Positions 1 to 64,000 of a DNA stretch of 64,000 nucleotides are shown here, one piece after another. Position 1 is the stretch's first letter; every line of letters begins with the position of its first letter. Source of the stretch: Acidimicrobiales bacterium (lineage in GTDB: Bacteria; Actinomycetota; Acidimicrobiia; Acidimicrobiales; JACCXE01); assembly GCA_035546775.1 (NCBI GenBank), contig DASZWD010000067.1, positions 1 to 64,000 on the forward strand, read 5' to 3'. A program made the translations under genes and the position numbers. Under the pieces are notes generated by a model. The model saw nothing but the letters and a program-made list of their open reading frames with translations. It searched no databases and was not told where the DNA came from.

Positions 1-88
1 GTCTGGGATCGAGCTTGTACCCAGACCGAGCGACGCCGTAGCGGTCCCGCAGAACTGCTGGCGCTGGCGCGGATCCACGGACCTTGGA
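1..88. other. Left edge, no complete gene
   Basis: No complete gene is visible. Downstream of the HNH gene on the minus strand the sequence stays open in more than one frame up to the edge, so it may hold the first codons of another element gene (phage HNH genes often precede a terminase gene). About 28 codons are too few to decide. A short inverted repeat (GTCTGGG/CCCAGAC) lies at the very edge. Confidence 0.3.
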
Positions 89-556
89 TCAGCTGGCGAC
101 CGCGGCCTTGAGTTCGGAACACTTCGCCGCGAACTCATCTATCAGCTCAGCGAGTTCGGCCAGAAGGCGTTGGACGTCGGCATCGTCGTTCACGGGCGTC
201 CGCGGATTCGCCTCGAACCAGTCCAGGATGCGGCGCTCACGACTTGCGAACACCGAGGACTCACTCGCCTTGCCTGCCAAGAACTCCCGCCACCCCCGCT
301 CCCGCTTCTCATCGCCGTTGCAGGCGCCACACGCCAAGACCAGATTCCCGAGGTGGTTGCCGCCGCCAGATTCTGCGTGATCGACGTGGCCCTCGCGATC
401 GGCACGGCTGAGCTGCTTTCCGCAATACGCGCACTCGGCTCCGAAGTGATCCCACAACCCGTCGATGCTGAGCGGCCCCGGATCGAGGATCTCCTCGACC
501 GTCCTGCGCATCCGGTTCTTCGCTTGCGCGATCGTGTTCTTCCGGCGTGGCTTCAT
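89..556 (-). CDS. HNH endonuclease, phage-like
   Basis: A 155-residue HNH nuclease, expected to cut DNA using a metal-bound His-Asn-His site. A CxxC pair lies at residues 42-45, a VDH segment with its histidine at 60, an N-H-x-x-N segment at 67-71 and a second CxxC at 76-79; this is the ββα-metal arrangement with a structural zinc. The ATG at 556 was chosen because upstream codons overlap the preceding gene in another frame. That gene ends 5 bp upstream, so the two are probably cotranscribed. HNH proteins of this size are typical of tailed phages and integrated elements, which fits the position beside a tRNA 3' end. The family is clear; the biological target is not. Confidence 0.85.
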   Translation of the reverse strand: MKPRRKNTIAQAKNRMRRTVEEILDPGPLSIDGLWDHFGAECAYCGKQLSRADREGHVDHAESGGGNHLGNLVLACGACNGDEKRERGWREFLAGKASESSVFASRERRILDWFEANPRTPVNDDADVQRLLAELAELIDEFAAKCSELKAAVAS

Positions 557-561
557 GTTGC

Positions 562-828
562 CTACGGCGCCTCCGATGCCCAGACCCTCGTGCGATCGAA
601 CGACACACCCGTGCGGATCGGTATCCCGAGGTGGCGTCCCGCGCGCCGCGCCGCACGACGCCAACGGTCAACATCTCCCACATCATCGACAAGCCGGAGG
701 ATGCTTCCGCCGCTCTCGTCGAGCTGCCTGACGATCTCCGTCGCGAGCCGCTCGATACGCACGCGTTCGAGGTCAATGACCTGCCCGCCAATTCGTTTCC
801 GCACTTCTTGGTGACAAGGTGGTGACAA
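562..828 (-). CDS. Small phage-like protein
   Basis: A protein of up to 88 residues with no named domain that I recognise. The first half is a charged helix (LERVRIERLATEIVRQL). The second half has an Arg-rich stretch followed by a T-G-V-S and F-D-R-T-x-V-W pattern, reminiscent of small proteins of actinophages and integrated elements. The first in-frame start is TTG at 828; a GTG at 804 is an alternative and neither has a strong ribosome site. It sits 5 bp upstream of the HNH gene. Coding status rests on frame length, composition and coupling, so function is unknown. Confidence 0.5.
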   Translation of the reverse strand: MSPPCHQEVRKRIGGQVIDLERVRIERLATEIVRQLDESGGSILRLVDDVGDVDRWRRAARRAGRHLGIPIRTGVSFDRTRVWASEAP

Positions 829-850
829 CGTGCCTCCTCCGAGAAGCAGT

Positions 851-881
851 GAAGGGGTTCCCGGCGACCGGAAACCCCTTC
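851..881 (-). terminator. Hairpin after tRNA-fMet
   Basis: The arms GAAGGGGTT and AACCCCTTC form a 9-bp stem extended by C-G pairs, 17 bp beyond the tRNA CCA end on the minus strand. No T-tract follows. It is a plausible tRNA terminator, or a remnant of the junction with the element on the left. Confidence 0.5.
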
Positions 882-897
882 TGAACTGCTGTTTCGT

Positions 898-974
<77 letters not shown>

Positions 975-1029
975 GCGGAGTCGGTCATTGTAGCGGGGCC
1001 ACCGACAGCGCCAAATCGGATCTGCAACG

Positions 1030-1946
1030 ATGCGCGGCATGGGGACCAACGAGACCTGGGTGGATGCCGCGAGCGGGCGCAAATTCTTCGTCGATGCGCC
1101 CGCCGCTGCTGACCGCCGCGACGACCTGACCTTCGTGCTGAACCTGCACGGCGGTGGATCCGTGGGCATGTGGCAGCGGCTGTACTTCCCGGCGCACGAC
1201 TACGCCGACGAATTCGGGCTCGTCGTGGCGACGCCCTCGGCGCAGACGAAGCAGCCGATGAGCCACTGGAACGCCGAGGCCGACGACGAGCATCTACGGG
1301 CCGTCGTCGAAATGGTCGTCGACCGCTTCGGCGATCGGCTGCGGGCGTTCTGGCTCGCCGGGCATTCGCAGGGCGGCATGACGAGCAATCGTCTGCTGCG
1401 TGACCCCTGGTGGGCCGACCGCGTCGACGGCTGGCTGTCGCTGTCGGGCGGGCGCATCGGCACGGCCCGCTTCGTGGAGGATTTCGGCCCGCCGCGCACG
1501 GAAGAGGAGCGTGAGGCGATGGCCAAGTTCATGGCGGCGCGCCGGCGCGAGTCGGGCGCGTCGCAACCGACGCTGCACGACGCCGAGTTCTCGTTCGTCT
1601 TCGCCGTGGGCGAGCACGAGATCGAGGCGCTGCCCGACACGTCGCCGTGGCCGAACGCTTCGGGGCCGCGCCCCGGGTGCGCGAGCCCGACGTCGTCGAC
1701 ACCGAACCGGGCCAGGCGCACGACGGCCGCTTCGAGGGTCGCTACAAGCAGAGTTGGGGACGCGAGCCGCGTGGCGGCACGGCGAACGTGTTCGTGTATC
1801 CCGACGCGCACGACGGCCGCGTCGTCGCCGACGTCGTGCGCCTGGACAAGGGCCACACCGAAGGCCTCGAGCCGAATGTCACGCGCCGGCTCGTCGAGCT
1901 CATGGTCGGCGCGCCCGGCGGCAAGCTCAGCGCCGTGCGCGTTTGA
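1030..1946 (+). CDS. PHB depolymerase-like esterase, frameshifted
   Basis: An α/β-hydrolase of the poly(3-hydroxybutyrate) depolymerase/feruloyl esterase type. The oxyanion segment LNLHGGGS comes early and the nucleophile elbow is G-H-S-Q-G near residue 118. The frame opening at 1030 continues sensibly to about 1640 (ALPDTSPW) and then turns to low-complexity Arg/Ser. Sensible coding resumes in the -1 frame from about 1647 (ERFGAAPRV) to a stop at 1946, including a D-K-G-H segment that probably carries the catalytic histidine. A single missing base near 1640-1650 explains this; it could be a true pseudogene or a sequencing error. No slippery heptamer is visible. The 3' end overlaps the convergent phosphoesterase by 20 bp. 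Confidence 0.7.
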
Positions 1947-3495
1947 CGACGCGGCGCCCCACGAGCACGAGCGCGCCCGCCAACGCGACTAGACCGACGG
2001 CGATCTCCCACCACGGACGGGTCGAAGACGCCGCCGCACGCGCCGCCGCCGTCACCCCGAGCGCCTGGCGCGCCGCGGCGCGCGCCGCGATCTGCCGCGG
2101 CCGCACGGGTGTGAGCGCCGCCGGTGGAGGCGCGGGTTTCTGCGTGAAGTCGAAGTCGTTGCGCAGGTCGCCGAGCAACGGGTTGTCCTCGCGCACGTCG
2201 GGGCGCGGGTCGGGACGGCCGTCGGTGGCGGGATCGATGCGGGCGCTGGTGAGGAAGTCGTCCTCGATGAATTTGAGGTAGGCGTCGAACGACAGGGTCT
2301 GGTGGTCGATGTAGTGGCGGCGGGCGTAGGGACTGATCACGATGCCGGGCACGCGCAGGCCATAACCGTTGGCGTCGACGACCGGCGGCACGACGTGGTC
2401 GTAGAACCCGCCCCAGTCGTCCCACGCTAGGAAGATGGCGGTGCTTTTCCAGTCCGGCCCGTGGGCAACCGCTTGCACGAGTTCGTTGACGAAGGCCTGG
2501 CCGTAGCTGAGCAACGCCGGCGGGTGCTCGCTGAACTCGTCGTTGGGCACGACCCAGCTCACCGCCGGCAGCGTGCCGGCGCGCGCGGCGCGCACGAAGT
2601 GCGTCGTCGCTTGGATGTTGCCGAGTTGGTGGTTGTCGTGCACGGTCACGAAGTCGGGCAGCGGGTTCCAGATCTCGGGCGTCTTCACGTTCTGTGGCTT
2701 CGGCGGGCACGTGATGTCGCCGTCCTCGCAGTCGGGCTCGGTGCCTTCGGTGACGTAGTAACGCCAGCTCACCTTCGCCTGGTGCAGCAGATAGGTGAGG
2801 TCGGTCCAGCCGTAGTCGGGCGTGACGGTGGACCCCTCGTCGTCGTCGGCGTCGTGCACCGTCAGCAGCCCCGAGTTCAGGCCGGCATCGGTGTCGGGGT
2901 TCTGCAGGTTGCTCTTGCACGTAGCCGGCATGCGCGGCTGGTCGCACTTGGCCGACCAGCCCGACACCATGAACAAGTGCGACGGCAGGCTCCAGCCGCG
3001 ATTGGGTTCGAACATGTGGTCCTGGAGCGTGTAGTTGCGGGCGTAGCTCCAGTACAGCGGGATCTCACGGGCGTCGTGCCACCCCATGACGTCGGTGCCC
3101 GCACCGCAGTCCGGATTGGTGTTGGCCACGCACGCATGCGAGACGCCTTCGACCTGGCGCAAGAAGCCGTCCATCTTGCCGCCGGCGATGTCGGCCACGG
3201 CGCTGCCGGCGCCGTGGGGCCCGCCGGCGTTGAGGTCGTCGGAATCGTGTACCGGGGGACGGCACACGCCGGCGCGCGGGTCGGGCACGCACGCGCCCGC
3301 CGGGATGCCGTCGGCCCCCGGGAACGTGCCGAAGTAACTGTCGAACGAGCGGTTCTCCTGCATGATCACGACGACGTGTTCGATCTTGTGGATGTCGTCG
3401 CTCTGACCGGCGGCGCCGCGCGCCGGTGCCGTCGCCAGCACCGCCGCGATCACGCCGACGGTAGTGAGCGCCCGCAGCGTCCGCATTCGTCGCAT
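1927..3495 (-). CDS. Secreted phosphoesterase, membrane-anchored
   Basis: A 522-residue member of the phospholipase C/acid phosphatase (phosphoesterase) family that hydrolyses phosphate esters outside the membrane. The N-terminus [20 protein letters not shown] is a signal peptide. The family motif [16 protein letters not shown] follows, and the metal-site segment [11 protein letters not shown] comes later. A C-terminal hydrophobic helix ([16 protein letters not shown]) followed by basic residues suggests it stays anchored to the membrane. The ATG at 3495 was chosen because it begins the signal peptide; codons upstream look non-coding. Exact substrate is unknown. Phosphate release would fit the Pst genes elsewhere in the window. 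Confidence 0.85.
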
Positions 3496-3562
3496 GGCCA
3501 GCGAAGCTAGATGCGATCGGGGTCCACCGGCGCGCGCGGCCGCGTCTTTACGCTGGAGCGCC

Positions 3563-4027
3563 ATGCAGTTTCGTCGTCGCTCGCGTGACAACCACCCGAT
3601 CGCGTCTGCGCTGGCCCAGGCGCAGCGCGCCGCGTTGGCCACCGCCGCCAGCGAAGCGCTGTCGGCCGAAGCCGATCGCATCGAACGCGCCATCAAGACG
3701 CTGGCGATTCACGCCCACGAACTCGAACAACGCGTCAACACGTTGGAGTCGCGCCTTGAAGACGTCGAGCGCCGCGCCACCGAGTCGCTGCCGTTGATGG
3801 TCGCGGCCAAACTCCACGTCGTGGGCGCCGATGTCGAAGCGACGGCCGTCGCCGCCGAGGCCGCCGAGCTCATGGGCGAGCTGGCCAACAGCGACGGCTA
3901 CGTCCTGGCCGACAATCTCGCGTCACAGGTCGCCGGCATCGCCGACAGCCTCGACGCGTTAGCGGCGACCCTCGCCGCCAGTGCGCGCACGACGCCCTCG
4001 CTGCGCGCCCTACCGCCCGCGGTCTAA
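3563..4027 (+). CDS. Coiled-coil hypothetical protein
   Basis: A 154-residue Ala/Glu-rich, almost entirely helical protein. A heptad-like stretch at about residues 40-75 ([20 protein letters not shown]) predicts a coiled coil. No membrane segment or signal peptide is visible and I do not recognise the family. The ATG at 3563 follows a GGAG ribosome site. It diverges from the phosphoesterase with 67 bp between starts, and its 3' end overlaps the next, convergent gene by 18 bp. Confidence 0.7.
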
Positions 4028-4381
4028 ACCGCCTCGCAGACCGAGGCGGCGCGTCCAGCGCTTGCGCTCGATAACACCCGACGCGATCGCGATGCCGACC
4101 ATCACCGCCGCGCCGACGACGGCGAGATACCAGCGCATCGTGGACGGGCCGAGCAGCGCGTAGCCGTCGTAGAGCCGGCCCGCGAGGTAGCCGCCGACGG
4201 CGCCGAGCGCGCCGGCGCCGATCTCCCACCACACCTCGTCGTCAGCCGCGACCAGGCGTGGCGCCAGCCGCGTGTCGCGGAACAGCACGCGCAACAGGCC
4301 GTGGCGTCCGGGGACGACGAGGCGCCCCACGAATCCCACGGCCGCGCCCAGGCACAGCACAAGCACCAATGCAGCGATCAT
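4010..4381 (-). CDS. Small membrane protein, GlsB/YeaQ-like
   Basis: A 123-residue protein with three probable membrane segments. The first (IAALVLVLCLGAAVGFVGRLVVPG) resembles the N-terminus of GlsB/YeaQ/YmgE transglycosylase-associated membrane proteins, which end this helix with an R-L-x-x-P-G pattern. A second glycine-rich helix (GALGAVGGYLAGRL) and a third (YLAVVGAAVMVGIAIASG) follow. It is longer than the usual 80-90 residues of that family because of an inserted loop after helix 1. Function is unknown; the assignment is tentative. Confidence 0.6.
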   Translation of the reverse strand: MIAALVLVLCLGAAVGFVGRLVVPGRHGLLRVLFRDTRLAPRLVAADDEVWWEIGAGALGAVGGYLAGRLYDGYALLGPSTMRWYLAVVGAAVMVGIAIASGVIERKRWTRRLGLRGGLDRGR

Positions 4382-4411
4382 CGCCGCAGTAGTGCCCGAA
4401 TGGGCGGGGTT

Positions 4412-7309
4412 CTATGCCGAAGTCGATTTGCTCGACGAAGCGGCCTGGTCGGCCGACTGCTGTTGCTGCGCCTTGTTGAGGTCGTCGCGCGCCTCCGACA
4501 CGTGCTGCTGGTAGCCGGCGAGATCACCCTCACGCAGCGACTTGTCCGCCGCGTCGAAGGCTGCCTGCGCTTTGGCCAGCAAGTCCGCAACCGTCTGCGA
4601 GGGCTGCTGCGTCTGGCCACCACCCTGGCTGTTACCCGCGCCTTCCTCCTGCGTCGGTGGCGCGCTGCCGAACAGCTGGGTCAGCGCGTCCTGCAACGTG
4701 TCGCCGATGGCGACATCGCCGGCGTGCCACACGATCACCTTGCGCAGCTGCGGGAAGGCGGTGTCGCCCTCGGCCTGCACGTACATCGGGCGCACGGCGA
4801 TGATCGAGGTGCCCAACGGCAGCATCACGATGTTGCCGCGCTTGATGCGCGATCCCGACTGGCCGAGGAACGTCTCGGCCTGGGCGACGGCGGGATCCGA
4901 CTGCATCTCGGACGCGATCACGACAGGGCCCGCCACGTTCTGATCCGCCGGCATGACGTAGGCCTCGAGCTTGCCGTAACTGTCGGGGTCGCTCTTGGCC
5001 ACCATGAACGCCGTGAGGTTCTTGCGCGAGTCGTTCGACGAGCGCGGCACGAAGGGCTGGAGGATCTGGAACTCGGCGCTCTGATCGGTGGGCAGCCGGG
5101 TCAGCACGTAGTACGGCTCCATGCGCACGACGGCTTGGCGCGTCACGCCCGGCGTCGGCACCGACGTGTTGGTCGGCGACGCACCGAGGTCACCGGTACC
5201 GGGATCGGGCGCCACGTTCCAGGCATCCGACGCCGAGAACCAGTCGTCGGGCTTGGTGAGGTGGTAGCGGCCGAACATCGAGGTCTGGATTCGGAACAGG
5301 TCCTCGGGATAGCGCAGGTGGGCGCGCAGGGCGTCGGGCATCTGCGACGCGTCGGTGAACAGCTTGGGGAAGATCTTGCTGTAGGCCAGCGCCACGGGGT
5401 CCTTGGTGTCGAACCGGTAGAAGGTCATCTTGCCGGTGAAGGCGTCGACCGTGACCTTTACCGAGTTGCGCACGTAGTTGAAGTTCGATACGAGCCCGCT
5501 GTTGTTCGGCACGCGGCTGGTGTCGGCCGTCTGCGCGTACGGGTAGTGGCTGCTCGTGGTGTAGGCGTCGAGGATCCAGATGATCTTGCCGTCGAGGATC
5601 ACGGGATACGGGTCGCTGTCGTAGCGCAGGAACGGCGCCACCTTCTTCACCCGCTGGGTGATGTCGCGGTAGTAGATGGCCCGCGACTTGGGCGTGATCT
5701 GTCCGGAGATCAACAGGTTCTTCTCGCCGAAGCGGATGGCGAAGGCCAGCTTGCGGGCAAAGCTCGACAGGGCGACGCCGCCACCGCCCTCGTAGTGCGA
5801 GGCCGCGCCCGGCGCGTCGAGTTCGGGCTGCTTGGTGTTGACCACCGCGTAGCTCGACAGGTTCTCGCCGAAGTACACGCGGGGCTGGGTGATCTTGGGT
5901 TCGCCGACGGGCGGCACGTCCTTGAGCGTGAAGACGGGGTTGCCTTCGCTCGTGGCCGCGTTCGCCGGCGCCACCACCGCGCCGTACCCGTGGGTGTACT
6001 GGAGGTGACGGTTGACCCACGACCGGCCGCCTTCGGGCAGACCCGCCGAGTTGAGTTCGCGCGCCGAGGCCATCACCTGGGTCTTCTGGCCGTCGATGTC
6101 GTAGCGGTCGGCGTCGACGTCGTTGAACTGGTAGTAGCTCTTCTGCGACTGGAGGCTTTCGAAGGTGTCGTTGGTGAAGTTCGGGTCCCACAGCCGGATG
6201 TTGCGCACCGTGTCCTGGTTGGCTGCCAGGTCGTCGGAGGTGAGGTTGTCGTTGTACTGGTACTGCGAGATCGACACGTTGGTCAGGCCGAGCGCGGCGC
6301 GCGTCGCCACGATGTTGCGCTTGATGTAGGGCCGTTCCTTCGAGTTCTCCTGCGGGTTGACGCTCAGGCTCTGCACCGCCGCAGGGATGATGCCGCCCAC
6401 GACAACCGACAACACCAGCCACAAGCTGACCGCCACCGCCGGATACGTCCAGCCGCGGCGGCGGATGTTGACGAAGAACAGCGCGGCGGCCACGAGCGAC
6501 GCGAACAGCAGCAGGTTGATCGCTGGCAGACGCGCCTTGAGGTCGGTGTAGGTGGCGCCCTGCACGATGCCCTTGCCGGAGTACAGGATCGACCAGCGCT
6601 GCACGAGATAACCGAACGCCTTGACGAGGGCGAGCGCGGCGAACAGCACCGACAGATGGGCGCGCACCTGGGGCGTCACCCGGTCGAGGGCGGCGGGCGC
6701 GAGCCGGATGCCGCCGTTGAGGTAGTGCGCCACCGCGCTGAGCACCGCGGTGATGAGCACGGCGGTGAACAGCCAGCCGACGAGGAACTGGAGGAACGGA
6801 AGCCGGAACACGTAGAAGCCGACGTCGCGGCCGAACAGCCAACCCTTCAGCGGATCCTTGACGCCGAAGGACTGGGCGTGGCGGAACAGCAGCCAGTGCT
6901 GCCACTCGCCCGAGGCGCTGGCGCCGGCGATGAGCGAGAACAGGATCGCCACGACGAGGCGCAGGCGCCCGGCGTTGTCGCCGACGGTGTCGCGATAGCG
7001 GGCGACGATCTCGTCGCCGGGGCCGAGCGGCCGGAAGCCGGGTGCCAGCCGTTCGGTGAGCACGAGGTTGCCCCACAACAGCGCGAAGAACACGAGGCCG
7101 AAGCCCAATACGAGCAGGAACTGCGTCCCCACGATGCCGCGGAACACGCGCGTGAAGCCGACCTCGGAGAAGAACAGGTAGTCGGTGAACGTGTTCGACC
7201 CGCCACGGAGCAGGAACCACAAGAGGAACAGCCCGGCGATGATCGGGAGCAGCGCGATGCGCCGCCCCGCCCGCGGCCCGCGCCGCGGCAAATCCGTCAC
7301 GTTGGTCAC
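4412..7309 (-). CDS. UPF0182 family membrane protein
   Basis: A 965-residue member of the UPF0182/COG1615 family, conserved in actinobacteria and cyanobacteria and of unknown function. About seven membrane helices occupy the first 300 residues (for example LLPIIAGLFLLWFLL and FLLVLGFGLVFFALLWGNLVL). A large, probably extracytoplasmic domain follows with family-typical patterns such as N-I-R-L-W-D and R-H-L-Q-Y-T-H-G-Y-G. The tail is Gln/Ser-rich. The GTG at 7309 is the best start; a TTG at 7342 would add 11 unlikely residues. The gene stands alone, downstream of the DivIVA-domain gene. Confidence 0.93.
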   Translation of the reverse strand: MTNVTDLPRRGPRAGRRIALLPIIAGLFLLWFLLRGGSNTFTDYLFFSEVGFTRVFRGIVGTQFLLVLGFGLVFFALLWGNLVLTERLAPGFRPLGPGDEIVARYRDTVGDNAGRLRLVVAILFSLIAGASASGEWQHWLLFRHAQSFGVKDPLKGWLFGRDVGFYVFRLPFLQFLVGWLFTAVLITAVLSAVAHYLNGGIRLAPAALDRVTPQVRAHLSVLFAALALVKAFGYLVQRWSILYSGKGIVQGATYTDLKARLPAINLLLFASLVAAALFFVNIRRRGWTYPAVAVSLWLVLSVVVGGIIPAAVQSLSVNPQENSKERPYIKRNIVATRAALGLTNVSISQYQYNDNLTSDDLAANQDTVRNIRLWDPNFTNDTFESLQSQKSYYQFNDVDADRYDIDGQKTQVMASARELNSAGLPEGGRSWVNRHLQYTHGYGAVVAPANAATSEGNPVFTLKDVPPVGEPKITQPRVYFGENLSSYAVVNTKQPELDAPGAASHYEGGGGVALSSFARKLAFAIRFGEKNLLISGQITPKSRAIYYRDITQRVKKVAPFLRYDSDPYPVILDGKIIWILDAYTTSSHYPYAQTADTSRVPNNSGLVSNFNYVRNSVKVTVDAFTGKMTFYRFDTKDPVALAYSKIFPKLFTDASQMPDALRAHLRYPEDLFRIQTSMFGRYHLTKPDDWFSASDAWNVAPDPGTGDLGASPTNTSVPTPGVTRQAVVRMEPYYVLTRLPTDQSAEFQILQPFVPRSSNDSRKNLTAFMVAKSDPDSYGKLEAYVMPADQNVAGPVVIASEMQSDPAVAQAETFLGQSGSRIKRGNIVMLPLGTSIIAVRPMYVQAEGDTAFPQLRKVIVWHAGDVAIGDTLQDALTQLFGSAPPTQEEGAGNSQGGGQTQQPSQTVADLLAKAQAAFDAADKSLREGDLAGYQQHVSEARDDLNKAQQQQSADQAASSSKSTSA

Positions 7310-7347
7310 AACGCAGACGCTAGACGGCACTCCGCCGATCAAGCGGG

Positions 7348-7372
7348 CGGGCGGGGGTGGGGTCCCCGCCCG
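7348..7372 (-). terminator. GC-rich hairpin after DivIVA-domain gene
   Basis: The arms CGGGCGGGG and CCCCGCCCG form a perfect 9-bp stem with a 7-nt loop, 46 bp past the stop of the DivIVA-domain gene and 39 bp before the UPF0182 start. No T-tract is present. It is a likely terminator separating the two genes. Confidence 0.5.
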
Positions 7373-7417
7373 GGCCGTGAGCGGAGCCCTCGGGCGGAGC
7401 GAACCGAAGAGGCCGCG

Positions 7418-9163
7418 CTAGGCGCTTGGGACGATCACGCACCGGCAGCCCGGGTGGGCGGGCGGGTGCAGGTGCCCCGTGGGGTAGGCGGTGCCGATGG
7501 TGACGGGACCGGCCAGGCCGTTGTCGTCGCAGTCGGTGCAGCACGGATGCTCGGGATCGCTGGCCCACACGCCGGTGACCCCCGGTGGCGTCGCATGGTG
7601 GACACCGACGGCCCACGCGGCGGCCAGCCAGTCCTCCGACAGCCGCATCGAGCGCTGCGACTTGGCTTCGCGGTAGGCGGAGCTCACGCGGTCGGTCGCG
7701 GCGAACTGGTCGTCGCCGACGGCCGCGGCTTCGTGCAGGCGCTCGTCGAGCCGGCGGCGCAGCGGGAGGATCAGCTCCATCGCCAGGTCGTTGGCGACCG
7801 TCGTGATCGCCAGCGTCGGCACGTCGAGCTTGCTGCCGCTCAACGCCGCCCCGGCGCGAGCGGCTTCGGCCAGCATCGGCTCGACGATCACGGCGTAGGC
7901 GGCGAGGTGCTGGGTTTCGGCCCCGAGGACGGTCTCGGCGTCGGGCGTGCCGCGTGCCGAACGCAACCGGTCCAGCACCAGGTTCTGCTCGTCCTGGAGC
8001 GCCCGCTTGATGCGACGCGTCAGCTGCTCTTCGAGCGGCCCGATCGCTTCGCGCCGCGCCGCCACCCGCTCCGCCGCGACGTCCGGCTCCGGCTCGGCTT
8101 CGGGCACCGGCTCCGGTTCCGCCTCGACGGCGACCACAGGCTCCGGCTCGGGCTGGGGTTCGGGCTCGACCGCAACCACGGGCTCCGGCTCCGGCTCCGG
8201 CTCGACTTCCTCCGAACTGGTCCTGTCCAGCACCGGATTCCGGTCCTCGACAGGACCAGTTCCGGGAGGGGCAGGGGGCGTGACCGGGGGACGGGCGCCT
8301 TTGCCCTTCTTGCGGTGGGGGCGGCTCGGCGGCGCGGCCTCCACGACGGGTGGCTCGGGCGGCAGGTCGAGCAACGGGACCGACGCCAGTGAGTCGGCGC
8401 GGTTCGGGTCGAGGGCGGCGTTGAGCCGCCGGCCGACTTCCTCGGCGGCGCGCCGGGCCTCGTCGTCGGCGACGCCTAACTCGGAGGTCGCCTGCTCGAG
8501 GGTGGTGCGCACGACTTCGTAGGCCTGCAACAGCCGCTCGCGCCCGGCGCGCAACTGTTCGATCTGGGTGTTGGCGACGCGGCGCCGGCGCCGTACGTCG
8601 GACAGCACGTCGTTGCGCTCGGCCTTGGCCGCTTCGATCGTCTCAGCCGAGATGCGTTCGGCTTCCTCGCGCATCGCCGCCGCGGCCGTGGTCGCTTCGC
8701 TCGTCACGCGCTCGGCTTCCTCGCGCGCGACGCGCAGGATCTCGGCCGCTTCGGCCTCCGCGGCGGCGCGCCGAACCTCCAGCACGCCGGCGGCTTCGGT
8801 CGTCAACTTCGACGACTCGTCGCGCGCCTGCTGCACCACGCGCTCCACGTGCTCCTCGGCGCGCCCGCGGATCTCGGCGGCGGCTTCGTGCGCGCTCTGC
8901 AGGATGCGCGCCGTCTCCTCGCCCAGCGCCGACATGAGTTGTGCTTCGCCGATGACGGGGTTCTCGGCGCGTGTCTCGGCGTCGCGCAGCCGGCGCTGCA
9001 GGTCTTCGTTGTGGGCCTGCAGGGCGCGGACGTGGTCGGCCACACCGCGGAGAAACTCGCGAACTTGGTTGACGTCGAAGCCGCGCAGAGCCGTACGGAA
9101 TCCGACCCGCGCGATGCCTTCGGAGGTCAGTGGTGCACGATCAGCGGGCCGTTGTTCGGCCAT
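7418..9163 (-). CDS. DivIVA-domain protein with MuF-like C-terminus
   Basis: A 581-residue protein with an unusual combination of parts. Residues 15-60 match the DivIVA N-terminal domain (VGFRTALRGFDVNQVREFL). Residues 60-240 are a long Ala/Glu/Arg coiled coil. Residues 270-360 are a Pro/Glu linker of repeated E-P-E-P units. Residues 375-581 are a second globular part that ends in a C-x-x-C cluster and the pattern P-P-A-H-P-G-C-R-C, the hallmark of phage head-morphogenesis (Mu gpF/SPP1 gp7) C-termini. DivIVA proteins mark curved membrane and recruit wall-growth proteins, so a polar or septal role is likely for the N-terminus. A 49-bp palindrome lies in frame in the linker. Confidence 0.8.
   Translation of the reverse strand: MAEQRPADRAPLTSEGIARVGFRTALRGFDVNQVREFLRGVADHVRALQAHNEDLQRRLRDAETRAENPVIGEAQLMSALGEETARILQSAHEAAAEIRGRAEEHVERVVQQARDESSKLTTEAAGVLEVRRAAAEAEAAEILRVAREEAERVTSEATTAAAAMREEAERISAETIEAAKAERNDVLSDVRRRRRVANTQIEQLRAGRERLLQAYEVVRTTLEQATSELGVADDEARRAAEEVGRRLNAALDPNRADSLASVPLLDLPPEPPVVEAAPPSRPHRKKGKGARPPVTPPAPPGTGPVEDRNPVLDRTSSEEVEPEPEPEPVVAVEPEPQPEPEPVVAVEAEPEPVPEAEPEPDVAAERVAARREAIGPLEEQLTRRIKRALQDEQNLVLDRLRSARGTPDAETVLGAETQHLAAYAVIVEPMLAEAARAGAALSGSKLDVPTLAITTVANDLAMELILPLRRRLDERLHEAAAVGDDQFAATDRVSSAYREAKSQRSMRLSEDWLAAAWAVGVHHATPPGVTGVWASDPEHPCCTDCDDNGLAGPVTIGTAYPTGHLHPPAHPGCRCVIVPSA
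8214..8262. repeat. 49-bp palindrome inside coding region
   Basis: A near-perfect palindrome centred on T8238 with 22 of 24 base pairs matched. It lies within the DivIVA-domain gene and encodes a G-P-V-E-D-R-N-P-V-L-D-R-T-S-S stretch in the linker, around residues 301-317. Length, central T and 18 of 24 arm positions agree with the intergenic palindrome at 42873-42923, so the two probably share an origin. Confidence 0.75.
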
Positions 9164-9194
9164 CCGTCCACGTTAACGACGGTGGCGGCGCCGG

Positions 9195-10367
9195 TCAGTG
9201 ACCGAGGAGACCACCGACGAGGTTGTCGAGGCCGTCGACGAGCGTATTGACGGGATTGGTCGGCGGCGCCGGCTCGGTAACGGGCGGGGTGGTGACGACG
9301 GTCGAGGGCTGGGTTACCTGGACCTTGGGCGTCGTCGTCGGCACCTTCACCGTGGGCGTCGCCGGGATGTTCGGGGTCGTGTCGAGCGGCGGCAGCGCCG
9401 TCACGGCCTTGTCGACGGTGTTGGCGACGGGCACGACGACGCTGTCGATGCCAGCGAATACGGGCGGCAACGCGTGCACGCCCTGCTCGAGCGCGATCAG
9501 TCCCCACGACGCGCCTTCGGAGCGCAGCTTCAGCGCGGCGTCGACCCCCGCGTCACCGAGGTGGGCGGCGCGGGCCAACTCGGCGGCGACGACGATCTCG
9601 CCGACGGGTTGATTCTGCAGCAGCGTGAGGTCCTTGAACCCGGTGACGTCGATGACCTTGGTGACGACGTCGGCGCTGTCGTTGGCGATCTGCATCGTGA
9701 GGCCGCGGCTGCGCGCGCTCAGCGCGGCGTCGAGTTCGATGGCGGTGCCAAGGAACTTGCGGTCCCACGCGTCGGCCGGATTGATGACGAGCGGGGCCAG
9801 CGTGATGAGCGACGAACCGTTGCCGGCCACGATCGCCCGGCGCAGGCGGGTGACGCCGACCATGTCCGTCGCCGAGTGCACGACGGCGGCGCCGCGGTAG
9901 ATGTCGACCTCGAGGGTTAGGCCTTGGCGGACACGGGCGAGGCCGTTGACCTCGGCGGTGGCGGCGCGCATGGCGACGCTGATGTCGTTGCCCTGCACGA
10001 GCACGTCACCGCGGGTGATGCGGGGCAGGTGGCTCGTGATGGCGATGACCGAGCCGGCCGACGCGTACAGCGTGCCGACCGCCGTGCGCAGCGCGGCGAC
10101 GCCCTGGTTGACCGAGACGGTGTCGCCGGCCCGCAGCAGCGCGTCCGCTGCTGCGACCGGCGTTCCCCGGTGGACCGTGACCGCGGCGTCACCGGGAATG
10201 ATTCGGGCAGTGCCCGGGAAGACTTTTGGCGCCGGGGTCCCGCCGGCGACGGCGAGGCCAGCACCCACGGCTCCGACGGCGATGAGGGCCCCGACTCCCA
10301 CCACGAGGGCGCGCCGAAGTGGGCCTCGACTGAGAGCCAAAGGAAGAAGCTGAGTTGTTGCGGTCAC
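9195..10367 (-). CDS. FecR-like secreted/anchored protein
   Basis: A 390-residue protein with one N-terminal membrane helix (ALVVGVGALIAVGAVGAGLAVAGG). Its extracytoplasmic part resembles FecR repeats, in which a V-x-x-G-D pattern precedes β-strands (LLRAGDTVSVNQGVAALRT; ITRGDVLVQGNDISVAM). The C-terminus is Pro/Thr-rich (TTPPVTEPAPPTNP). FecR domains act as periplasmic sensors or regulators. The GTG start overlaps the stop of the upstream sensor kinase by 4 bp, so the two are translationally coupled and probably act in one pathway. The FecR resemblance is by pattern only. Confidence 0.65.
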   Translation of the reverse strand: MTATTQLLPLALSRGPLRRALVVGVGALIAVGAVGAGLAVAGGTPAPKVFPGTARIIPGDAAVTVHRGTPVAAADALLRAGDTVSVNQGVAALRTAVGTLYASAGSVIAITSHLPRITRGDVLVQGNDISVAMRAATAEVNGLARVRQGLTLEVDIYRGAAVVHSATDMVGVTRLRRAIVAGNGSSLITLAPLVINPADAWDRKFLGTAIELDAALSARSRGLTMQIANDSADVVTKVIDVTGFKDLTLLQNQPVGEIVVAAELARAAHLGDAGVDAALKLRSEGASWGLIALEQGVHALPPVFAGIDSVVVPVANTVDKAVTALPPLDTTPNIPATPTVKVPTTTPKVQVTQPSTVVTTPPVTEPAPPTNPVNTLVDGLDNLVGGLLGH

Positions 10368-12940
10368 TTCCTCTTTATCGGCAGGGCGGGCACGAATACT
10401 GAGAACAACGAGCCACCTTTTTCTTGGGGCTCGACCGTGACCGAGCCGCCGTGGGCCTCGGCGACCCGCTTGACCAACGCCAAACCGAGACCAAGGCCGC
10501 CGAAACTGCGCGTATCGGAGCCATCCGCCTGCGCGAAGTCCACGAAGGCGTTGGCCCGCTCCTCCGCCGACATCCCGATGCCGCGGTCGGCCACCGAGAA
10601 GACCACCCGTTTGTGGCCCGGATCATTCGCAACGCTCACGACGATGCGACCACCGTCAGGCGAGAACTTGACGGCGTTGTCGACGAGTTCGTCGAGGACC
10701 CGCGTGAGCCAGGTGCGGTCGGCGCGGATTTTGGGAATCCCGCGGCCGACCTTGCGCACGATCTGATGCTTGCCGTCGACGGTGTGGGTCCAACGGGCCA
10801 CGACGTCGTTGACGAGTTCCTTCGGGTCGAGGTCCTCAGGGCGCAGCATGACGCGGCCCGCGGCGGTCGAAGCGAAGAACTCGAGCATCTCGACGATGCG
10901 CTCGAGCCGCTTGGCCGAGTCGAGGATCTCGGTCTGGAGCGTCTTCTGTTGCTCGGGCGTCATGTTGCGCCGCGTAAGCAGCTGACTGAAGCCGATCACG
11001 CCCGCCAGCGGCGTGCGCAGCTCGTGTCCGACATGGGACAGGAACTCGGTCTTCATGCGGTCGACCTCGCGTTCACGCGTCAGGTCGCGCAGCACGAACA
11101 CCCCGCCGACGAGGTCGGCCGAGCGGCCGCGCAGCGCGCCGCCCGACACGATGACGGGCACGGCTTTGCCCTCGCGAGGCGTGAGGGTCGCCACCGCCGT
11201 CCACCGGCGCGCCATCGGCTGGCGCAGACGCGGCGAGAGATCTTGGCCCTCGTCGCTGACGAGGCGCACCACGTCAGTCGCCGGCCGGCCTCGCGCCGTG
11301 GCGGCGTTGACGCCCATGAGCTCCTCCGCCGCGGCGTTGAAGTCCGTGACGCGTCCACGCGCGTCGACGGCGACGAGCGCCTCGCCCATGCCGGCGACGA
11401 TGGCCTCGAGCCGGTTGCGCAGCCGCGCTTCTTCTTCGGCGGCGTGGCGCAGCGCGTCGGTTTGCTGCTGGAGGGAGCCGGCCATGGCGTCGAAAGTCGA
11501 GCCGAGCACGCCAACTTCGTCGGTGGTGTCGAGCCCGGCGCGCGCCGACAGGTCGCCGCCCTGAATGGCGGCGGCGGCCACGGTGAGGCGACGCACGCGT
11601 GCCCCGATGCGTTCACCGACGAAGGCGGCGAGCAGCAGCGACAGGAGCGTGCCGCCCAGCGCGATCACGAACAGCGTCTTGAACAGCGAGTCGCGGGTGT
11701 TGTCGACGATCGTCGTGGGCGTCGAGGCCACCAGCACCATGAGCGGCGTGCCGCCGGTGTCGGTGACGGGCCGGTCGGCGAAGAACAGCCCGTCGAAGGT
11801 GGCCGACTTCGGCAGGCCGGTCGCCAGCACCTCGCGACTCAGGGCGCGCGAGCGGGTGCCCGTCGGAAACTCCGGCGTCGACGCCAGGCGCTCGGTGCGG
11901 GTGACGAGCGCGAGGTGCAGCCGCGGGTCGTAGATGGAGCGGCCGTTGAGATAGCCGTCGTCGAGTGGGAAGGCGGCCACGACCGTGCCGAGCACTGTCT
12001 GGCCCCCGGTCGGTGTCTCGGCCGCGACCGGCTTGACGCCCAGCGCGATCGCCTCGTGGTTGACCACTGCGATCGTGTCGACCTCGACGCTGCGGGTGAC
12101 GGCTTCGTTGACGGCCTGGGAGCCGGCGATGGGCACGAGCGACGCCGGGTCGAGGCCCGTCGCCCCGAGCACGACGCCCGACGTCGAGTAGTAGGCGATC
12201 GGGATGTTGGAGAGGAACTTCTGGGACAGCTCAGCGAGGTCCTGGTCGAGCCGGCTGCTACGCACCGGGTTGGCGGCGAGCTCGAACAGCAGACTGCCGC
12301 GGCTGGTGGCGAGTGACTGCCCGACGAGGCGCGCCCCGCGCAGGGCGAAGTCGTGCTGGGTGTTGAGCAGGTCGACTTCGGTCTTGGCTTGGGCGTCAAG
12401 GCGCACGATCGCTTCGTGTTCGACGGTCGACGACAGCACCGACGACAGCGCCAGCGACAGGACCAACACCATGATCAGCAACACGCCGGCGGCCGACGCC
12501 GCCACCCGGGCAGCCAGCGAGCGGCGGCTCGCCATGATCACGGCCGCCAGCACGAGGACCGAGCCGACGATCAGCGCGCCGTCGCCCGGCGCCTTGTTGT
12601 CGAGCGAATGGCCGTAGATGGCGAGGGCGATGGCGGCGGCGGCGACCCAGAGCAGGCGGCGGGTGACGCCTCGCTCCTCCCACCAGAACGATCCGACGGT
12701 GACGACCACGATGCCGAGGCCGCGCAGCACCGAGATCTCGCCGGAGGCCCCGTGCACGACGAGCGAGCCGCGCAGGAACGCGGCGGCCGCCAGCAGGCTG
12801 AACCCGACACCGAGGGGGGCCCGCACCCAGTTCGGGCGGACTACGACTTCGCCACGCAATAGCGCCATCGCCAGGCCGGCCGCTGCGGCCAAGAAGGCCA
12901 CGAACTCGGCCGCAAAGGTGAATTGTGCGCTCGTCGACAT
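10364..12940 (-). CDS. Large HAMP-PAS sensor histidine kinase
   Basis: An 858-residue membrane sensor kinase. The first ~160 residues hold five or six membrane helices, an added module beyond the usual pair. A further helix begins an extracytoplasmic sensor of about 250 residues; then come a membrane helix, HAMP (GERIGARVRRLTVAAAAI), a PAS domain (VDARGRVTDFNAAAEELMG), HisKA with the phosphoaccepting His639 in S-H-V-G-H-E-L-R-T-P, and an ATPase domain with an N box (ELVDNAVKFSP), DRGIGM and GLGLGL. The ATG at 12940 opens the first helix. No response regulator is adjacent; the FecR-like gene follows by overlap. It could partner the RegX3-like regulator at 40215-40919, but nothing here proves that. 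Confidence 0.92.
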   Translation of the reverse strand: MSTSAQFTFAAEFVAFLAAAAGLAMALLRGEVVVRPNWVRAPLGVGFSLLAAAAFLRGSLVVHGASGEISVLRGLGIVVVTVGSFWWEERGVTRRLLWVAAAAIALAIYGHSLDNKAPGDGALIVGSVLVLAAVIMASRRSLAARVAASAAGVLLIMVLVLSLALSSVLSSTVEHEAIVRLDAQAKTEVDLLNTQHDFALRGARLVGQSLATSRGSLLFELAANPVRSSRLDQDLAELSQKFLSNIPIAYYSTSGVVLGATGLDPASLVPIAGSQAVNEAVTRSVEVDTIAVVNHEAIALGVKPVAAETPTGGQTVLGTVVAAFPLDDGYLNGRSIYDPRLHLALVTRTERLASTPEFPTGTRSRALSREVLATGLPKSATFDGLFFADRPVTDTGGTPLMVLVASTPTTIVDNTRDSLFKTLFVIALGGTLLSLLLAAFVGERIGARVRRLTVAAAAIQGGDLSARAGLDTTDEVGVLGSTFDAMAGSLQQQTDALRHAAEEEARLRNRLEAIVAGMGEALVAVDARGRVTDFNAAAEELMGVNAATARGRPATDVVRLVSDEGQDLSPRLRQPMARRWTAVATLTPREGKAVPVIVSGGALRGRSADLVGGVFVLRDLTREREVDRMKTEFLSHVGHELRTPLAGVIGFSQLLTRRNMTPEQQKTLQTEILDSAKRLERIVEMLEFFASTAAGRVMLRPEDLDPKELVNDVVARWTHTVDGKHQIVRKVGRGIPKIRADRTWLTRVLDELVDNAVKFSPDGGRIVVSVANDPGHKRVVFSVADRGIGMSAEERANAFVDFAQADGSDTRSFGGLGLGLALVKRVAEAHGGSVTVEPQEKGGSLFSVFVPALPIKRK

Positions 12941-13045
12941 GGGTGTTTGGCCGCCGAACCTGCCCCGGCGGAACAGTTTGGGTTGATTGCCCCGTTCCCC
13001 GCCATGACCCACGAGGGCCAATCCGGCATAGTCCGAATTAACTAG

Positions 13046-14185
13046 TTACTTCGGCAGCGCCTCGCCTCCGTTCGCCCGCAGCGCCGCCAGGGCGTCGGAC
13101 AACGTTGTCACTTGCACGACCTTGAGGTGCTTGCCGGCGTGGGCCTTGGCGGTGGCGAATTCTCCGGGAGGCACGAGGAACAGCGTCGCGCCGGAATGGC
13201 GCGCCGCCGCGGTTTTCTGCACGACGCCGCCCACGTCGCCGACGGTGCCGTCGAGGTCGATCGTGCCCGTGACCGCGACGTTGCGCCCGCCGGTCAGTTC
13301 GCCGGGCGTCAACTCGTCGATCAGCGCCAGGGTGAAGGCCAGGCCCGCCGACGGACCGCCGACGCCGCTCGTGTCGATCGACACCGGGAACGGCAGGTCG
13401 AACTTGTGGTCCTTGGTGGCGAGCGACACGCCGAGGCACGGCACCGCTCCCGACACCACCGCGATCGAACACGAGGTCTCGGTGCGGCTGCCGAGGCGGA
13501 TCACCGGATGGGTGACCGACTTGTCCGCCTTGGTGACGGTAAGGGTGACGTTGTCGCCCGACTTGTGACGCTGCAACGCGCTGATGGCGTCGGAGGCCAG
13601 CGCGGTGGGCGTGCTGTCGACGGCGGTGATGACGTCGCCGGCCGCCAGCTGGCCCGTCGCCGGCACCTGGCCCGACGACAGCGCCCCGATAAGCGCCCCG
13701 GCACCGTGTTCGGGCACGGGGTAGTTGAGCGTGCGCAGCGCCAGGACGACGGCGTTCTCCTTCGAATCGTCCATGTCCTGGGTGGCCTGCTGGTTGTACT
13801 GCTGCTTGCTCGACGTCCCGTAGATCTCCTTGCGCGAGATCACCTCGATGTCGGGGTCGAAGTAGTCGCGCACGAGGTCGAAGGGACGCACCACGGACTG
13901 GAGCGACACCGTCATCAGCAGGAAGCTCGCCTTGGGCTTGTGCTCGTACTGCGCCGGCACCTTGAGCAGCGGGTTGATCGGCGACGCGCCGCCGGGGGCG
14001 AGCTCGACGTAGGGCAACTCGATGGTGCTCACGACGAGCAGGACGAGTCCGAGCGCGATGATCGGCAGGCCGGCGAGGGTCCACCAGCTCTTCTTCGGGC
14101 GCTCGGGCGGCGACCAGCTGAGCGGTCCTGGCACTACCCTCCCGGGCGTGTCGCGCGGTGCGCTTGTGCTCGTAGAGGTGGCCAT
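13046..14185 (-). CDS. YlbL-type PDZ/S16 serine protease
   Basis: A 379-residue membrane protease of the Lon-like (S16) family with a PDZ domain, equivalent to actinobacterial YlbL. One N-terminal helix (LAGLPIIALGLVLLVVSTIEL) anchors it with the rest outside. The PDZ part (GQLAAGDVITAVDSTPTAL) precedes a Lon proteolytic domain with Ser279 in G-G-P-S-A-G-L and Lys324 in V-V-Q-K-T. Unlike Lon it has no ATPase, so it probably trims membrane or secreted substrates. The ATG at 14185 was chosen because it gives a standard short cytoplasmic tail. It diverges from the next gene with 54 bp between starts. Confidence 0.92.
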   Translation of the reverse strand: MATSTSTSAPRDTPGRVVPGPLSWSPPERPKKSWWTLAGLPIIALGLVLLVVSTIELPYVELAPGGASPINPLLKVPAQYEHKPKASFLLMTVSLQSVVRPFDLVRDYFDPDIEVISRKEIYGTSSKQQYNQQATQDMDDSKENAVVLALRTLNYPVPEHGAGALIGALSSGQVPATGQLAAGDVITAVDSTPTALASDAISALQRHKSGDNVTLTVTKADKSVTHPVIRLGSRTETSCSIAVVSGAVPCLGVSLATKDHKFDLPFPVSIDTSGVGGPSAGLAFTLALIDELTPGELTGGRNVAVTGTIDLDGTVGDVGGVVQKTAAARHSGATLFLVPPGEFATAKAHAGKHLKVVQVTTLSDALAALRANGGEALPK

Positions 14186-14239
14186 GGGTCGCCCAAAGAC
14201 TGCCACGTCGCCGCGCGCGGATGGAATCGGGAACGAGCT

Positions 14240-15076
14240 GTGAGTAACGAACACGACGATCTCTTCGACGACCTCCAGGTGTCGTGGCTGCGCGAGGCCG
14301 ACCTGCTCGACGACTGGCACGACGCGCCGCCAGACCCCTATCCGGTGCCGGCCGGGAGCGAAGTCGCCGACGCGGTGGACGCCTTCGAGGTCGTCGAAAC
14401 TGCGGCCGCCGTCGAGGCACCACCCGCCCAGACGACTGAGGACCAGACGCCGCCAGCACCGGCGCCGCAGCCCGATCCGGTGCCGATTCCGCAACCCGAT
14501 CCGGTGCCCGTCCCCCCGCCCGAGCCGGTGCCGGTCCCCGAGCCCGATCCCGTGCCCCTGCCGCCCAACGAGCCCGTACCGGCGCCGCCGTCGAGCGCGT
14601 TCGAGACACCCGAACCGGTCACGATGTTCCAGCCGGAGTTCGGAGCCATCGTCGAGCCCGCGCCCGTACCGGAGCCCGAACCGGTGGCGAGGGTGTACGA
14701 GCCGCCTCCGGTCTACGAACCGCCGGCACCGGCGCCCGAGCCGGTGGCGGAGGCGCCGGCGTGGGAAACCGACTTCGACGACTACGACGACTTCGACGCC
14801 ATGGTCGCGGGCGAGGCCTTCGCCGACGACACCGCGGCTTACGCGCCCGATGCTCCGCAGTGGGACTTCGAGCCCGAACCCCAACCCGTCATCACACCGA
14901 CGCGGGCGCCGGTACCGCGACGCCCGCGCGCGCCGCGCGCACCGATGGGCGCGCACAAGTCGCGATCACTGGTGGCGCTGGTGTCGCTCTCGGCGATGCT
15001 CGGCATCGCGCTCAGCGCGGCGGTGATCGCGCTGATCTTCGCCGCGACGATCGTCATCCAGCACGCGCTCGGCTAG
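14240..15076 (+). CDS. Pro/Glu-repeat protein with C-terminal helix
   Basis: A 278-residue protein with an acidic N-terminus (HDDLFDDLQVSWLREADLLDDW) and a long central region of repeated P-V-P-x-P-E-P units. A basic patch (RRPRAPRAPMGAHKSR) is followed by one hydrophobic C-terminal helix (LVALVSLSAMLGIALSAAVIALIF). It looks tail-anchored with the Pro-rich rod in the cytoplasm, but the opposite topology cannot be excluded. I do not recognise a family. The GTG at 14240 starts a frame that is open well upstream, so the start rests on composition. Its stop lies 4 bp from that of the convergent sortase gene. Confidence 0.65.
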   Translation: MSNEHDDLFDDLQVSWLREADLLDDWHDAPPDPYPVPAGSEVADAVDAFEVVETAAAVEAPPAQTTEDQTPPAPAPQPDPVPIPQPDPVPVPPPEPVPVPEPDPVPLPPNEPVPAPPSSAFETPEPVTMFQPEFGAIVEPAPVPEPEPVARVYEPPPVYEPPAPAPEPVAEAPAWETDFDDYDDFDAMVAGEAFADDTAAYAPDAPQWDFEPEPQPVITPTRAPVPRRPRAPRAPMGAHKSRSLVALVSLSAMLGIALSAAVIALIFAATIVIQHALG

Positions 15077-15079
15077 GGG

Positions 15080-15715
15080 TTACTCGGCGACGGAGTCGAC
15101 GAGGGCGAGGTGCACCACGTAGCGCTGCTTCGCCGAGTGCGGCGGGTGGCAGGCGAACAGGGTCCCTGTCGCCGTGTCGGTCTGGTCGACGATCGACAGG
15201 TTGTTCGGGAACACGACTTCAGAGCCCGTCACGCTGTACGTCGACTTCACGCCGTTGATGTGGAAGATGACCAGGTCGCCCGGCACGAGTTCGTTGATGC
15301 GCAGGAACGGGTGCGTGTGCGTGACGCGGTGGCCGGCGAACACCGTGTTGCCGACTTCGCCCGGCATGGCCGTACCCGGCCAGTGGCTCGGGCCTTGGTC
15401 GATGTTGCGCAGCGAGATGCCGTGGAAGATCGGGTGCACGAGGCCGATCTTGGGAATCTCGATCGTGCCGATCCGGACAATCGGCTCAGCGGCGTACGCG
15501 TTGGCCGGTGCCGAAACCGGCCGCGACGGGCGCGTCACCGCGACGGGTGCGGTGGTCGTCGTCGGGGGCTCGGTGGTGCTCGTCGTGGTCGGGACCGCCG
15601 ACGCGAGCAGCGGGCTGTCGGCGAACTTCTCCTGCCGCTGGATGACGGCGGCGCCGAACAGCGACAGCGCCATCCCGGCGACGAGCACGATGATCAGGCG
15701 CTTCGTGCTTCCCAC
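15080..15715 (-). CDS. Sortase, class E-like
   Basis: A 211-residue sortase that cuts a C-terminal sorting signal and attaches proteins to the cell wall. It has one N-terminal helix, a Thr/Pro linker and a sortase fold starting at IGTIEIPKIGLVHPI. The catalytic set is intact: His129 in A-G-H-R, Cys189 in T-L-F-A-C-H-P-P and Arg198 in K-Q-R-Y. The C-H-P-P-x-S-A-x-Q-R context fits actinobacterial class E, which favours LAXTG. Two LAXTG-like substrates are encoded at 29297-30667 and 30664-31662. The GTG at 15715 lies only 15 bp from the divergent HEAT gene start, suggesting leaderless or overlapping promoters. Confidence 0.88.
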   Translation of the reverse strand: MGSTKRLIIVLVAGMALSLFGAAVIQRQEKFADSPLLASAVPTTTSTTEPPTTTTAPVAVTRPSRPVSAPANAYAAEPIVRIGTIEIPKIGLVHPIFHGISLRNIDQGPSHWPGTAMPGEVGNTVFAGHRVTHTHPFLRINELVPGDLVIFHINGVKSTYSVTGSEVVFPNNLSIVDQTDTATGTLFACHPPHSAKQRYVVHLALVDSVAE

Positions 15716-15730
15716 AGACAACAGTGTTCT

Positions 15731-16357
15731 ATGTCCAGCGGCGAAACTCCTGCTTCGGCGCCCCGCCGGCGCGCCGCCGCCCTGGCCGGCCACACCGGCG
15801 ACGCCGACGCGGCGCGGGCGTTGCTCGACGACGCCGACCCGGCGGTGCGGGCCACGGCGTACGCCGCGCTGGACCGGCTCGGCGCCCTCGACGGCGCGTT
15901 GCTGCTGCGGGCGCTCAGCGACGCGCACCCCGACGTGCGCCGGCGCGCCGCGACGCTGGCGGCGCGGACCACCGCCGGGGCGGAGGTCGCCGACGCGCTG
16001 CTGGAGTTGCTCGGCGACGACGAGTCGCTGGTAGCCGAGGCCGCGGCGTGGGCCCTGGGAGAATGGGAGGCGGACAACCCGCGCCTCGACGACACCATCG
16101 CCGCCCTGCGCACCATGACGACGAGTCACGAAGAGCCGCTGTGCCGCGAGGCCGCTGTCGCCGCCCTCGGCGCCATCGGCGACGCCCGCGGCCTCGACGC
16201 CATCCTCATCGCCTGCAGCGACAAGCCGGCCGTGCGCCGCCGCGCCGTGCTCGCCCTCGCGCCCTTCGAGGGCGACGCCGTCGAAGCTGCCATCGACCGC
16301 GCCCTCACCGACCGCGACTGGCAGGTCCGCCAGGCCGCCGAAGACCTCCGCCGCTAA
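15731..16357 (+). CDS. HEAT-repeat protein
   Basis: A 208-residue soluble protein made of about six HEAT/PBS-lyase-like repeats. Each is two helices with an x-D-x-x-V-R-x-x-A-A pattern (DPAVRATAYAAL, HPDVRRRAATLA, KPAVRRRAVLAL, DWQVRQAAEDL). Such solenoids serve as protein-binding scaffolds. No catalytic residues are evident. It diverges from the sortase gene and converges on mreB with a 48-bp perfect hairpin between. Confidence 0.85.
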   Translation: MSSGETPASAPRRRAAALAGHTGDADAARALLDDADPAVRATAYAALDRLGALDGALLLRALSDAHPDVRRRAATLAARTTAGAEVADALLELLGDDESLVAEAAAWALGEWEADNPRLDDTIAALRTMTTSHEEPLCREAAVAALGAIGDARGLDAILIACSDKPAVRRRAVLALAPFEGDAVEAAIDRALTDRDWQVRQAAEDLRR

Positions 16358-16358
16358 C

Positions 16359-16406
16359 CCGTGTGCGGAGTTGCTCCAGGCAAAGCCGGAGCAACTCCGC
16401 ACACGG
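16359..16406. terminator. Two-way terminator palindrome
   Basis: A perfect 19-bp inverted repeat (arms starting CCGTGTGCGGAG) with a further GGC/GCC pair and an AAA loop. It begins 2 bp after the HEAT-gene stop and ends 14 bp before the mreB stop. The position between convergent genes suggests termination in both directions, though no T-tract is present. Confidence 0.75.
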
Positions 16407-16420
16407 CAGTCGGGCTCGAC

Positions 16421-17431
16421 CTAGCGGTCGGCGCCCATGAACATCACTCGCAAGGACTCGAAGGATTCAAGGCACTTCCCGGCGCCGAGCACGACGCACT
16501 CGAGCGGGGCGTCGACGAGGTGCACCGGAATCTGGGCTTCCACTGCGATGCGCTTGTCGAGGCCGTGCAGCATGCCGCCGCCGCCGACGAGGTGAATGCC
16601 CTGCTCGATGAGGTCTTGGGCCAACTCGGGCGGCGCCTGCGCCAGGCACTGCAGCACCGACTCGGTCATGGCCTTTACGTTCTCTTCGATCGCCTCGCGC
16701 ACGACTTCGGGCGTGAGGATCACGGTCTTGGGCAGACCGGACATGAGGTCACGCCCGCTCACCTCGACGCCGGGCGGTAGCCCTTCGACTTCGGGGAAGG
16801 CGTTGCCCACCGACATCTTGATCTCTTCGGCCGTGCGCTCCCCGATGGCGATGCCGAACTCACGGCGCACATAGGACTGGATCGACGCGTCGATGTCGAA
16901 GCTGCCCACGCGCACCGCGTTCAACGCCACCACGCCGCCGAGCGAGATGACGGCGGTCTCCGACGTACCACCGCCGACGTCGACGACCATGTTGCCCAGC
17001 GGCTCGTGGATCGGGAGGCCGGCGCCGATCGCCGCTGCCATCGGTTGTTCGATCAGGAACGCGGCGGCGGCGCCGGCGCGGCGCGCCGCTTCCTCGACGG
17101 CGCGCTTTTCGACTTCGGTGATGGCCGACGGCACGCAGATCAACACCCGCGGCCGGTTGAACCGCGACACGCCGGCGCGCTGCAACAGGAGGCGGATCAT
17201 GCGCTGGGTGATGTCGAAGTCGGTGATGGCGCCTTGGCGCAGCGGCCGGACCGCGACGATGTAGCCGGGCGTGCGCCCGATCATCTGCCAGGCCTCGCGT
17301 CCCATCGCCAGCACCTCCTGGGTGCGGCTGTTGAGGGCGATCACGCTCGGTTCGTTCAGCACGATGCCGACACCCTTCGCGTATACGAGGGTGTTGGCCG
17401 TACCGAGATCGATGGCGAGGTCTCTAGCCAG
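16421..17431 (-). CDS. mreB: MreB rod-shape actin homologue
   Basis: A 336-residue MreB, the actin-like ATPase that guides lateral wall synthesis. The phosphate-1 motif is LAIDLGTANTLVY, the phosphate-2 segment is VVDVGGGTSETAV and the adenosine motif is HLVGGGGMLHGL. Sequence homology runs upstream of the first conventional start (GTG at 17362), which would delete phosphate-1. The only plausible start before it is CTG at 17431, which gives the usual MreB N-terminus (x-A-R-D-L-A-I-D-L-G). It overlaps the stop of the small membrane gene by 8 bp, so coupling may help a weak start. Confidence 0.9.
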   Translation of the reverse strand: MARDLAIDLGTANTLVYAKGVGIVLNEPSVIALNSRTQEVLAMGREAWQMIGRTPGYIVAVRPLRQGAITDFDITQRMIRLLLQRAGVSRFNRPRVLICVPSAITEVEKRAVEEAARRAGAAAAFLIEQPMAAAIGAGLPIHEPLGNMVVDVGGGTSETAVISLGGVVALNAVRVGSFDIDASIQSYVRREFGIAIGERTAEEIKMSVGNAFPEVEGLPPGVEVSGRDLMSGLPKTVILTPEVVREAIEENVKAMTESVLQCLAQAPPELAQDLIEQGIHLVGGGGMLHGLDKRIAVEAQIPVHLVDAPLECVVLGAGKCLESFESLRVMFMGADR

Positions 17432-17618
17432 CGTCGCCGTCCCGGAAGCGGTCGGCGTCGTGCTCGCGTGCGCGGTCAGGCGCGAGCGCGTTCAGCTCGC
17501 GACGGAACGCGTCGACGCTCGTGTCGACGCTGCTCGGTTTGCGCTGCCGCAACCAGATGATCGTGCAGCCGATAGCAGTGAAGACGACGGCGAGTCCGAG
17601 GAAGAGAAGGTTGCCCAT
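17424..17618 (-). CDS. Small single-helix membrane protein
   Basis: A 64-residue protein with one N-terminal helix (LLFLGLAVVFTAIGCTIIWL) followed by a charged cytoplasmic tail with an amphipathic stretch (SVDAFRRELNALAPDR). It is directly upstream of mreB, overlapping it by 8 bp, which suggests it is made with MreB and may assist it. I do not recognise the family. The ATG at 17618 begins the helix. Confidence 0.65.
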   Translation of the reverse strand: MGNLLFLGLAVVFTAIGCTIIWLRQRKPSSVDTSVDAFRRELNALAPDRAREHDADRFRDGDAG

Positions 17619-17683
17619 GAGTCGGTTTCCAGCGTAGGCGGGGCGATGCCTACGGTGAGTATGCCGCCGGTAACCTCGACGCC

Positions 17684-18889
17684 GTGGATCCGCTCGACTC
17701 GCCCGGCGACGAGTCCGAGCGCGGCTGGGTCGACCCCGACGACCGCCTCTGGCGTCATCCGTCCGAGATCGGGGCGTCGCTGGCGGCCCGGACCGCCGCC
17801 CCCGCCACCCGCCCGAAGTCACCCAACGCGTGGGCTGTCGCCGGGCTGGCCGGCGCCATAGGCGCGCTGCTCACCGCCGGGTTGATCGCGGCCGTCGGCG
17901 GGTTCTCGACGCGTGAACTGCCGGTACGCAGCGTCGAACACGTCGCCGTCGGCCAGAACGTGAGCGCCCGCCTTTCGGACAGCACCGACCCCGCCGTCGC
18001 GGTGGCGCAAAAGCTGCGGCCCTCCATCGTGCAGGTCACCGGCGACACCGACAGCGGCAAGGTCAGCGGCTCGGGCGTCGTGTTCCGCGACGACGGCCAC
18101 ATCCTCACGAATCATCACGTGGTCGACGGCGCGTCGAACGTGAAGGTGATCGCCGCCGACGGTCGCGCCCTCGACGCCCGCATCGTCGGCAGCGACGAGG
18201 ACACCGACATCGCCGTGCTGAAGGTCAACGCCGAGATGCCGGCCGCCACGCTCGGCAGCGTGCGCAACGTGCAGGTCGGCGAGCAGGCGATCGCCATCGG
18301 TTCGCCCCTCGGTCTCGAGGGCGGACCTTCGGTGACCGTGGGCGTCGTGAGCGCGCTCGATCGCCCCTTCGACACGCCCGACGGCCCGCTGCTCGTCGAC
18401 ATGATCCAGACCGACGCGCCGATCTCGCCCGGCTCGTCGGGCGGCGCGCTCGTCGACGCCGCCGGCAACGTTATCGGCATCACGACGGGCATCGCCGTCG
18501 GCGGCGGCGACGCCATCACCGCACAGGGTCTCGGGTTCGCCACGCCGATCGACATCGCGCGCGACGTCGCCGAACAGATCGTGACGACCGGCAAGGTCGT
18601 ACACATCTGGCTCGGCGTGCGCGGCGAAGACCTCGACCCGGCAATGGCCAAGACGCTCGGCGTCGACGGTGGCGCCCTCGTGCGCGAAGTCGTGAGCGGG
18701 AGTCCCGCTGCCCGCGCCGGCATCAAGAGCCAGGACGTGATCATGACCGTCAACGGCAAGCCGGTGCAGTCGATGGCCGACGTCGTCGTGTCGGTGCGCG
18801 GCCGCAAAGCCGGCGACAGCGTGAAGGTGACGGTGTGGCGCGGCTTGCACGCCCACACCTTCACCGTGGTGCTCCAGCCCCGCGACTAA
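17684..18889 (+). CDS. HtrA-like serine protease with PDZ
   Basis: A 401-residue membrane-anchored HtrA/DegP-type protease for quality control outside the cytoplasm. The cytoplasmic N-terminus (WVDPDDRLWRHPSE) is a pattern common in actinobacterial HtrA proteins. One helix follows (AVAGLAGAIGALLTAGLIAAV), then a trypsin-like domain with His145 (TNHHV), Asp175 (DTDIAV) and Ser252 (PGSSGG), and a C-terminal PDZ domain (VVSGSPAARAGIKSQDVI). The catalytic triad is complete. The GTG start at 17684 diverges from the small gene at 17618. Confidence 0.92.
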   Translation: MDPLDSPGDESERGWVDPDDRLWRHPSEIGASLAARTAAPATRPKSPNAWAVAGLAGAIGALLTAGLIAAVGGFSTRELPVRSVEHVAVGQNVSARLSDSTDPAVAVAQKLRPSIVQVTGDTDSGKVSGSGVVFRDDGHILTNHHVVDGASNVKVIAADGRALDARIVGSDEDTDIAVLKVNAEMPAATLGSVRNVQVGEQAIAIGSPLGLEGGPSVTVGVVSALDRPFDTPDGPLLVDMIQTDAPISPGSSGGALVDAAGNVIGITTGIAVGGGDAITAQGLGFATPIDIARDVAEQIVTTGKVVHIWLGVRGEDLDPAMAKTLGVDGGALVREVVSGSPAARAGIKSQDVIMTVNGKPVQSMADVVVSVRGRKAGDSVKVTVWRGLHAHTFTVVLQPRD

Positions 18890-18893
18890 GCCG

Positions 18894-18944
18894 CAATCGG
18901 TATGCGGAATGTGCCCCGATGGGGCACATTCCGCATACCGATTG
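18894..18944. terminator. Two-way terminator palindrome
   Basis: A perfect 24-bp inverted repeat with a GAT loop, starting 5 bp after the HtrA stop and ending 2 bp before the SDR stop. The core TGCGGA is shared with the hairpin at 16359-16406. It very likely terminates both convergent genes. Confidence 0.8.
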
Positions 18945-18945
18945 G

Positions 18946-19884
18946 CTAGGGCTTGCGCATGCGCCGGGCGATGGCGATGCCCGCCGCCGCCAGACCCGTC
19001 GCCGCCGCGCCGCCGATGGCCACCATCGACAGTTCCTGACGCTTCGTGGGCGACAGCCGCTGGTACCAGGTGGGCCGGCGGGTGGCGACGAGTGCCTCGC
19101 GGTTGTCGTACACCGGCGTCCAGCCTTCGCTGCGCAACGCGTCGCTCGCCACCACCCACGGGTGTTGCGTCAGCGCGGCGGTGCCGCGGTCGATCGTCTT
19201 GCCGAGGCGAAGCCGACGGGCGACGTTGCGCACCTGCTCGGGCAGCGCCACCACGCGCCCGCCCGACAGCGCCCGCGCCTCGTCCTCGGTGATCCAACCG
19301 GCTGGGGCGACGTTGCGCACGCCGGTGATGCCGTTGTCGAGCACGACGGCCACCGCCGCCGCGAGATCCTCGACGTGGAGGAACTGCACCGGACGCGTCC
19401 CGTCACCCGAGCCGAGCCCCGAGACACCGTCGAACTCAGCCGCGGGCCAGTCGGGTCCACCGGGCACGACGACGGTGCAGGGCCGCAGGATGGTGACGCG
19501 GCACGCCGGATGGTCGGCCGCCCACTCGTGAGCCCGCCGCTCGATCTCGGCCCGGGCGAACACCTCGTCGATGCCGGGGTTGGGTCGCATGATCGCGTCC
19601 TCGGTCAGCGGGACGGGGTTGTCGGCCCAGGCGCCGTAGACCGCCGCGGTCGACAGCAGCACCACGTGGTCGGCGCCGATGCCGGCCGCGGCGTCGAGCA
19701 CCTCCTCGGTGGCCGACGGGTCGGCGGCGTGCACCACCGCACTGGCGCCGGCGAGCGTGGCCTTCAGTTCGATGGCCGATCCCGACGCGTTGGCGTCGAT
19801 CACCGCGTGCCCGGTGTTGCGCAGGCGCCGTGCGATCGCGGCGCCTACTGACGTATGTGCCCCGAGAACTGCCGTCGTCGCCAT
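18946..19884 (-). CDS. NAD-dependent epimerase/SDR protein
   Basis: A 312-residue extended SDR (nucleotide-sugar epimerase-like) protein. The N-terminal nucleotide-binding strand is TTAVLGAHTSVGAAIARRL, a loose form of the G-x-x-G-x-x-G motif (G-A-H-T-S-V-G). The strand STAAVYG resembles the SDR STxxVYG motif. The tyrosine of a canonical YxxxK is not obvious; the matching place reads F-A-R-A-E. A C-terminal hydrophobic helix (MVAIGGAAATGLAAAGIAIARR) suggests membrane anchoring, which is unusual. The altered motifs make the activity uncertain. The ATG at 19884 is 18 bp from the divergent start at 19903. Confidence 0.75.
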   Translation of the reverse strand: MATTAVLGAHTSVGAAIARRLRNTGHAVIDANASGSAIELKATLAGASAVVHAADPSATEEVLDAAAGIGADHVVLLSTAAVYGAWADNPVPLTEDAIMRPNPGIDEVFARAEIERRAHEWAADHPACRVTILRPCTVVVPGGPDWPAAEFDGVSGLGSGDGTRPVQFLHVEDLAAAVAVVLDNGITGVRNVAPAGWITEDEARALSGGRVVALPEQVRNVARRLRLGKTIDRGTAALTQHPWVVASDALRSEGWTPVYDNREALVATRRPTWYQRLSPTKRQELSMVAIGGAAATGLAAAGIAIARRMRKP

Positions 19885-19902
19885 CCCTCTACGATGGCGC
19901 TT

Positions 19903-21072
19903 ATGACAGACGACGGTCCAGTCGGGGGGAACCCGTTCGACGGCATCCCCCTGTTCAAGGACCTCGCCGGCATGTTCCAACAGGCGGGAAGCCTCAATTA
20001 CGACATTGCTCGCCAGACGAGTTTGTGGGTGGCGACGGGTGGCAAGAGCGAGCCCAACGTCGATCCGGTGCAGCGCATGCGCTACGAGGAGTTGTTCACC
20101 ATCGCGGCGTTGCACGTCGGTGAGGCGACCGGTCTCGTTATCGAAGCGGCCGCCGCCGCCGTGCAGATCGCCACGCGCGCCGAGTGGGCGGCCACCGCCC
20201 TCGACGCCTACAAGCCGATCCTCGAACGGCTGGCCGAATCGGTCAGCAACGCCCAGGCGCCGGACGCGTCTGACGAGCTCGACGAGATGGCCGGCTTCCT
20301 CGGTGGCCTCGGCAAGATGATGAGCCCAGTGCTCATCGGCATGCAGGCCGGGGTGATGGTCGGCCAACTGGCCCAGCGCGGCCTCGGCCCGTACGACCTG
20401 CCGCTCCCGCGCCCCGCCGGCGCCCGCGTGCAGATCCTGCCCGCCAACATCGACGCCTTCGCCGAGGAATGGAACCTGCCGATCGACGACCTGCGTCTGT
20501 GGGTCCTCGTCGAAGAGTTGGCCTACCACGTGATCCTTTCGGCCGAGCCGGTGCGGGCACGCGTCAACCAACTCGTCGCCGAATACGTCGGCGGGTTCAA
20601 CGTCGACTCGTCGGGCATCGAGGACCACCTCGGCGAGATCGATCCGACCGACGCAGCATCGCTCGAACGCATCCTCGGCAATCCCGAAGTCCTCCTCGGC
20701 GCCATCCAGACCGACGCGCAGCGCGCCACGCTTTCGCAGTTGACCGCCGCGATCGCCGCCATCCTGGGTGTCGTCGATCACGTGATGGACGTCGTCGGCC
20801 CGCGCATCACGGGCCAGCCGGCGGTGCTGTCCGAAGCGCTGCGGCGCCGCCGAATGGGCAAGGACGAGGACCAGAAATTCGCCGAGCGCATGCTCGGGTT
20901 GTCGCTCGGCCCCGAGACGCACAGCCGCGGCGAGAAATTCGTCGAGGGCGTTATCGAGCGCGCCGATCCCGACGCGCTCGCGCAACTGTGGACGAAGAAG
21001 AACGGCCTGCCGACTCCGGCCGAGATCGACGCGCCCGGCCTGTGGCTCGCCCGCCTCGAATTCGAAGATTGA
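19903..21072 (+). CDS. DUF2342 (zinc metalloprotease-like) protein
   Basis: A 389-residue member of the actinobacterial DUF2342 family, annotated elsewhere as zinc-dependent metalloprotease or F420-associated hydrolase. The family patterns V-x-I-L-P-A-N-I-x-x-F-A and G-Q-P-A-V-L-S-E-A-L-R-R-R are present. At the place where the family has HEVTH, this protein reads E-E-L-A-Y-H (residues 204-209), so at least one zinc ligand appears replaced and it may be inactive. The start could also be ATG at 19894. Its stop TGA abuts the stop of the convergent HTH gene with no bases between. Confidence 0.8.
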   Translation: MTDDGPVGGNPFDGIPLFKDLAGMFQQAGSLNYDIARQTSLWVATGGKSEPNVDPVQRMRYEELFTIAALHVGEATGLVIEAAAAAVQIATRAEWAATALDAYKPILERLAESVSNAQAPDASDELDEMAGFLGGLGKMMSPVLIGMQAGVMVGQLAQRGLGPYDLPLPRPAGARVQILPANIDAFAEEWNLPIDDLRLWVLVEELAYHVILSAEPVRARVNQLVAEYVGGFNVDSSGIEDHLGEIDPTDAASLERILGNPEVLLGAIQTDAQRATLSQLTAAIAAILGVVDHVMDVVGPRITGQPAVLSEALRRRRMGKDEDQKFAERMLGLSLGPETHSRGEKFVEGVIERADPDALAQLWTKKNGLPTPAEIDAPGLWLARLEFED

Positions 21073-21312
21073 CTACCGAGCGCGGAAGCGCTGCTGCGCG
21101 CCCTGCTTGGTGAGGCCGTAAACCTCGCCGATCTCCGTCCACGTCGCGCCACCGGAGCGCGCCGAAGCAACGTGGGCCGCTTCGAGTCGCTCGATCGCCT
21201 CGCGCGCCCGTCGAATCAGCGCCAGCTGCAACAACGCATCGGACTCGCGCGGCAACTCGCGCATCGCCTTCACCACAGTGGACACACGCTTCGCGTCGCT
21301 GGCCTTCACCAC
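21073..21312 (-). CDS. Small HTH DNA-binding protein
   Basis: A 79-residue protein. A helical N-terminal half (VSTVVKAMRELPRESDALLQLALIRRAREAIERLE, split across two helices) leads to a C-terminal helix-turn-helix, GATWTEIGEVYGLTKQGAQQRF. That resembles sigma-region-4/AsnC-like HTHs in which T-K-Q-G-A-Q-Q-R is the recognition helix. I prefer the GTG at 21312 (or 21309); a TTG at 21339 would add nine residues and overlap the first operator. Three identical-geometry inverted repeats lie just upstream, so autoregulation is likely. Confidence 0.75.
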   Translation of the reverse strand: MVKASDAKRVSTVVKAMRELPRESDALLQLALIRRAREAIERLEAAHVASARSGGATWTEIGEVYGLTKQGAQQRFRAR

Positions 21313-21332
21313 GCCATTGTTGCCGATACGCG

Positions 21333-21400
21333 ACGTCAATGGTACGTTGACGTGCCCTCGTCAACAGATCATTGACGCAGTCGTCAACGGGTCGTTGACT
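21333..21400. promoter_or_regulatory. Three-site operator array CGTCAA-N7-TTGACG
   Basis: Three inverted repeats share one geometry, CGTCAA, 7-nt spacer, TTGACG: 21334-21352 (arms extend to ACGTCAA/TTGACGT), 21359-21377, and 21382-21400 (last base T instead of G). Centres are 25 and 23 bp apart, roughly two DNA turns. The array fills the space between the divergent HTH and poly-lysine genes. The HTH product is the obvious candidate ligand, by inference. Confidence 0.75.
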
Positions 21401-21423
21401 CGATCAAGGAAGGGGGACTGACC

Positions 21424-21486
21424 TTGTCGAAGAAGAAGGACAAGAAGAAGGACAAGAAGAAGCGCAAGAAGAACAAGAAGAAGTAA
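21424..21486 (+). CDS. 20-residue poly-lysine micropeptide
   Basis: A short ORF with a TTG start, a strong AAGGGGG ribosome site 7 bp upstream and a TAA stop. After Met-Ser it is built from K-K-K-D, K-K-K-D, K-K-K-R, K-K-N, K-K-K units: 14 of 20 residues are lysine and the pI is extreme. Lysines are all AAG, as in neighbouring genes. It is flanked by the operator array and by a perfect terminator hairpin, so it is a complete transcription unit. It could bind nucleic acid or ribosomes, as other tiny basic proteins do. It does not match the small actinobacterial ribosomal proteins bS22 or bL37 that I know. Confidence 0.6.
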   Translation: MSKKKDKKKDKKKRKKNKKK

Positions 21487-21530
21487 CTACGAAAGCGGCC
21501 CTCCCGATTCGGGAGGGCCGCTTTCGTAGT
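21486..21530. terminator. Two-way terminator palindrome
   Basis: A perfect 21-bp inverted repeat (arms ACTACGAAAGCGG...) with an ATT loop. It starts at the last base of the micropeptide stop and ends 2 bp before the convergent gene's stop. TTTCG follows the GC core on both sides inside the arms. Confidence 0.8.
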
Positions 21531-21532
21531 CA

Positions 21533-22501
21533 CTACGGCGTCGCCTCTGGGCCTGGCTCTGCGGGCGCAATCGGCTGAGCCAGGATCGACTCGGCGTAAC
21601 TCAGTGGCGCCTGCACGACCTCCGGCTCGGACTCGGACTCGTCGCGCCGGCGGTAGCGCTTGCGGATCACCCGTTGCGCGAACCACGACGCGTCCGCCAG
21701 CAAGGCGATGAGGAGCACCACGAAGAGGAGCGCGTGATTGCTGGTCGTCGCGCTGACGCTCGTGATGGGGCCCGCGCCGCTCGCCGCCACGGTCCAGTGC
21801 AGCTTGCCGATGACGGGCGCGGGCACGCGCACGCGCTGCGTGTGCGTCCACGTTGCTCCGGCGGCGAGCGTGCTCGGTCCGTTGATGCGCACGTACCGCG
21901 CCTGGTCGTTGCCGCGGCGACCGGCGCGCGCCGTGAGCTTGATGTCACTCAGCGCTTCGGGCACCAAGTTGTGTACCCGCACCGTCAGCGCGTACGTCGT
22001 CGCCCCGCCGAGTTGTGACCGCACCCAGGCGCCGAATCCGGCACCGGCGCGACGCACCGAAAGCTCGACCGACAGCGGCGGTTCGTCCGCCGCGTTCACG
22101 ATCGGCGCCACGGGATGACCGATAACTTCGATCGACGCGAACGCGACGAGCGACTGCGTCGAGTTCGTCACTTCGATTACGCACGGACACGGCGCCGGCG
22201 GTGCCGCGACCTCGAAAGGCACCGACGCGCTCTGTTGGAACTGACTGATGCCGTAGCCGAGGCTGCGGGTGACGGCACAGTCGACGCTGCCGCGGTGGGC
22301 GTCGTTGCCGCAGATCGTGATGACAACCGACTGCTGCTTCGGCCAACCCTTGAGGCTGACGATCACCTTCTGTCCCGGCGCGGCGGCCGCGGGCGCGACG
22401 CTGACCGACGGCGTCGCGGCGCGCGCCGGAGCGGTTGCGAACAGCACCAACCCGATAAGGGCGGCGCCGAGTGAAGCGGCCCCCGCCTGCCTTCGGCTCA
22501 T
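21533..22501 (-). CDS. Secreted, membrane-anchored surface protein
   Basis: A 322-residue protein with a signal peptide (LGAALIGLVLFATAPARAA), a β-rich N-terminal domain (VSVAPAAAAPGQKVIVSLKG; one pair of cysteines in C-P-C), a second Ig-like region, and a C-terminal helix (LLFVVLLIALLADASWF) followed by a basic and then acidic tail. It starts within the stop of the upstream DUF916-like gene (ATGA overlap), so the two are coupled and the products probably work together at the surface. Family not recognised. Confidence 0.7.
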   Translation of the reverse strand: MSRRQAGAASLGAALIGLVLFATAPARAATPSVSVAPAAAAPGQKVIVSLKGWPKQQSVVITICGNDAHRGSVDCAVTRSLGYGISQFQQSASVPFEVAAPPAPCPCVIEVTNSTQSLVAFASIEVIGHPVAPIVNAADEPPLSVELSVRRAGAGFGAWVRSQLGGATTYALTVRVHNLVPEALSDIKLTARAGRRGNDQARYVRINGPSTLAAGATWTHTQRVRVPAPVIGKLHWTVAASGAGPITSVSATTSNHALLFVVLLIALLADASWFAQRVIRKRYRRRDESESEPEVVQAPLSYAESILAQPIAPAEPGPEATP

Positions 22502-23541
22502 TCCCCGGCGGTGCGCCTTCGGTACGACCGTCGGGCGTAGAGGCTCAACGCGACGATGGTCGCGAGCGCGATCACGCTCCAGGGAACGGCGAGGGTCGCC
22601 GCGCTCCGCGACGTCACGCCGAGATGGTGCGCCAGCACGTCGTCGGGATCGACCTTGGCGGTGGCGAAGTCGAGAAAGGTCGCCGGCATGCCGGAGAACG
22701 TGGCGTGCAGCGTGACGCCTTGACCAGGGAGCAACTCGGGCACGTCGGCCTGCTTCGTGTTCTTCTTGCCGAGCCCGAACAGCCCGCTGGCCGACACGCG
22801 GTGCTTGCCCGCCAGCCGCACGTTGCCCTGGTTCTCGACGCGGTAGGACACGACCGACTTGCCGGAGAACGGGTTGAGCGACGGCTTGTACGTGTTGGTG
22901 ACTTTGGTGATCGTCAGCTGCGGCGTCAGCTTGCCGGCGACGCGGATGTACATGCGCGTACCGGTGCGACGGTCGACGTTGACGACCTGGCCGTCGGGGC
23001 CGGTGCCCTGCGCGATGCTCGAGGCCAGGATTGCACCCGCGTGGTCACCGGGGGCCGCCTGGCGCGGCACCGCCACGGTGATCGGCACCACCGCCTGCGT
23101 CTTGGCCGGCAGCGCCAGGTTCTCCTGGTCGACCTTGACCCACGTACCGACGTCTTTGGCCTTCTGATTCGCCGGCAGCGCGTCGAAGGCACCCTGCTCG
23201 TTGTTGAACGCGTCTGTGGGATACAGCCGGAAGTCGAGCGGCACGTTCGAATAGTTGTAGAGGACGACCTCGTCGTGGATGACTTGTCCCGGCGTCACCG
23301 AATACGTGAGGAACGGGCGCTCGCTCGGCTGGGTGGGGTCGACCGACGGCCCCACCGGTGCGACGGCCCACGCGTTGACGACGGTATCCGAGCCGATCGG
23401 CTCGTCGATCGGATCGCGGGTACCGGGAGCGGTCGTTGTCGTCGTCGACTTCGCGGGCTTCGCGGCGTGGGCCGGCGGAGCGGTCGCGCCGAGCGCGAGA
23501 GCGGCGGCCAGGGCCAGCCCGAGTCGTCGCCACTTCTTCAT
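22498..23541 (-). CDS. DUF916/WxL-interacting-type protein
   Basis: A 347-residue secreted protein with a signal peptide (LALAAALALGATAPPAHA), a β-sandwich beginning F-L-T-Y-S-V-x-P-G-Q-V and continuing Y-N-Y-S-N-V-P-L-D-F-R, a second domain, and a C-terminal helix with a basic tail (VIALATIVALSLYARRSYRRR). This layout matches DUF916 proteins, the WxL-interacting partners that tether WxL proteins to peptidoglycan in Firmicutes. The gene upstream encodes a protein with a WxL-like C-terminus, which supports the assignment. A UUCG-loop terminator separates the two, so this gene probably has its own promoter or receives read-through. Confidence 0.75.
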   Translation of the reverse strand: MKKWRRLGLALAAALALGATAPPAHAAKPAKSTTTTTAPGTRDPIDEPIGSDTVVNAWAVAPVGPSVDPTQPSERPFLTYSVTPGQVIHDEVVLYNYSNVPLDFRLYPTDAFNNEQGAFDALPANQKAKDVGTWVKVDQENLALPAKTQAVVPITVAVPRQAAPGDHAGAILASSIAQGTGPDGQVVNVDRRTGTRMYIRVAGKLTPQLTITKVTNTYKPSLNPFSGKSVVSYRVENQGNVRLAGKHRVSASGLFGLGKKNTKQADVPELLPGQGVTLHATFSGMPATFLDFATAKVDPDDVLAHHLGVTSRSAATLAVPWSVIALATIVALSLYARRSYRRRTAGE

Positions 23542-23571
23542 GCGTGCAGTCTTCCTTCTCTACCGTGAAAA

Positions 23572-23613
23572 ACCGCAAGCGGTAGGAGACGACCGAAGCC
23601 GTCCCCTACCGCT
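23572..23613 (-). terminator. Rho-independent terminator, UUCG loop
   Basis: On the minus strand the sequence from 23613 to 23578 folds into a 16-bp stem (two G-U wobbles) closed by a C(UUCG)G tetraloop. A run of five T follows at 23572-23568. This is the most classical intrinsic terminator in the window and ends the 23642-25555 transcript. Confidence 0.85.
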
Positions 23614-23641
23614 CGCGAGCGTTGCTTGCGAACTACTGGAA

Positions 23642-25555
23642 CTACAGGGCGTTGATGGTCAGCGTGCCGGCGTAGTTGCCGTTGTGGGCGTGGATCGGGA
23701 TGAGGAGCTTGATCCGCGCGTCCAGGGTGGCGATACCGAGACCCGGGGTTGCATCCGGCGCCTGGATCACGGCCTGCGCCGTGCCCGCACCTGCGCTGCC
23801 CTGGGTGTTCGGGACCTCCGTCTGGGTCACGTAGTTGACCACCTGGTCGTAGGTCTGGCCGTAGCCGTCCTGGAAGGCCGGAGTGTCGGTCTTCTGGGCG
23901 GTCCAACCGAGTTCGTTGCCGCTGATCGTGGTGGCGTCGCTCTGGTTCGTCAGGTCGCTCATGGCGAAGTTGACGGTCCAGCCCGGGTCGGTGTCACGAG
24001 TGTCGACGACGGTCACCTGGTTGAGGCGACCTTCGGCGGCGAAGAACTGACCGACGCCGTTGGTGCCCGCAGCACCCGGACCGGCGACGAGCTTGGCGTT
24101 GCCGAGGGCGATGCCGCAGTGCGTCGGGTACGTCGCGTTCGGCGTGCCGTCGGGGTTCTGCGGGTACGGGTACTGGCCATACGACGTGGCGTTCTCACCC
24201 GTGGGCTGCGAACCGGTGGCGCTGGCCGCCGAGGCGTCGAGGCCGCCCGGGAAGCCGTACTGCGCCGTCTCGGCCGGCATGGCATCCCACTTGCCGCACA
24301 CCTGCGTCAGCACGAGCGTGCCGTTCGGACGACCAACGGTGATGTCCTGGAGCAGGATGGCATTCGACAGCGGGGTGCTCTGCACCGACGACGCCAGCGA
24401 GGTGCCGGCGGCGCCGTAGGTCACCGTGAAGGTGTAGAGCTGACCGGCCACGAGCGAGCCGACGGTGTCGTCGGACGTGCTGCGCGTGTCGGTCGCCACG
24501 TGACCCGCCGAAGCCGGCAGGCAAGGGCTGGTGGCCGGCAGCGTGCAATAGTCGACGTTGTAGCTGTCGGTGCCGAGCAGGGTGGCGTCGTCCCAGTTGA
24601 GGGTGACGGTGTTCGGTGACGGCGTGGCCGACAGATTGGCGACCGCCGCGCGAACGGGCGTGCCGCTGAGTTCGTTCGAGTCAGCGCTGATGCCCACCGA
24701 GTTCACCGTGTGCAGGCGGAAGTAGTACTGCGTGCCGTAGGCCAGACCGGTGACGGTGCGCGGCGAGGTGCACGAACCGCTGACGCCGGAGTTGAACTCG
24801 GAACCGCCGGGCGTCGTGCCGACTTCGATGACGCAGTCGGTCAGCGCCGGGTTGGCGGCGGGGTTCGTGAAGGCAACCGACGCCTGGCCGCTGGTGGCGG
24901 TCGTCGTACCCGGGGTCACCGACGTGATCGTCGACGGATCCGGGGCGGTGCCGTTCTCCCAGTGGATGTTGGCGTTGCCGCCGCCGGGCGACGACACCGT
25001 CATCTTCACTTCGTAGAAGTTCTTCAGCTGCGTGGCGCTCGCCGACCCGAGGGTGCAGGCGATGCCGAGCTTGTAGACGCCGGCGGGGATGTCGCCGGGC
25101 GAGAACACCTCGAAGTTGGCATCGGGCAGGGGCAGGATCGCACCGTCACCAGCGTTGGGCGCCTGGTTCAGGATGGGCGAACCCGTCGTGGTGTACAGCG
25201 GCTGGATGAACGTCGAGCCGACGCTCTGACCAGCGTAGGTCGGCGGCACGAGCGGACCGCCGGAGTCGAACTCCAGCTTGGTCGTGTCGACCGAGTTCGG
25301 GACCATGTAGGTCTGGACGCGATAACCGGCAGTGCCGTCACCCGGACACACGGCGCCGGCAGTCGGACGCAGCGTGAAGGTCGTCGAGCCATCACCGCTC
25401 TGGAGGTTGGCAGCACCACCAGAGGTTTTGATGGTCGCAGCACCGCTGAGCGTGCCGTCCGCGAAAGCGGGCGACACGTTCAGGAAGGGCGCCACACCGG
25501 CGGCCAGGGCAAGACCCGTGGCTGCCGCGAGGGCGCGCTTAAGGCGAGTATGCAA
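23642..25555 (-). CDS. Surface protein: paralogous domain, FnIII, WxL-like
   Basis: A 637-residue secreted protein. After a signal peptide (ALAAATGLALAAGVAPF), residues 35-190 are a divergent copy of the domain shared with the four genes at 29297-33259 (V-C-P-G-D...Y-R-V-Q-T-Y-M-V-P and S-P-G-D-I-P-A-G-V-Y-K-L-G-I-A-C-T). Two fibronectin III-like domains follow (GLAYGTQYYFRLHTVNSVG; LVAGQLYTFTVTYG). The C-terminal ~180 residues resemble WxL domains: V-V-D-T-R-D-T-D-P-G-W-T-V with a terminal Y-A-G-T-L-T-I-N-A-L. No membrane anchor is present, so attachment may depend on the DUF916-type protein next door. The TTG start follows GAGAGGAA. Confidence 0.75.
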   Translation of the reverse strand: MHTRLKRALAAATGLALAAGVAPFLNVSPAFADGTLSGAATIKTSGGAANLQSGDGSTTFTLRPTAGAVCPGDGTAGYRVQTYMVPNSVDTTKLEFDSGGPLVPPTYAGQSVGSTFIQPLYTTTGSPILNQAPNAGDGAILPLPDANFEVFSPGDIPAGVYKLGIACTLGSASATQLKNFYEVKMTVSSPGGGNANIHWENGTAPDPSTITSVTPGTTTATSGQASVAFTNPAANPALTDCVIEVGTTPGGSEFNSGVSGSCTSPRTVTGLAYGTQYYFRLHTVNSVGISADSNELSGTPVRAAVANLSATPSPNTVTLNWDDATLLGTDSYNVDYCTLPATSPCLPASAGHVATDTRSTSDDTVGSLVAGQLYTFTVTYGAAGTSLASSVQSTPLSNAILLQDITVGRPNGTLVLTQVCGKWDAMPAETAQYGFPGGLDASAASATGSQPTGENATSYGQYPYPQNPDGTPNATYPTHCGIALGNAKLVAGPGAAGTNGVGQFFAAEGRLNQVTVVDTRDTDPGWTVNFAMSDLTNQSDATTISGNELGWTAQKTDTPAFQDGYGQTYDQVVNYVTQTEVPNTQGSAGAGTAQAVIQAPDATPGLGIATLDARIKLLIPIHAHNGNYAGTLTINAL

Positions 25556-25620
25556 CGATGGAATTCCTCTCTTAGGAGAATCAGCTTGTTTGTGAGCAGT
25601 CTTCGAAGGGAGCCCGAAGT

Positions 25621-25661
25621 CGAGCGGATAGGCGAGCCGAGCCAGGCGACCTATCCGCTCG
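25621..25661 (-). terminator. Hairpin after PstS-like gene
   Basis: A perfect 12-bp stem (CGAGCGGATAGG/CCTATCCGCTCG) with a 17-nt loop lies 33 bp past the stop of the PstS-like gene. The stem resembles that of the UUCG terminator (GCGG-TAGG core) but lacks a T-tract. Confidence 0.55.
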
Positions 25662-25693
25662 CTTCATGAGCGACCCAAGTACGTCAGCGATGC

Positions 25694-26929
25694 CTACGCG
25701 TTGGCGAAGTAGTCGCTGTGCTTCTCGATGGCGCCGCAGCCGGCTCCGAGATCGAGGAAGCCGAAGGCCTGGATCGTGGCCGTCTCCTGGCAGAACCGGG
25801 ACGAGCTACCGACGACCATGGACTTGATCGGCGCGTTGCCGAGGCCTTCGACGACGCTCTTCGGCCACACCATGTAGACGTGGCGGCCGTAGTGCGAGCC
25901 GTAGAACGTCGCGTTGGCGACCAGGTTGGGCGCGGTGCCCGTTACCGGCGCAGTCACGCCCGACCCGAAGTCGATCGCGCCTTCACCGCTCAAGCCGCTG
26001 GTACCGAGATTCGACGGTGCCTTGAGGTTGGACTGGGCGATGAACGACGACACGCCGTGGCCGATGATGAACTCGGCGTGGCCGCCGGGGTTGGCGTTCA
26101 ACCACGCCGTAGCCTTGGCCTCGAGTTGGTTGATGTGGTTCTCCTCGATGGCGCCCGTGCCGTCGATGCCCGGACTCAGCGAGTCGCACAACGCCGCAGA
26201 GGCAGCGATCGTGTTCTTGTCGACGGGGCTACCGATGAGACCCGGCCAGTCACCCTGCGTCCCCGAACCGTGCTGGATGTCGCACGGGATGACAAGGGTG
26301 CCGCGCACCGTCGTGCCGTTGCCGCTGTCGGTGAAGATGGTCTTCAGTTCAGCGTCGGTGAAGTCGGTGAGGACGGTCGTGCCGGGAGTGGCCGCGTACG
26401 CGTAGCTGATGGCGTCGCCGCCAACGGCGATGTAGCTAAGGCGGTCGGTGCCCGTCACGACGCTGCCGCTCGAGGAGCGAGCGAAGTCGACGATGCCCGA
26501 AGTCGCCTTGTTGTCACACGCAGCGTCACCACCGGTCTCGTGGAACGCCGCGCCGTCAAGGGCGCGGCTGAGCGCGGCGCGACCGTTCGTCGAACCACGC
26601 GGACGCTGGAAGGCGTTGAACAGAGCACGCGGGCTGATGCAGGTGAGGTTGGAGTGCTCGGCGGGCGCCAGCGCGTTCCACGACGAGAACTGCAACAAGT
26701 TGGTCGTGCCGGTGGTGTGCACCGGGGTGTAGTAGGTGCCGTTGCTTTCACCGCCGAAGGCGTTGAAGACGGCTTCAATCGTGTCGGAACCCACGCCGAC
26801 CAGTTGGTCGGTGTGCTGGCGCGGGTCCGCTTGAGCGGTGCTGGAAGAGAGCAAAGGCACGGCGAGTGCACCCGTGATGGCGAGTGCAGCCACCTTCGCA
26901 GCCTTGCGCTTGAAGGTAGAGGTGAACAT
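25694..26929 (-). CDS. PstS-like substrate-binding protein
   Basis: A 411-residue secreted protein of the phosphate-binding-protein (PBP-like) superfamily. The signal peptide is VAALAITGALAVPLLSSSTAQA. The opening strand Q-L-V-G-V-G-S-D-T-I-E is the form found in actinobacterial PstS relatives. Later segments match the PBP fold: SGIVDFARSSSG, YIAVGGDAISYAYA, DFTDAELKTIFTDSG. There is no lipobox or membrane anchor, so it may be shed or wall-bound. The ATG at 26929 begins the signal peptide. A Pho-box-like repeat lies about 105-120 bp upstream. Its ligand may not be phosphate. Confidence 0.8.
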   Translation of the reverse strand: MFTSTFKRKAAKVAALAITGALAVPLLSSSTAQADPRQHTDQLVGVGSDTIEAVFNAFGGESNGTYYTPVHTTGTTNLLQFSSWNALAPAEHSNLTCISPRALFNAFQRPRGSTNGRAALSRALDGAAFHETGGDAACDNKATSGIVDFARSSSGSVVTGTDRLSYIAVGGDAISYAYAATPGTTVLTDFTDAELKTIFTDSGNGTTVRGTLVIPCDIQHGSGTQGDWPGLIGSPVDKNTIAASAALCDSLSPGIDGTGAIEENHINQLEAKATAWLNANPGGHAEFIIGHGVSSFIAQSNLKAPSNLGTSGLSGEGAIDFGSGVTAPVTGTAPNLVANATFYGSHYGRHVYMVWPKSVVEGLGNAPIKSMVVGSSSRFCQETATIQAFGFLDLGAGCGAIEKHSDYFANA

Positions 26930-27032
26930 GAGTGGTGAGTGATCCCCTTGGGTCGTGAGCACGTACAGACGGCCACGAAGAGATCCCTCCCGCGCCCGCG
27001 TTCTGGACTCTGTCAGCCCTCTTTGGCGACGA

Positions 27033-27050
27033 GGTGGCCCGCAGGTGAAC
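27033..27050 (-). promoter_or_regulatory. Pho-box-like direct repeat
   Basis: On the minus strand GTTCACC-N4-GGCCACC forms an 11-bp direct repeat, matching the actinobacterial PhoP/RegX3 unit GTTCACC at 7/7 and 5/7 positions. It lies in the gap between pstB and the PstS-like gene, so phosphate control of the latter is likely. Confidence 0.4.
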
Positions 27051-27081
27051 ACTTAGGACCAACTCAACGACGCCTTCGCAC

Positions 27082-28338
27082 CTAGCCGAAGCGCCCGTTC
27101 ACGTAGGCGTTCGTGCGCTCGTCGATGGGGTTGTGGAACATCGCCTCGGTGTCGCCGAACTCGACGATGACGCCCGGTTGTCCGGCCTCGGCGAGGAAGA
27201 ACGCGCACTGGTCCGAGACGCGATTGGCCTGCTGCATGTTGTGCGTGACGATCACGATCGTGACCTCCGACTTGAGCTCCACGATGGTCTGCTCGATGCG
27301 CCGCGTCGACGTCGGGTCGAGGGCCGAGCACGGTTCGTCCATGAGCAGCACCCGGGGCTTGATGGCGAGTGACCGCGCGATGCACAGGCGCTGCTGCTGG
27401 CCGCCGGAAAGGCCGCCGCCCGGCTGGCGCAGGCGATCGCGCACCTCGGTCCACAGGCCGGCCTTGGTCAGGCACGTTTCCACCACGTCGTCCTTTTCCG
27501 AGGCCGAAATCTTGGTGCCCGTAAGCCGGAACCCGGCGACGACGTTGTCGTAGATCGACATCGCCGGGAACGGATTGGGCTTCTGGAACACCATGCCGAT
27601 GTGACGGCGGGCATCCGTCAGCTTGCGCGAGGCGTCGTAGATGTCCTCGCCGTCGAGGAGGACCTCGCCCGCCAGCGACGCCGACGGGACCATCTCGTGC
27701 ATGCGGTTGAGGATGCGCAGGAATGTCGACTTGCCACAGCCTGACGGGCCGATGAGCGCCGTCACCTGCCCCGCCGGCATCACGAGGGAGACACGATCCA
27801 GCACGCGGTGATCACCGAACCAGGCGGTGATCGAGCGCGCCTCGAGGGTCGCCAGTTCGCTTGGCGCTGGCGGCGCTGCCGCAACCTCGACCGCGGTCGG
27901 TTCGGGTTCGGCAACAACCTCGACGACCGGCGCCGGCATTGGCGCGGGCTCGGGCACGGGCGCGGGCGCGGGCTCAGGCTCGGGTTCCGGGCGGGCGGCG
28001 GCGAAGGCGCGTTCGAGGGCCCAGCGGAAGGCGACGACGTCTTCGGGACGCGGCTCCACACCGTGATCCGGGACACCCGGTACCGGCAGGATCGTCCACG
28101 CGCCGTTGACGCTGTGCTGCACCGACTCGAGGAAGTCGAAACCCCACGACCAGTCCTTGTCGCCCACGAGCGCGGAGACGCGGCGGTCGGTCACGCGCAG
28201 GGTCGCCGGTGCCAGCTGCACGACGTCGGCTTCCGGTGACGACGAGTCGCCCTTGACGAGTTGCACGACGGCGCCGGGGGCGAAGGTGTGCAGGATCCGT
28301 TCGTCTGATGTGGTGACGGGAGTTGCGGTTTCGGACAT
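27082..28338 (-). CDS. pstB: Phosphate ABC ATPase PstB with extra N-terminal domain
   Basis: A 418-residue ATPase for the Pst transporter. The ABC domain starts near residue 165: Walker A is GPSGCGKST, the signature LSGGQQQRL, Walker [13 protein letters not shown] and the switch histidine is in VTHNM. PstB is normally about 260 residues. Here residues 1-115 form an additional β-rich domain ([34 protein letters not shown]), perhaps PH-like, joined by a Pro/Glu linker at 117-160. The gene is last in the pst run, 14 bp after the inactive sortase gene. The ATG at 28338 has a clear frame with no later good start before the ABC domain. Confidence 0.92.
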
Positions 28339-28352
28339 GGGGTCTCCGGGGT

Positions 28353-29300
28353 TCACAGCAGATTCGGCAGGACACGCGCCAACTCGCCGGCGGTCATCAA
28401 ACCCACCAGCAGCAGCATCGGAAGAAACACGATCCAGGTCTTGGCGCGATGCCAACGCACCCACGCCACCAGCGCCAGCAGCACGGCTCCGATCAACGCC
28501 TGCAGCCACAACACGAGACGCCACAACGAGGAGAGATCGACCGCCATGAGCTTGTCGGCGTCGGGCAATGTCTTGGCGCTCAGAAGCGGACCCTTGCCGC
28601 CCAGCCCCGGCACGACGAGGTCGGCGTCGGCGATCACGATCCCGTTGGGGGCGAACTCCGGGCCGTCCGCGGTGACGAGGGCGAGGCGGCCCTGCGTGCC
28701 CTTGAGCGCCGACGGCGCCGGATCGCCCGAGCGACGCACGTCGATGACGCGGTATTCGAACACGCCGGCACCGGTCGTCACTTTCACCGGGTCACCCTTC
28801 TTCAAGCTCGGGATGCGGGCGAACGGTCCACCGAACGCGGCGCGGCGGCCCATCACCACGCTGATGCCGGCCTGACCGGGCAACGCAGTGTCGCGCCGGT
28901 GGCCCGGGCCCTGGAACAGCTGTCCGGCGCTCGTGCCCTCCACGACCACCTGCCGCAAACCAATCGCCGGGATCTGGAGGAAGCTCACCGGCGCACCGAC
29001 CTTCCCCTTGAGATCCCCAGCGGCGAGCGGCGCGGTGCCGGCGGCGAGGTCGTGGCGCAGCTGGTCGAACTTGCGCTGTTGGGCGGCGCGCGCCTGGAGC
29101 GGGCTCACGAACACCAACTCGAGCACGAGGCTGAAGGTCAGCACGCTGACGATGACGAGCGCGGCGCGGACAACCGCGGCCGCGCCGGTGAGCGGCACGA
29201 CGTCGGGGCGCGCCGTCGACATGTGCGTGGCCTCAGCGCCGCGACGCCGCAGACCCAGCCGCCGCAGCCGGAGCGGCAACGACGGCGAGGTCGAGGTCAC
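28353..29300 (-). CDS. Sortase-fold protein lacking catalytic residues
   Basis: A 315-residue membrane protein with one N-terminal helix ([20 protein letters not shown]), a sortase-like domain at residues 105-230 and two C-terminal helices. The domain follows active sortases closely: [33 protein letters not shown]. The catalytic residues are gone: G-H-R is G-R152-R, the T-C of the Cys motif is T-A211, and the later Arg is absent. It is probably a scaffold or receptor for surface proteins. The GTG start overlaps the preceding surface-protein gene by 4 bp; a second start at residue 27 is possible. Confidence 0.85.
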
Positions 29301-30667
29301 CGGCGAATGCCGTGCTTGAGCGGCGCCGGGCGACCGAAGTACACGCCGGCGGCGCCGGACACGAGCAGGAGAAGCCCGAGCACTTCGACGAAGGTCCAGT
29401 CCGAACCGGTGCGGGCGAGCGTGACCGTAAAGGACGCGCTCACGCTGCGAGCCGAACCGTCGGGCGCCACACCCGCGACCTCGATGGTGTGGCTACCGGA
29501 CGGAGCGGTGGAAGGAATGGTGACGGTCGCCTGGACCACACCGGTGCCGCTCGCGGTGACGGTGGCCAGCGTTACCGGGTCCGAGTGGAAGACGATCTGC
29601 GCCGTCGAGTTCGGCTTGAAGCCCGTCGCGGTGACGGCGACCTGCCCGCCCGGCGTGCCCGACGACACGCTCAGCGTCTCGGTGCTCGTCGGGCTGCTCG
29701 TGGTCGAGGTCGTGCCGCCGGCGACGGTGGTCGTGGTGCCGCTGGCGACCGTGGTCGTGGTCGTACCGCCGGCGACCGTGGTGGTGGTCGTCGGCGCGAC
29801 GGTCGTGGTGGTCGTCGTGCCGCCCGCGACCGTGGTGGTCGTCGTCGGCGCGACGGTCGTGGTGGTCGTCGGTGCCACCGTCGTCGATGTCGTCGTCGTG
29901 GGGGCGACGGTCGTAGTCGTCGTCGGGTGCGTGGTCGTCGTCGTGGGGGCGACGGTCGTCGTCGTCGGGGCCACGGTGGTGCTCGTCGTCGTCGTCGGGG
30001 CCACGGTGGTACTCGTCGTCGTCGGCGCACTGGTCGTCGTCGTCGGCGCCACGGTCGTGGTCGTCGTGGCCGGCGTCGACGCCGTCCACGTCACCTGCGC
30101 CGGGCTGTCGGCGGCGTCAGCAACGAAGGTCATCTGCGTGTTCCAGAACTTGTCGAGCACGTTCTGGTTGTTGGTGCAGGAGATACCGACGTTGTAGGTG
30201 CCCGCGGGAATGTCTCCGGGCGAGTAAACGGCGAAGTCGAAACTCGGGATGTTGATAATCACGCCATCCGTCACATTGGTGGCGGCGTTGACGTACGACT
30301 GCTGCGCCCCGGCGATCCACAGCGGCATGCGGAACTCGCCGCCCGAGTTGTAGTGCTGCGGCGATGGCCCCTGGGCGTCGTAAGTCACCGTCGAGGGGTC
30401 CACCGTCGAGGGGACCATGTAGCTCTGCACGTGGTAACCACCCGTGGCCGTGTCGCCCGAGCACGCCGCGCCCGAGGGCAACTTGAGCGTGAAGTCGGTC
30501 TGGCTTCCACCTGCCGCCAAGGGCTGACCGTTGCTCGGGTTCGTGACCTGAGCGGAGCCGCCGCTGGTGGCCGCGAGGCTGAAGGCGCCGAACAGACCGA
30601 CGAGCGCGCCGACGGCGCCGACGACGACGCCGACGCGCAGGCGTCGCTTGTGGAGGAGGTTCGTCAC
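29297..30667 (-). CDS. Surface protein with Thr-rich stalk and LARTG signal
   Basis: A 456-residue secreted protein. Residues 40-195 are the paralogous domain (cysteines 69 and 164; V-Q-S-Y-M-V-P; P-S-F-D-F; S-P-G-D-I-P-A-G-T-Y-N-V-G). Residues 200-345 are a stalk of V-A-P-T-T-T-T repeats that may be O-glycosylated. An Ig-like domain follows (LSVSSGTPGGQVAVTATGF). The C-terminus is a sorting signal: LARTG at 417-421, a hydrophobic helix and a basic tail. LAXTG is the class E sortase target, so the enzyme at 15080-15715 could anchor it. The GTG start overlaps the upstream gene by 4 bp. Confidence 0.8.
   Translation of the reverse strand: MTNLLHKRRLRVGVVVGAVGALVGLFGAFSLAATSGGSAQVTNPSNGQPLAAGGSQTDFTLKLPSGAACSGDTATGGYHVQSYMVPSTVDPSTVTYDAQGPSPQHYNSGGEFRMPLWIAGAQQSYVNAATNVTDGVIINIPSFDFAVYSPGDIPAGTYNVGISCTNNQNVLDKFWNTQMTFVADAADSPAQVTWTASTPATTTTTVAPTTTTSAPTTTSTTVAPTTTTSTTVAPTTTTVAPTTTTTHPTTTTTVAPTTTTSTTVAPTTTTTVAPTTTTTVAGGTTTTTTVAPTTTTTVAGGTTTTTVASGTTTTVAGGTTSTTSSPTSTETLSVSSGTPGGQVAVTATGFKPNSTAQIVFHSDPVTLATVTASGTGVVQATVTIPSTAPSGSHTIEVAGVAPDGSARSVSASFTVTLARTGSDWTFVEVLGLLLLVSGAAGVYFGRPAPLKHGIRR
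29690..30067. repeat. Degenerate Thr-codon repeat tract
   Basis: About 375 bp of imperfect tandem repeats encode the V-A-P-T-T-T-T stalk. On the plus strand the unit reads GTCGTCGTCGGNGCGACGGTC with many variants. Such tracts can change length by slippage, altering stalk length between strains. Confidence 0.7.
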
Positions 30668-31662
30668 TGGAAATGGCTTCCCTTCATCGAGGTAGGTCGA
30701 GCAAGCAAGAAGGCGATGCGGCCGCAAATGAGCGCCAGTACGCCGAGGGCCAGGAGCCCGGTGATGTTGTGGCCGGTGCGGCTGAGGGTCCGGTCGCCGA
30801 CGCTGCTGCCGGCGGGACTCGTCGTGACGGTGGCGCCGCCCGATGGCGCGAGCGTCGTGGTGGTCATAGGCCGCGTCGTCGACGTCGTCCCGCCCCCGGC
30901 GACCGTCGTGGTTGTCGTGCCGCCACCACCGCCCGCGACCGTGGTCGACGTCGTGGTCGTACCCCCGCCGCCACCACCACCGGCGACCGTGGTCGACGTC
31001 GTCGTCGTGCCGCCGCCGCCCCCGGTTGCCTGGGCCGTCCAGGTCACCTGCGCCGGGCTATCGGCCGCGCTGGTCGTGAACGTCATCTGCGTGTTCCAGA
31101 ACTTGTCGAGCACGTTGTGACTGTCCGTGCAGGCGATGCCGACGTTGTACGTGCCGGCTGGAATGTCACCGGGCGAGTAAGGCGTGAAGTCGAAGCTCGG
31201 GATGTTGATGATGAAACCGTCGTTGAGGTTGGTCGCGGCGTTGACGTAGGGCGACTGCTGCGTGGCGATCCATAACGGCATGCGGAACGAACCACCCGAG
31301 CCAAATGCCTGCGGCGACGGACCCTGCGCGTCATAAGTCACCGTCGCCGGGCCGACCGTCGAAGGGACCATGTAGCTCTGGACGTGGTAACCGCCAGTGG
31401 CGGTATCACCCGAGCACGCCGCGCCGGAAGGCAACTTGAGCGTGAATTGCGTCGCGCTACCGCCGGAGCCGAGCGGCTGGCCGGCGTTCGGGTCCGAGGG
31501 GCTGTTTGGAGACACGACCGTGGAGCCTCCGCCGTCGGTGGCCGCTTGCGCCGCCGACCCGAGGCCGAGCAGCGCCACGACGAACGCAGCGGCGAACGCG
31601 CCGGTGGCGAAGCGCGCCGCGGGCAGGGCGACGCGGCGGGAGCGGGGGGCAGGGAGACGCAT
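30664..31662 (-). CDS. Surface protein with LSRTG signal
   Basis: A 332-residue secreted protein, the closest paralogue of the next gene. A signal peptide (FAAAFVVALLGLGSAAQA) is followed by the shared domain (about residues 60-215) and a Gly/Thr stalk of T-T-V-A-G-G-G-G repeats shorter than its neighbour's. A sorting-like end follows: LSRTG at 293-297, a hydrophobic helix (ITGLLALGVLALICG) and a basic tail. The LSRTG variant departs from LAXTG at the second position. The ATG start overlaps the upstream stop (ATGA). Confidence 0.8.
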   Translation of the reverse strand: MRLPAPRSRRVALPAARFATGAFAAAFVVALLGLGSAAQAATDGGGSTVVSPNSPSDPNAGQPLGSGGSATQFTLKLPSGAACSGDTATGGYHVQSYMVPSTVGPATVTYDAQGPSPQAFGSGGSFRMPLWIATQQSPYVNAATNLNDGFIINIPSFDFTPYSPGDIPAGTYNVGIACTDSHNVLDKFWNTQMTFTTSAADSPAQVTWTAQATGGGGGTTTTSTTVAGGGGGGGTTTTSTTVAGGGGGTTTTTVAGGGTTSTTRPMTTTTLAPSGGATVTTSPAGSSVGDRTLSRTGHNITGLLALGVLALICGRIAFLLARPTSMKGSHFQ

Positions 31663-32543
31663 CAAATGGTGTCTTTCGTGAGTCGTTGCGAACGGAAGAG
31701 AAAGGCCAGGCGCACGCCGAGGAGGCCGAGCAGCGCCGCGCCGATACCGAGAGCAAGGCGCGAGGGTGCGCCGATGAAGGGCGGGTTGAACGACGGTTGC
31801 CCACCGGGCTTCGCGGCCTCGGCGGCCGCGCGGGCATCGCGACGCTTCGCCGCGGCAGCCGCACTGGCGGCGGACGCTTTCGCGGTGGCGCCGTGACGGG
31901 AAACGGTCGTCGCCGTGCCAGCGCTGCTTTTCGCGGCGCCGGCGCTGCCTGCGGCCGTCCACGACAATGGTGCGCCCGCGGTCGCGGCGGCACCCAGGTG
32001 GAGCGTGGCCGACCAGTACCGGTCGAGCTGCTTGGGCCCGGCCTCGCCCTTGGTGCAGGCAATGCCGACGAGGTAGTCGCCGGCGGGCACCTGCGCGGGC
32101 GGCAGCACAGCGAGATTGAACGCCGGGATGTCGATGATGACGCCCGGGCCGCCAGGGTGCGCGGCGACGTTGGTGGCGCCGTTGACGAAGGGGGCCGTAT
32201 TGGTCTGGAACAGCGGCTGGCGCAGCGCGGCGCCGAGTCCGTTCGGGATCGGGCCGCCGCCGTCGAAGGTGAGCGTGGCGGGGTCGACGCTCGCGGGCAC
32301 CATGAAGGACTGCACGCGGTATTCCCCACTCTGGCTGTCGCCGCTGCACGCCGCGCCGTCGGGCAGCTTGAGCGAGAAGTTGGTGCCGGCGTTGCCGGCG
32401 TCGAGCGTGGCGCGGCTGCCCGGCGTGCCGTTGCCTTCCGTGACGATCTCGGCCGTGCCACCCGTGGCCGCGGCTGCGCGCGAGGACGGCAACAACAGCA
32501 GCGAGCCCGAGGCGGCGAAGGCGAGGAGGAGGATCACCCTCAC
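31662..32543 (-). CDS. Paralogous surface protein, helix-anchored
   Basis: A 293-residue secreted protein with a signal peptide (VILLLAFAASGSLLLLPSSRAAA), one copy of the shared domain (F-S-L-K-L-P-D-G-A-A-C-S-G-D; Y-R-V-Q-S-F-M-V-P; D-I-P-A-F-N; V-G-I-A-C-T) and an Ala/Lys/Arg-rich segment. The C-terminal helix (LALGIGAALLGLLGVRLAFLF) is followed by a basic tail but no LPXTG-like motif is seen. It begins at a GTG overlapping the upstream stop by 4 bp. Confidence 0.75.
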   Translation of the reverse strand: MRVILLLAFAASGSLLLLPSSRAAAATGGTAEIVTEGNGTPGSRATLDAGNAGTNFSLKLPDGAACSGDSQSGEYRVQSFMVPASVDPATLTFDGGGPIPNGLGAALRQPLFQTNTAPFVNGATNVAAHPGGPGVIIDIPAFNLAVLPPAQVPAGDYLVGIACTKGEAGPKQLDRYWSATLHLGAAATAGAPLSWTAAGSAGAAKSSAGTATTVSRHGATAKASAASAAAAAKRRDARAAAEAAKPGGQPSFNPPFIGAPSRLALGIGAALLGLLGVRLAFLFRSQRLTKDTI

Positions 32544-33259
32544 ACCGTCACCTTGGCGTCGCGGTCGGTGGCGTCGGCGTCGACCTTCTTGTCGGGCTTG
32601 ACGATGACGACGAGGATGAGCACGGCGATGACGCCGAAGACGATGTAGGCCAGATACGAGCTGAGGGCCCGACCCGGCTTCTTCGGCGGGTCCACGACGC
32701 GCCAGGCGATGTGGGCCGGCTGGTCGTGCGGATCCGCCGTGATGAGGATGTCGCTCGACCAGTAGCGCGTCGTCTTCGCGAACCTGGTGCAGGCGATCCC
32801 GACGTGGTAGCGGCCGGGCTTGAGCAGTCCCGGCTGCTCGCCGAACACGGCGAAGCTCAGCACCGGAATGTCGATGATGCGCCCCGGCCCCCCCTTGGCG
32901 CCTGCCTTGTCTGTGAAGGTGTTCCAGTAGGGCAACGTCGCGGGGTCGTACAGCACGAAGCTGTCGTCGGCCTGCGGTTTGAGGTCCTGGAACAGCAACG
33001 TGCCGACGTCGACCTTGGCAGGCACGAGGAAGCTCTGCACCCGGTACTGGCCATCCGCGCTGTCGCCTTGGCACGCCGCGCCGCGGGGCACCGCCAAGGA
33101 GAACTCGGTCTTGCTGCTGCCGCCCTTGAGCGGCGTGACGAAGTCCGTCCCGACGACGACGGCGCGACCGGCACGCTCGCCGACCGCCGCCACTGCCGGC
33201 CCGGCCAGCGTCGCGAGCGCGACCACACCAACCGCGATTGCCACCAGAACGCGCTTCAC
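32540..33259 (-). CDS. Paralogous surface protein, minimal form
   Basis: A 239-residue protein with a signal peptide (VLVAIAVGVVALATLAGPAVA), the shared domain as its only folded part (F-S-L-A-V-P-R-G-A-A-C-Q-G-D; Y-R-V-Q-S-F-L-V-P; Y-H-V-G-I-A-C-T) and a C-terminal helix (YIVFGVIAVLILVVIV). It shows the domain alone is viable as a membrane-anchored unit of about 180 residues. Both neighbours overlap it by 4 bp. Confidence 0.75.
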   Translation of the reverse strand: MKRVLVAIAVGVVALATLAGPAVAAVGERAGRAVVVGTDFVTPLKGGSSKTEFSLAVPRGAACQGDSADGQYRVQSFLVPAKVDVGTLLFQDLKPQADDSFVLYDPATLPYWNTFTDKAGAKGGPGRIIDIPVLSFAVFGEQPGLLKPGRYHVGIACTRFAKTTRYWSSDILITADPHDQPAHIAWRVVDPPKKPGRALSSYLAYIVFGVIAVLILVVIVKPDKKVDADATDRDAKVTV

Positions 33260-35880
33260 GACACGTCCCCCGCGCTACGGGGCCGCTTGGTGATCTCGGT
33301 CGCGCCCAAGAGCCCGAGCAACGCAATCAAACCGAGCGCCGGCAGCGCAAAGCGGGTGAAGGGCACCGCGACCGCCGGGGTGAGGACGCGCTTGGCTTTG
33401 GTCGCGGCCGGGCCGCTGGCGAGCTGCGGGGTCGTGATCGTCGCCGCGTCGGTCCCCGAGCCGAACACCGACGACGCTGCGCTGAAGTCCCCGCCGAACG
33501 ACGACGACGACTCCGAACCGCTGCCGCCGTCAGAGTTGAGATCACCGTTGACGACGTCGGCCGCGGTGGCGGCGGTGAGTGTCACGATCGTTTTGGCGGC
33601 GTTGACGGACTGCGTCTTGAGCATCGCCGGCAGCGGGGCATAACCGGGCGGCAGGTTGCCGAGGTCGAAGCCGGACACCTGGCCGTCGGTCGCGGCGTAG
33701 TTGACGAACTGCGAGTAGGCGGATCGCTGTTCGGTCGTGAGGTCGAGCGGCTTGATCGCCGCGTACGTGAGCACCGCCAGCGGGTACGCCCCCGACACCT
33801 TGGCCAACGGGTCGGGCTCGAGCACTGATTGCTCGGTCTTGGGTGTCATGCCCCCGACCGCCGCCGCCAGCGCGTCGGTGGTCGGCGAGATGAACGCGCG
33901 GTTATCGCCGTCGTCACCAGCGCGGCTCAGGCTCGCCGTCTGAAGGCCAAAATTGGCCGCCGACGCCGCGTCGGTGATGGCGATCATCGTGCGGGCGATT
34001 GCCTGCGGCGGCTGGCGTTTCCACACGTCGGCCGGCTGGTCGGCAAAAGGGTTGTCCTCGAGCTTGGCGCCGTCGTCGGCGGCGCGGGTTTCCTTAGCCG
34101 CGTCGCGAAACGTTTCGGTGTAGGGCAACCAGTCGGTCCCGCACAGCGCGCTCGGCACGACGTGCTTGGTGCCGACCGGCGGCGACTGGTAACAGTACGG
34201 GTCGGCCTTCGGGAAGTTGTCGGGCAACGGATCGCCGAAGGCGACGCCGGTGCTGTTGGCGTCGACCTTGGTGGCGTACACCGGGTTGACCTTCATGCCC
34301 CACGGGTCGGGCTTGCCGTCGAGCCAGGCGCGCGCCTCGGGATCGGCCAACACGTAGTCCCACAGCTGCCGCGCCGCGTCGGAGTTCGCCGCCGGCATGA
34401 TGAAGCCGGAGAAGTTGCGCCGGTTGATGACGAAGTCTTCTTTGAACTCCGGGTTGTACTGGAGGAAGTCAGGGTCCACGCCGAGGTGATCGGGCTGGCC
34501 TTTGAGCCAGTCGTACGGCGGGCTTTGCTTGATCTTCACCGACCACAAATAGGACTGGGTGAGCAGTTTCGCGACGAGGCGCGGCGTCAGATTCATCTTG
34601 GCGAAGCGCAGGCCGTTCAGTTCCTGTGCGTCCTTGTCGGCGTTGATCGACGGGTTGCGTTCGATGTTGAAACCGACGACGAGGCCACTCAGCGTCAGCG
34701 GCGCGTACACGACGGGGTCGTCGGGGTCGAGCAGATCGCCGTCGATTGGACGCGACACCACGACCATCCCCGGCGCTCCCTCCTCGGCGGCCACGAGTTG
34801 CCGGCGCGCCGGCTCGTCCGAAAGCCGTGAGTAGCTGAACGGCGGCAGGCCGGGAACGGAACACAGCTTCGGTTCCCAATTCGAGACCGCCGGGAGTGCG
34901 AGTTCACTCCCGCCGATCTGGGTCGAGTCACCACCGAGCTGACACGCAGTGTCAATCGGGTTGAACTCGAGCGGAACCGCGATTCGGTTCTTCCACGCAC
35001 TTGGGGAAAGCGGCGACGTCATCACGCCCCAGAAGTCGGGGTTGTCTTCGTATGGAGTCCCGACGTTCTCGTCGGCAGGCGTCCCACGCGGGACGATCAC
35101 CATCCAGCACTGCGGCACCTTCTTGGAGCCGTCGGGCAATACCTGACGCTGCTGTCCGCAACCAAGACCCGTGTCCTCGATGCCGGTGTGGACTTCGAAC
35201 AGCTCGCCGCCCGTGCCGTTGCTCAACGTGCGCGCGCCCGCGATCTCATTCGTTGTCACGGAGTTGAAGAACGGGTTGACCCAGAATGAGCCGCCCTCGA
35301 CCGCGGGATCGAAGTCGGGGTTGTAACCGACACCAACGGTGGTCCCGTCGACGGCGCGAAACGGCTTCCACAGCGCGCCCGTCGTCGGCTCGACGACTCC
35401 GTCCGCCGGGTCGAAGTTGTCCCAGCCGTCGCGCGAGATGATGCGCTGCGCCGCGTAGCTGGCGGGTGGAAAGTTCGGACCCTGCGTGCCGTAAACGGCT
35501 TCCTTCGCGCCCTGGGCACACTGCTCGGGCGGTGGACCGGGGTTGGCGGGGTTCGTGCCGTCGTCGTCTCCCCAGCACTCGAAGACCTGGAGGTAGTTCG
35601 CCGCGAAGATGCCCGGCTGCTGCTTGGTGCCGGCGCCGCCCGTCCACTTGAGCGATACCGCTTGGTTGACGAGGTCCTTCGTCTGATTGATGGTGACCTT
35701 GAGGTTCGAGAACGCGCCGCGGCCGTTCACCGTCACCGCCGACGCCGTGTCGGGCAGCGACGTGTCGATGCCGGCGCTGCCGGTCACGCTCGACGCGTGC
35801 GCCGGCGCGGCGGAGATGCCGGCGACGAGCGCGACGGCGGCGACGCCGCGCACGTAGCGGCGAAACTGATCGCGGGTCAC
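33256..35880 (-). CDS. Giant PstS-like surface protein
   Basis: An 874-residue secreted protein with a signal peptide (VAAVALVAGISAAPAHA) and a C-terminal helix (FALPALGLIALLGLLG). The N-terminal 300 residues are Trp- and Cys-containing β-structure that I do not recognise (LQVFECWGDDDG; CWMVIVPRGTP). The middle and later part resembles a PBP-like fold: V-V-Y-A-P-L-T-L-S-G-L-V-V-G-F-N-I, A-R-T-M-I-A-I-T-D-A-A-S-A-A, and S-G-A-Y-P-L-A-V-L-T-Y-A near the end, which is the usual PstS closing segment. It is over twice normal PstS length. The GTG start overlaps pstS by 4 bp. Confidence 0.75.
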   Translation of the reverse strand: MTRDQFRRYVRGVAAVALVAGISAAPAHASSVTGSAGIDTSLPDTASAVTVNGRGAFSNLKVTINQTKDLVNQAVSLKWTGGAGTKQQPGIFAANYLQVFECWGDDDGTNPANPGPPPEQCAQGAKEAVYGTQGPNFPPASYAAQRIISRDGWDNFDPADGVVEPTTGALWKPFRAVDGTTVGVGYNPDFDPAVEGGSFWVNPFFNSVTTNEIAGARTLSNGTGGELFEVHTGIEDTGLGCGQQRQVLPDGSKKVPQCWMVIVPRGTPADENVGTPYEDNPDFWGVMTSPLSPSAWKNRIAVPLEFNPIDTACQLGGDSTQIGGSELALPAVSNWEPKLCSVPGLPPFSYSRLSDEPARRQLVAAEEGAPGMVVVSRPIDGDLLDPDDPVVYAPLTLSGLVVGFNIERNPSINADKDAQELNGLRFAKMNLTPRLVAKLLTQSYLWSVKIKQSPPYDWLKGQPDHLGVDPDFLQYNPEFKEDFVINRRNFSGFIMPAANSDAARQLWDYVLADPEARAWLDGKPDPWGMKVNPVYATKVDANSTGVAFGDPLPDNFPKADPYCYQSPPVGTKHVVPSALCGTDWLPYTETFRDAAKETRAADDGAKLEDNPFADQPADVWKRQPPQAIARTMIAITDAASAANFGLQTASLSRAGDDGDNRAFISPTTDALAAAVGGMTPKTEQSVLEPDPLAKVSGAYPLAVLTYAAIKPLDLTTEQRSAYSQFVNYAATDGQVSGFDLGNLPPGYAPLPAMLKTQSVNAAKTIVTLTAATAADVVNGDLNSDGGSGSESSSSFGGDFSAASSVFGSGTDAATITTPQLASGPAATKAKRVLTPAVAVPFTRFALPALGLIALLGLLGATEITKRPRSAGDVS

Positions 35881-37523
35881 GACAGGGTCTTCCGCCGATC
35901 GCCCACCAGGCGGCTCCACAACAGCGGCGGCGCGATGACGAGGGCGCAGATGAACAAGCCGATGAGCACGATCAGCGACTGCGCCGCGCTCCAACCCGCG
36001 GGCGCCGTCAGCACGACGGGCGACGCCACCGGATCGGCGGCGTTCGCACTGCCGCCAAGCGACCCCGACGCCGTGTTGTCAGCCGCGAGCACCGTCGAAC
36101 CATCCGCCGCCGTCACCGGTGTGGTCCCGCCGCTGCTCCCGCTCGACGTCGCCGCTTTCGTTGCGCCCCCCTTGCTCGCGGTGGTGCCGGTAGGGCCGCG
36201 CTGGCCTTGCCCGCCGCTGGCGGTCGGCTTGACGGCCGTCTTCACCTTCTTCGCGCCGCCGGTGCCGTCGGGGCACTGGTTGGCCCCCTGCTGGTCGCAC
36301 GCCTGCGGCTGGGGGGCGTGATCGGCCAGCAGGTTGGTGCCGTCGGGCGAGAACGTCGGGTTCTTGCACTTGGTGATGTCGACGTCCTCGACCACGACAC
36401 CGGGGATCTTCTTGATCTGGTCGAGGCCTTCTTGGGCGAGGTTGATCGGCAGCGGCGAGTAGCCGAGCGACGCCGAGCGCTGCTGCGCTTCGCACATCGC
36501 GTAGTACATGAACTTGCCGAGCGTCTTGCCCTTGTCGGCGTTGAACTGCCCGTGCACGGTCGTAGGCAGGATGAAGTACGAGTACGACGAGAGCTGGTAG
36601 TTGCGTGGGTCGGTGTCGGTGTAGACGTCGTCGAGGATCTGCGTCAGGTAGTCGGCCGAGTTGGCGTCCTGGTTGATGCGCGCCTTGAGCAGCGACACCG
36701 CCACGTTCTCGGGCGTCGGCTCGGTGTAATAGCCGGCGCCGTTCAGCACCTTCGCCACCGGGAAGCCCTGGTTGATGGCGTAGGAGTAGTTGACGTAGCC
36801 GATGGCGCCGTCGGCGAAGTTCTGCGACACGTAGGACGCCACGCCCAGGTCGCCGTTCTGGGCGATCATCCCGGTGACGGTCGGGTAGTAGGAGGTGAAG
36901 CCGCACGCCGGGGCGCGCCCGGAGCGCTGACAGAAGTCCATCCACACGTCGTTGTGCGTGTGGATCATCCAGTTCGAGAATTGGGCGCTTGAGCCCGAAC
37001 CGTCGGAGCGCACCACCGGCACGATCGGCCGATCGGGCATCGTGAGCCCCGGGTTGTCAGCCTGGATCGCGGGGTCGTTCCACTTCGTGATCTTTTCCGT
37101 GAAGATTTTGGCGACGTTGGTCCCCGACAGGCGCAGGTTCGTCACCCGCTGCCCGTTGATGTGCAGGTTGTACATGAACGACGTACCACCGGCAGTCACC
37201 GGTATGTACGCGTAGCTCCCCGGCGCCGGATTCTCGGGCGCCGATCCGTCCTCCGGATGAAACTGGAAGGGGATGTCGGACGCGGCGAAGTCGACGGTGC
37301 CGTTGAGCCAGTTCTTGCGGCCCGACGACGAACCGCTCGGGTTGTAGTCGACGGTGATGCCGAACTGCTTCACGTTCACCCGCATGTCGTCGATGGCGTT
37401 GGCCGCCCACGACGAGCCCTCGCCCGAGATGCGCACGTAGCTGTCGGCCCGCGCCTGTCCCGGAACCGACGCGAGCGCCACCACCGCGAGCGCCGCCAAG
37501 GGGCGGAGACGATTCCAGTTCAC
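35877..37523 (-). CDS. pstS: PstS phosphate-binding protein, membrane-anchored
   Basis: A 548-residue phosphate-binding protein. The signal peptide (PLAALAVVALASVPGQARA) has no lipobox. PBP hallmarks include G-E-G-S-S-W-A-A, the phosphate loop S-G-S-S-S-G, D-F-A-A-S-D and R-S-D-G-S-G-S-S. After residue 410 a low-complexity region (about 90 residues, Gly/Ser/Thr) leads to a C-terminal helix (LIVLIGLFICALVIAPPLLW) and a basic end. Actinobacterial PstS is normally a lipoprotein of about 370 residues, so a helix-anchored, stalked form is unusual. The GTG start overlaps pstA by 4 bp. Confidence 0.9.
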   Translation of the reverse strand: MNWNRLRPLAALAVVALASVPGQARADSYVRISGEGSSWAANAIDDMRVNVKQFGITVDYNPSGSSSGRKNWLNGTVDFAASDIPFQFHPEDGSAPENPAPGSYAYIPVTAGGTSFMYNLHINGQRVTNLRLSGTNVAKIFTEKITKWNDPAIQADNPGLTMPDRPIVPVVRSDGSGSSAQFSNWMIHTHNDVWMDFCQRSGRAPACGFTSYYPTVTGMIAQNGDLGVASYVSQNFADGAIGYVNYSYAINQGFPVAKVLNGAGYYTEPTPENVAVSLLKARINQDANSADYLTQILDDVYTDTDPRNYQLSSYSYFILPTTVHGQFNADKGKTLGKFMYYAMCEAQQRSASLGYSPLPINLAQEGLDQIKKIPGVVVEDVDITKCKNPTFSPDGTNLLADHAPQPQACDQQGANQCPDGTGGAKKVKTAVKPTASGGQGQRGPTGTTASKGGATKAATSSGSSGGTTPVTAADGSTVLAADNTASGSLGGSANAADPVASPVVLTAPAGWSAAQSLIVLIGLFICALVIAPPLLWSRLVGDRRKTLS

Positions 37524-38758
37524 GATGCAGCACTCGCCTTTGTTTCGAAGCGTTGGAGGTCGCGCAGCGACTTGCGCGCCAGCGCCCGTCGCTGCCGGTC
37601 ACTGATCTGGCCCGCCGGTTTCCCGCCGAGGATGCGGGCGGTGACGAAGAGCACCAGCACGAGGATCATCAGCACCGAAGCGGTGGCGTAACCGCGCTCG
37701 ATGAAGGCCGACTGCGGCGAGCGCACGAACTCGAAGGCCTGCAACGGCAGCGACATCATCGGGCCCTTCACCGGGTTCTTGTTCATGACCGCGGTCACGC
37801 CCGAGGTGAGCAGGATCGGCGCCGTCTCGCCGACGCCGCGCGCGACGCCGAGGATCACCGACGTCGTCAGGCCCGAACGCGCCGTGGGCAACACGACGTG
37901 CCACACCGTGCGCCACGTCGGTGCACCCAGGGCGGCGGACGCCTCACGCAGGTTGCCGGGCACGAGGCGCAACACGACGTCCGAGGACCGGATGACGATC
38001 GGCAGCATCATGATGCTGACGGCGACGGCGGCGGCCAAGCCGCAGCGTTCGAGCCCGAACACCAGAATCAGCGTGGCGAAGATGAACAGGCCGGCGATGA
38101 TCGACGGCAGCGCCGTCATGGCGTCGACGATGGTGCGCACCGGCGACGACAGCCGACTGCGCGTCTGGGTCAGGAACACGGCGCAGCTCACGCCGAGCGG
38201 CACGGTGACCACGAGGGCGATCACCATGATGATGAGGCTGCCGAGCATGGCGTGGGCGATGCCGCCCTTGGTCAGTGGGTCGGTTGGCCGCGTCGTGCTC
38301 ATGTCCTGCGTGTAGAAGTTCCGCCGGAAGAAGACGTGGCGTCCCTCCCACACGATGAACAGGATCACCGACGCGAGCGCGATCATCGCCACGAGCGCGG
38401 CGGTCATCAGCAACACCGCCATCACGCGATCGACCACCGCCGGGCGGCTCTCGGTGAACGACAGCAGCAGCGCGTACACAGCGACGAAGAGCACGTAGGT
38501 CACCAGGACAAAGCCGAGCGCGCCCTCGAGCGGGGCCACGCGGCCGAAGATCAGCAGCGACGCGCAGATCGAACTCGCAGCCGCGCCGAGCACGTTGAGC
38601 ACGCCTTCGCGCGACGTGCCGCGGATGCGCCGGCGCGCCGACGCCAGGTGTTGATCGCCCTCGGTGACGGGGTTGAACGTGCGCCCGACGGGCGGCATCG
38701 TCGAGAGGTCGGAAGGGACGCCGCCGAGTTGCGTGGCGCCGGGCAGAACCGTCGTCAT
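37520..38758 (-). CDS. pstA: Phosphate ABC permease PstA
   Basis: A 412-residue permease. Six core helices carry the EAA loop L-R-E-A-S-A-A-L-G-A-P-T-W, which contacts PstB, and the family segment G-V-A-R-G-V-G-E-T-A-P. About 80 N-terminal residues plus two extra helices (SSICASLLIFGRVAPLEGAL; VLVTYVLFVAVYALLLS in part) precede the core, longer than the usual ~300 residues. Its ATG overlaps the pstC stop (ATGA). Confidence 0.92.
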   Translation of the reverse strand: MTTVLPGATQLGGVPSDLSTMPPVGRTFNPVTEGDQHLASARRRIRGTSREGVLNVLGAAASSICASLLIFGRVAPLEGALGFVLVTYVLFVAVYALLLSFTESRPAVVDRVMAVLLMTAALVAMIALASVILFIVWEGRHVFFRRNFYTQDMSTTRPTDPLTKGGIAHAMLGSLIIMVIALVVTVPLGVSCAVFLTQTRSRLSSPVRTIVDAMTALPSIIAGLFIFATLILVFGLERCGLAAAVAVSIMMLPIVIRSSDVVLRLVPGNLREASAALGAPTWRTVWHVVLPTARSGLTTSVILGVARGVGETAPILLTSGVTAVMNKNPVKGPMMSLPLQAFEFVRSPQSAFIERGYATASVLMILVLVLFVTARILGGKPAGQISDRQRRALARKSLRDLQRFETKASAAS

Positions 38759-39771
38759 GCTTCCGATTCCGCCCCGGAGCGCGAGCGGGCGATGAAGATC
38801 GACGCCACGAAGTTGACCCCCAAGGTCATGAGGAACAGGGCGAGGCCAGCGGCGAACAGCGCGGAGAGACCGAAGCCCGACGCGTCGCCGTAGCGGCTGG
38901 CGATGAGGCTCGACACCGAGTTCGATCCCGCTTCGAGCAGGTGGAACGTGATGTCAAAGCGAGGCGAGATGATCAGCAGCACTGCGATCGTCTCGCCCAG
39001 CGCCCGGCCGAGGCCGAGCATGGTGCCGCCGATGATGCCGCCCTGCCCGAAGGGCAGCGAGACGATGCGGATCATCCCCCACCGCGTCGAGCCCAGCGCC
39101 AGCGCGCCTTCGCGCTCGCCCGCGGGCACCTGCGAGAACACTTCGCGCATGACCGAGCACTGGATCGGGATGACCATCATCGCCACGACGACACCGGCGA
39201 TGAAGGTCGACGCCGTGTAGACGCTCGCGGTGGCGAGCGGGCTGTGGGGCTCCGCGCCCGACACGTGGAAGATCGGAATCCAGCCGAGCCACGCCGACAG
39301 CCAGCGGGCGATCGGCACGATCTTGCCTTCGAGGAACTTCAGCCCCCAGAGCCCGTAGACGATGCTCGGCACCGCCGCCATGAGGTCCACCGCGGCGACG
39401 AAGATCGACCGCAGTTTTGCCGGGACGATCTCGGTGATGAACAGCGCCGTGCCGAGTGACAACGGAATGGCGACGGCCACCGCGACGACGGCGATCAGAA
39501 CGGTGAAGGTCAGGACCGACGCGATGCCGAAGTGCTGGCGGTCCGGCTGCCATTCAGACGTCGTGATGAACGAGAAGCCGGTCTTGGCCAGTGCCTTGGT
39601 CGCCTGCGCGGTGAGGAATACACCGACGGCGACCATGAGGGCGAGCACCCACACGCCCGAGCCGGTGACACCGCGGCGGAAGATCTTGTCGCCGCGATCG
39701 GGACGCGCATCGAGGTTGCGCGCCTCGGTTGCCGGCGGCTCGACGGGTACGGGGATCGTCGTCGCCGTCAT
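38755..39771 (-). CDS. pstC: Phosphate ABC permease PstC
   Basis: A 338-residue permease with six helices. Family patterns are D-L-M-A-A-V-P-S-I-V-Y-G-L-W-G and the EAA loop E-R-E-G-A-L-A-L-G-S-T-R-W, followed by G-L-G-R-A-L-G-E-T-I-A-V. It pairs with PstA to form the channel. The ATG at 39771 immediately follows the stop of the small upstream gene with no base between. Confidence 0.93.
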   Translation of the reverse strand: MTATTIPVPVEPPATEARNLDARPDRGDKIFRRGVTGSGVWVLALMVAVGVFLTAQATKALAKTGFSFITTSEWQPDRQHFGIASVLTFTVLIAVVAVAVAIPLSLGTALFITEIVPAKLRSIFVAAVDLMAAVPSIVYGLWGLKFLEGKIVPIARWLSAWLGWIPIFHVSGAEPHSPLATASVYTASTFIAGVVVAMMVIPIQCSVMREVFSQVPAGEREGALALGSTRWGMIRIVSLPFGQGGIIGGTMLGLGRALGETIAVLLIISPRFDITFHLLEAGSNSVSSLIASRYGDASGFGLSALFAAGLALFLMTLGVNFVASIFIARSRSGAESEA

Positions 39772-40143
39772 CTACGTGGCCCACGCCACGAAGAGGATCA
39801 ACACGATCACTGCGCCGACGAGGGGCAGCAGCACGTCGGGATGCAGCAGCTGGCGCGGGTCCCACTGCGGGCGCGCCGGACGCCGGGCGAGAGGCGGGGC
39901 GGCCGCGGCGACTGGCGCGTCGAGGCTGAACAGCGGCGGGGAGTAGTACCCGACGCCGGGTCCGTTCGCATTCGTCGTGGAGACCACGACCTGCACCGGC
40001 GGAGGCGGCGGTGGGAGGATCTCGACGGTCGCCTCGGCTTCCGCCGTGGCCAGCGTCCACTCACCGGTCGCACGATCGAGTCGCCACTTCCGCGGCGCCT
40101 GCGGGTCGTCGCCCGCGGGAGAGGAAGCGCCCCGATTCAGCAC
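39772..40143 (-). CDS. Small tail-anchored protein heading the pst run
   Basis: A 123-residue protein. The soluble N-terminus contains W-R-L-D-R-A-T-G-E-W-T, a Pro-rich stretch and a segment ending W-D-P-R-Q-L-L-H-P-D; one C-terminal helix follows (VLLPLVGAVIVLILFVAWA). It ends directly against pstC and starts 71 bp after regX3. I do not recognise the family. Position suggests a role in the transporter or its regulation. Confidence 0.65.
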   Translation of the reverse strand: MLNRGASSPAGDDPQAPRKWRLDRATGEWTLATAEAEATVEILPPPPPPVQVVVSTTNANGPGVGYYSPPLFSLDAPVAAAAPPLARRPARPQWDPRQLLHPDVLLPLVGAVIVLILFVAWAT

Positions 40144-40214
40144 GGAGTTCAGTCAATCGAAACCGACTGTCCTCCCTCCCAACCCGAAGTGTCGGGAAGG
40201 TGAACGAACGCGAA

Positions 40215-40913
<699 letters not shown>

Positions 40914-40919
<6 letters not shown>

Positions 40920-40993
40920 AATGCTACGGGCGAACGTTCACAAACCTGGCCTGCACATGGCCGCTGACGCCGACTGTTTACCTTCGCGTCACC
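40914..40993. promoter_or_regulatory. Pho-box-like repeats before regX3
   Basis: GTTCACA occurs at 40914-40920 and 40936-40942, exactly 22 bp (two 11-bp units) apart. GTTTACC-N4-CGTCACC lies at 40976-40993 as an 11-bp direct repeat. Both resemble the GTTCACC-N4-GTTCACC Pho box. The sites are on the plus strand, opposite to regX3, and would allow autoregulation. Confidence 0.4.
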
Positions 40994-41011
40994 CGACGTT
41001 GGGAGGAAGGA

Positions 41012-41287
41012 CTACTCCGCCTCTTCCTCGGGGTAGCCGAGGTCCCACTCGAGGGTGAGGTTCTCGCGCTCGGCATCGCGCACGACGCGCTCGCGGTTAC
41101 GACGGAACTGCGGGTCGTGCGGCGGGAGCAGCACGAGCCGGGCCATGGCGCGCTGGCGGAACTCCTCGATCAGGGCGCGGTCACCGAAGTCGGATTGGAT
41201 CTCCCAGTGCGGCATGACGGGGCCGAGATACACGACCCGGACATGGCCGCGGGGAGGTTGCGGGGCGGTTTCTTCGGCGAGCGACAT
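41012..41287 (-). CDS. Conserved small hypothetical protein
   Basis: A 91-residue soluble protein. A β-like start (HVRVVYLGPVMPHWEIQS) leads to charged helices (ALIEEFRQRAMARL; RRNRERVVRDAERE) and an acidic end. It follows the HtrA gene by 13 bp on the same strand. No domain recognised. Confidence 0.6.
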   Translation of the reverse strand: MSLAEETAPQPPRGHVRVVYLGPVMPHWEIQSDFGDRALIEEFRQRAMARLVLLPPHDPQFRRNRERVVRDAERENLTLEWDLGYPEEEAE

Positions 41288-41300
41288 AAGGCGGAAGATT

Positions 41301-42521
41301 CTACTGGCTCACGCTGCGGCTACCGACGGTCAACGTGCCCGTGCGCTTGTCGCCGCCCCGGTAGTAGGTGAACGACACCTTGGCGCCAGCCTTGCTGGCG
41401 CGCACGGCGGCGACGAGGTCGCTGGAGCTCGCCACGTCCTTGCCGTCGAACTTCGTGATCACGTCGCCCACCCGGATGCCGGCGTTCTCGCTGGGCGAGC
41501 CGGCGGTGACGTCCTGCACCACGGCGCCGTTGTCGACCGGCACGCCGAGTTGCGCTTTCAGGTCCGGCGTCAGCGAGACGGTGGCCACGCCGATGAAGGG
41601 CGAACCCTGGGCTGCACCCGACTTGCCCGAGCGCAGCTGGTCGATCAGCGGCTTGATCGAGTCGATGGCGATGGCGAAGCCGATCGACTCGACCGTGGCG
41701 CCGGAGCCGTCGCCGCGGATGACGACGGTGTTCATGCCCACGACCTCACCCTTGGCGTTGAGGAGCGGGCCGCCCGAGTTGCCGGCGTTGATGGCGGCGT
41801 CGGTCTGGATCAGGTGGCTCAGGTTCTCCTGCGGATCGTCGATCGAGCGGTTGAGCGCCGAGACGATGCCCTTGGTCACCGTGTTGCCGCCGACGAGGGC
41901 GAGGGCGTTGCCGATGGCGATCACGTCGTCGCCCACCTCGAGCTGCGACGAGTTGCCCAGCGTGACGGTCTTGAGGCCGCTGGCGTTGCGCACCTTGATG
42001 ATGGCGACGTCGTTGACGGGGTCGGCGCCCACGAGGTCGGCCGGGCGCGGCTGCTGCTGGCCGGCGAAGGTCACCGTGATCTTCTGTGCACCCTCGATGA
42101 CGTGGTTGTTCGTGAGGATCTCGCCGTCCGAGGTCAGCACCATCCCGGTGCCGGCGCCCGTCACCCGTTGCACCGTCGGGCCGAAGAAGCCGTTCTGCTG
42201 CACGAAACCGTCGGTCTCGATCGACACGACCGCGGGCTCGGTCTTGGCCAGCACGCCCTGGACGTCGAGGGCCCCGTTGCGCAACTTCAGATTTGTGCCG
42301 GGCGCGAATGTCAGCGACGTGCCGTTGCGGCTCGAGCGCGTCGCCAGCGCGACGATGCCGCCGCCGAGCAAGCCGCCGATAAGCGCCACGACCAGCAGCA
42401 ACGACATGGCGACGCGCGGCGGGGCCACTTTGTCCGATTCGCCCGGACCAGCAGTGGGGAGGGGCTCGAGCGTCGAATCTTGTGGATCGACGGCCAGGAC
42501 TTCGGTGGGATCTTCAGCCAT
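41301..42521 (-). CDS. HtrA/DegP serine protease with PDZ
   Basis: A 406-residue membrane-anchored protease. An acidic cytoplasmic tail and one helix (MSLLLVVALIGGLLGGGIVAL) precede a trypsin-like domain with His140 (TNNHV), Asp171 (NDVAII) and Ser249 (GNSGG), then a PDZ domain (TAGSPSENAGIRVGDVITKF). It is the second HtrA in the window; the cytoplasmic tail differs from the first, so the two are not recent duplicates. The ATG at 42521 diverges from the WhiB gene. Confidence 0.93.
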   Translation of the reverse strand: MAEDPTEVLAVDPQDSTLEPLPTAGPGESDKVAPPRVAMSLLLVVALIGGLLGGGIVALATRSSRNGTSLTFAPGTNLKLRNGALDVQGVLAKTEPAVVSIETDGFVQQNGFFGPTVQRVTGAGTGMVLTSDGEILTNNHVIEGAQKITVTFAGQQQPRPADLVGADPVNDVAIIKVRNASGLKTVTLGNSSQLEVGDDVIAIGNALALVGGNTVTKGIVSALNRSIDDPQENLSHLIQTDAAINAGNSGGPLLNAKGEVVGMNTVVIRGDGSGATVESIGFAIAIDSIKPLIDQLRSGKSGAAQGSPFIGVATVSLTPDLKAQLGVPVDNGAVVQDVTAGSPSENAGIRVGDVITKFDGKDVASSSDLVAAVRASKAGAKVSFTYYRGGDKRTGTLTVGSRSVSQ

Positions 42522-42608
42522 CTAAAGCTCCGGGCGATACGTAGAAAACATGGGAACCAGGACGAGAATGGCGACGTCTAAGCGGTTACCCGACGAGGAG
42601 GTCGCGCA

Positions 42609-42860
42609 ATGGACACTGAGTGGATGAGCATCGGCAAGTGCCGTGAGGTGCATCCTGCCGTGTTTTTCCCGAGTGATGGTGTCGGGGTCGAGATCGCCCG
42701 CAAACTGTGCGCCGACTGTCCCGTCAAGGCGCCGTGTCTCGAATACGCCATCGAGAACAAGATCGATCATGGCGTATGGGGCGGCGCCTCCGAGCGCGAG
42801 CGCCGTCGCATCATGCGCCAGCGCCGCCTCGATGCGGCGGCTTTGCGCGCCGCCAACTAA
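42609..42860 (+). CDS. WhiB-family Fe-S regulator
   Basis: An 83-residue WhiB-like protein that binds a [4Fe-4S] cluster and partners the primary sigma factor. The four cysteines are C11, C34, C37 and C43, with C-A-D-C-P-V-K-A-P-C typical of the family, followed by G-V-W-G-G and a basic tail (RERRRIMRQRR). The short N-terminus with W-M-S-I-G-K-C recalls WhiB1-type proteins. A GAGGAGG ribosome site precedes the ATG. Confidence 0.93.
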   Translation: MDTEWMSIGKCREVHPAVFFPSDGVGVEIARKLCADCPVKAPCLEYAIENKIDHGVWGGASERERRRIMRQRRLDAAALRAAN

Positions 42861-42872
42861 CAGCACGCTCTC

Positions 42873-42923
42873 CGAACTCGCTCTGTCCTGCACCGCCTGG
42901 CGGTGCAGGACAGAGCGAGTTCG
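42873..42923. terminator. 51-bp palindrome between whiB and tatA
   Basis: A perfect 25-bp inverted repeat centred on T42898. It starts 12 bp after the WhiB stop and ends 5 bp before the tatA stop, so it probably terminates both. The inner 49 bp match the coding palindrome at 8214-8262 in length, central base and 18 of 24 arm positions. Confidence 0.8.
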
Positions 42924-42928
42924 TGTTG

Positions 42929-43099
42929 TCAGGCCTTGTTTTCGGTCTCGGAGTCGTCCTTGGCGCCTTCTTTGACGCCTTCCTTGAACTCCTTCTGCGC
43001 CTGTCCAATCGAACGCGCGAGCTTCGGCAGCCGCGCCGATCCGAACAGGAGAAGGACGACGACAAGGATGATCAGTAGTTCTGGGGCTCCCAGGTTCAT
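42929..43099 (-). CDS. tatA: TatA twin-arginine translocase subunit
   Basis: A 56-residue TatA: a short N-terminus, helix (PELLIILVVVLLLFG), the conserved F-G-x-x-x-L-P hinge (FGSARLPKL), an amphipathic helix (ARSIGQAQKEFKEGV) and an acidic tail. TatA oligomers form the pore of the Tat export system for folded proteins. The ATG at 43099 gives the usual M-N-L-G-A-P-E-L start; an upstream start adds 13 unlikely residues. tatC is not in the window. Confidence 0.9.
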   Translation of the reverse strand: MNLGAPELLIILVVVLLLFGSARLPKLARSIGQAQKEFKEGVKEGAKDDSETENKA

Positions 43100-43224
43100 G
43101 GGTTCACTCGATTCGTTTTGCGCGCCAAGCGGCAACATTCAGGCTACAGCCATGTCCGTATGCAACCAACGCGACGGATTGCGTTCTTTTCCCTATCGGC
43201 ACCCACATCGTTAGCCTCAACAGC

Positions 43225-43431
43225 ATGTTCCTGGGCGGCGGCGTTTTTCTCTTTTTGGTCGTCCTGTTCGCCGTCGGCTTCGTCCTGCCGATCTACGCCG
43301 CGGTGCGGGCGTTCAACAACGCCGACAATGGCTGGGGCATCGGCATCCTCATCGGCATGTTCTTCCCCCTCGTGGGCATCATCCTGGCCGTCGTCTACCT
43401 CGGCCAGCAGGGATCACGACCCCGGTACTGA
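43225..43431 (+). CDS. Two-helix membrane protein
   Basis: A 68-residue protein with two hydrophobic helices (VFLFLVVLFAVGFVLPIYAAV; GILIGMFFPLVGIILAVVYL) joined by an N-N-A-D-N-G-W loop. The layout resembles small actinobacterial PLDc_N-like or superinfection-immunity-like membrane proteins, but it is too short to name. Its stop lies 1 bp before the next start. Confidence 0.65.
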   Translation: MFLGGGVFLFLVVLFAVGFVLPIYAAVRAFNNADNGWGIGILIGMFFPLVGIILAVVYLGQQGSRPRY

Positions 43432-43432
43432 C

Positions 43433-44221
43433 GTGCTCGCCTGCGTGGTGAACGTCAGCGAGGGCCGGCGCACCGATGTGATCGCCGCCCTCGCCGCCGC
43501 GGCGGGCGATCACTGCCTCGACGTGCATTCCGACGCCGACCACCACCGCAGCGTGTTCTGGCTTGCCGGCCCGCGGGTCGAAGACGCCGCCCGGGCCTTG
43601 GCGACGACGGCCGTGCGCACCCTAGACATCCACGACCACCAGGGAGTTCACCCCCGGATCGGCGTGCTCGACGTCGTACCCTTCGTTCCCGTCGCCCCTC
43701 CGTCGACCATGGAGGACGCGCTCGGGGCCCGCAACGCGTTCGCCGCCTGGGCCGGCAGCGAACTGCGGTTGCCCTGCTTTCTCTACGGGCCCGAGCGCAC
43801 CTTGCCTCAGGTCCGCCGCGGCGCATTCAGGACCCTGCACCCCGACGCCGGACCTCCCGAGCCACACCCGACCGCCGGCGCCGCCGCCGTCGGTGCCCGC
43901 GGCCCGCTTGTGGCCTACAACCTGTGGCTGGCGCGTCCCGACATCGAAACGGCGCAGCTCATCGCCCGCGAACTGCGCAGCGAATCCGTGCGCGCGCTCG
44001 CCCTGGTCGTGGGTGACCATGTGCAGGTCAGCTGCAATCTGATCGCGCCCACGGTGATCGGCCCGGCCGAGATCTACGACGCGGTGGCGGCTCGCACCGA
44101 CATTGCGCGGGCAGAACTCGTTGGCCTCATCGGCGCCGACGTTCTGGGACGGATCGATCCGGCGCGCTGGGCGCAACTCGACCTCGGCGAAAATCGCACG
44201 CTCGAGGCCCGACTCCCGTAG
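43433..44221 (+). CDS. ftcD: Glutamate formimidoyltransferase
   Basis: A 262-residue formiminotransferase-type protein that would move a formimino group from formiminoglutamate to tetrahydrofolate in histidine breakdown. The N-terminal pattern C-V-V-N-V-S-E-G-R, then D-V-H-S-D-A-D-H-H-R-S-V-F and V-H-P-R-I-G-V-L-D-V-V-P match the family; the histidine in D-H-H-R is the expected catalytic region. The cyclodeaminase domain of fused enzymes is absent. Other hut genes are not nearby, so it may serve a different one-carbon reaction. The GTG at 43433 matches the family N-terminus. Confidence 0.88.
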   Translation: MLACVVNVSEGRRTDVIAALAAAAGDHCLDVHSDADHHRSVFWLAGPRVEDAARALATTAVRTLDIHDHQGVHPRIGVLDVVPFVPVAPPSTMEDALGARNAFAAWAGSELRLPCFLYGPERTLPQVRRGAFRTLHPDAGPPEPHPTAGAAAVGARGPLVAYNLWLARPDIETAQLIARELRSESVRALALVVGDHVQVSCNLIAPTVIGPAEIYDAVAARTDIARAELVGLIGADVLGRIDPARWAQLDLGENRTLEARLP

Positions 44222-44251
44222 CCGAGCCCCGGGGGAAGTAGCGGCGACCCG

Positions 44252-44536
44252 TTAGGACGCGGTGTTCGCCGCGGCCGCGCGGCGGGCGAGGGCGCGTGAG
44301 CGACGCACGCGACGGCGCTCGCGCTCGCTCATGCCGCCCCAGATACCGAACTTCTCCCCGTTCGCCAGGGCGAACTCGAGGCACTCCTCACGCACCACGC
44401 AGCCCTTGCAGACCTCTTTGGCCTCTCGGGTCGACGCGCCGCGTTCGGGGAAGAACAAGTCGGGGTCGACGCCCATGCAGTTGGCGTACTCCTGCCAACT
44501 CCGGTCGTCACCTTCCAAAACACTTACGAGATTCAT
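44252..44536 (-). CDS. WhiB2/WhmD-like Fe-S regulator
   Basis: A 94-residue WhiB-family protein. Cysteines follow the C-x(n)-C-x-x-C-x5-C pattern (Y-A-N-C; C-K-G-C-V-V-R-E-E-C), with S-T-R-E-A-K-E-V-C and F-G-I-W-G-G-M-S-E-R-E-R-R-R. These signatures and the W-Q-E-Y-A start fit WhiB2/WhmD, needed for septation in mycobacteria and Streptomyces. The ATG at 44536 was preferred over one at 44593. It diverges from the carboxypeptidase gene. Confidence 0.93.
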   Translation of the reverse strand: MNLVSVLEGDDRSWQEYANCMGVDPDLFFPERGASTREAKEVCKGCVVREECLEFALANGEKFGIWGGMSERERRRVRRSRALARRAAAANTAS

Positions 44537-44657
44537 CGGTCGCTCCCTCCCCGGCATCGCGTGAACTACTTGCACCGATGGAATTACAAGCATGTGATAC
44601 TTGAATTTTCACGACCGCGCAAGAGCGCGAGTGCGCTTTTGCGTAGTTTTCGGGCCC

Positions 44658-46346
44658 GTGGTCGACATTCCCCGTGACCGATTCGTGCGTTACCGCGAGC
44701 TCACCGAGCTCCTCGACGCCTTTGCGGCCGAGCATCCCGACCTCGTGGCGCTGTCCGAAATCGGCCGTTCGCACGAAGATCGGCCCATCACACTCGTCAC
44801 GCTGACCAACACCGCGACCGGCCCGCACGACGAGAAACCGGCGCTGTGGGTCGACGCGAACATCCACGCCACCGAGCACACCGGCGGCCTCGCGGCGCTC
44901 AACCTGATCCACAAACTCGTCTCCGAGTACGGCATCGACCCGACCGTGACCCGCGCCCTCGACACGCGCTGCTTCTACGTCGTGCCCCGCATGAATCCCG
45001 ACGGCGTAGAGCTCGCTCTCGGCGAGCGGCCGCGGTACGTACGGTCCTCGGCGCGCGCCTACCCGCGCACGGAGCAGCAGGACGGCCTCGTGCCCGAAGA
45101 CATGGACGGCGACGGCCGCATCCTCACGATGCGCATCCCCGACCCGAACGGCCCGTGGAAGCCGTACTTCGACGACCCGCGCCTCCTCGTGCCCCGTGAC
45201 CCGACCGAGGAGGGCACCGGCCCGTATTACCGGTTGCTCGACGAAGGTCGGATGCAGAACTACGACGGCGTGACGATCAAGTACGCACCGGCGCTCGCCG
45301 GCCTCGACATGAACCGCAACTACCCCGTCGAATGGCGCCCGGAGGGCGAGCAGCACGGCGCCGGCCCGTATCCCACCAGCGAGCCCGAGATCCGCGCCGT
45401 GGTCCAGGCGATCGTCGACCGGCCCAACATCTGCGCCTTCGTGCAGTACCACACGATGTCGGGCGTCCACCTGCGCCCCTACGGCACCAAGAGCGACGAA
45501 GGCCTGCCCACGTTCGACCTCAATGTGTTCAAGGCCATCGGCAAGAAGGCCACCGAGCTCACCAAGTATCCGGCGGTGAGCGTCTTCCACGACTTCCGCT
45601 ACGACCCCAAGGACACGATCACGGGCGTCGCCGACGACTGGGCCTACGACCACCTCGGCATCCACGCGTGGACGACCGAGTTCTGGTCGCCGATGCGCGC
45701 CGCGGGCATCGAGGAGTACAAGTTCATCGAGTGGTGGGACGAACACCCGCTCGAGGACGACTTGAAGCTGCTGGCGTGGGCCGACGAGGTCGCACCGGGC
45801 GAGGGCTACGTCGACTGGTATCCCTACGATCACCCGGACCTCGGGCCGGTCGAACTCGGCGGCTGGAACGATCAGCTCGTCATCCGTAACCCACCGCCGC
45901 ACCTCCTGGCGGACGAAGTGGCACCGCACGCCGATTTCGCCATCTGGCACCTGATGATCTCGCCGCTGCTTCGCCTACGGTCCACGGAGGTGGAATCGGT
46001 GGGCGACGGAGCGTGGCGCGTCCGCGTCGTCGTGGAGAACAGTGGGTGGCTGCCGACGAACGTCACCCAGAAGGCGATCGAACGCAAGGCGGTGCGACCG
46101 ATCGAAGCGCGGTTGACGGTCACCGGTGACGGCCGCGTCGTCGGTGAACCCAAGATCGAGTTGGGTCAGCTCAGCGGGCGAGTCGGCAAGACGTCGATGC
46201 TCGGCGGCTTCGGCGGCGCCTCCGACCCGACGACCGATCGCGCCAAGGCGGAGTGGATCGTGCGCGCCCCGGCGGGTGCACAGGTGGGCGTCGAGGTGTG
46301 GTCTCCCCGCGCCGGAGTCGTGCGCGCCACGCTCGAGTTGGCGTGA
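44658..46346 (+). CDS. M14 zinc carboxypeptidase
   Basis: A 562-residue metallocarboxypeptidase. Zinc ligands His70 and Glu73 lie in N-I-H-A-T-E-H-T-G-G; substrate residues in D-M-N-R-N-Y-P and the third ligand in Q-Y-H-T-M-S-G follow; the catalytic glutamate is in W-T-T-E-F-W. A β-sandwich C-terminal region (WRVRVVVENSGWLPTNVT) follows, as in large bacterial M14 proteins. No signal peptide is evident. The GTG at 44658 is preferred; a TTG at 44601 would add an Arg-rich stretch. The stop overlaps the next start by 4 bp. Confidence 0.9.
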   Translation: MVDIPRDRFVRYRELTELLDAFAAEHPDLVALSEIGRSHEDRPITLVTLTNTATGPHDEKPALWVDANIHATEHTGGLAALNLIHKLVSEYGIDPTVTRALDTRCFYVVPRMNPDGVELALGERPRYVRSSARAYPRTEQQDGLVPEDMDGDGRILTMRIPDPNGPWKPYFDDPRLLVPRDPTEEGTGPYYRLLDEGRMQNYDGVTIKYAPALAGLDMNRNYPVEWRPEGEQHGAGPYPTSEPEIRAVVQAIVDRPNICAFVQYHTMSGVHLRPYGTKSDEGLPTFDLNVFKAIGKKATELTKYPAVSVFHDFRYDPKDTITGVADDWAYDHLGIHAWTTEFWSPMRAAGIEEYKFIEWWDEHPLEDDLKLLAWADEVAPGEGYVDWYPYDHPDLGPVELGGWNDQLVIRNPPPHLLADEVAPHADFAIWHLMISPLLRLRSTEVESVGDGAWRVRVVVENSGWLPTNVTQKAIERKAVRPIEARLTVTGDGRVVGEPKIELGQLSGRVGKTSMLGGFGGASDPTTDRAKAEWIVRAPAGAQVGVEVWSPRAGVVRATLELA

Positions 46347-48700
46347 TCGAACTTCCGCTGGGCGGCCGACTGGTCGTCACCGGCAACCTGGCACAAGGTC
46401 CCAAGCCCTCGTTCGCCGCCATCGCGGCGGTGAACGAACTCGTGGTTCTCCTCGGTGCCTGGGACGGCCCCGGTGTGTTCGTGGTGTGCGACGAGCAGTC
46501 GACGGTCGACGAGTACCCGCGCCTTGCTGATGCCCTGTCTGCCTTCGGCTCCGACGGCAACCGGCGCGTCGTCTTCCTCGCCGACGCTGAAACGCTCGAC
46601 GTCGCCGTCGTGACGGGCGTGGGCAACCGCACCGTACGCATCGCGCGCTGCGCCACGACGCGGAAAGACCGGGCACTGTTCGGCGAGGGCTACGCCGGAG
46701 TCATCGACGCCGACCCCGCTCCCCGCTTCGAAGACCTCGGCAGCGGGTTCAGCGCGTCGTGCGGGACCGTCGGCGAAGTCGTGCAGCCACGGCGACGCAT
46801 GCTCGGGCTGCCCCAGACGACGGTGCCGACGCGCGTCGCGTCGTGGGTCGAGGTCGAAGCGGGCGCCGACCTGCACGCCCGGCTCTGGTACTGCAGCGTC
46901 GACGTTCCGGGCGCGTCGTTCCTCGACCGCATCGCGGCGCGTCGGGCGACGGCACCTGACCGCCCGACCCGCGTCGCCGTCTTCCCGTCGGGCGAGTCGT
47001 GGCCGCCGCCCACAGAAGCCGCGCTCGACCGCCGGGCGCGCGTGCGCCGCCGCGGGGCCGCCCTCATCGCCCTCGCCGGACTGCTCGACGTCGCGTCGGC
47101 CATCACGCCGCCGCTCGAGCAGCGACTGCACGCGCTGCTGCGCCTCGTACCGCTCGCCGTGCCGCAGACCGCCACGGCGCTCGTCACCCTGTCGGGCCTC
47201 GCGCTGCTGGCGCTGGCCCGTGGCGTGCGCCGCGGCCAGTTGCGCGCCCACCGCGTCGCCATGGCGCTCCTCGTCGGATCGCTTGTCCTCCACGTGGTCA
47301 AGGGCGTCGACGTCGAAGAGGCGGTCACCGCCGGGCTCGTCGCCGCCTATCTGTACGTGCACCGCGACGATTTCGGAGCCCGCAGCCGCGAACGCGCCAT
47401 CCGCCACGGCGTGCGCGTGGCGGCCGGTGGCCTGATCGCCACCGTCGTGTCGGTCGCCGGCGCGCTCGAGATCATCACCAGCGCCCGCGGCTCGCGCTTG
47501 GCGCTGCGCGACGCCTTCCTGGCGACGGTCGAGCGACTGGTCGGTATCACCAACGTGAAGCTGCCCGACCGCGTCGACGACTTCATGTCGCCGATGCTCC
47601 TCGCCGTTTCCGTCGGCTTCTTCTTCTGGATCGCGTGGCAGGCCATCCGCCCCGTCGCCGTGCGCCGCAGCAACCGCGACGAACTCGTCCGGGCGCGGCG
47701 CATCATCGACCAGTACTGCACCGGAACGCTCGACTACTTCGCCCTGCGCGAAGACAAAGAGTTCTTCTTCAGCGGCGAGTCCCTCGTCGCCTACGCCGTG
47801 CACCAGAGTGTGTGCCTCGTGTCGCCCGACCCGATCGGCCCGGTGTGGGAACGCGCCGCGGTGTGGGACGACTTCTTGCACTTCGCCGACGAGCACGGGT
47901 GGAGCGTCGGCCTCCTCGGCGTCGACGAGGACTGGTTGCCGATCTATCGCGCCGCGGGCATGCACGACATGTACGTGGGCGACGAGGCCGTCGTCGACGC
48001 GTCGCGCTTCAGCCTCGACGGTCCGCGCCGCAAGGCGCTGCGCCAGGCGACCAACCGCGTGCTGCGCTACGGCTACTCGGTCACGTTCCACGATCCGAGC
48101 GAAGTCGACGAGGAATACAAGCAGCGGGTGCTGGCAGTGATGACGAAGAGCCGCCGCGGCGACGTCGAGCGCGGGTTCTCCATGACCCTCGGACGCATCT
48201 TCAATCCGGAGGACAAGGGACTGTTGCTGGCGGTGTGCGCCGACAAGGACGGCACGCCGGTGGCCTTCTGCCAGTTCGTGCCCGCGCCCGGCATCAACGG
48301 GTTCTCGCTCGACCTGATGCGACGCGACGACGGCGACCACCCCAACGGCCTGCTCGACTTCGTGATCGTGCAAACGCTGCTGCACCTGCGCGACGGCGGC
48401 TACGAAAAGCTCGGCCTCAACTTCGCCACCATGCGGGCGCTGCTTGCGGGTGAGACGGGTGCGGGGTTGACGACGCGCATCGAGCGCTGGGCGGTGCGAC
48501 ACATGTCGGGCTCGATGCAAATCGAGTCGCTGTGGTACTTCAACTCGAAGTTCGACCCCGAGTGGCAACCACGCTTCGCCGTCTACGACACCGTGGGCAA
48601 CATCGTGCCGATCGCCTTCGCCATTGCACGGGCGGAGTCGTGGTGGGAGTTGCCGCTCATCGGTCGCTTCCTCATGCCTGCCGAAGCCCAGACGCGTTAG
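46343..48700 (+). CDS. MprF-like protein with DUF2156 domain
   Basis: A 785-residue membrane protein. Residues 1-220 are an unusual soluble domain; the sequence then has about six helices (for example LVTLSGLALLALARG; VAMALLVGSLVLHVV) and a C-terminal DUF2156/LPG-synthase domain (about 460-760) with F-A-L-R-E-D-K-E-F-F-F-S, V-A-Y-A-V and G-L-N-F-A-T-M. MprF enzymes add lysine from tRNA to phosphatidylglycerol; the substrate here is not proven and many DUF2156 proteins remain uncharacterised. It is coupled to the M14 gene by GTGA and overlaps the convergent gene by 4 bp. Confidence 0.82.
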   Translation: MIELPLGGRLVVTGNLAQGPKPSFAAIAAVNELVVLLGAWDGPGVFVVCDEQSTVDEYPRLADALSAFGSDGNRRVVFLADAETLDVAVVTGVGNRTVRIARCATTRKDRALFGEGYAGVIDADPAPRFEDLGSGFSASCGTVGEVVQPRRRMLGLPQTTVPTRVASWVEVEAGADLHARLWYCSVDVPGASFLDRIAARRATAPDRPTRVAVFPSGESWPPPTEAALDRRARVRRRGAALIALAGLLDVASAITPPLEQRLHALLRLVPLAVPQTATALVTLSGLALLALARGVRRGQLRAHRVAMALLVGSLVLHVVKGVDVEEAVTAGLVAAYLYVHRDDFGARSRERAIRHGVRVAAGGLIATVVSVAGALEIITSARGSRLALRDAFLATVERLVGITNVKLPDRVDDFMSPMLLAVSVGFFFWIAWQAIRPVAVRRSNRDELVRARRIIDQYCTGTLDYFALREDKEFFFSGESLVAYAVHQSVCLVSPDPIGPVWERAAVWDDFLHFADEHGWSVGLLGVDEDWLPIYRAAGMHDMYVGDEAVVDASRFSLDGPRRKALRQATNRVLRYGYSVTFHDPSEVDEEYKQRVLAVMTKSRRGDVERGFSMTLGRIFNPEDKGLLLAVCADKDGTPVAFCQFVPAPGINGFSLDLMRRDDGDHPNGLLDFVIVQTLLHLRDGGYEKLGLNFATMRALLAGETGAGLTTRIERWAVRHMSGSMQIESLWYFNSKFDPEWQPRFAVYDTVGNIVPIAFAIARAESWWELPLIGRFLMPAEAQTR

Positions 48701-49941
48701 CGCACGAGGTACCACGCGGGCAGGAACGCCATCAGCGCGGCGGTGAACACCACCAGCGTCGTGGACACCCACCCGCTGCGCCACTCGCCGAGCACGTCGG
48801 CGCGCGCCGCCAGCGCCATCAGCAGCAGGATTGGCGGCGCCGCCAACCCGTTGAACAAGGCGGCGAGAAACAGGGCGTGGATCGGGTTGACGTGACCGAA
48901 GTTCAGGGCGGCGCCGATGACCATGCCGCCGGCGATGACGCCGTAGAACCCCGGCGCCTGGCGCAGCGTGCGCGACAACCCCTCGTCCCACGCGAACGTC
49001 TCGGCGATGGCGTAGGCGCTCGAACCCACGAGCGTCGGGATGGCGAGCAGGCCCGTCCCGACGATGCCGAGCGTGAACAGCAGGCTGGCGAATCGCCCGG
49101 CAACGGGTCGCAACGCGGCGGCCGCCTCCTGCGCCGTCTCGATCGACGCGCCGTGCTTGCCGAGCGTTACCGCCGTCGCGGTGAGGATGGCGAACATGAC
49201 GAAGACGCCGGCGGTGATACCGGCCACGACGTCGATGCGCATCCGGCGCAGTTCGGCGCGCGTCATCTCCTCCGTGGCGTGCTCCTCGACCTCCTCGGCC
49301 GCTTGCCAAAAGAACAGGTAGGGCGAGATTGTCGTGCCGAAGATGGCGATGAGCGCCGCCAGGTGGGTGCGATCGTTGTGCCACGTCGGGCGGAACGTGG
49401 CGCGCGCCACCTCGCCCCACGGGACGTGCACCGACAGCAGCACGGCGAAGTAGGCCACCAACGACAGCACGAGCCAGCGCAGCAGTTTCGAATAGCGCTC
49501 GTAGGGCACGCGGATCTCGAGCATCGTGATCCCCGCGGCGAAGACGACGACGCCCACGGCGAGCGGCACGGGCGCCACGAGATGCAGCGCGGCGGCCATC
49601 GACCCGAGGTCGGCGCCGACGTTGAACGTGTTGGCGGCGACCACGAGCAGCAGCACCGGGTAGACGACAACTGACGGATAGCGGCGACGCACGATCGACG
49701 CCAGCCCGCGGTCGGTGACGAGCCCGAAGCGGGCCGCCAACTCGACGACGGCAGCGGCAAGGGGCAGCGACACCAGCGCCGTCCACAACAGGTCGAAGCG
49801 CAGCGTGGCGCCGACCTGTGAGTAGGTGCCGATGCCTGACGGGTCGTCGTCGGCCGCGCCCGTGATCAGACCGGGGCCAAGGGACCTGAAGTAACCGCCG
49901 CGAAGGCGCGCGTGCCGGCGATGGTTGCGGCGGCGGGGCAA
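48697..49941 (-). CDS. NRAMP-related metal transporter
   Basis: A 414-residue transporter of the NRAMP (SLC11) family with about 11 helices. The helix-1 metal site reads D33-P-S-G instead of D-P-G-N. The helix-6 site reads T-I-S-P-Y-L-F-F-W-Q, lacking the methionine of Mn/Fe-selective NRAMPs. Both changes are those of the NRAMP-related (NRMT) branch, where magnesium transport has been shown for one member. Substrate is therefore uncertain. The TTG start follows directly after the VWA gene stop with no base between, so they are cotranscribed. Confidence 0.88.
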   Translation of the reverse strand: MPRRRNHRRHARLRGGYFRSLGPGLITGAADDDPSGIGTYSQVGATLRFDLLWTALVSLPLAAAVVELAARFGLVTDRGLASIVRRRYPSVVVYPVLLLVVAANTFNVGADLGSMAAALHLVAPVPLAVGVVVFAAGITMLEIRVPYERYSKLLRWLVLSLVAYFAVLLSVHVPWGEVARATFRPTWHNDRTHLAALIAIFGTTISPYLFFWQAAEEVEEHATEEMTRAELRRMRIDVVAGITAGVFVMFAILTATAVTLGKHGASIETAQEAAAALRPVAGRFASLLFTLGIVGTGLLAIPTLVGSSAYAIAETFAWDEGLSRTLRQAPGFYGVIAGGMVIGAALNFGHVNPIHALFLAALFNGLAAPPILLLMALAARADVLGEWRSGWVSTTLVVFTAALMAFLPAWYLVR

Positions 49942-51963
49942 CTAGCGCGCGGTATGGGCGCGGCGGTCGCCGCTGAGTGAGCGCTTGTGCTCGATGAAGT
50001 CGACGAGCACGTAGTCGCCGAGCGTTTCCGGCGTCGTGAAGAAGGCGCGGCCCTGGTTGAGCTGCGTCAGCTTCTCGATGAAGGCTTTCAAGTACGACGT
50101 GGCGTCGAGCATGAACGTGTTGATCTTGATGCCGTCGCGCGTGAGGCGGATCACTTCCTTGAAGGTAGCGTCGATGGTCTCCTGCACCGGCGGGTAGCTG
50201 AAGAAGACCTCGCCGTCGTCCTGGATGTGGGCCGTCGGTTCGCCGTCGGTGATCATGATGATTTGCTTGGTGCCCGACTGGCGCGCCAGCAGCTGGCGGG
50301 CGAGCAGGAAACCGTGCTGCATGTTGGTGCCGTACACGAAGTCCCACGACACCTCGGGCAGGTCGCGCGGCTTGAGCACGCGCGCCACCTCGGAGAAACC
50401 GACGATGCCGAGGTAGTCCTTGGGGAACTGCGACGAGATCAACGAATGCAGCGCCATCGCCACCTTCTTGGCCGCGAGGAAGTTGTCGCGCATCGGCATC
50501 GACAGCGACAGGTCGACCATCAGCACCGTCGCCGAGCGCGTCACCGTCTCGGTGCGCTCGATCTCGAAGTCGTCGGGGGTGAGGCGCACCGGCGAGCCGG
50601 CGCCGTTGCGGCGCACCGCGTTGGCGACGGTCGCTTCGATGTTGAGGTTGAAGTTGTCGCCGAACTCGTAGGGCTTGGTCTGGAAGCTGCGCTCGTGACC
50701 CACGCCGAGCGGGTCGACCTCGTGCGTGCCCATGCGGTCCTTGGCCAGCTTGGAGAACAGGTCGCGCAGCGCGTTGCCGCCGATGCGACGCATGCCCTTG
50801 GGCGTCAGCTCGAGACGGCCTTCCTTTTGCTCGATCAGCCCCGCCTGCTCAAGCGTCTTGGACAGCTCCGCGAGCTTCTCGAGCGAGCGAGCGGAGTCAG
50901 GGCCGAGCAGCTCGGCGGCGCGGTCGAGGTCGACGTCGGCCAGCGCACCGGGCGAGGACGCCTGGCGCAGCAAGTTCTCCAGCGAGTCGAGGTCGCCAAG
51001 CTCGTTCAGCAGCGACGCCGCCTGGGCGAAGCCGAGCGGGTCCTGGCCCGAGAAGTTGTAGCGCCGCTCCCACCCGGCGCCGGGAAACGCCTGCTGCAGG
51101 TTGCTCGACAGGCGGCTCACCTGGAACGCCAGGTCCATGTCTTCCATGAGCGCTTCGGCGAGGCCTTGGAGCTGCGCCCGCTGCTCGGGCGTCATCGAGT
51201 TGAGCATCGCCTGCATCTGCGCCATCTGCTGGGCCATGTTCTCGAGCAACTCGTCGAGCGTCTGCGGGTTGTCGGGGAAGAACTGGCCGTGCTTGGCCAT
51301 GAACTCTTCGAAGGACGGATCGATCGGCTCGCCCGACTCGCGCTGTTCGAGCATGCGATTGAGGTCGTTGAACATGTCCTTCATCGCCTGCATCTGCTCA
51401 GGCGACACGTTGCCCATCGAACCCATCATCTGGTTGAACTGGGTGTTGAGGAGCTCCTGCTTCAACTCCTCCATCAACTCTTCGAACTGCTGGCGCGCCT
51501 GCTCGGACTCGAAGTCGTAGTTCTGGAGTTCACGCACCTGGCCGGCGAGGTCGGGCGGCAACAAGTCGAGCTGCAAACCCTTCTCCGCCATCGCCTGGTC
51601 GGTGACCTCCTGGCGGCGCTGATCGCCCGACTGTTTTGCTTGCTGGCGCGTTTGCTCGAGGCCTTCGCGTTCGGTCTCGACCACGTCGCGCAGGCGCTGC
51701 GCGATGTCCTCGTAGACACCGCCGAGGTCGTGGCGCTCGAGTTCGTCGCGCCGGCGGCGGCGCAGCTTCTCGAGCATCTCGCGGATGCCCTGGATGCGCT
51801 CACCGTTGGCGTCGCGCATGCCCGACTGGAGCAGCCGGCGCAGCGCGGCGTTGAGGTCGCCGTGGTACAGCAAGTCGTCGGTGACCTGGTCGAGGATGTC
51901 GTCGGCCCCGAGTTCGAACCCGGTCTGGGTCCCGTCCCAGCGGCTGTACCGGAACCGGCTCAC
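49942..51963 (-). CDS. VWA-domain protein
   Basis: A 673-residue cytoplasmic protein. A charged, Gln-rich coiled-coil region covers residues 50-330 (MEELKQELLNTQFNQMMG; ENMAQQMAQMQAML). A C-terminal von Willebrand A domain (about 470-660) has the MIDAS motif D-L-S-L-S-M and a T-D-G-E-P segment. MoxR ATPases act with VWA partners as chaperone-like pairs, and the ATPase gene lies 3 bp upstream. No membrane segment is seen. Confidence 0.88.
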   Translation of the reverse strand: MSRFRYSRWDGTQTGFELGADDILDQVTDDLLYHGDLNAALRRLLQSGMRDANGERIQGIREMLEKLRRRRRDELERHDLGGVYEDIAQRLRDVVETEREGLEQTRQQAKQSGDQRRQEVTDQAMAEKGLQLDLLPPDLAGQVRELQNYDFESEQARQQFEELMEELKQELLNTQFNQMMGSMGNVSPEQMQAMKDMFNDLNRMLEQRESGEPIDPSFEEFMAKHGQFFPDNPQTLDELLENMAQQMAQMQAMLNSMTPEQRAQLQGLAEALMEDMDLAFQVSRLSSNLQQAFPGAGWERRYNFSGQDPLGFAQAASLLNELGDLDSLENLLRQASSPGALADVDLDRAAELLGPDSARSLEKLAELSKTLEQAGLIEQKEGRLELTPKGMRRIGGNALRDLFSKLAKDRMGTHEVDPLGVGHERSFQTKPYEFGDNFNLNIEATVANAVRRNGAGSPVRLTPDDFEIERTETVTRSATVLMVDLSLSMPMRDNFLAAKKVAMALHSLISSQFPKDYLGIVGFSEVARVLKPRDLPEVSWDFVYGTNMQHGFLLARQLLARQSGTKQIIMITDGEPTAHIQDDGEVFFSYPPVQETIDATFKEVIRLTRDGIKINTFMLDATSYLKAFIEKLTQLNQGRAFFTTPETLGDYVLVDFIEHKRSLSGDRRAHTAR

Positions 51964-51966
51964 GAC

Positions 51967-53361
51967 TCAGCGCGCCCGGTAGGCGATACGGCCGCCGGCG
52001 GCGTCCTTGTTCAGGCGCTTGCTGAGGTGCAGGCCTTCGAGGATGAACTCGATGGCCGACGCGATCGCCGGCGGATCCTCCGACCCGGCCAGCTCGCGGG
52101 CCGGGGCGGCCAGCGCGGGGATCGACTTGACCACATCCGCGTAGCTCGAGGCCGGCACGTCGTCGCCGGCGTGGACAACCGTGCCGCCGTCGAAGGACGC
52201 CGGCACCTCGCGGAACTGCTCGATCGGGCAGCGCTCCTTGAACACCGTCAGCACGGCGGACTTGATGAGCTTCTCGACGACCTGCTCGTCGCGACCGTCG
52301 TCGAGCGACTCGATCTCGATCTTGCCGCTCGTCGACGACGCCAGCGCGTCGAGGTCGCTCACACGCGGCACCGCCACCGGCTCGCCCAGGATCAGGGCGC
52401 GGCGCAAGGCGTTGGCCACGATCGTCTCGGCGTTGGCCACGGTGAGGCGCACCGACACGCCCGAGCGCTGGTTGATCTGACTGGAGGCGCGGGCCAGGTG
52501 CGTGAGCGTGGCGATGATCTCGTTCATGAAGTCGGGGACTTCGATGCGCACCCCGACGTCGGGGATCTCCGCCTCCTGCTTGACCACGTCGATCTCGGTG
52601 TCGATCTCGAGCGGGTAGTGCGTGCGCACCTGGGCGCCGAAGCGGTCCTTGAGCGGCGTGATGATGCGGCCGCGGTTGGTGTAGTCGTCGGGGTTGGCCG
52701 TGGCCACGAGCATCACGTCGAGCGGGAGGCGGATCTTGTAGCCGCGCACCTGAACGTCGCGCTCTTCGAGCACGTTGAGCAGGCCGACCTGGATACGTTC
52801 GGCGAGGTCGGGCAGCTCGTTGATGGCGAAGATGCCGCGGTTGGTGCGCGGGATGAGGCCGTAGTGAATGGTCAGCTCGTCCGAGAGATAGCGGCCTTCC
52901 GCCACCTTGATCGGGTCGACCTCACCGATGAGGTCGGCGACGGAGGTATCGGGCGTCGCCAGCTTCTCGCCGTAGCGGGTGCTGCGGTGCACCCACTCGA
53001 TCGGCGTCTCGTCGCCCTTGTGCACCACCAACTCGGTGGCGTGCTTCGACACGGGGTTGTACGGATCGTCGTTGATCTCGCTGCCGGCGACGATCGGCAT
53101 CCACTCGTCGAGGAGTTCGATCAGCGAGCGGATGATGCGGGTCTTGGCCTGGCCGCGTTCGCCGAGCAGGACCATGTCGTGGCCCGCCAGGATCGCGTTG
53201 GCGACCTGCGGTAGCACCGTGTCTTCGTAACCGAGAACTCCTTCGACCAACGGCTGGCCCGCCTTCAAGCGGGCGACGGCGTTGCGCCGTACCTCTTCCT
53301 TGATCGGCACGGATTCCCAACCAGAAGCGCGGAGTTCACCAAGGGTTGTCGGGCGACTCAT
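51967..53361 (-). CDS. MoxR/ChlI-type AAA+ ATPase
   Basis: A 464-residue AAA+ ATPase like the ChlI subunit of magnesium chelatase and MoxR. Walker A is loosened to G-E-R-G-Q-A-K-T; the Walker B region is G-I-F-A-I-N-E-L-P-D (Asn-Glu instead of Asp-Glu), sensor 1 is A-T-A-N-P, and an arginine finger is likely in P-L-K-D-R-F. It heads the operon with the VWA and NRAMP-related genes. The operon may link a metal transporter to insertion or remodelling by the ATPase pair; this is inference. Confidence 0.9.
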   Translation of the reverse strand: MSRPTTLGELRASGWESVPIKEEVRRNAVARLKAGQPLVEGVLGYEDTVLPQVANAILAGHDMVLLGERGQAKTRIIRSLIELLDEWMPIVAGSEINDDPYNPVSKHATELVVHKGDETPIEWVHRSTRYGEKLATPDTSVADLIGEVDPIKVAEGRYLSDELTIHYGLIPRTNRGIFAINELPDLAERIQVGLLNVLEERDVQVRGYKIRLPLDVMLVATANPDDYTNRGRIITPLKDRFGAQVRTHYPLEIDTEIDVVKQEAEIPDVGVRIEVPDFMNEIIATLTHLARASSQINQRSGVSVRLTVANAETIVANALRRALILGEPVAVPRVSDLDALASSTSGKIEIESLDDGRDEQVVEKLIKSAVLTVFKERCPIEQFREVPASFDGGTVVHAGDDVPASSYADVVKSIPALAAPARELAGSEDPPAIASAIEFILEGLHLSKRLNKDAAGGRIAYRAR

Positions 53362-53373
53362 TCCCCCACCCTA

Positions 53374-53443
53374 CGCCCTCCCACCCACCCCGTTTCCTTG
53401 CTCGCTTACGCCCTCCCACCCGCCCTGTTTCCTTGCTCGCTTA
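53374..53443. repeat. Two 35-bp tandem copies
   Basis: Units at 53374-53408 and 53409-53443 differ at two positions (CCCACCCC against CCCGCCCT). They fill the space between the divergent MoxR and lipoprotein genes and each contains TTTCCTTGCTCGCTTA, so each copy may carry promoter elements. This is a recent duplication. Confidence 0.85.
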
Positions 53444-53454
53444 CGCTCGAACCA

Positions 53455-54213
53455 ATGCGTCTTGTGCCCGGACGAGCGGTGGTTCTGGCGGCCGCGTCGT
53501 TGGTGCTGTTCAGCGGGTGCAATCACGCCGCCGCGGGCCATGCGGGGGCGCCAACCACCACATCGACGACTACCGCCGCCGGTGCGCACACCTATCGCGG
53601 CACCGCGCAGTTCACCGGCACCCTGACGGCGTTCCGCGCCCCCGACGCCCTCACCGACCCGATCCCGACGCCGTTCACCCTCACCGTGCCCGACGCCGGG
53701 CGGGGCGGTTTCACCATCACCGGCGCCGACATCGACGGTGACGAGGAGACGATCGTGTGGTCGGGCGGACGGCCGCTGCCCGTCACCGGCACCTGCGGCC
53801 TCGACGTGGGCGAGGTTCCCGTCGTGCTGACACCCGCCGGCGCCACCTTCGCAATCGACGGCGGCGCCCGGGCGCTGACGGCCGGCGATTGCATGTTCAA
53901 CTCGTCGGTGGCGGTCGGCAACGGCGGACTGGCCGAGCCCGTGCCGTCGGTGTCGTTCCTGCTCCACACCGACGCGGCGTTCAAGCCGACGGGTGGCACG
54001 TCGGTCACCGTCGGCCCCGTGCGCCGCTACGAGGGACACCGCGGTGCCGCCGAGGCCACCGGCACCTTCACGGTGACGACCCAGCGCGGCGACACGTGGC
54101 GCGCCACCCGCGTCACGCTCGGCAACGGCACGTGGATCCTCGACGTGACGAAGGCGGCGAGCGGCGCGTTGGCGGTGCAGGCGCAGTTCAGCGGTGACCT
54201 CACCGTCGCGTAA
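53455..54213 (+). CDS. Lipoprotein
   Basis: A 252-residue lipoprotein: signal peptide VVLAAASLVLFSGC with the lipobox L-F-S-G-C, a Thr/Ala linker and a β-rich domain with several T-x-T-G repeats (FTGTLTAFRAPD; FTLTVPDAG). One further pair of cysteines (T-G-T-C and G-D-C) may form a disulfide. Family not recognised. The ATG at 53455 starts the signal peptide. Confidence 0.75.
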   Translation: MRLVPGRAVVLAAASLVLFSGCNHAAAGHAGAPTTTSTTTAAGAHTYRGTAQFTGTLTAFRAPDALTDPIPTPFTLTVPDAGRGGFTITGADIDGDEETIVWSGGRPLPVTGTCGLDVGEVPVVLTPAGATFAIDGGARALTAGDCMFNSSVAVGNGGLAEPVPSVSFLLHTDAAFKPTGGTSVTVGPVRRYEGHRGAAEATGTFTVTTQRGDTWRATRVTLGNGTWILDVTKAASGALAVQAQFSGDLTVA

Positions 54214-54232
54214 TCGCTAGCGTCGCCGATTC

Positions 54233-56368
54233 GTGGAACTCACCGAGGGCTGGCGGGCGGCGATCGCCGACGACGAGTTACGCCGCCGCTACCCCGAGGT
54301 CGACTTCGACGACACCCAGTGGCAGCCGATCGCGCCGCGCTCGCAGTGGCGCAGCACGCCGGCGTTCGCCGACACCGACGGGCCGCTGCTGTACCGCGTC
54401 AACTTCGAAGCGACCGACGAGGGGGCGCGCTCGTGGCTCGTGTGCGACGGGATCTTCTACACGTCCGACGTCTGGCTCGACGGCAACTACCTGGGCGACA
54501 CCGAGGGCTACTTCGTCCCGCACGCGTTCGAGATCACCGAGGCGTTGCGAGCGGGCCACGAGCACACCCTGGCGCTCGAGGTCGCCTGCTCGCGCCCCGA
54601 CGACCTGAACCAGAAGCGCAACATCACGGGCGTGTTCCAGCACTGGGACTGCCTCGATCCCGACGACAGCCCGGGGGGCATCTGGCAACCGGTGCGGTTG
54701 GCCCACACCGGGCCGGTGCGCATCACGACCCTGCGGGTCTTGTGCCCACGCGCCGACGCGCAGCGCGCCAGCCTCGAATTGGCGGCCGACCTCGACACGA
54801 CCGAGGCGCTCACGATCAACGTGCGTACCGTCGTCACCCACGGCGGCCGCACGGTCGACCACGAGGCGGAGCACGCCATCGCGGCGGAAAGCAACTCGAT
54901 CACCTGGCGCGTCGACGTCGACGACCCGACGCTGTGGTGGCCCCACGCACTGGGCGACGCCAACCTGGCGCAGGTCGAGGTGTCGGTGTTCGTCGTCGCC
55001 GACGACGGCACGCACGATCTCGTCGCCAGCGACACCCGCCAGGTCACGACCGGCCTGCGCTCGGTGTCGATGCGCGACTTTCGCTGGACGGTCAACGGAG
55101 AGCGGCTGTTCGTCAAGGGCGTCAACCTGGGCCCGACAAAGGGCCGCCTTGCCGACGCGTCGCCCGACGATGTCGTGCGCGACGTCGAGCTCGCCAAGCA
55201 GACCAACCTCGACCTCGTGCGCGTCCACGCGCACGTGGCGCGTCCTGAGCTCTACGACGCCGCCGACCGGGCGGGCCTGCTGGTGTGGCAGGACATGCCG
55301 TTGCAGTGGGGCTACGCCCGCGGCGTCCGCAAGCAGGCGGCGCGCCAAGCCCGCGCCATGGTCGACCTGCTCGGCCACCACCCCTCGATCGCGTTGTGGT
55401 GCGGGCACAACGAACCGTTCACGCCGTCGGTGCGCGGCTACGTCGTGGGCCAGCAACTCCCCACGTGGAACAAGACGATCCTCGACAACACCGTCAAGCG
55501 CGCTCTCGAACGCGCCGACAAGACGCGCCCGGTGATCGCGCACTCCGGGGTCTTGCCCCATGTAGGCAACACGGGCACCGACACGCACGTCTACTTCGGC
55601 TGGTATCACGGCACCGAACGCGAGTTCCCCGGCTGGCTGCGCCGCGTGCCGCGTCTGGCGCAATTCGTCAGCGAGTTCGGGAGCCAGGCCATCCCCGACA
55701 GCGACGACTTCATGGAGGCCGAGCGCTGGCCCGACCTCGACTGGACGCGCCTGGCGCACGCGCACTGCCTGCAGCTCGAACCGTTCGAGCGCTATGTGCC
55801 GCCGGCCAACTACGCCAACTACGACGACTGGCGCGCCGCCACGCAGCGGTACCAGGCCACGATCCTGAAGCACCACGTCGAGACGCTGCGGCGATTGAAA
55901 TACCGGCCGACCGGCGGCTTCGCCGCGTTCTTCTGGGCCGACGCCCACCCCGCCGTCACGTGGTCGGTGCTCGACCACGAACGCAAGCCCAAGCTCGGCT
56001 ACTACGCGCTGGCCGCCGCGTGCGCGCCGGTCATCGTCGTCGCCGAGCGCCCCGCGGCGTTCTACGAGCCCGGCGAGCCGATCGTGCTCGACGTGCACGT
56101 GATCTCGGATCGCCGCGACACCGTCGCCTCGGCGCGCACCACCGCCACGGTCAACTTCCCCGACGGCTCGGTCCACCGCCAGGCGTGGGTGGGCGACATC
56201 GCACCCGACTCGTGCGCCCGCGTCGGCACCATCACGGCCGCATCGCCGGACGCGATAGGGCCCATCACCATTGACTTATCCACCACGGGTCCCGGAATCG
56301 ACGTGACCAATCAGTACGTTGCACAGATTGTTAACCAAGGGGGAACAGGCGCGAGGATGGAACCGTGA
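54233..56368 (+). CDS. GH2-family glycosidase
   Basis: A 711-residue glycoside hydrolase family 2 protein, probably β-mannosidase or β-galactosidase-like. An N-terminal jelly roll (FYTSDVWLDGNYLGDTEGYF) and Ig-like domain precede a TIM barrel with the acid/base Glu394 in C-G-H-N-E-P and nucleophile Glu481 in V-S-E-F-G-S. No signal peptide, so it acts in the cytoplasm. The C-terminal ~100 residues are a further β domain. Its last codons overlap the sdhC start by 4 bp, an unexpected link to respiration genes. Confidence 0.88.
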   Translation: MELTEGWRAAIADDELRRRYPEVDFDDTQWQPIAPRSQWRSTPAFADTDGPLLYRVNFEATDEGARSWLVCDGIFYTSDVWLDGNYLGDTEGYFVPHAFEITEALRAGHEHTLALEVACSRPDDLNQKRNITGVFQHWDCLDPDDSPGGIWQPVRLAHTGPVRITTLRVLCPRADAQRASLELAADLDTTEALTINVRTVVTHGGRTVDHEAEHAIAAESNSITWRVDVDDPTLWWPHALGDANLAQVEVSVFVVADDGTHDLVASDTRQVTTGLRSVSMRDFRWTVNGERLFVKGVNLGPTKGRLADASPDDVVRDVELAKQTNLDLVRVHAHVARPELYDAADRAGLLVWQDMPLQWGYARGVRKQAARQARAMVDLLGHHPSIALWCGHNEPFTPSVRGYVVGQQLPTWNKTILDNTVKRALERADKTRPVIAHSGVLPHVGNTGTDTHVYFGWYHGTEREFPGWLRRVPRLAQFVSEFGSQAIPDSDDFMEAERWPDLDWTRLAHAHCLQLEPFERYVPPANYANYDDWRAATQRYQATILKHHVETLRRLKYRPTGGFAAFFWADAHPAVTWSVLDHERKPKLGYYALAAACAPVIVVAERPAAFYEPGEPIVLDVHVISDRRDTVASARTTATVNFPDGSVHRQAWVGDIAPDSCARVGTITAASPDAIGPITIDLSTTGPGIDVTNQYVAQIVNQGGTGARMEP

Positions 56369-57062
56369 CTGACACGACAATTGCACCGGCGACCAAGCCA
56401 CTGGTCCTGCGAACGTCGATCGGCAAGAAGTACGCGATGGCCACCTCGGGGATCATCCTCGTCGGCTTCGTGATCGCCCACATGATCGGCAACCTGAAGT
56501 TCTTCTTCGGGCAGAAGCACTTCGACGAGTACGCCCATTTCCTGCGCGTCGTGGGTGCACCCGTCATTCCCGGCCACTTCGCGCTGTGGGGTTTGCGCGT
56601 CGTCCTCCTAGCGGCGGTGAGCATCCATATCTGGGCGGCGTACATGACGACGGTGCAGTCCAAGCGGGCGCGGCCGATGCCGTACGCCCACACGGACAGC
56701 ATCCAAGCGAGCTATGCGTCGCGCACGATGCGTTGGGGCGGGATCATCCTGCTGGCGTTCATCGTCTTCCACATCCTCGACATGACCATCGGTGTGGCCC
56801 ACGCCGGCACCTTCAAGGAAGGCCACGTGTACGCCAACTCGGTGTCGGGCTTCCAGCACCCGATCGTGACGCTCGTCTACACCTTCGCCATGGGTGCGTT
56901 GTGCCTGCATCTGTTCCACGGTGTGTGGTCGATGTTCCAGACCTTCGGTCGCGGCAGCGGCGCCCGCGAGGCGATGCTGCGCCGCCTGAGCGCGACGATC
57001 GCGGTCGTCGTGTGCCTCGGCTTCCTGGCGATGCCCTGGACGATCATGTTCGGAGGCCGTCC

Positions 57063-57066
<4 letters not shown>
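56365..57066 (+). CDS. sdhC: Succinate dehydrogenase cytochrome b subunit
   Basis: A 233-residue five-helix cytochrome b558-type subunit of succinate:quinone oxidoreductase (B. subtilis type, no separate SdhD). Helix I carries [17 protein letters not shown], and histidines suitable as haem ligands occur in H-M-I-G, I-H-I-W, F-H-I-L and H-L-F-H-G. It anchors SdhA and SdhB in the membrane and reduces menaquinone. The GTG start overlaps the glycosidase stop by 4 bp, and the sdhA start overlaps its own stop. Confidence 0.93.
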
Positions 57067-59014
<1,948 letters not shown>

Positions 59015-59018
<4 letters not shown>

Positions 59019-59761
59019 ACCTGACACTCCACGTTTGGCGTCAGCCCAATGGCGACGCACAAGGCCGGATGATGACGTATCAGGCCAACGACATCTCTGA
59101 GGACATGTCGTTCCTCGAAATGCTCGACGTCGTCAACGAAGGACTCATCAAGAACGGCGAGGATCCCATCGCCTTCGACCACGATTGTCGCGAAGGCATC
59201 TGCGGTATGTGCGGTCTCGTCATCAACGGCATCGCGCACGGCCCCGAGCGCGCCACGACCACGTGTCAGTTGCACATGCGGCACTTCCGCGACGGCCAGG
59301 AGATCTGGATCGAACCATGGCGGGCGCGCGCCTTCCCGGTCATCAAAGACCTCGTCGTCGATCGAGGTGCGTTCGACCGCATCATTCAGAGCGGTGGATA
59401 CATCTCAGTGAATACCGGCGCTGCTCCTGAAGCGGCGTCGATTCCTGTGCCGAAGGTCGACGCCGATGCAGCGTTCGAGGCCGCCGCGTGCATCGGCTGC
59501 GGTGCGTGCGTCGCGGCCTGCCCGAACGCATCGGCCATGTTGTTCACCGCGGCAAAAATTACGCATTTGGCTTTACTTCCCCAAGGACAGCCCGAAAGGA
59601 ATGCTCGCGTCATAGCGATGGTTGACGCGATGGAGCAGGAAGGCTTCGGGTCGTGCACGAACATTGGAGAGTGTTCTGCTGCATGCCCCAAGGAAATCCC
59701 GCTCGGTACCATCGCCCAAATGAACAGCGACCTTCTCGCAGGGAGTCTCAACCGAAGTTGA
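59015..59761 (+). CDS. sdhB: Succinate dehydrogenase iron-sulfur subunit
   Basis: A 248-residue SdhB carrying electrons from FAD to quinone. The [2Fe-2S] ligands are in [10 protein letters not shown] and T-T-C-Q-L, the [4Fe-4S] ligands in [12 protein letters not shown] and the [3Fe-4S] ligands in [14 protein letters not shown]. From about 59385 onward codon choice changes: third positions are often A or T and a TTA leucine codon, rare in such a genome, appears, whereas the first half is almost all GC-ending. Confidence 0.96.
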
Positions 59762-59772
59762 AGTTGCAGTAA

Positions 59773-61032
59773 ATGATTCGAGCCGGCTTGCAGTCCGCCG
59801 GCTCCAGTAACGCTCGAAGGTTTCTGCTCACGTGTTTGAACGTGTTGGTGGGGTTGGGGCTACTGGGGCTTTTCGTCGTACACCCGCAGGCGTCGCGCGC
59901 AGCAACACCCGCCGCCAAGACCGCTGCTGTAGGTGTACCCACTACGACCAACGCGCAACCCGCGACGACGTCTACGTCGGGGGAAGCGATCGCACCGAAG
60001 ACCGCATCCACCCCGATGGCGCCCGCGCCACCGAACCTGCACGGCGGCGTCCCCGTCGGCAAGGGCATGTGGATCTGGCAGCCGCAGTTCGCCGAGGGCG
60101 GCAACGCGCAAGCGATCGTCGCCAAAGCGCAGCGCTACGGCATCAACTACCTCTACGTGAAGACGGGCACGTCCAAGGAAGGCTTCAACGCGGCACCGTT
60201 CCTCGACGCGCTGTTGCCGCGGGCCCACGGCGTGGGCATCAAGGTGTTCGGTTGGGACTTCCCCTACCTCGACGACATCGGTGCCGACGTGGCGCGCGCG
60301 TCGCAGGCGGCGCACTACACGACGCCGAGCGGTGATCGCATCGACGGCTTCGCCGCCGACATCGAGTTCCGCAGCATGGGAGTGAACCTGAGTCCCGATA
60401 CCACCGGCTTCTACGGCTACGCGTTGCGCGATGCGGTCGGGTTCGGTTTCCCGCTGATCGCCGTCGTGCCCCGTCCGAGCCCGCGCATCACGTCGTATCC
60501 GTACGCGTCGGTGGTCAAGATGTTCGACGCCATCGCGCCGATGATTTACTGGCTCAACAACGATCCGGCGGTCGCAGTGCAGCAGACGTGGCTCGGCCTG
60601 GCGAAGTATGGCAAGCCGATCATCCCGGTGGGTCAGGCCTATGACGGCGCGGCCGACGGCGGTCCGCCCGGCATCCCCAACCGCGGCACGATCCACCGGT
60701 TCATGGGCGCCGTCGCCGACATGGGCGGTACCAGCGTGTCGTTCTGGAGTTGGGAACATGCCAGCGACGAGATTTGGCAGGCCGTGTCGGACGCGGCGCT
60801 GTTCCAGGTGCCCGTCGGCGACAACACGACCTACCGATCCGACCAGATCCGTGCCTACCAAACGCTGCTGAGCAGTCTCGGGTTCGGCGTCCCGGCCACC
60901 GGCGTATGGGGTCCGCAGACCGACGCCGCGGTGCGGGCGTTCCAGGCAGCGTCACGCCTGCCCGTCACCGGCCAGATCGACGACATCACGCGGGCATTCC
61001 TGCTGCGCCCGCTGTCGCCACCGCTCAAGTAG
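59773..61032 (+). CDS. Secreted hydrolase-like protein with PG-binding domain
   Basis: A 419-residue secreted protein. The signal peptide or anchor is LTCLNVLVGLGLLGLFVV. A Thr/Ala/Pro linker precedes a TIM-barrel-like domain (about 95-330; GMWIWQPQFAEGG, GINYLYVKTGTS, GFAADIEF, MIYWLNND), resembling putative glycosidase-like domains, with Asp/Glu in A-A-D-I-E-F as candidate catalytic residues. A peptidoglycan-binding domain ends it (ALRAFQ-type: T-D-A-A-V-R-A-F-Q). The ATG lies 11 bp after sdhB. A role in wall turnover is inferred. Confidence 0.75.
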   Translation: MIRAGLQSAGSSNARRFLLTCLNVLVGLGLLGLFVVHPQASRAATPAAKTAAVGVPTTTNAQPATTSTSGEAIAPKTASTPMAPAPPNLHGGVPVGKGMWIWQPQFAEGGNAQAIVAKAQRYGINYLYVKTGTSKEGFNAAPFLDALLPRAHGVGIKVFGWDFPYLDDIGADVARASQAAHYTTPSGDRIDGFAADIEFRSMGVNLSPDTTGFYGYALRDAVGFGFPLIAVVPRPSPRITSYPYASVVKMFDAIAPMIYWLNNDPAVAVQQTWLGLAKYGKPIIPVGQAYDGAADGGPPGIPNRGTIHRFMGAVADMGGTSVSFWSWEHASDEIWQAVSDAALFQVPVGDNTTYRSDQIRAYQTLLSSLGFGVPATGVWGPQTDAAVRAFQAASRLPVTGQIDDITRAFLLRPLSPPLK

Positions 61033-61750
61033 CGCGGTTCCACTCGGCCCACCCGACGCGCGTGACGCCGTCGGCGTCGACGATCACCGACGCGGCGCGC
61101 TCCAGCCGGCGCCGCCCGTGTCCGGCGACGGGCTCGATGAGCACGCCCCCGGAAAGCTCCGGACGGATAACGGCGTCCTGCGCCGGCGCGCCTTCGACGC
61201 GCACCCACTCGTGCGTCCACCAGTCCACGACGCCCCACGTGTGGTCGCGGTAGCCGGAGACGGGCTCGTCGACGGCGACACCGCCTGAGCCGACTATCTG
61301 GGCGTCGCCGGTCACGGCGCAGCGCTGCCCGTACCCATCGTGGATGGCGAACGGCGACGCGGTCGCCTCCCATTCGAACTCGAACTCAACGGCGGTCCGG
61401 TCGCCGCGCTCGGCACCGTAGGCGTCGCGTGGGTCGTCGAGGGCGACGGCAAAGCCCTCGAAGTTCACCTGCCAGCGCTGCATGGCCTCGTGACATGTGA
61501 GGTCGGCCCACAAGCCGGCGCCGCGCACCTCGAAGCCCCGCGGTACGTCGAGGTGCTGATCGCGCACGAGCAGCAGCGGCTCGTCCTGGCGCACGATCAC
61601 CGACCACCACCACGCGTGCTCCGGCGTCAGCGTCAGCCGGGCGTAGAGGCCCCACGAGAGATCAGGGGCGACGGCCTCGAACGACCAGGCTTCGGCCCAC
61701 AGTGGGTGCGTACCGGGCGTGTGCCGGAACTCGTCGACGAGTTCGAGCAC
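61025..61750 (-). CDS. CrtC/AttH-like lipocalin-fold protein
   Basis: A 241-residue soluble protein, β-rich and Trp-rich. The segment Y-R-D-H-T-W-G-V-V-D-W-W matches the signature of hydroxyneurosporene synthase (CrtC)/AttH-like proteins, which share a double lipocalin-like fold. Most actinobacterial members have no known reaction. The GTG start at 61750 is used; the 3' end overlaps the convergent gene by 8 bp. Confidence 0.65.
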   Translation of the reverse strand: MLELVDEFRHTPGTHPLWAEAWSFEAVAPDLSWGLYARLTLTPEHAWWWSVIVRQDEPLLLVRDQHLDVPRGFEVRGAGLWADLTCHEAMQRWQVNFEGFAVALDDPRDAYGAERGDRTAVEFEFEWEATASPFAIHDGYGQRCAVTGDAQIVGSGGVAVDEPVSGYRDHTWGVVDWWTHEWVRVEGAPAQDAVIRPELSGGVLIEPVAGHGRRRLERAASVIVDADGVTRVGWAEWNRAT

Positions 61751-61757
61751 CCCGCGG

Positions 61758-62708
61758 TTACGACGCCTTGGGCGTCAGGCTCGACAGCTTCTCGTCGGTG
61801 GTGACGCTGCCGCTGCCGTTTTGCACCTCGGCGTGGCGGTACACCTCGATGCCGTGCGCCGGGTCGTAATAGCCGCGCTCGTTGATGTGCGTGGTCTGGC
61901 TGCCGAAGCTCGGCACCGTGGCCGTTAGCGTGATCGTGCCTTCGACCGACCAGGCGTTGACGGTGGTGGTGCCGACGGTGGCCGCCACCTTGCCCGTCAC
62001 CTTGCCCGTCGAGTCGAGCTTGATCGTGCCGTACTTCACGCCGGCATTGTTCTTGATGTCACAGGTGCTCGAGCCCGACCACTGCGAACCGACGTGGATG
62101 TCCGCCGGATAGTTCAAGACGTCGGGGTTGAGGTCGCAGGTCAGACGGCCCTGCGGTGAGTCGAAGGACAGGCTCTCGATCAGCACGCCGTTGGGGCCGT
62201 AGGCGATCGAAGAGGTCTGCTGCTGGCCGCCCATGTCGGCGGTGACGTTGCGGCGGGTGACGCCGTTGCTGCTGGCGCCGGCGGTCACGGCCTCGTCGAC
62301 GGTCTTGGAGTTGTCGGTGCAGTCGACGAACGTGTAGCGGCCGATGGCCGGGGCCTGATTGGCGGTCGGGTCGGTGGACGTGGCCGGCGCGTCACCGCAG
62401 ATACCCGACGGCTTCGCCCCGGCGGCGGTCGTGGCCGTCGAGTGGTTGCCGGACGCGGCGGTCGTGCTCGTCGCGCCGGCGCCGGCGCCGGCGCCGGCGA
62501 CGGTGGTGTCGGTCGCGCCCGGCAGGGTGGTGTCGGATCCCGACAGTTCGCTCGTGGACGTGGTCGAGCCGGCAGTCGACGCGTTGGTGCTGGGTTTGTC
62601 GGCGGCGCCGAAGGCGACCCCGCCGATGCCGACGAGTGCCAGCAGGATCGCCACCGCGATCATCACAGTAGCTACGCGCGACGAGGGCGTCGCGGAGATC
62701 GGTTGCAT
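61758..62708 (-). CDS. Secreted Ser/Thr-linker protein
   Basis: A 316-residue protein with one N-terminal helix (VATVMIAVAILLALVGIGGVAFG), a Ser/Thr/Ala/Gly-rich linker of about 65 residues and a β-rich domain with two cysteine pairs (G-I-C-G-D, V-D-C-T; T-C-D-L, T-C-D-I). It is probably anchored by the helix and exposed outside. Family not recognised. It ends 7 bp before the start of the CrtC-like gene. Confidence 0.7.
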   Translation of the reverse strand: MQPISATPSSRVATVMIAVAILLALVGIGGVAFGAADKPSTNASTAGSTTSTSELSGSDTTLPGATDTTVAGAGAGAGATSTTAASGNHSTATTAAGAKPSGICGDAPATSTDPTANQAPAIGRYTFVDCTDNSKTVDEAVTAGASSNGVTRRNVTADMGGQQQTSSIAYGPNGVLIESLSFDSPQGRLTCDLNPDVLNYPADIHVGSQWSGSSTCDIKNNAGVKYGTIKLDSTGKVTGKVAATVGTTTVNAWSVEGTITLTATVPSFGSQTTHINERGYYDPAHGIEVYRHAEVQNGSGSVTTDEKLSSLTPKAS

Positions 62709-62753
62709 CTCCGAATCGTAGGTCGGGGCCCTCGGGCTGCTACAACCGGCCCG

Positions 62754-63284
62754 GTGCGCGGCTGGATCGAATGGTTTTTCAAGGGTGTCTGGCACCGGCG
62801 CCGCGTGTGGCAGGTCGTCCTCATCGTGATGGTGCTGATCATGCTGCCCGCCGGGATCGAGTGGATCGTCTCCAAGCGCCGCCCGGCCCGCACCATGACC
62901 GACCCCACTTTCGTGCGGGCCGCCAACGCGCTGTGCGCACAGGAAGTCAAGCCCCTGGCCGAAAAGCAGCGATCCAGCCAGGAACAGGAGAAGATCGACG
63001 ACAGCCCCAAGGCGAACGCCGCCAAGGTCGACAAGGTGGCGGACAAGCTGGAGGCGGCCGTCGCCCACCTGCGGGCGCTCTCACACCGTCCAGCCAACAA
63101 CGACCAGCTAAACGCCTGGTTCGGAGCCTTCGACGACTACGTGAAGGCGGGCCGGGATTACGCGGCAGCCCTGCGGACGGGGAACGAGACCGAATACAAC
63201 AAGGTCGACGACGAAGGCGTGGCGCCACTCAAGGCGATCAGCCACTTCGCCCGCGCCAACCGCATCGACAACTGCATCCCCTAG
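62754..63284 (+). CDS. Single-helix membrane protein with helical outer domain
   Basis: A 176-residue protein: one N-terminal helix (WQVVLIVMVLIMLPAGIEWIV) and a charged α-helical domain (VDKVADKLEAAVAHLRALS; WFGAFDDYVKAGRDYAAAL) with two cysteines near its ends (A-L-C-A-Q and D-N-C-I-P) that may pair. It probably faces outward. Family not recognised. The GTG at 62754 is 45 bp from the divergent start at 62708. Confidence 0.7.
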   Translation: MRGWIEWFFKGVWHRRRVWQVVLIVMVLIMLPAGIEWIVSKRRPARTMTDPTFVRAANALCAQEVKPLAEKQRSSQEQEKIDDSPKANAAKVDKVADKLEAAVAHLRALSHRPANNDQLNAWFGAFDDYVKAGRDYAAALRTGNETEYNKVDDEGVAPLKAISHFARANRIDNCIP

Positions 63285-63302
63285 GGCGCCGGACGCGAAA
63301 AA

Positions 63303-63324
63303 GGCGGGCCCCGGAGGGCCCGCC
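63303..63324 (-). terminator. Intrinsic terminator
   Basis: GGCGGGCCC and GGGCCCGCC form a perfect 9-bp stem with a CGGA loop. On the minus strand five T follow (63302-63298), a classical terminator for the Asn-rich gene. It can also serve the convergent gene. Confidence 0.8.
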
Positions 63325-63344
63325 CAATCCGTGAGACGTCCGAG

Positions 63345-64000
63345 CTAGACGCGACGTCGCATCGCGAGTGCCCGCCTCGGTTTGCGCAAGAACAGCAAGC
63401 CCATCGCCAGGGAGAGCACCAGCAGAGGCAGCGTCGCTGAAGCGCTGCGCACCGACGAGATGCTGTCCGCGTCGAGGACTTGGGTGTTCGAGTTGCTGGC
63501 CAGATTGCCGGTGGCGCTGGCCGAGCCCGTCAGGATCGCCGCGTTGCCGTCGGAGGAGTTCGTGGCGGTCGAGTCGTTCACCGCGACCTTGTCACCACTG
63601 CCACCGCCGGTTGCCGCCGCAGTCTGCGGGGCGTTGGCGTTGTTGATCGAGACGTTGCCCGCACCGACATTGAGGCCGGAGTTGGCGAGGCCCAAACCAA
63701 AATTCAGGTTGTTGCTGTTCTGATCTCCAAGCACCAGTCCGGAAGCGCCCTGGGCGTCGATCGTCTGCACGGTGTTGTTGTTCGCCGTGTTGCCGATGGC
63801 CGATGCGTTTCCAGTGGCGATGATCGCCGAGCCGTCAGAGACATTCGACGTGTTGGCGGTGTTACTGGCGATCTTGTCGCCCGTACCGTTGCCCGACGCC
63901 GTGGCGTTCTGATTGCTGTTCGCAGTGTTCTGCGACGCGTTACCCACCCCGATGTTGCCCCCGGTGTTCGAGACGGCAATACCGATGTTGGTGTTGTTGG
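63345..64000 (-). CDS. Asn-rich repeat surface protein (3' part)
   Basis: The last 217 residues of a protein whose 5' end lies beyond the window. The sequence is low-complexity Asn/Ala/Gly/Ser with alternating short β-like units (N-T-A-N-S-N-Q-N-A-T; T-G-N-A-S-A-I-G-N-T-A-N-N-N), suggesting a solenoid or adhesin-like stalk. The end is a hydrophobic helix (LPLLVLSLAMGLLFL) followed by basic residues. No LPXTG-like motif is seen. Composition has fewer GC-ending codons than neighbouring genes. Confidence 0.7.
   Translation of the reverse strand, partial: NNTNIGIAVSNTGGNIGVGNASQNTANSNQNATASGNGTGDKIASNTANTSNVSDGSAIIATGNASAIGNTANNNTVQTIDAQGASGLVLGDQNSNNLNFGLGLANSGLNVGAGNVSINNANAPQTAAATGGGSGDKVAVNDSTATNSSDGNAAILTGSASATGNLASNSNTQVLDADSISSVRSASATLPLLVLSLAMGLLFLRKPRRALAMRRRV

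Follow-up and report, generated by a model that had tools for sequence, protein, structure and literature searches.

The window, a stretch of 64,000 nucleotides from an Acidimicrobiales bacterium, contains at positions 7418..9163 (-) a gene for a 581-residue protein with a DivIVA domain (Pfam DivIVA, E 4.6e-12). The protein consists of the N-terminal DivIVA domain, a variable P/E-rich linker and a conserved C-terminal region of ~200 residues. The linker carries, at 8214-8262, the in-frame 49-bp palindrome reported in the initial annotation, with 24-nt arms that are complementary at 22 of 24 positions and a central T; the reading frame stays open across it. Together with the conserved sequence CGGAG that follows it on the 3' side, as read along the gene, the palindrome forms an element at 8210..8264 (-) that scores 76.3 bits (E 9e-18) with the covariance model described below and encodes residues 302-318 of the DivIVA-like protein, TGPVEDRNPVLDRTSSE. 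The C-terminal region of this protein, which is conserved in the same-genus orthologue and includes the motif CCTDCDDN...PTGHLHPPAHPGCRC, matches phage portal and head-morphogenesis families (PHROG 2662, E 6e-6) and has no match in Pfam; the protein would join, in an unusual pairing, a DivIVA domain to one of the phage-head type.

A second element of the same type is located at 42870..42924 (-), between the convergent genes whiB (42609-42860 +) and tatA (42929-43099 -). Its palindrome, at 42873-42923, has perfect 25-nt arms around a central T and is predicted to form a bidirectional terminator hairpin of -50.4 kcal/mol. The initial annotation described the two palindromes as equal in length, with a common central T and 18 of 24 arm positions shared, one being an intergenic terminator candidate and the other coding for protein. 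The central T and the division between an intergenic and a coding copy are borne out by our analysis, and the 18 of 24 figure is exact for the left arms, the right arms being alike at 16 of 24 positions; the lengths differ in that the second palindrome spans 51 bp, and it is its 49-bp core (42874-42922) that corresponds to the first. A search of Rfam detected no known RNA family at the window palindromes or at the other palindrome families examined.

A degenerate pattern made from both window copies gave, at up to three mismatches, 10 forward/reverse matches in the 3.75-Mb genome of this bacterium and 0 when reversed as a control. A covariance model derived from 10 aligned copies, with which we searched this genome and the only same-genus genome (G001), identified 21 places in the former and 0 in the latter at E < 0.01; the E-values, the best of which reach 7.5e-20, are approximate, and the ten copies used to build the model are bound to match it. 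The additional matches brought to light a second type of the repeat, type B, and a search with a type-B pattern yielded three more places. We count 24 copies in the genome, 15 of type A and 9 of type B, dispersed over many contigs, including weaker type-A members at C61:34253 and C3:385 (44 and 40 bits). Extension of the covariance model search over 729 kb more produced no further type-A copies, one known type-B copy and weak matches to other palindromes. Type A has the form GAACTGGTCCTGTCCAGCACCGG-nnn-reverse complement (consensus in full: CGAACTGGTCCTGTCCAGCACCGG-nnn-CCGGTGCTGGACAGGACCAGTTCGGAG) and type B the form AACTTGTGTTCTGTSGCACCCG-nnn-reverse complement (in full: AAACTTGTGTTCTGTSGCACCCG-nnn-CGGGTGCSACAGAACACAAGTTTG). 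The elements are ~50-55 bp in size, with a near-perfect 23-bp stem and a 3-nt loop; 9 copies lie inside genes with an open frame and 15 are intergenic.

The family is confined to this genome within the material searched: no true copy was found in the same-genus genome or in 296 other genomes of the order. Across 298 genomes of the order, the type-A half-site (one mismatch allowed) is represented outside its own genome by isolated singles only, and matches to the type-B half-site (two mismatches) all lie in the genome of the window. When 84,980 species were scanned, 60 scattered single matches appeared, about the number expected by chance. Viral contigs contain two single, chance-level matches to type A and none to type B, and plasmids contain no match, so that a phage or plasmid vector was rejected. 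In a distant relative (G003), two palindromes whose ends resemble those of our repeats (GAACTGGCACGCG ... CGCGTGCCACTTC) stand in tandem at L275:14922-15039, and 400 kb of its sequence include a few related half-sites, which may point to a class of hairpins, each specific to its genome, across the order.

The genic copies reside in unrelated genes. Type A is found in the DivIVA-like protein, ahead of the C-terminal domain of an ABC-F ATPase, in a loop of the carbamoyltransferase HypF, at the C-terminus of a PadR protein, in a linker of KGD, and at the LivM-LivF and glycosyltransferase-glycosyltransferase junctions of two fusion proteins; type B is found in the N-terminal region of a CocE protein and at the junction of an E1-alpha/beta fusion. 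All six full-length 49-nt type-A genic copies are read in one of the three possible frames (ACT GGT CCT ...; p = 0.004) and encode the peptide TGPVxxRxPVxxRTSSE or a close variant. The frame in use is the hydrophilic one and lacks Cys and Trp. In the glycosyltransferase copy, one extra base within the palindrome causes the frame to switch midway. The Liv protein is encoded by a single open reading frame of ~1,310 codons (L142:1528-5469) that combines segments of a branched-chain amino acid permease with two ABC ATPase segments, the type-A palindrome linking the permease to the first ATPase.

Comparison with homologues showed that the encoded segment is missing from relatives of several of these proteins. 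The cleanest case is CocE: the gene upstream of it encodes a paralogue with 46% identity in which precisely a 20-residue block containing the palindrome peptide is absent. The peptide is also absent from the DivIVA orthologue of the same-genus genome, which is 63% identical along its length, its linker being too variable to align for an empty site to be defined. In HypF, the peptide is missing from 27 homologues, and the net gain of the own protein over the nearest of them is only ~7 residues; in E1-alpha/beta, the linker of the closest homologue has the same length, so that at this site either a replacement or subsequent shortening has to be supposed. The linkers of these two proteins are not lengthened in the way that simple insertion predicts. 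Alignment of KGD with the mycobacterial enzyme places the palindrome in a variable linker. An origin of the E1-alpha/beta linker through gene fusion was ruled out because palindrome-free fused homologues exist.

The intergenic copies are strongly biased in their location. With genes around the copies called by a codon-usage caller written for this analysis, and with the CocE palindrome counted as genic even though the caller's choice of start codon made it intergenic, 12 of the 15 intergenic copies of types A and B lie between convergent genes, compared with 143 of 867 background junctions (p = 1.1e-7), and 0 of the 15 lie between divergent genes; one copy directly follows a tRNA gene. In many cases the copy takes up the narrow space that separates two stop codons. 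The predicted RNA hairpins mostly have energies of -40 to -50 kcal/mol and are devoid of obvious T-tracts. Given their concentration at convergent junctions, the intergenic copies probably serve also as bidirectional terminators, a role suggested by position.

The two arms of a copy evolve in concert and resemble each other more than they resemble the arms of other copies. In type A, the arms differ at 8.4% of positions within a copy versus 21.7% between copies, and double changes that preserve pairing exceed those in all 500 shuffles; covariation is weaker in type B (4/500 shuffles). Relative to the consensus, the intergenic copies show 21 symmetric and 12 asymmetric changes, and the genic copies 5 and 13, with the Liv fusion as a genic exception that has five symmetric changes. 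Selection on the hairpin explains the symmetric changes in the intergenic copies; a mode of copying that rebuilds the palindrome, or correction by template switching of the kind proposed elsewhere for palindromes (PMC6649704), would account for the Liv fusion as well. We tentatively suggest, as a possibility that we hold to be rather doubtful, that the palindrome is remade from a single arm at each copying, by hairpin-primed or template-switch synthesis, without any Y1/RAYT transposase. If true, such regeneration would be a mode of hairpin multiplication new to bacterial genomes, and it would account for arms that are alike within a copy and different between copies, even in genes.

The genome contains other palindromes of this general kind. 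In 0.92 Mb of its sequence we identified five further families, C to G, each represented by 2-4 copies, all of them intergenic, at 18894-18944 and 16359-16406 in the window and at loci in L226, L236, L238, L242, L248, L250, L260, L151 and L159. The window copy of family C (18894..18944, no strand assigned) is intergenic between convergent genes and has a second copy at L260:9935-9983; that of family F (16359..16406, likewise without strand) has further copies at L159:4333-4378 and L238:17797-17848. In family G, the loop is constant (CAGGGTCTTTCTG) and the stem is altered by compensation. A long palindrome with 28-nt arms and 2 mismatches at 21480..21536, again strandless and in a convergent intergenic region, has no second copy in the 0.92 Mb examined. 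Long palindromes (arms of at least 17 nt) amount to 40 per Mb in the own-genome sample, a value slightly inflated by three stretches chosen for their type-B copies, versus 20 per Mb in a distant relative; the same-genus genome has one in 0.10 Mb.

Taken together, these observations make it likely that the palindrome in the DivIVA-domain gene belongs to a family of small hairpin repeats peculiar to this Acidimicrobiales genome, in which the family has spread. We infer its mobile nature from the dispersal of the copies, and the reading of the palindrome as a mobile element, put forward in the initial annotation, is supported by the outcome of both checks proposed there: a genome-wide search recovered 24 copies, and relatives of the DivIVA-like, HypF and CocE proteins lack the encoded segment. 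In the mechanism that we envisage, copies would be insertions of a mobile, non-autonomous palindrome and would persist where they are harmless, that is, at gene ends and in variable protein linkers or loops. At gene ends, the stable hairpin could act as a bidirectional terminator; in proteins, the stop-free palindrome would contribute ~17-20 hydrophilic residues; and within genes the palindrome would be expected to decay, the frame remaining open, as the KGD copy, with its 7 unpaired positions, may illustrate. Inspection of the flanks by eye detected no shared direct repeat indicative of target-site duplication.

The most serious competitor of the mobile family is the possibility that the repeats are primarily terminators: a few stable hairpins would have been transferred from one gene end to another, through recombination or gene conversion, because they function well, and the genic copies would be by-products of this transfer instead of insertions of a selfish element. 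The strong bias toward convergent junctions, the frequent occupation of the gap between two stop codons, the symmetric, pairing-preserving changes and the existence of several unrelated palindrome families at similar positions are all compatible with it. We nevertheless consider it improbable, given that nine copies lie in open reading frames, including those of DivIVA, ABC-F, HypF, KGD and CocE, where a terminator would be harmful, that the genic copy in the Liv fusion also shows symmetric changes, and that gene conversion alone does not put a sequence at new, unrelated sites.

Recognition of the palindrome by a host protein, for instance as a nucleoid-binding, segregation or uptake signal, could account for a dispersed, conserved half-site (GAACTGGTCCTGTCC); however, the half-sites come in palindromic pairs, the arms change symmetrically between copies, types A and B differ strongly, and the only ~24 copies are tied to gene ends and linkers, so that we regard a DNA-binding site as very unlikely. 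DNA uptake signals specifically are ruled out because the half-sites occur as palindromic pairs. Even less credible, to the point of being negligible, is a coincidence of chance or low-complexity palindromes: GC-rich genomes do hold many short inverted repeats, and shorter ones are present here, but this explanation is refuted by the control counts, the reversed pattern having no matches, and the repeats reach E-values of 7.5e-20 and show family-level sequence identity at unrelated loci. Integron attC sites, which came into consideration on account of the AAC/GTT ends, were rejected, on sequence and general knowledge, as neither a core-site consensus nor cassette arrays are apparent.

Among the known systems, the spreading hairpin family most closely recalls the Rickettsia palindromic elements (RPEs; Ogata et al. 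2000, 2002), which are ~150 bp in size and come from Rickettsia (PMC10969869, PMC3733652). As RPEs are described there, the analogy drawn in the initial annotation is apt: several palindrome families per genome, in-frame copies in unrelated genes (here nine), a common peptide encoded by them (here TGPVxxRxPVxxRTSSE in six) and additional intergenic copies. By the same descriptions, the present repeats differ in being 49-55 bp long, GC-rich and actinobacterial, with a 23-bp stem and a 3-nt loop. Repetitive extragenic palindromes (REPs) of the GTAG- and CGTC-tagged superfamilies are species-specific and lie mostly downstream of genes, in convergent or unidirectional arrangement (Di Nocera et al. 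2013, PMC3733652); intragenic units have been reported, and the CGTC type seems to have no transposase of its own (PMC3733652). The repeats described here are likewise genome-specific palindromes at gene 3' ends with a convergent bias and intragenic copies, and in this broad sense, as multi-copy elements with 15 intergenic copies, 12 convergent and 0 divergent, they resemble REPs. However, the stem is ~23 bp long, compared with 5-13 bp (GTAG) and 8-9 bp (CGTC) in REPs (PMC3733652), and no dimers or clusters were seen. Type A is flanked by CGGAG on one side and by variable sequence on the opposite one, no tag accompanies type B, and CGTC is absent from the foot of the hairpin. Membership in the REP/RAYT system was rejected on the lack of a GTAG or CGTC tag and of a Y1/RAYT transposase gene (Y1_Tnp, PF01797), for which the 97.5% complete genome had no match and control genomes were positive.

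Bacterial MITEs are small non-autonomous repeats, some of which make in-frame fusions; they consist of an internal region bounded by terminal repeats and in most cases duplicate their target site (reviewed in PMC10969869). The present element consists entirely of a single palindrome, and no such duplication was seen by eye in its flanks. In the mitochondria of Nematomorpha, coding sequences contain perfect palindromes of up to 284 bp with arms that are kept alike (PMC6649704). The presence within coding sequence and the similarity of the arms are shared with our repeats, but those palindromes belong to animal mitochondrial genes, in contrast to a dispersed bacterial sequence family of ~50 bp. 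In-frame palindromic selfish elements had been described as a peculiarity of Rickettsia, and intragenic REPs had been reported from certain other bacteria; the finding of several families, of nine in-frame copies and of a marked preference for terminator positions in a GC-rich genome of an actinobacterium shows that the phenomenon arises elsewhere. This genome offers a place to test how hairpins spread without a transposase and how mobile DNA becomes a source of protein linkers and terminators. The repeats work like RPEs or intragenic REPs and are assigned to neither; their kind is already known from those two systems, and what is new is the lineage in which in-frame palindromic repeats occur.
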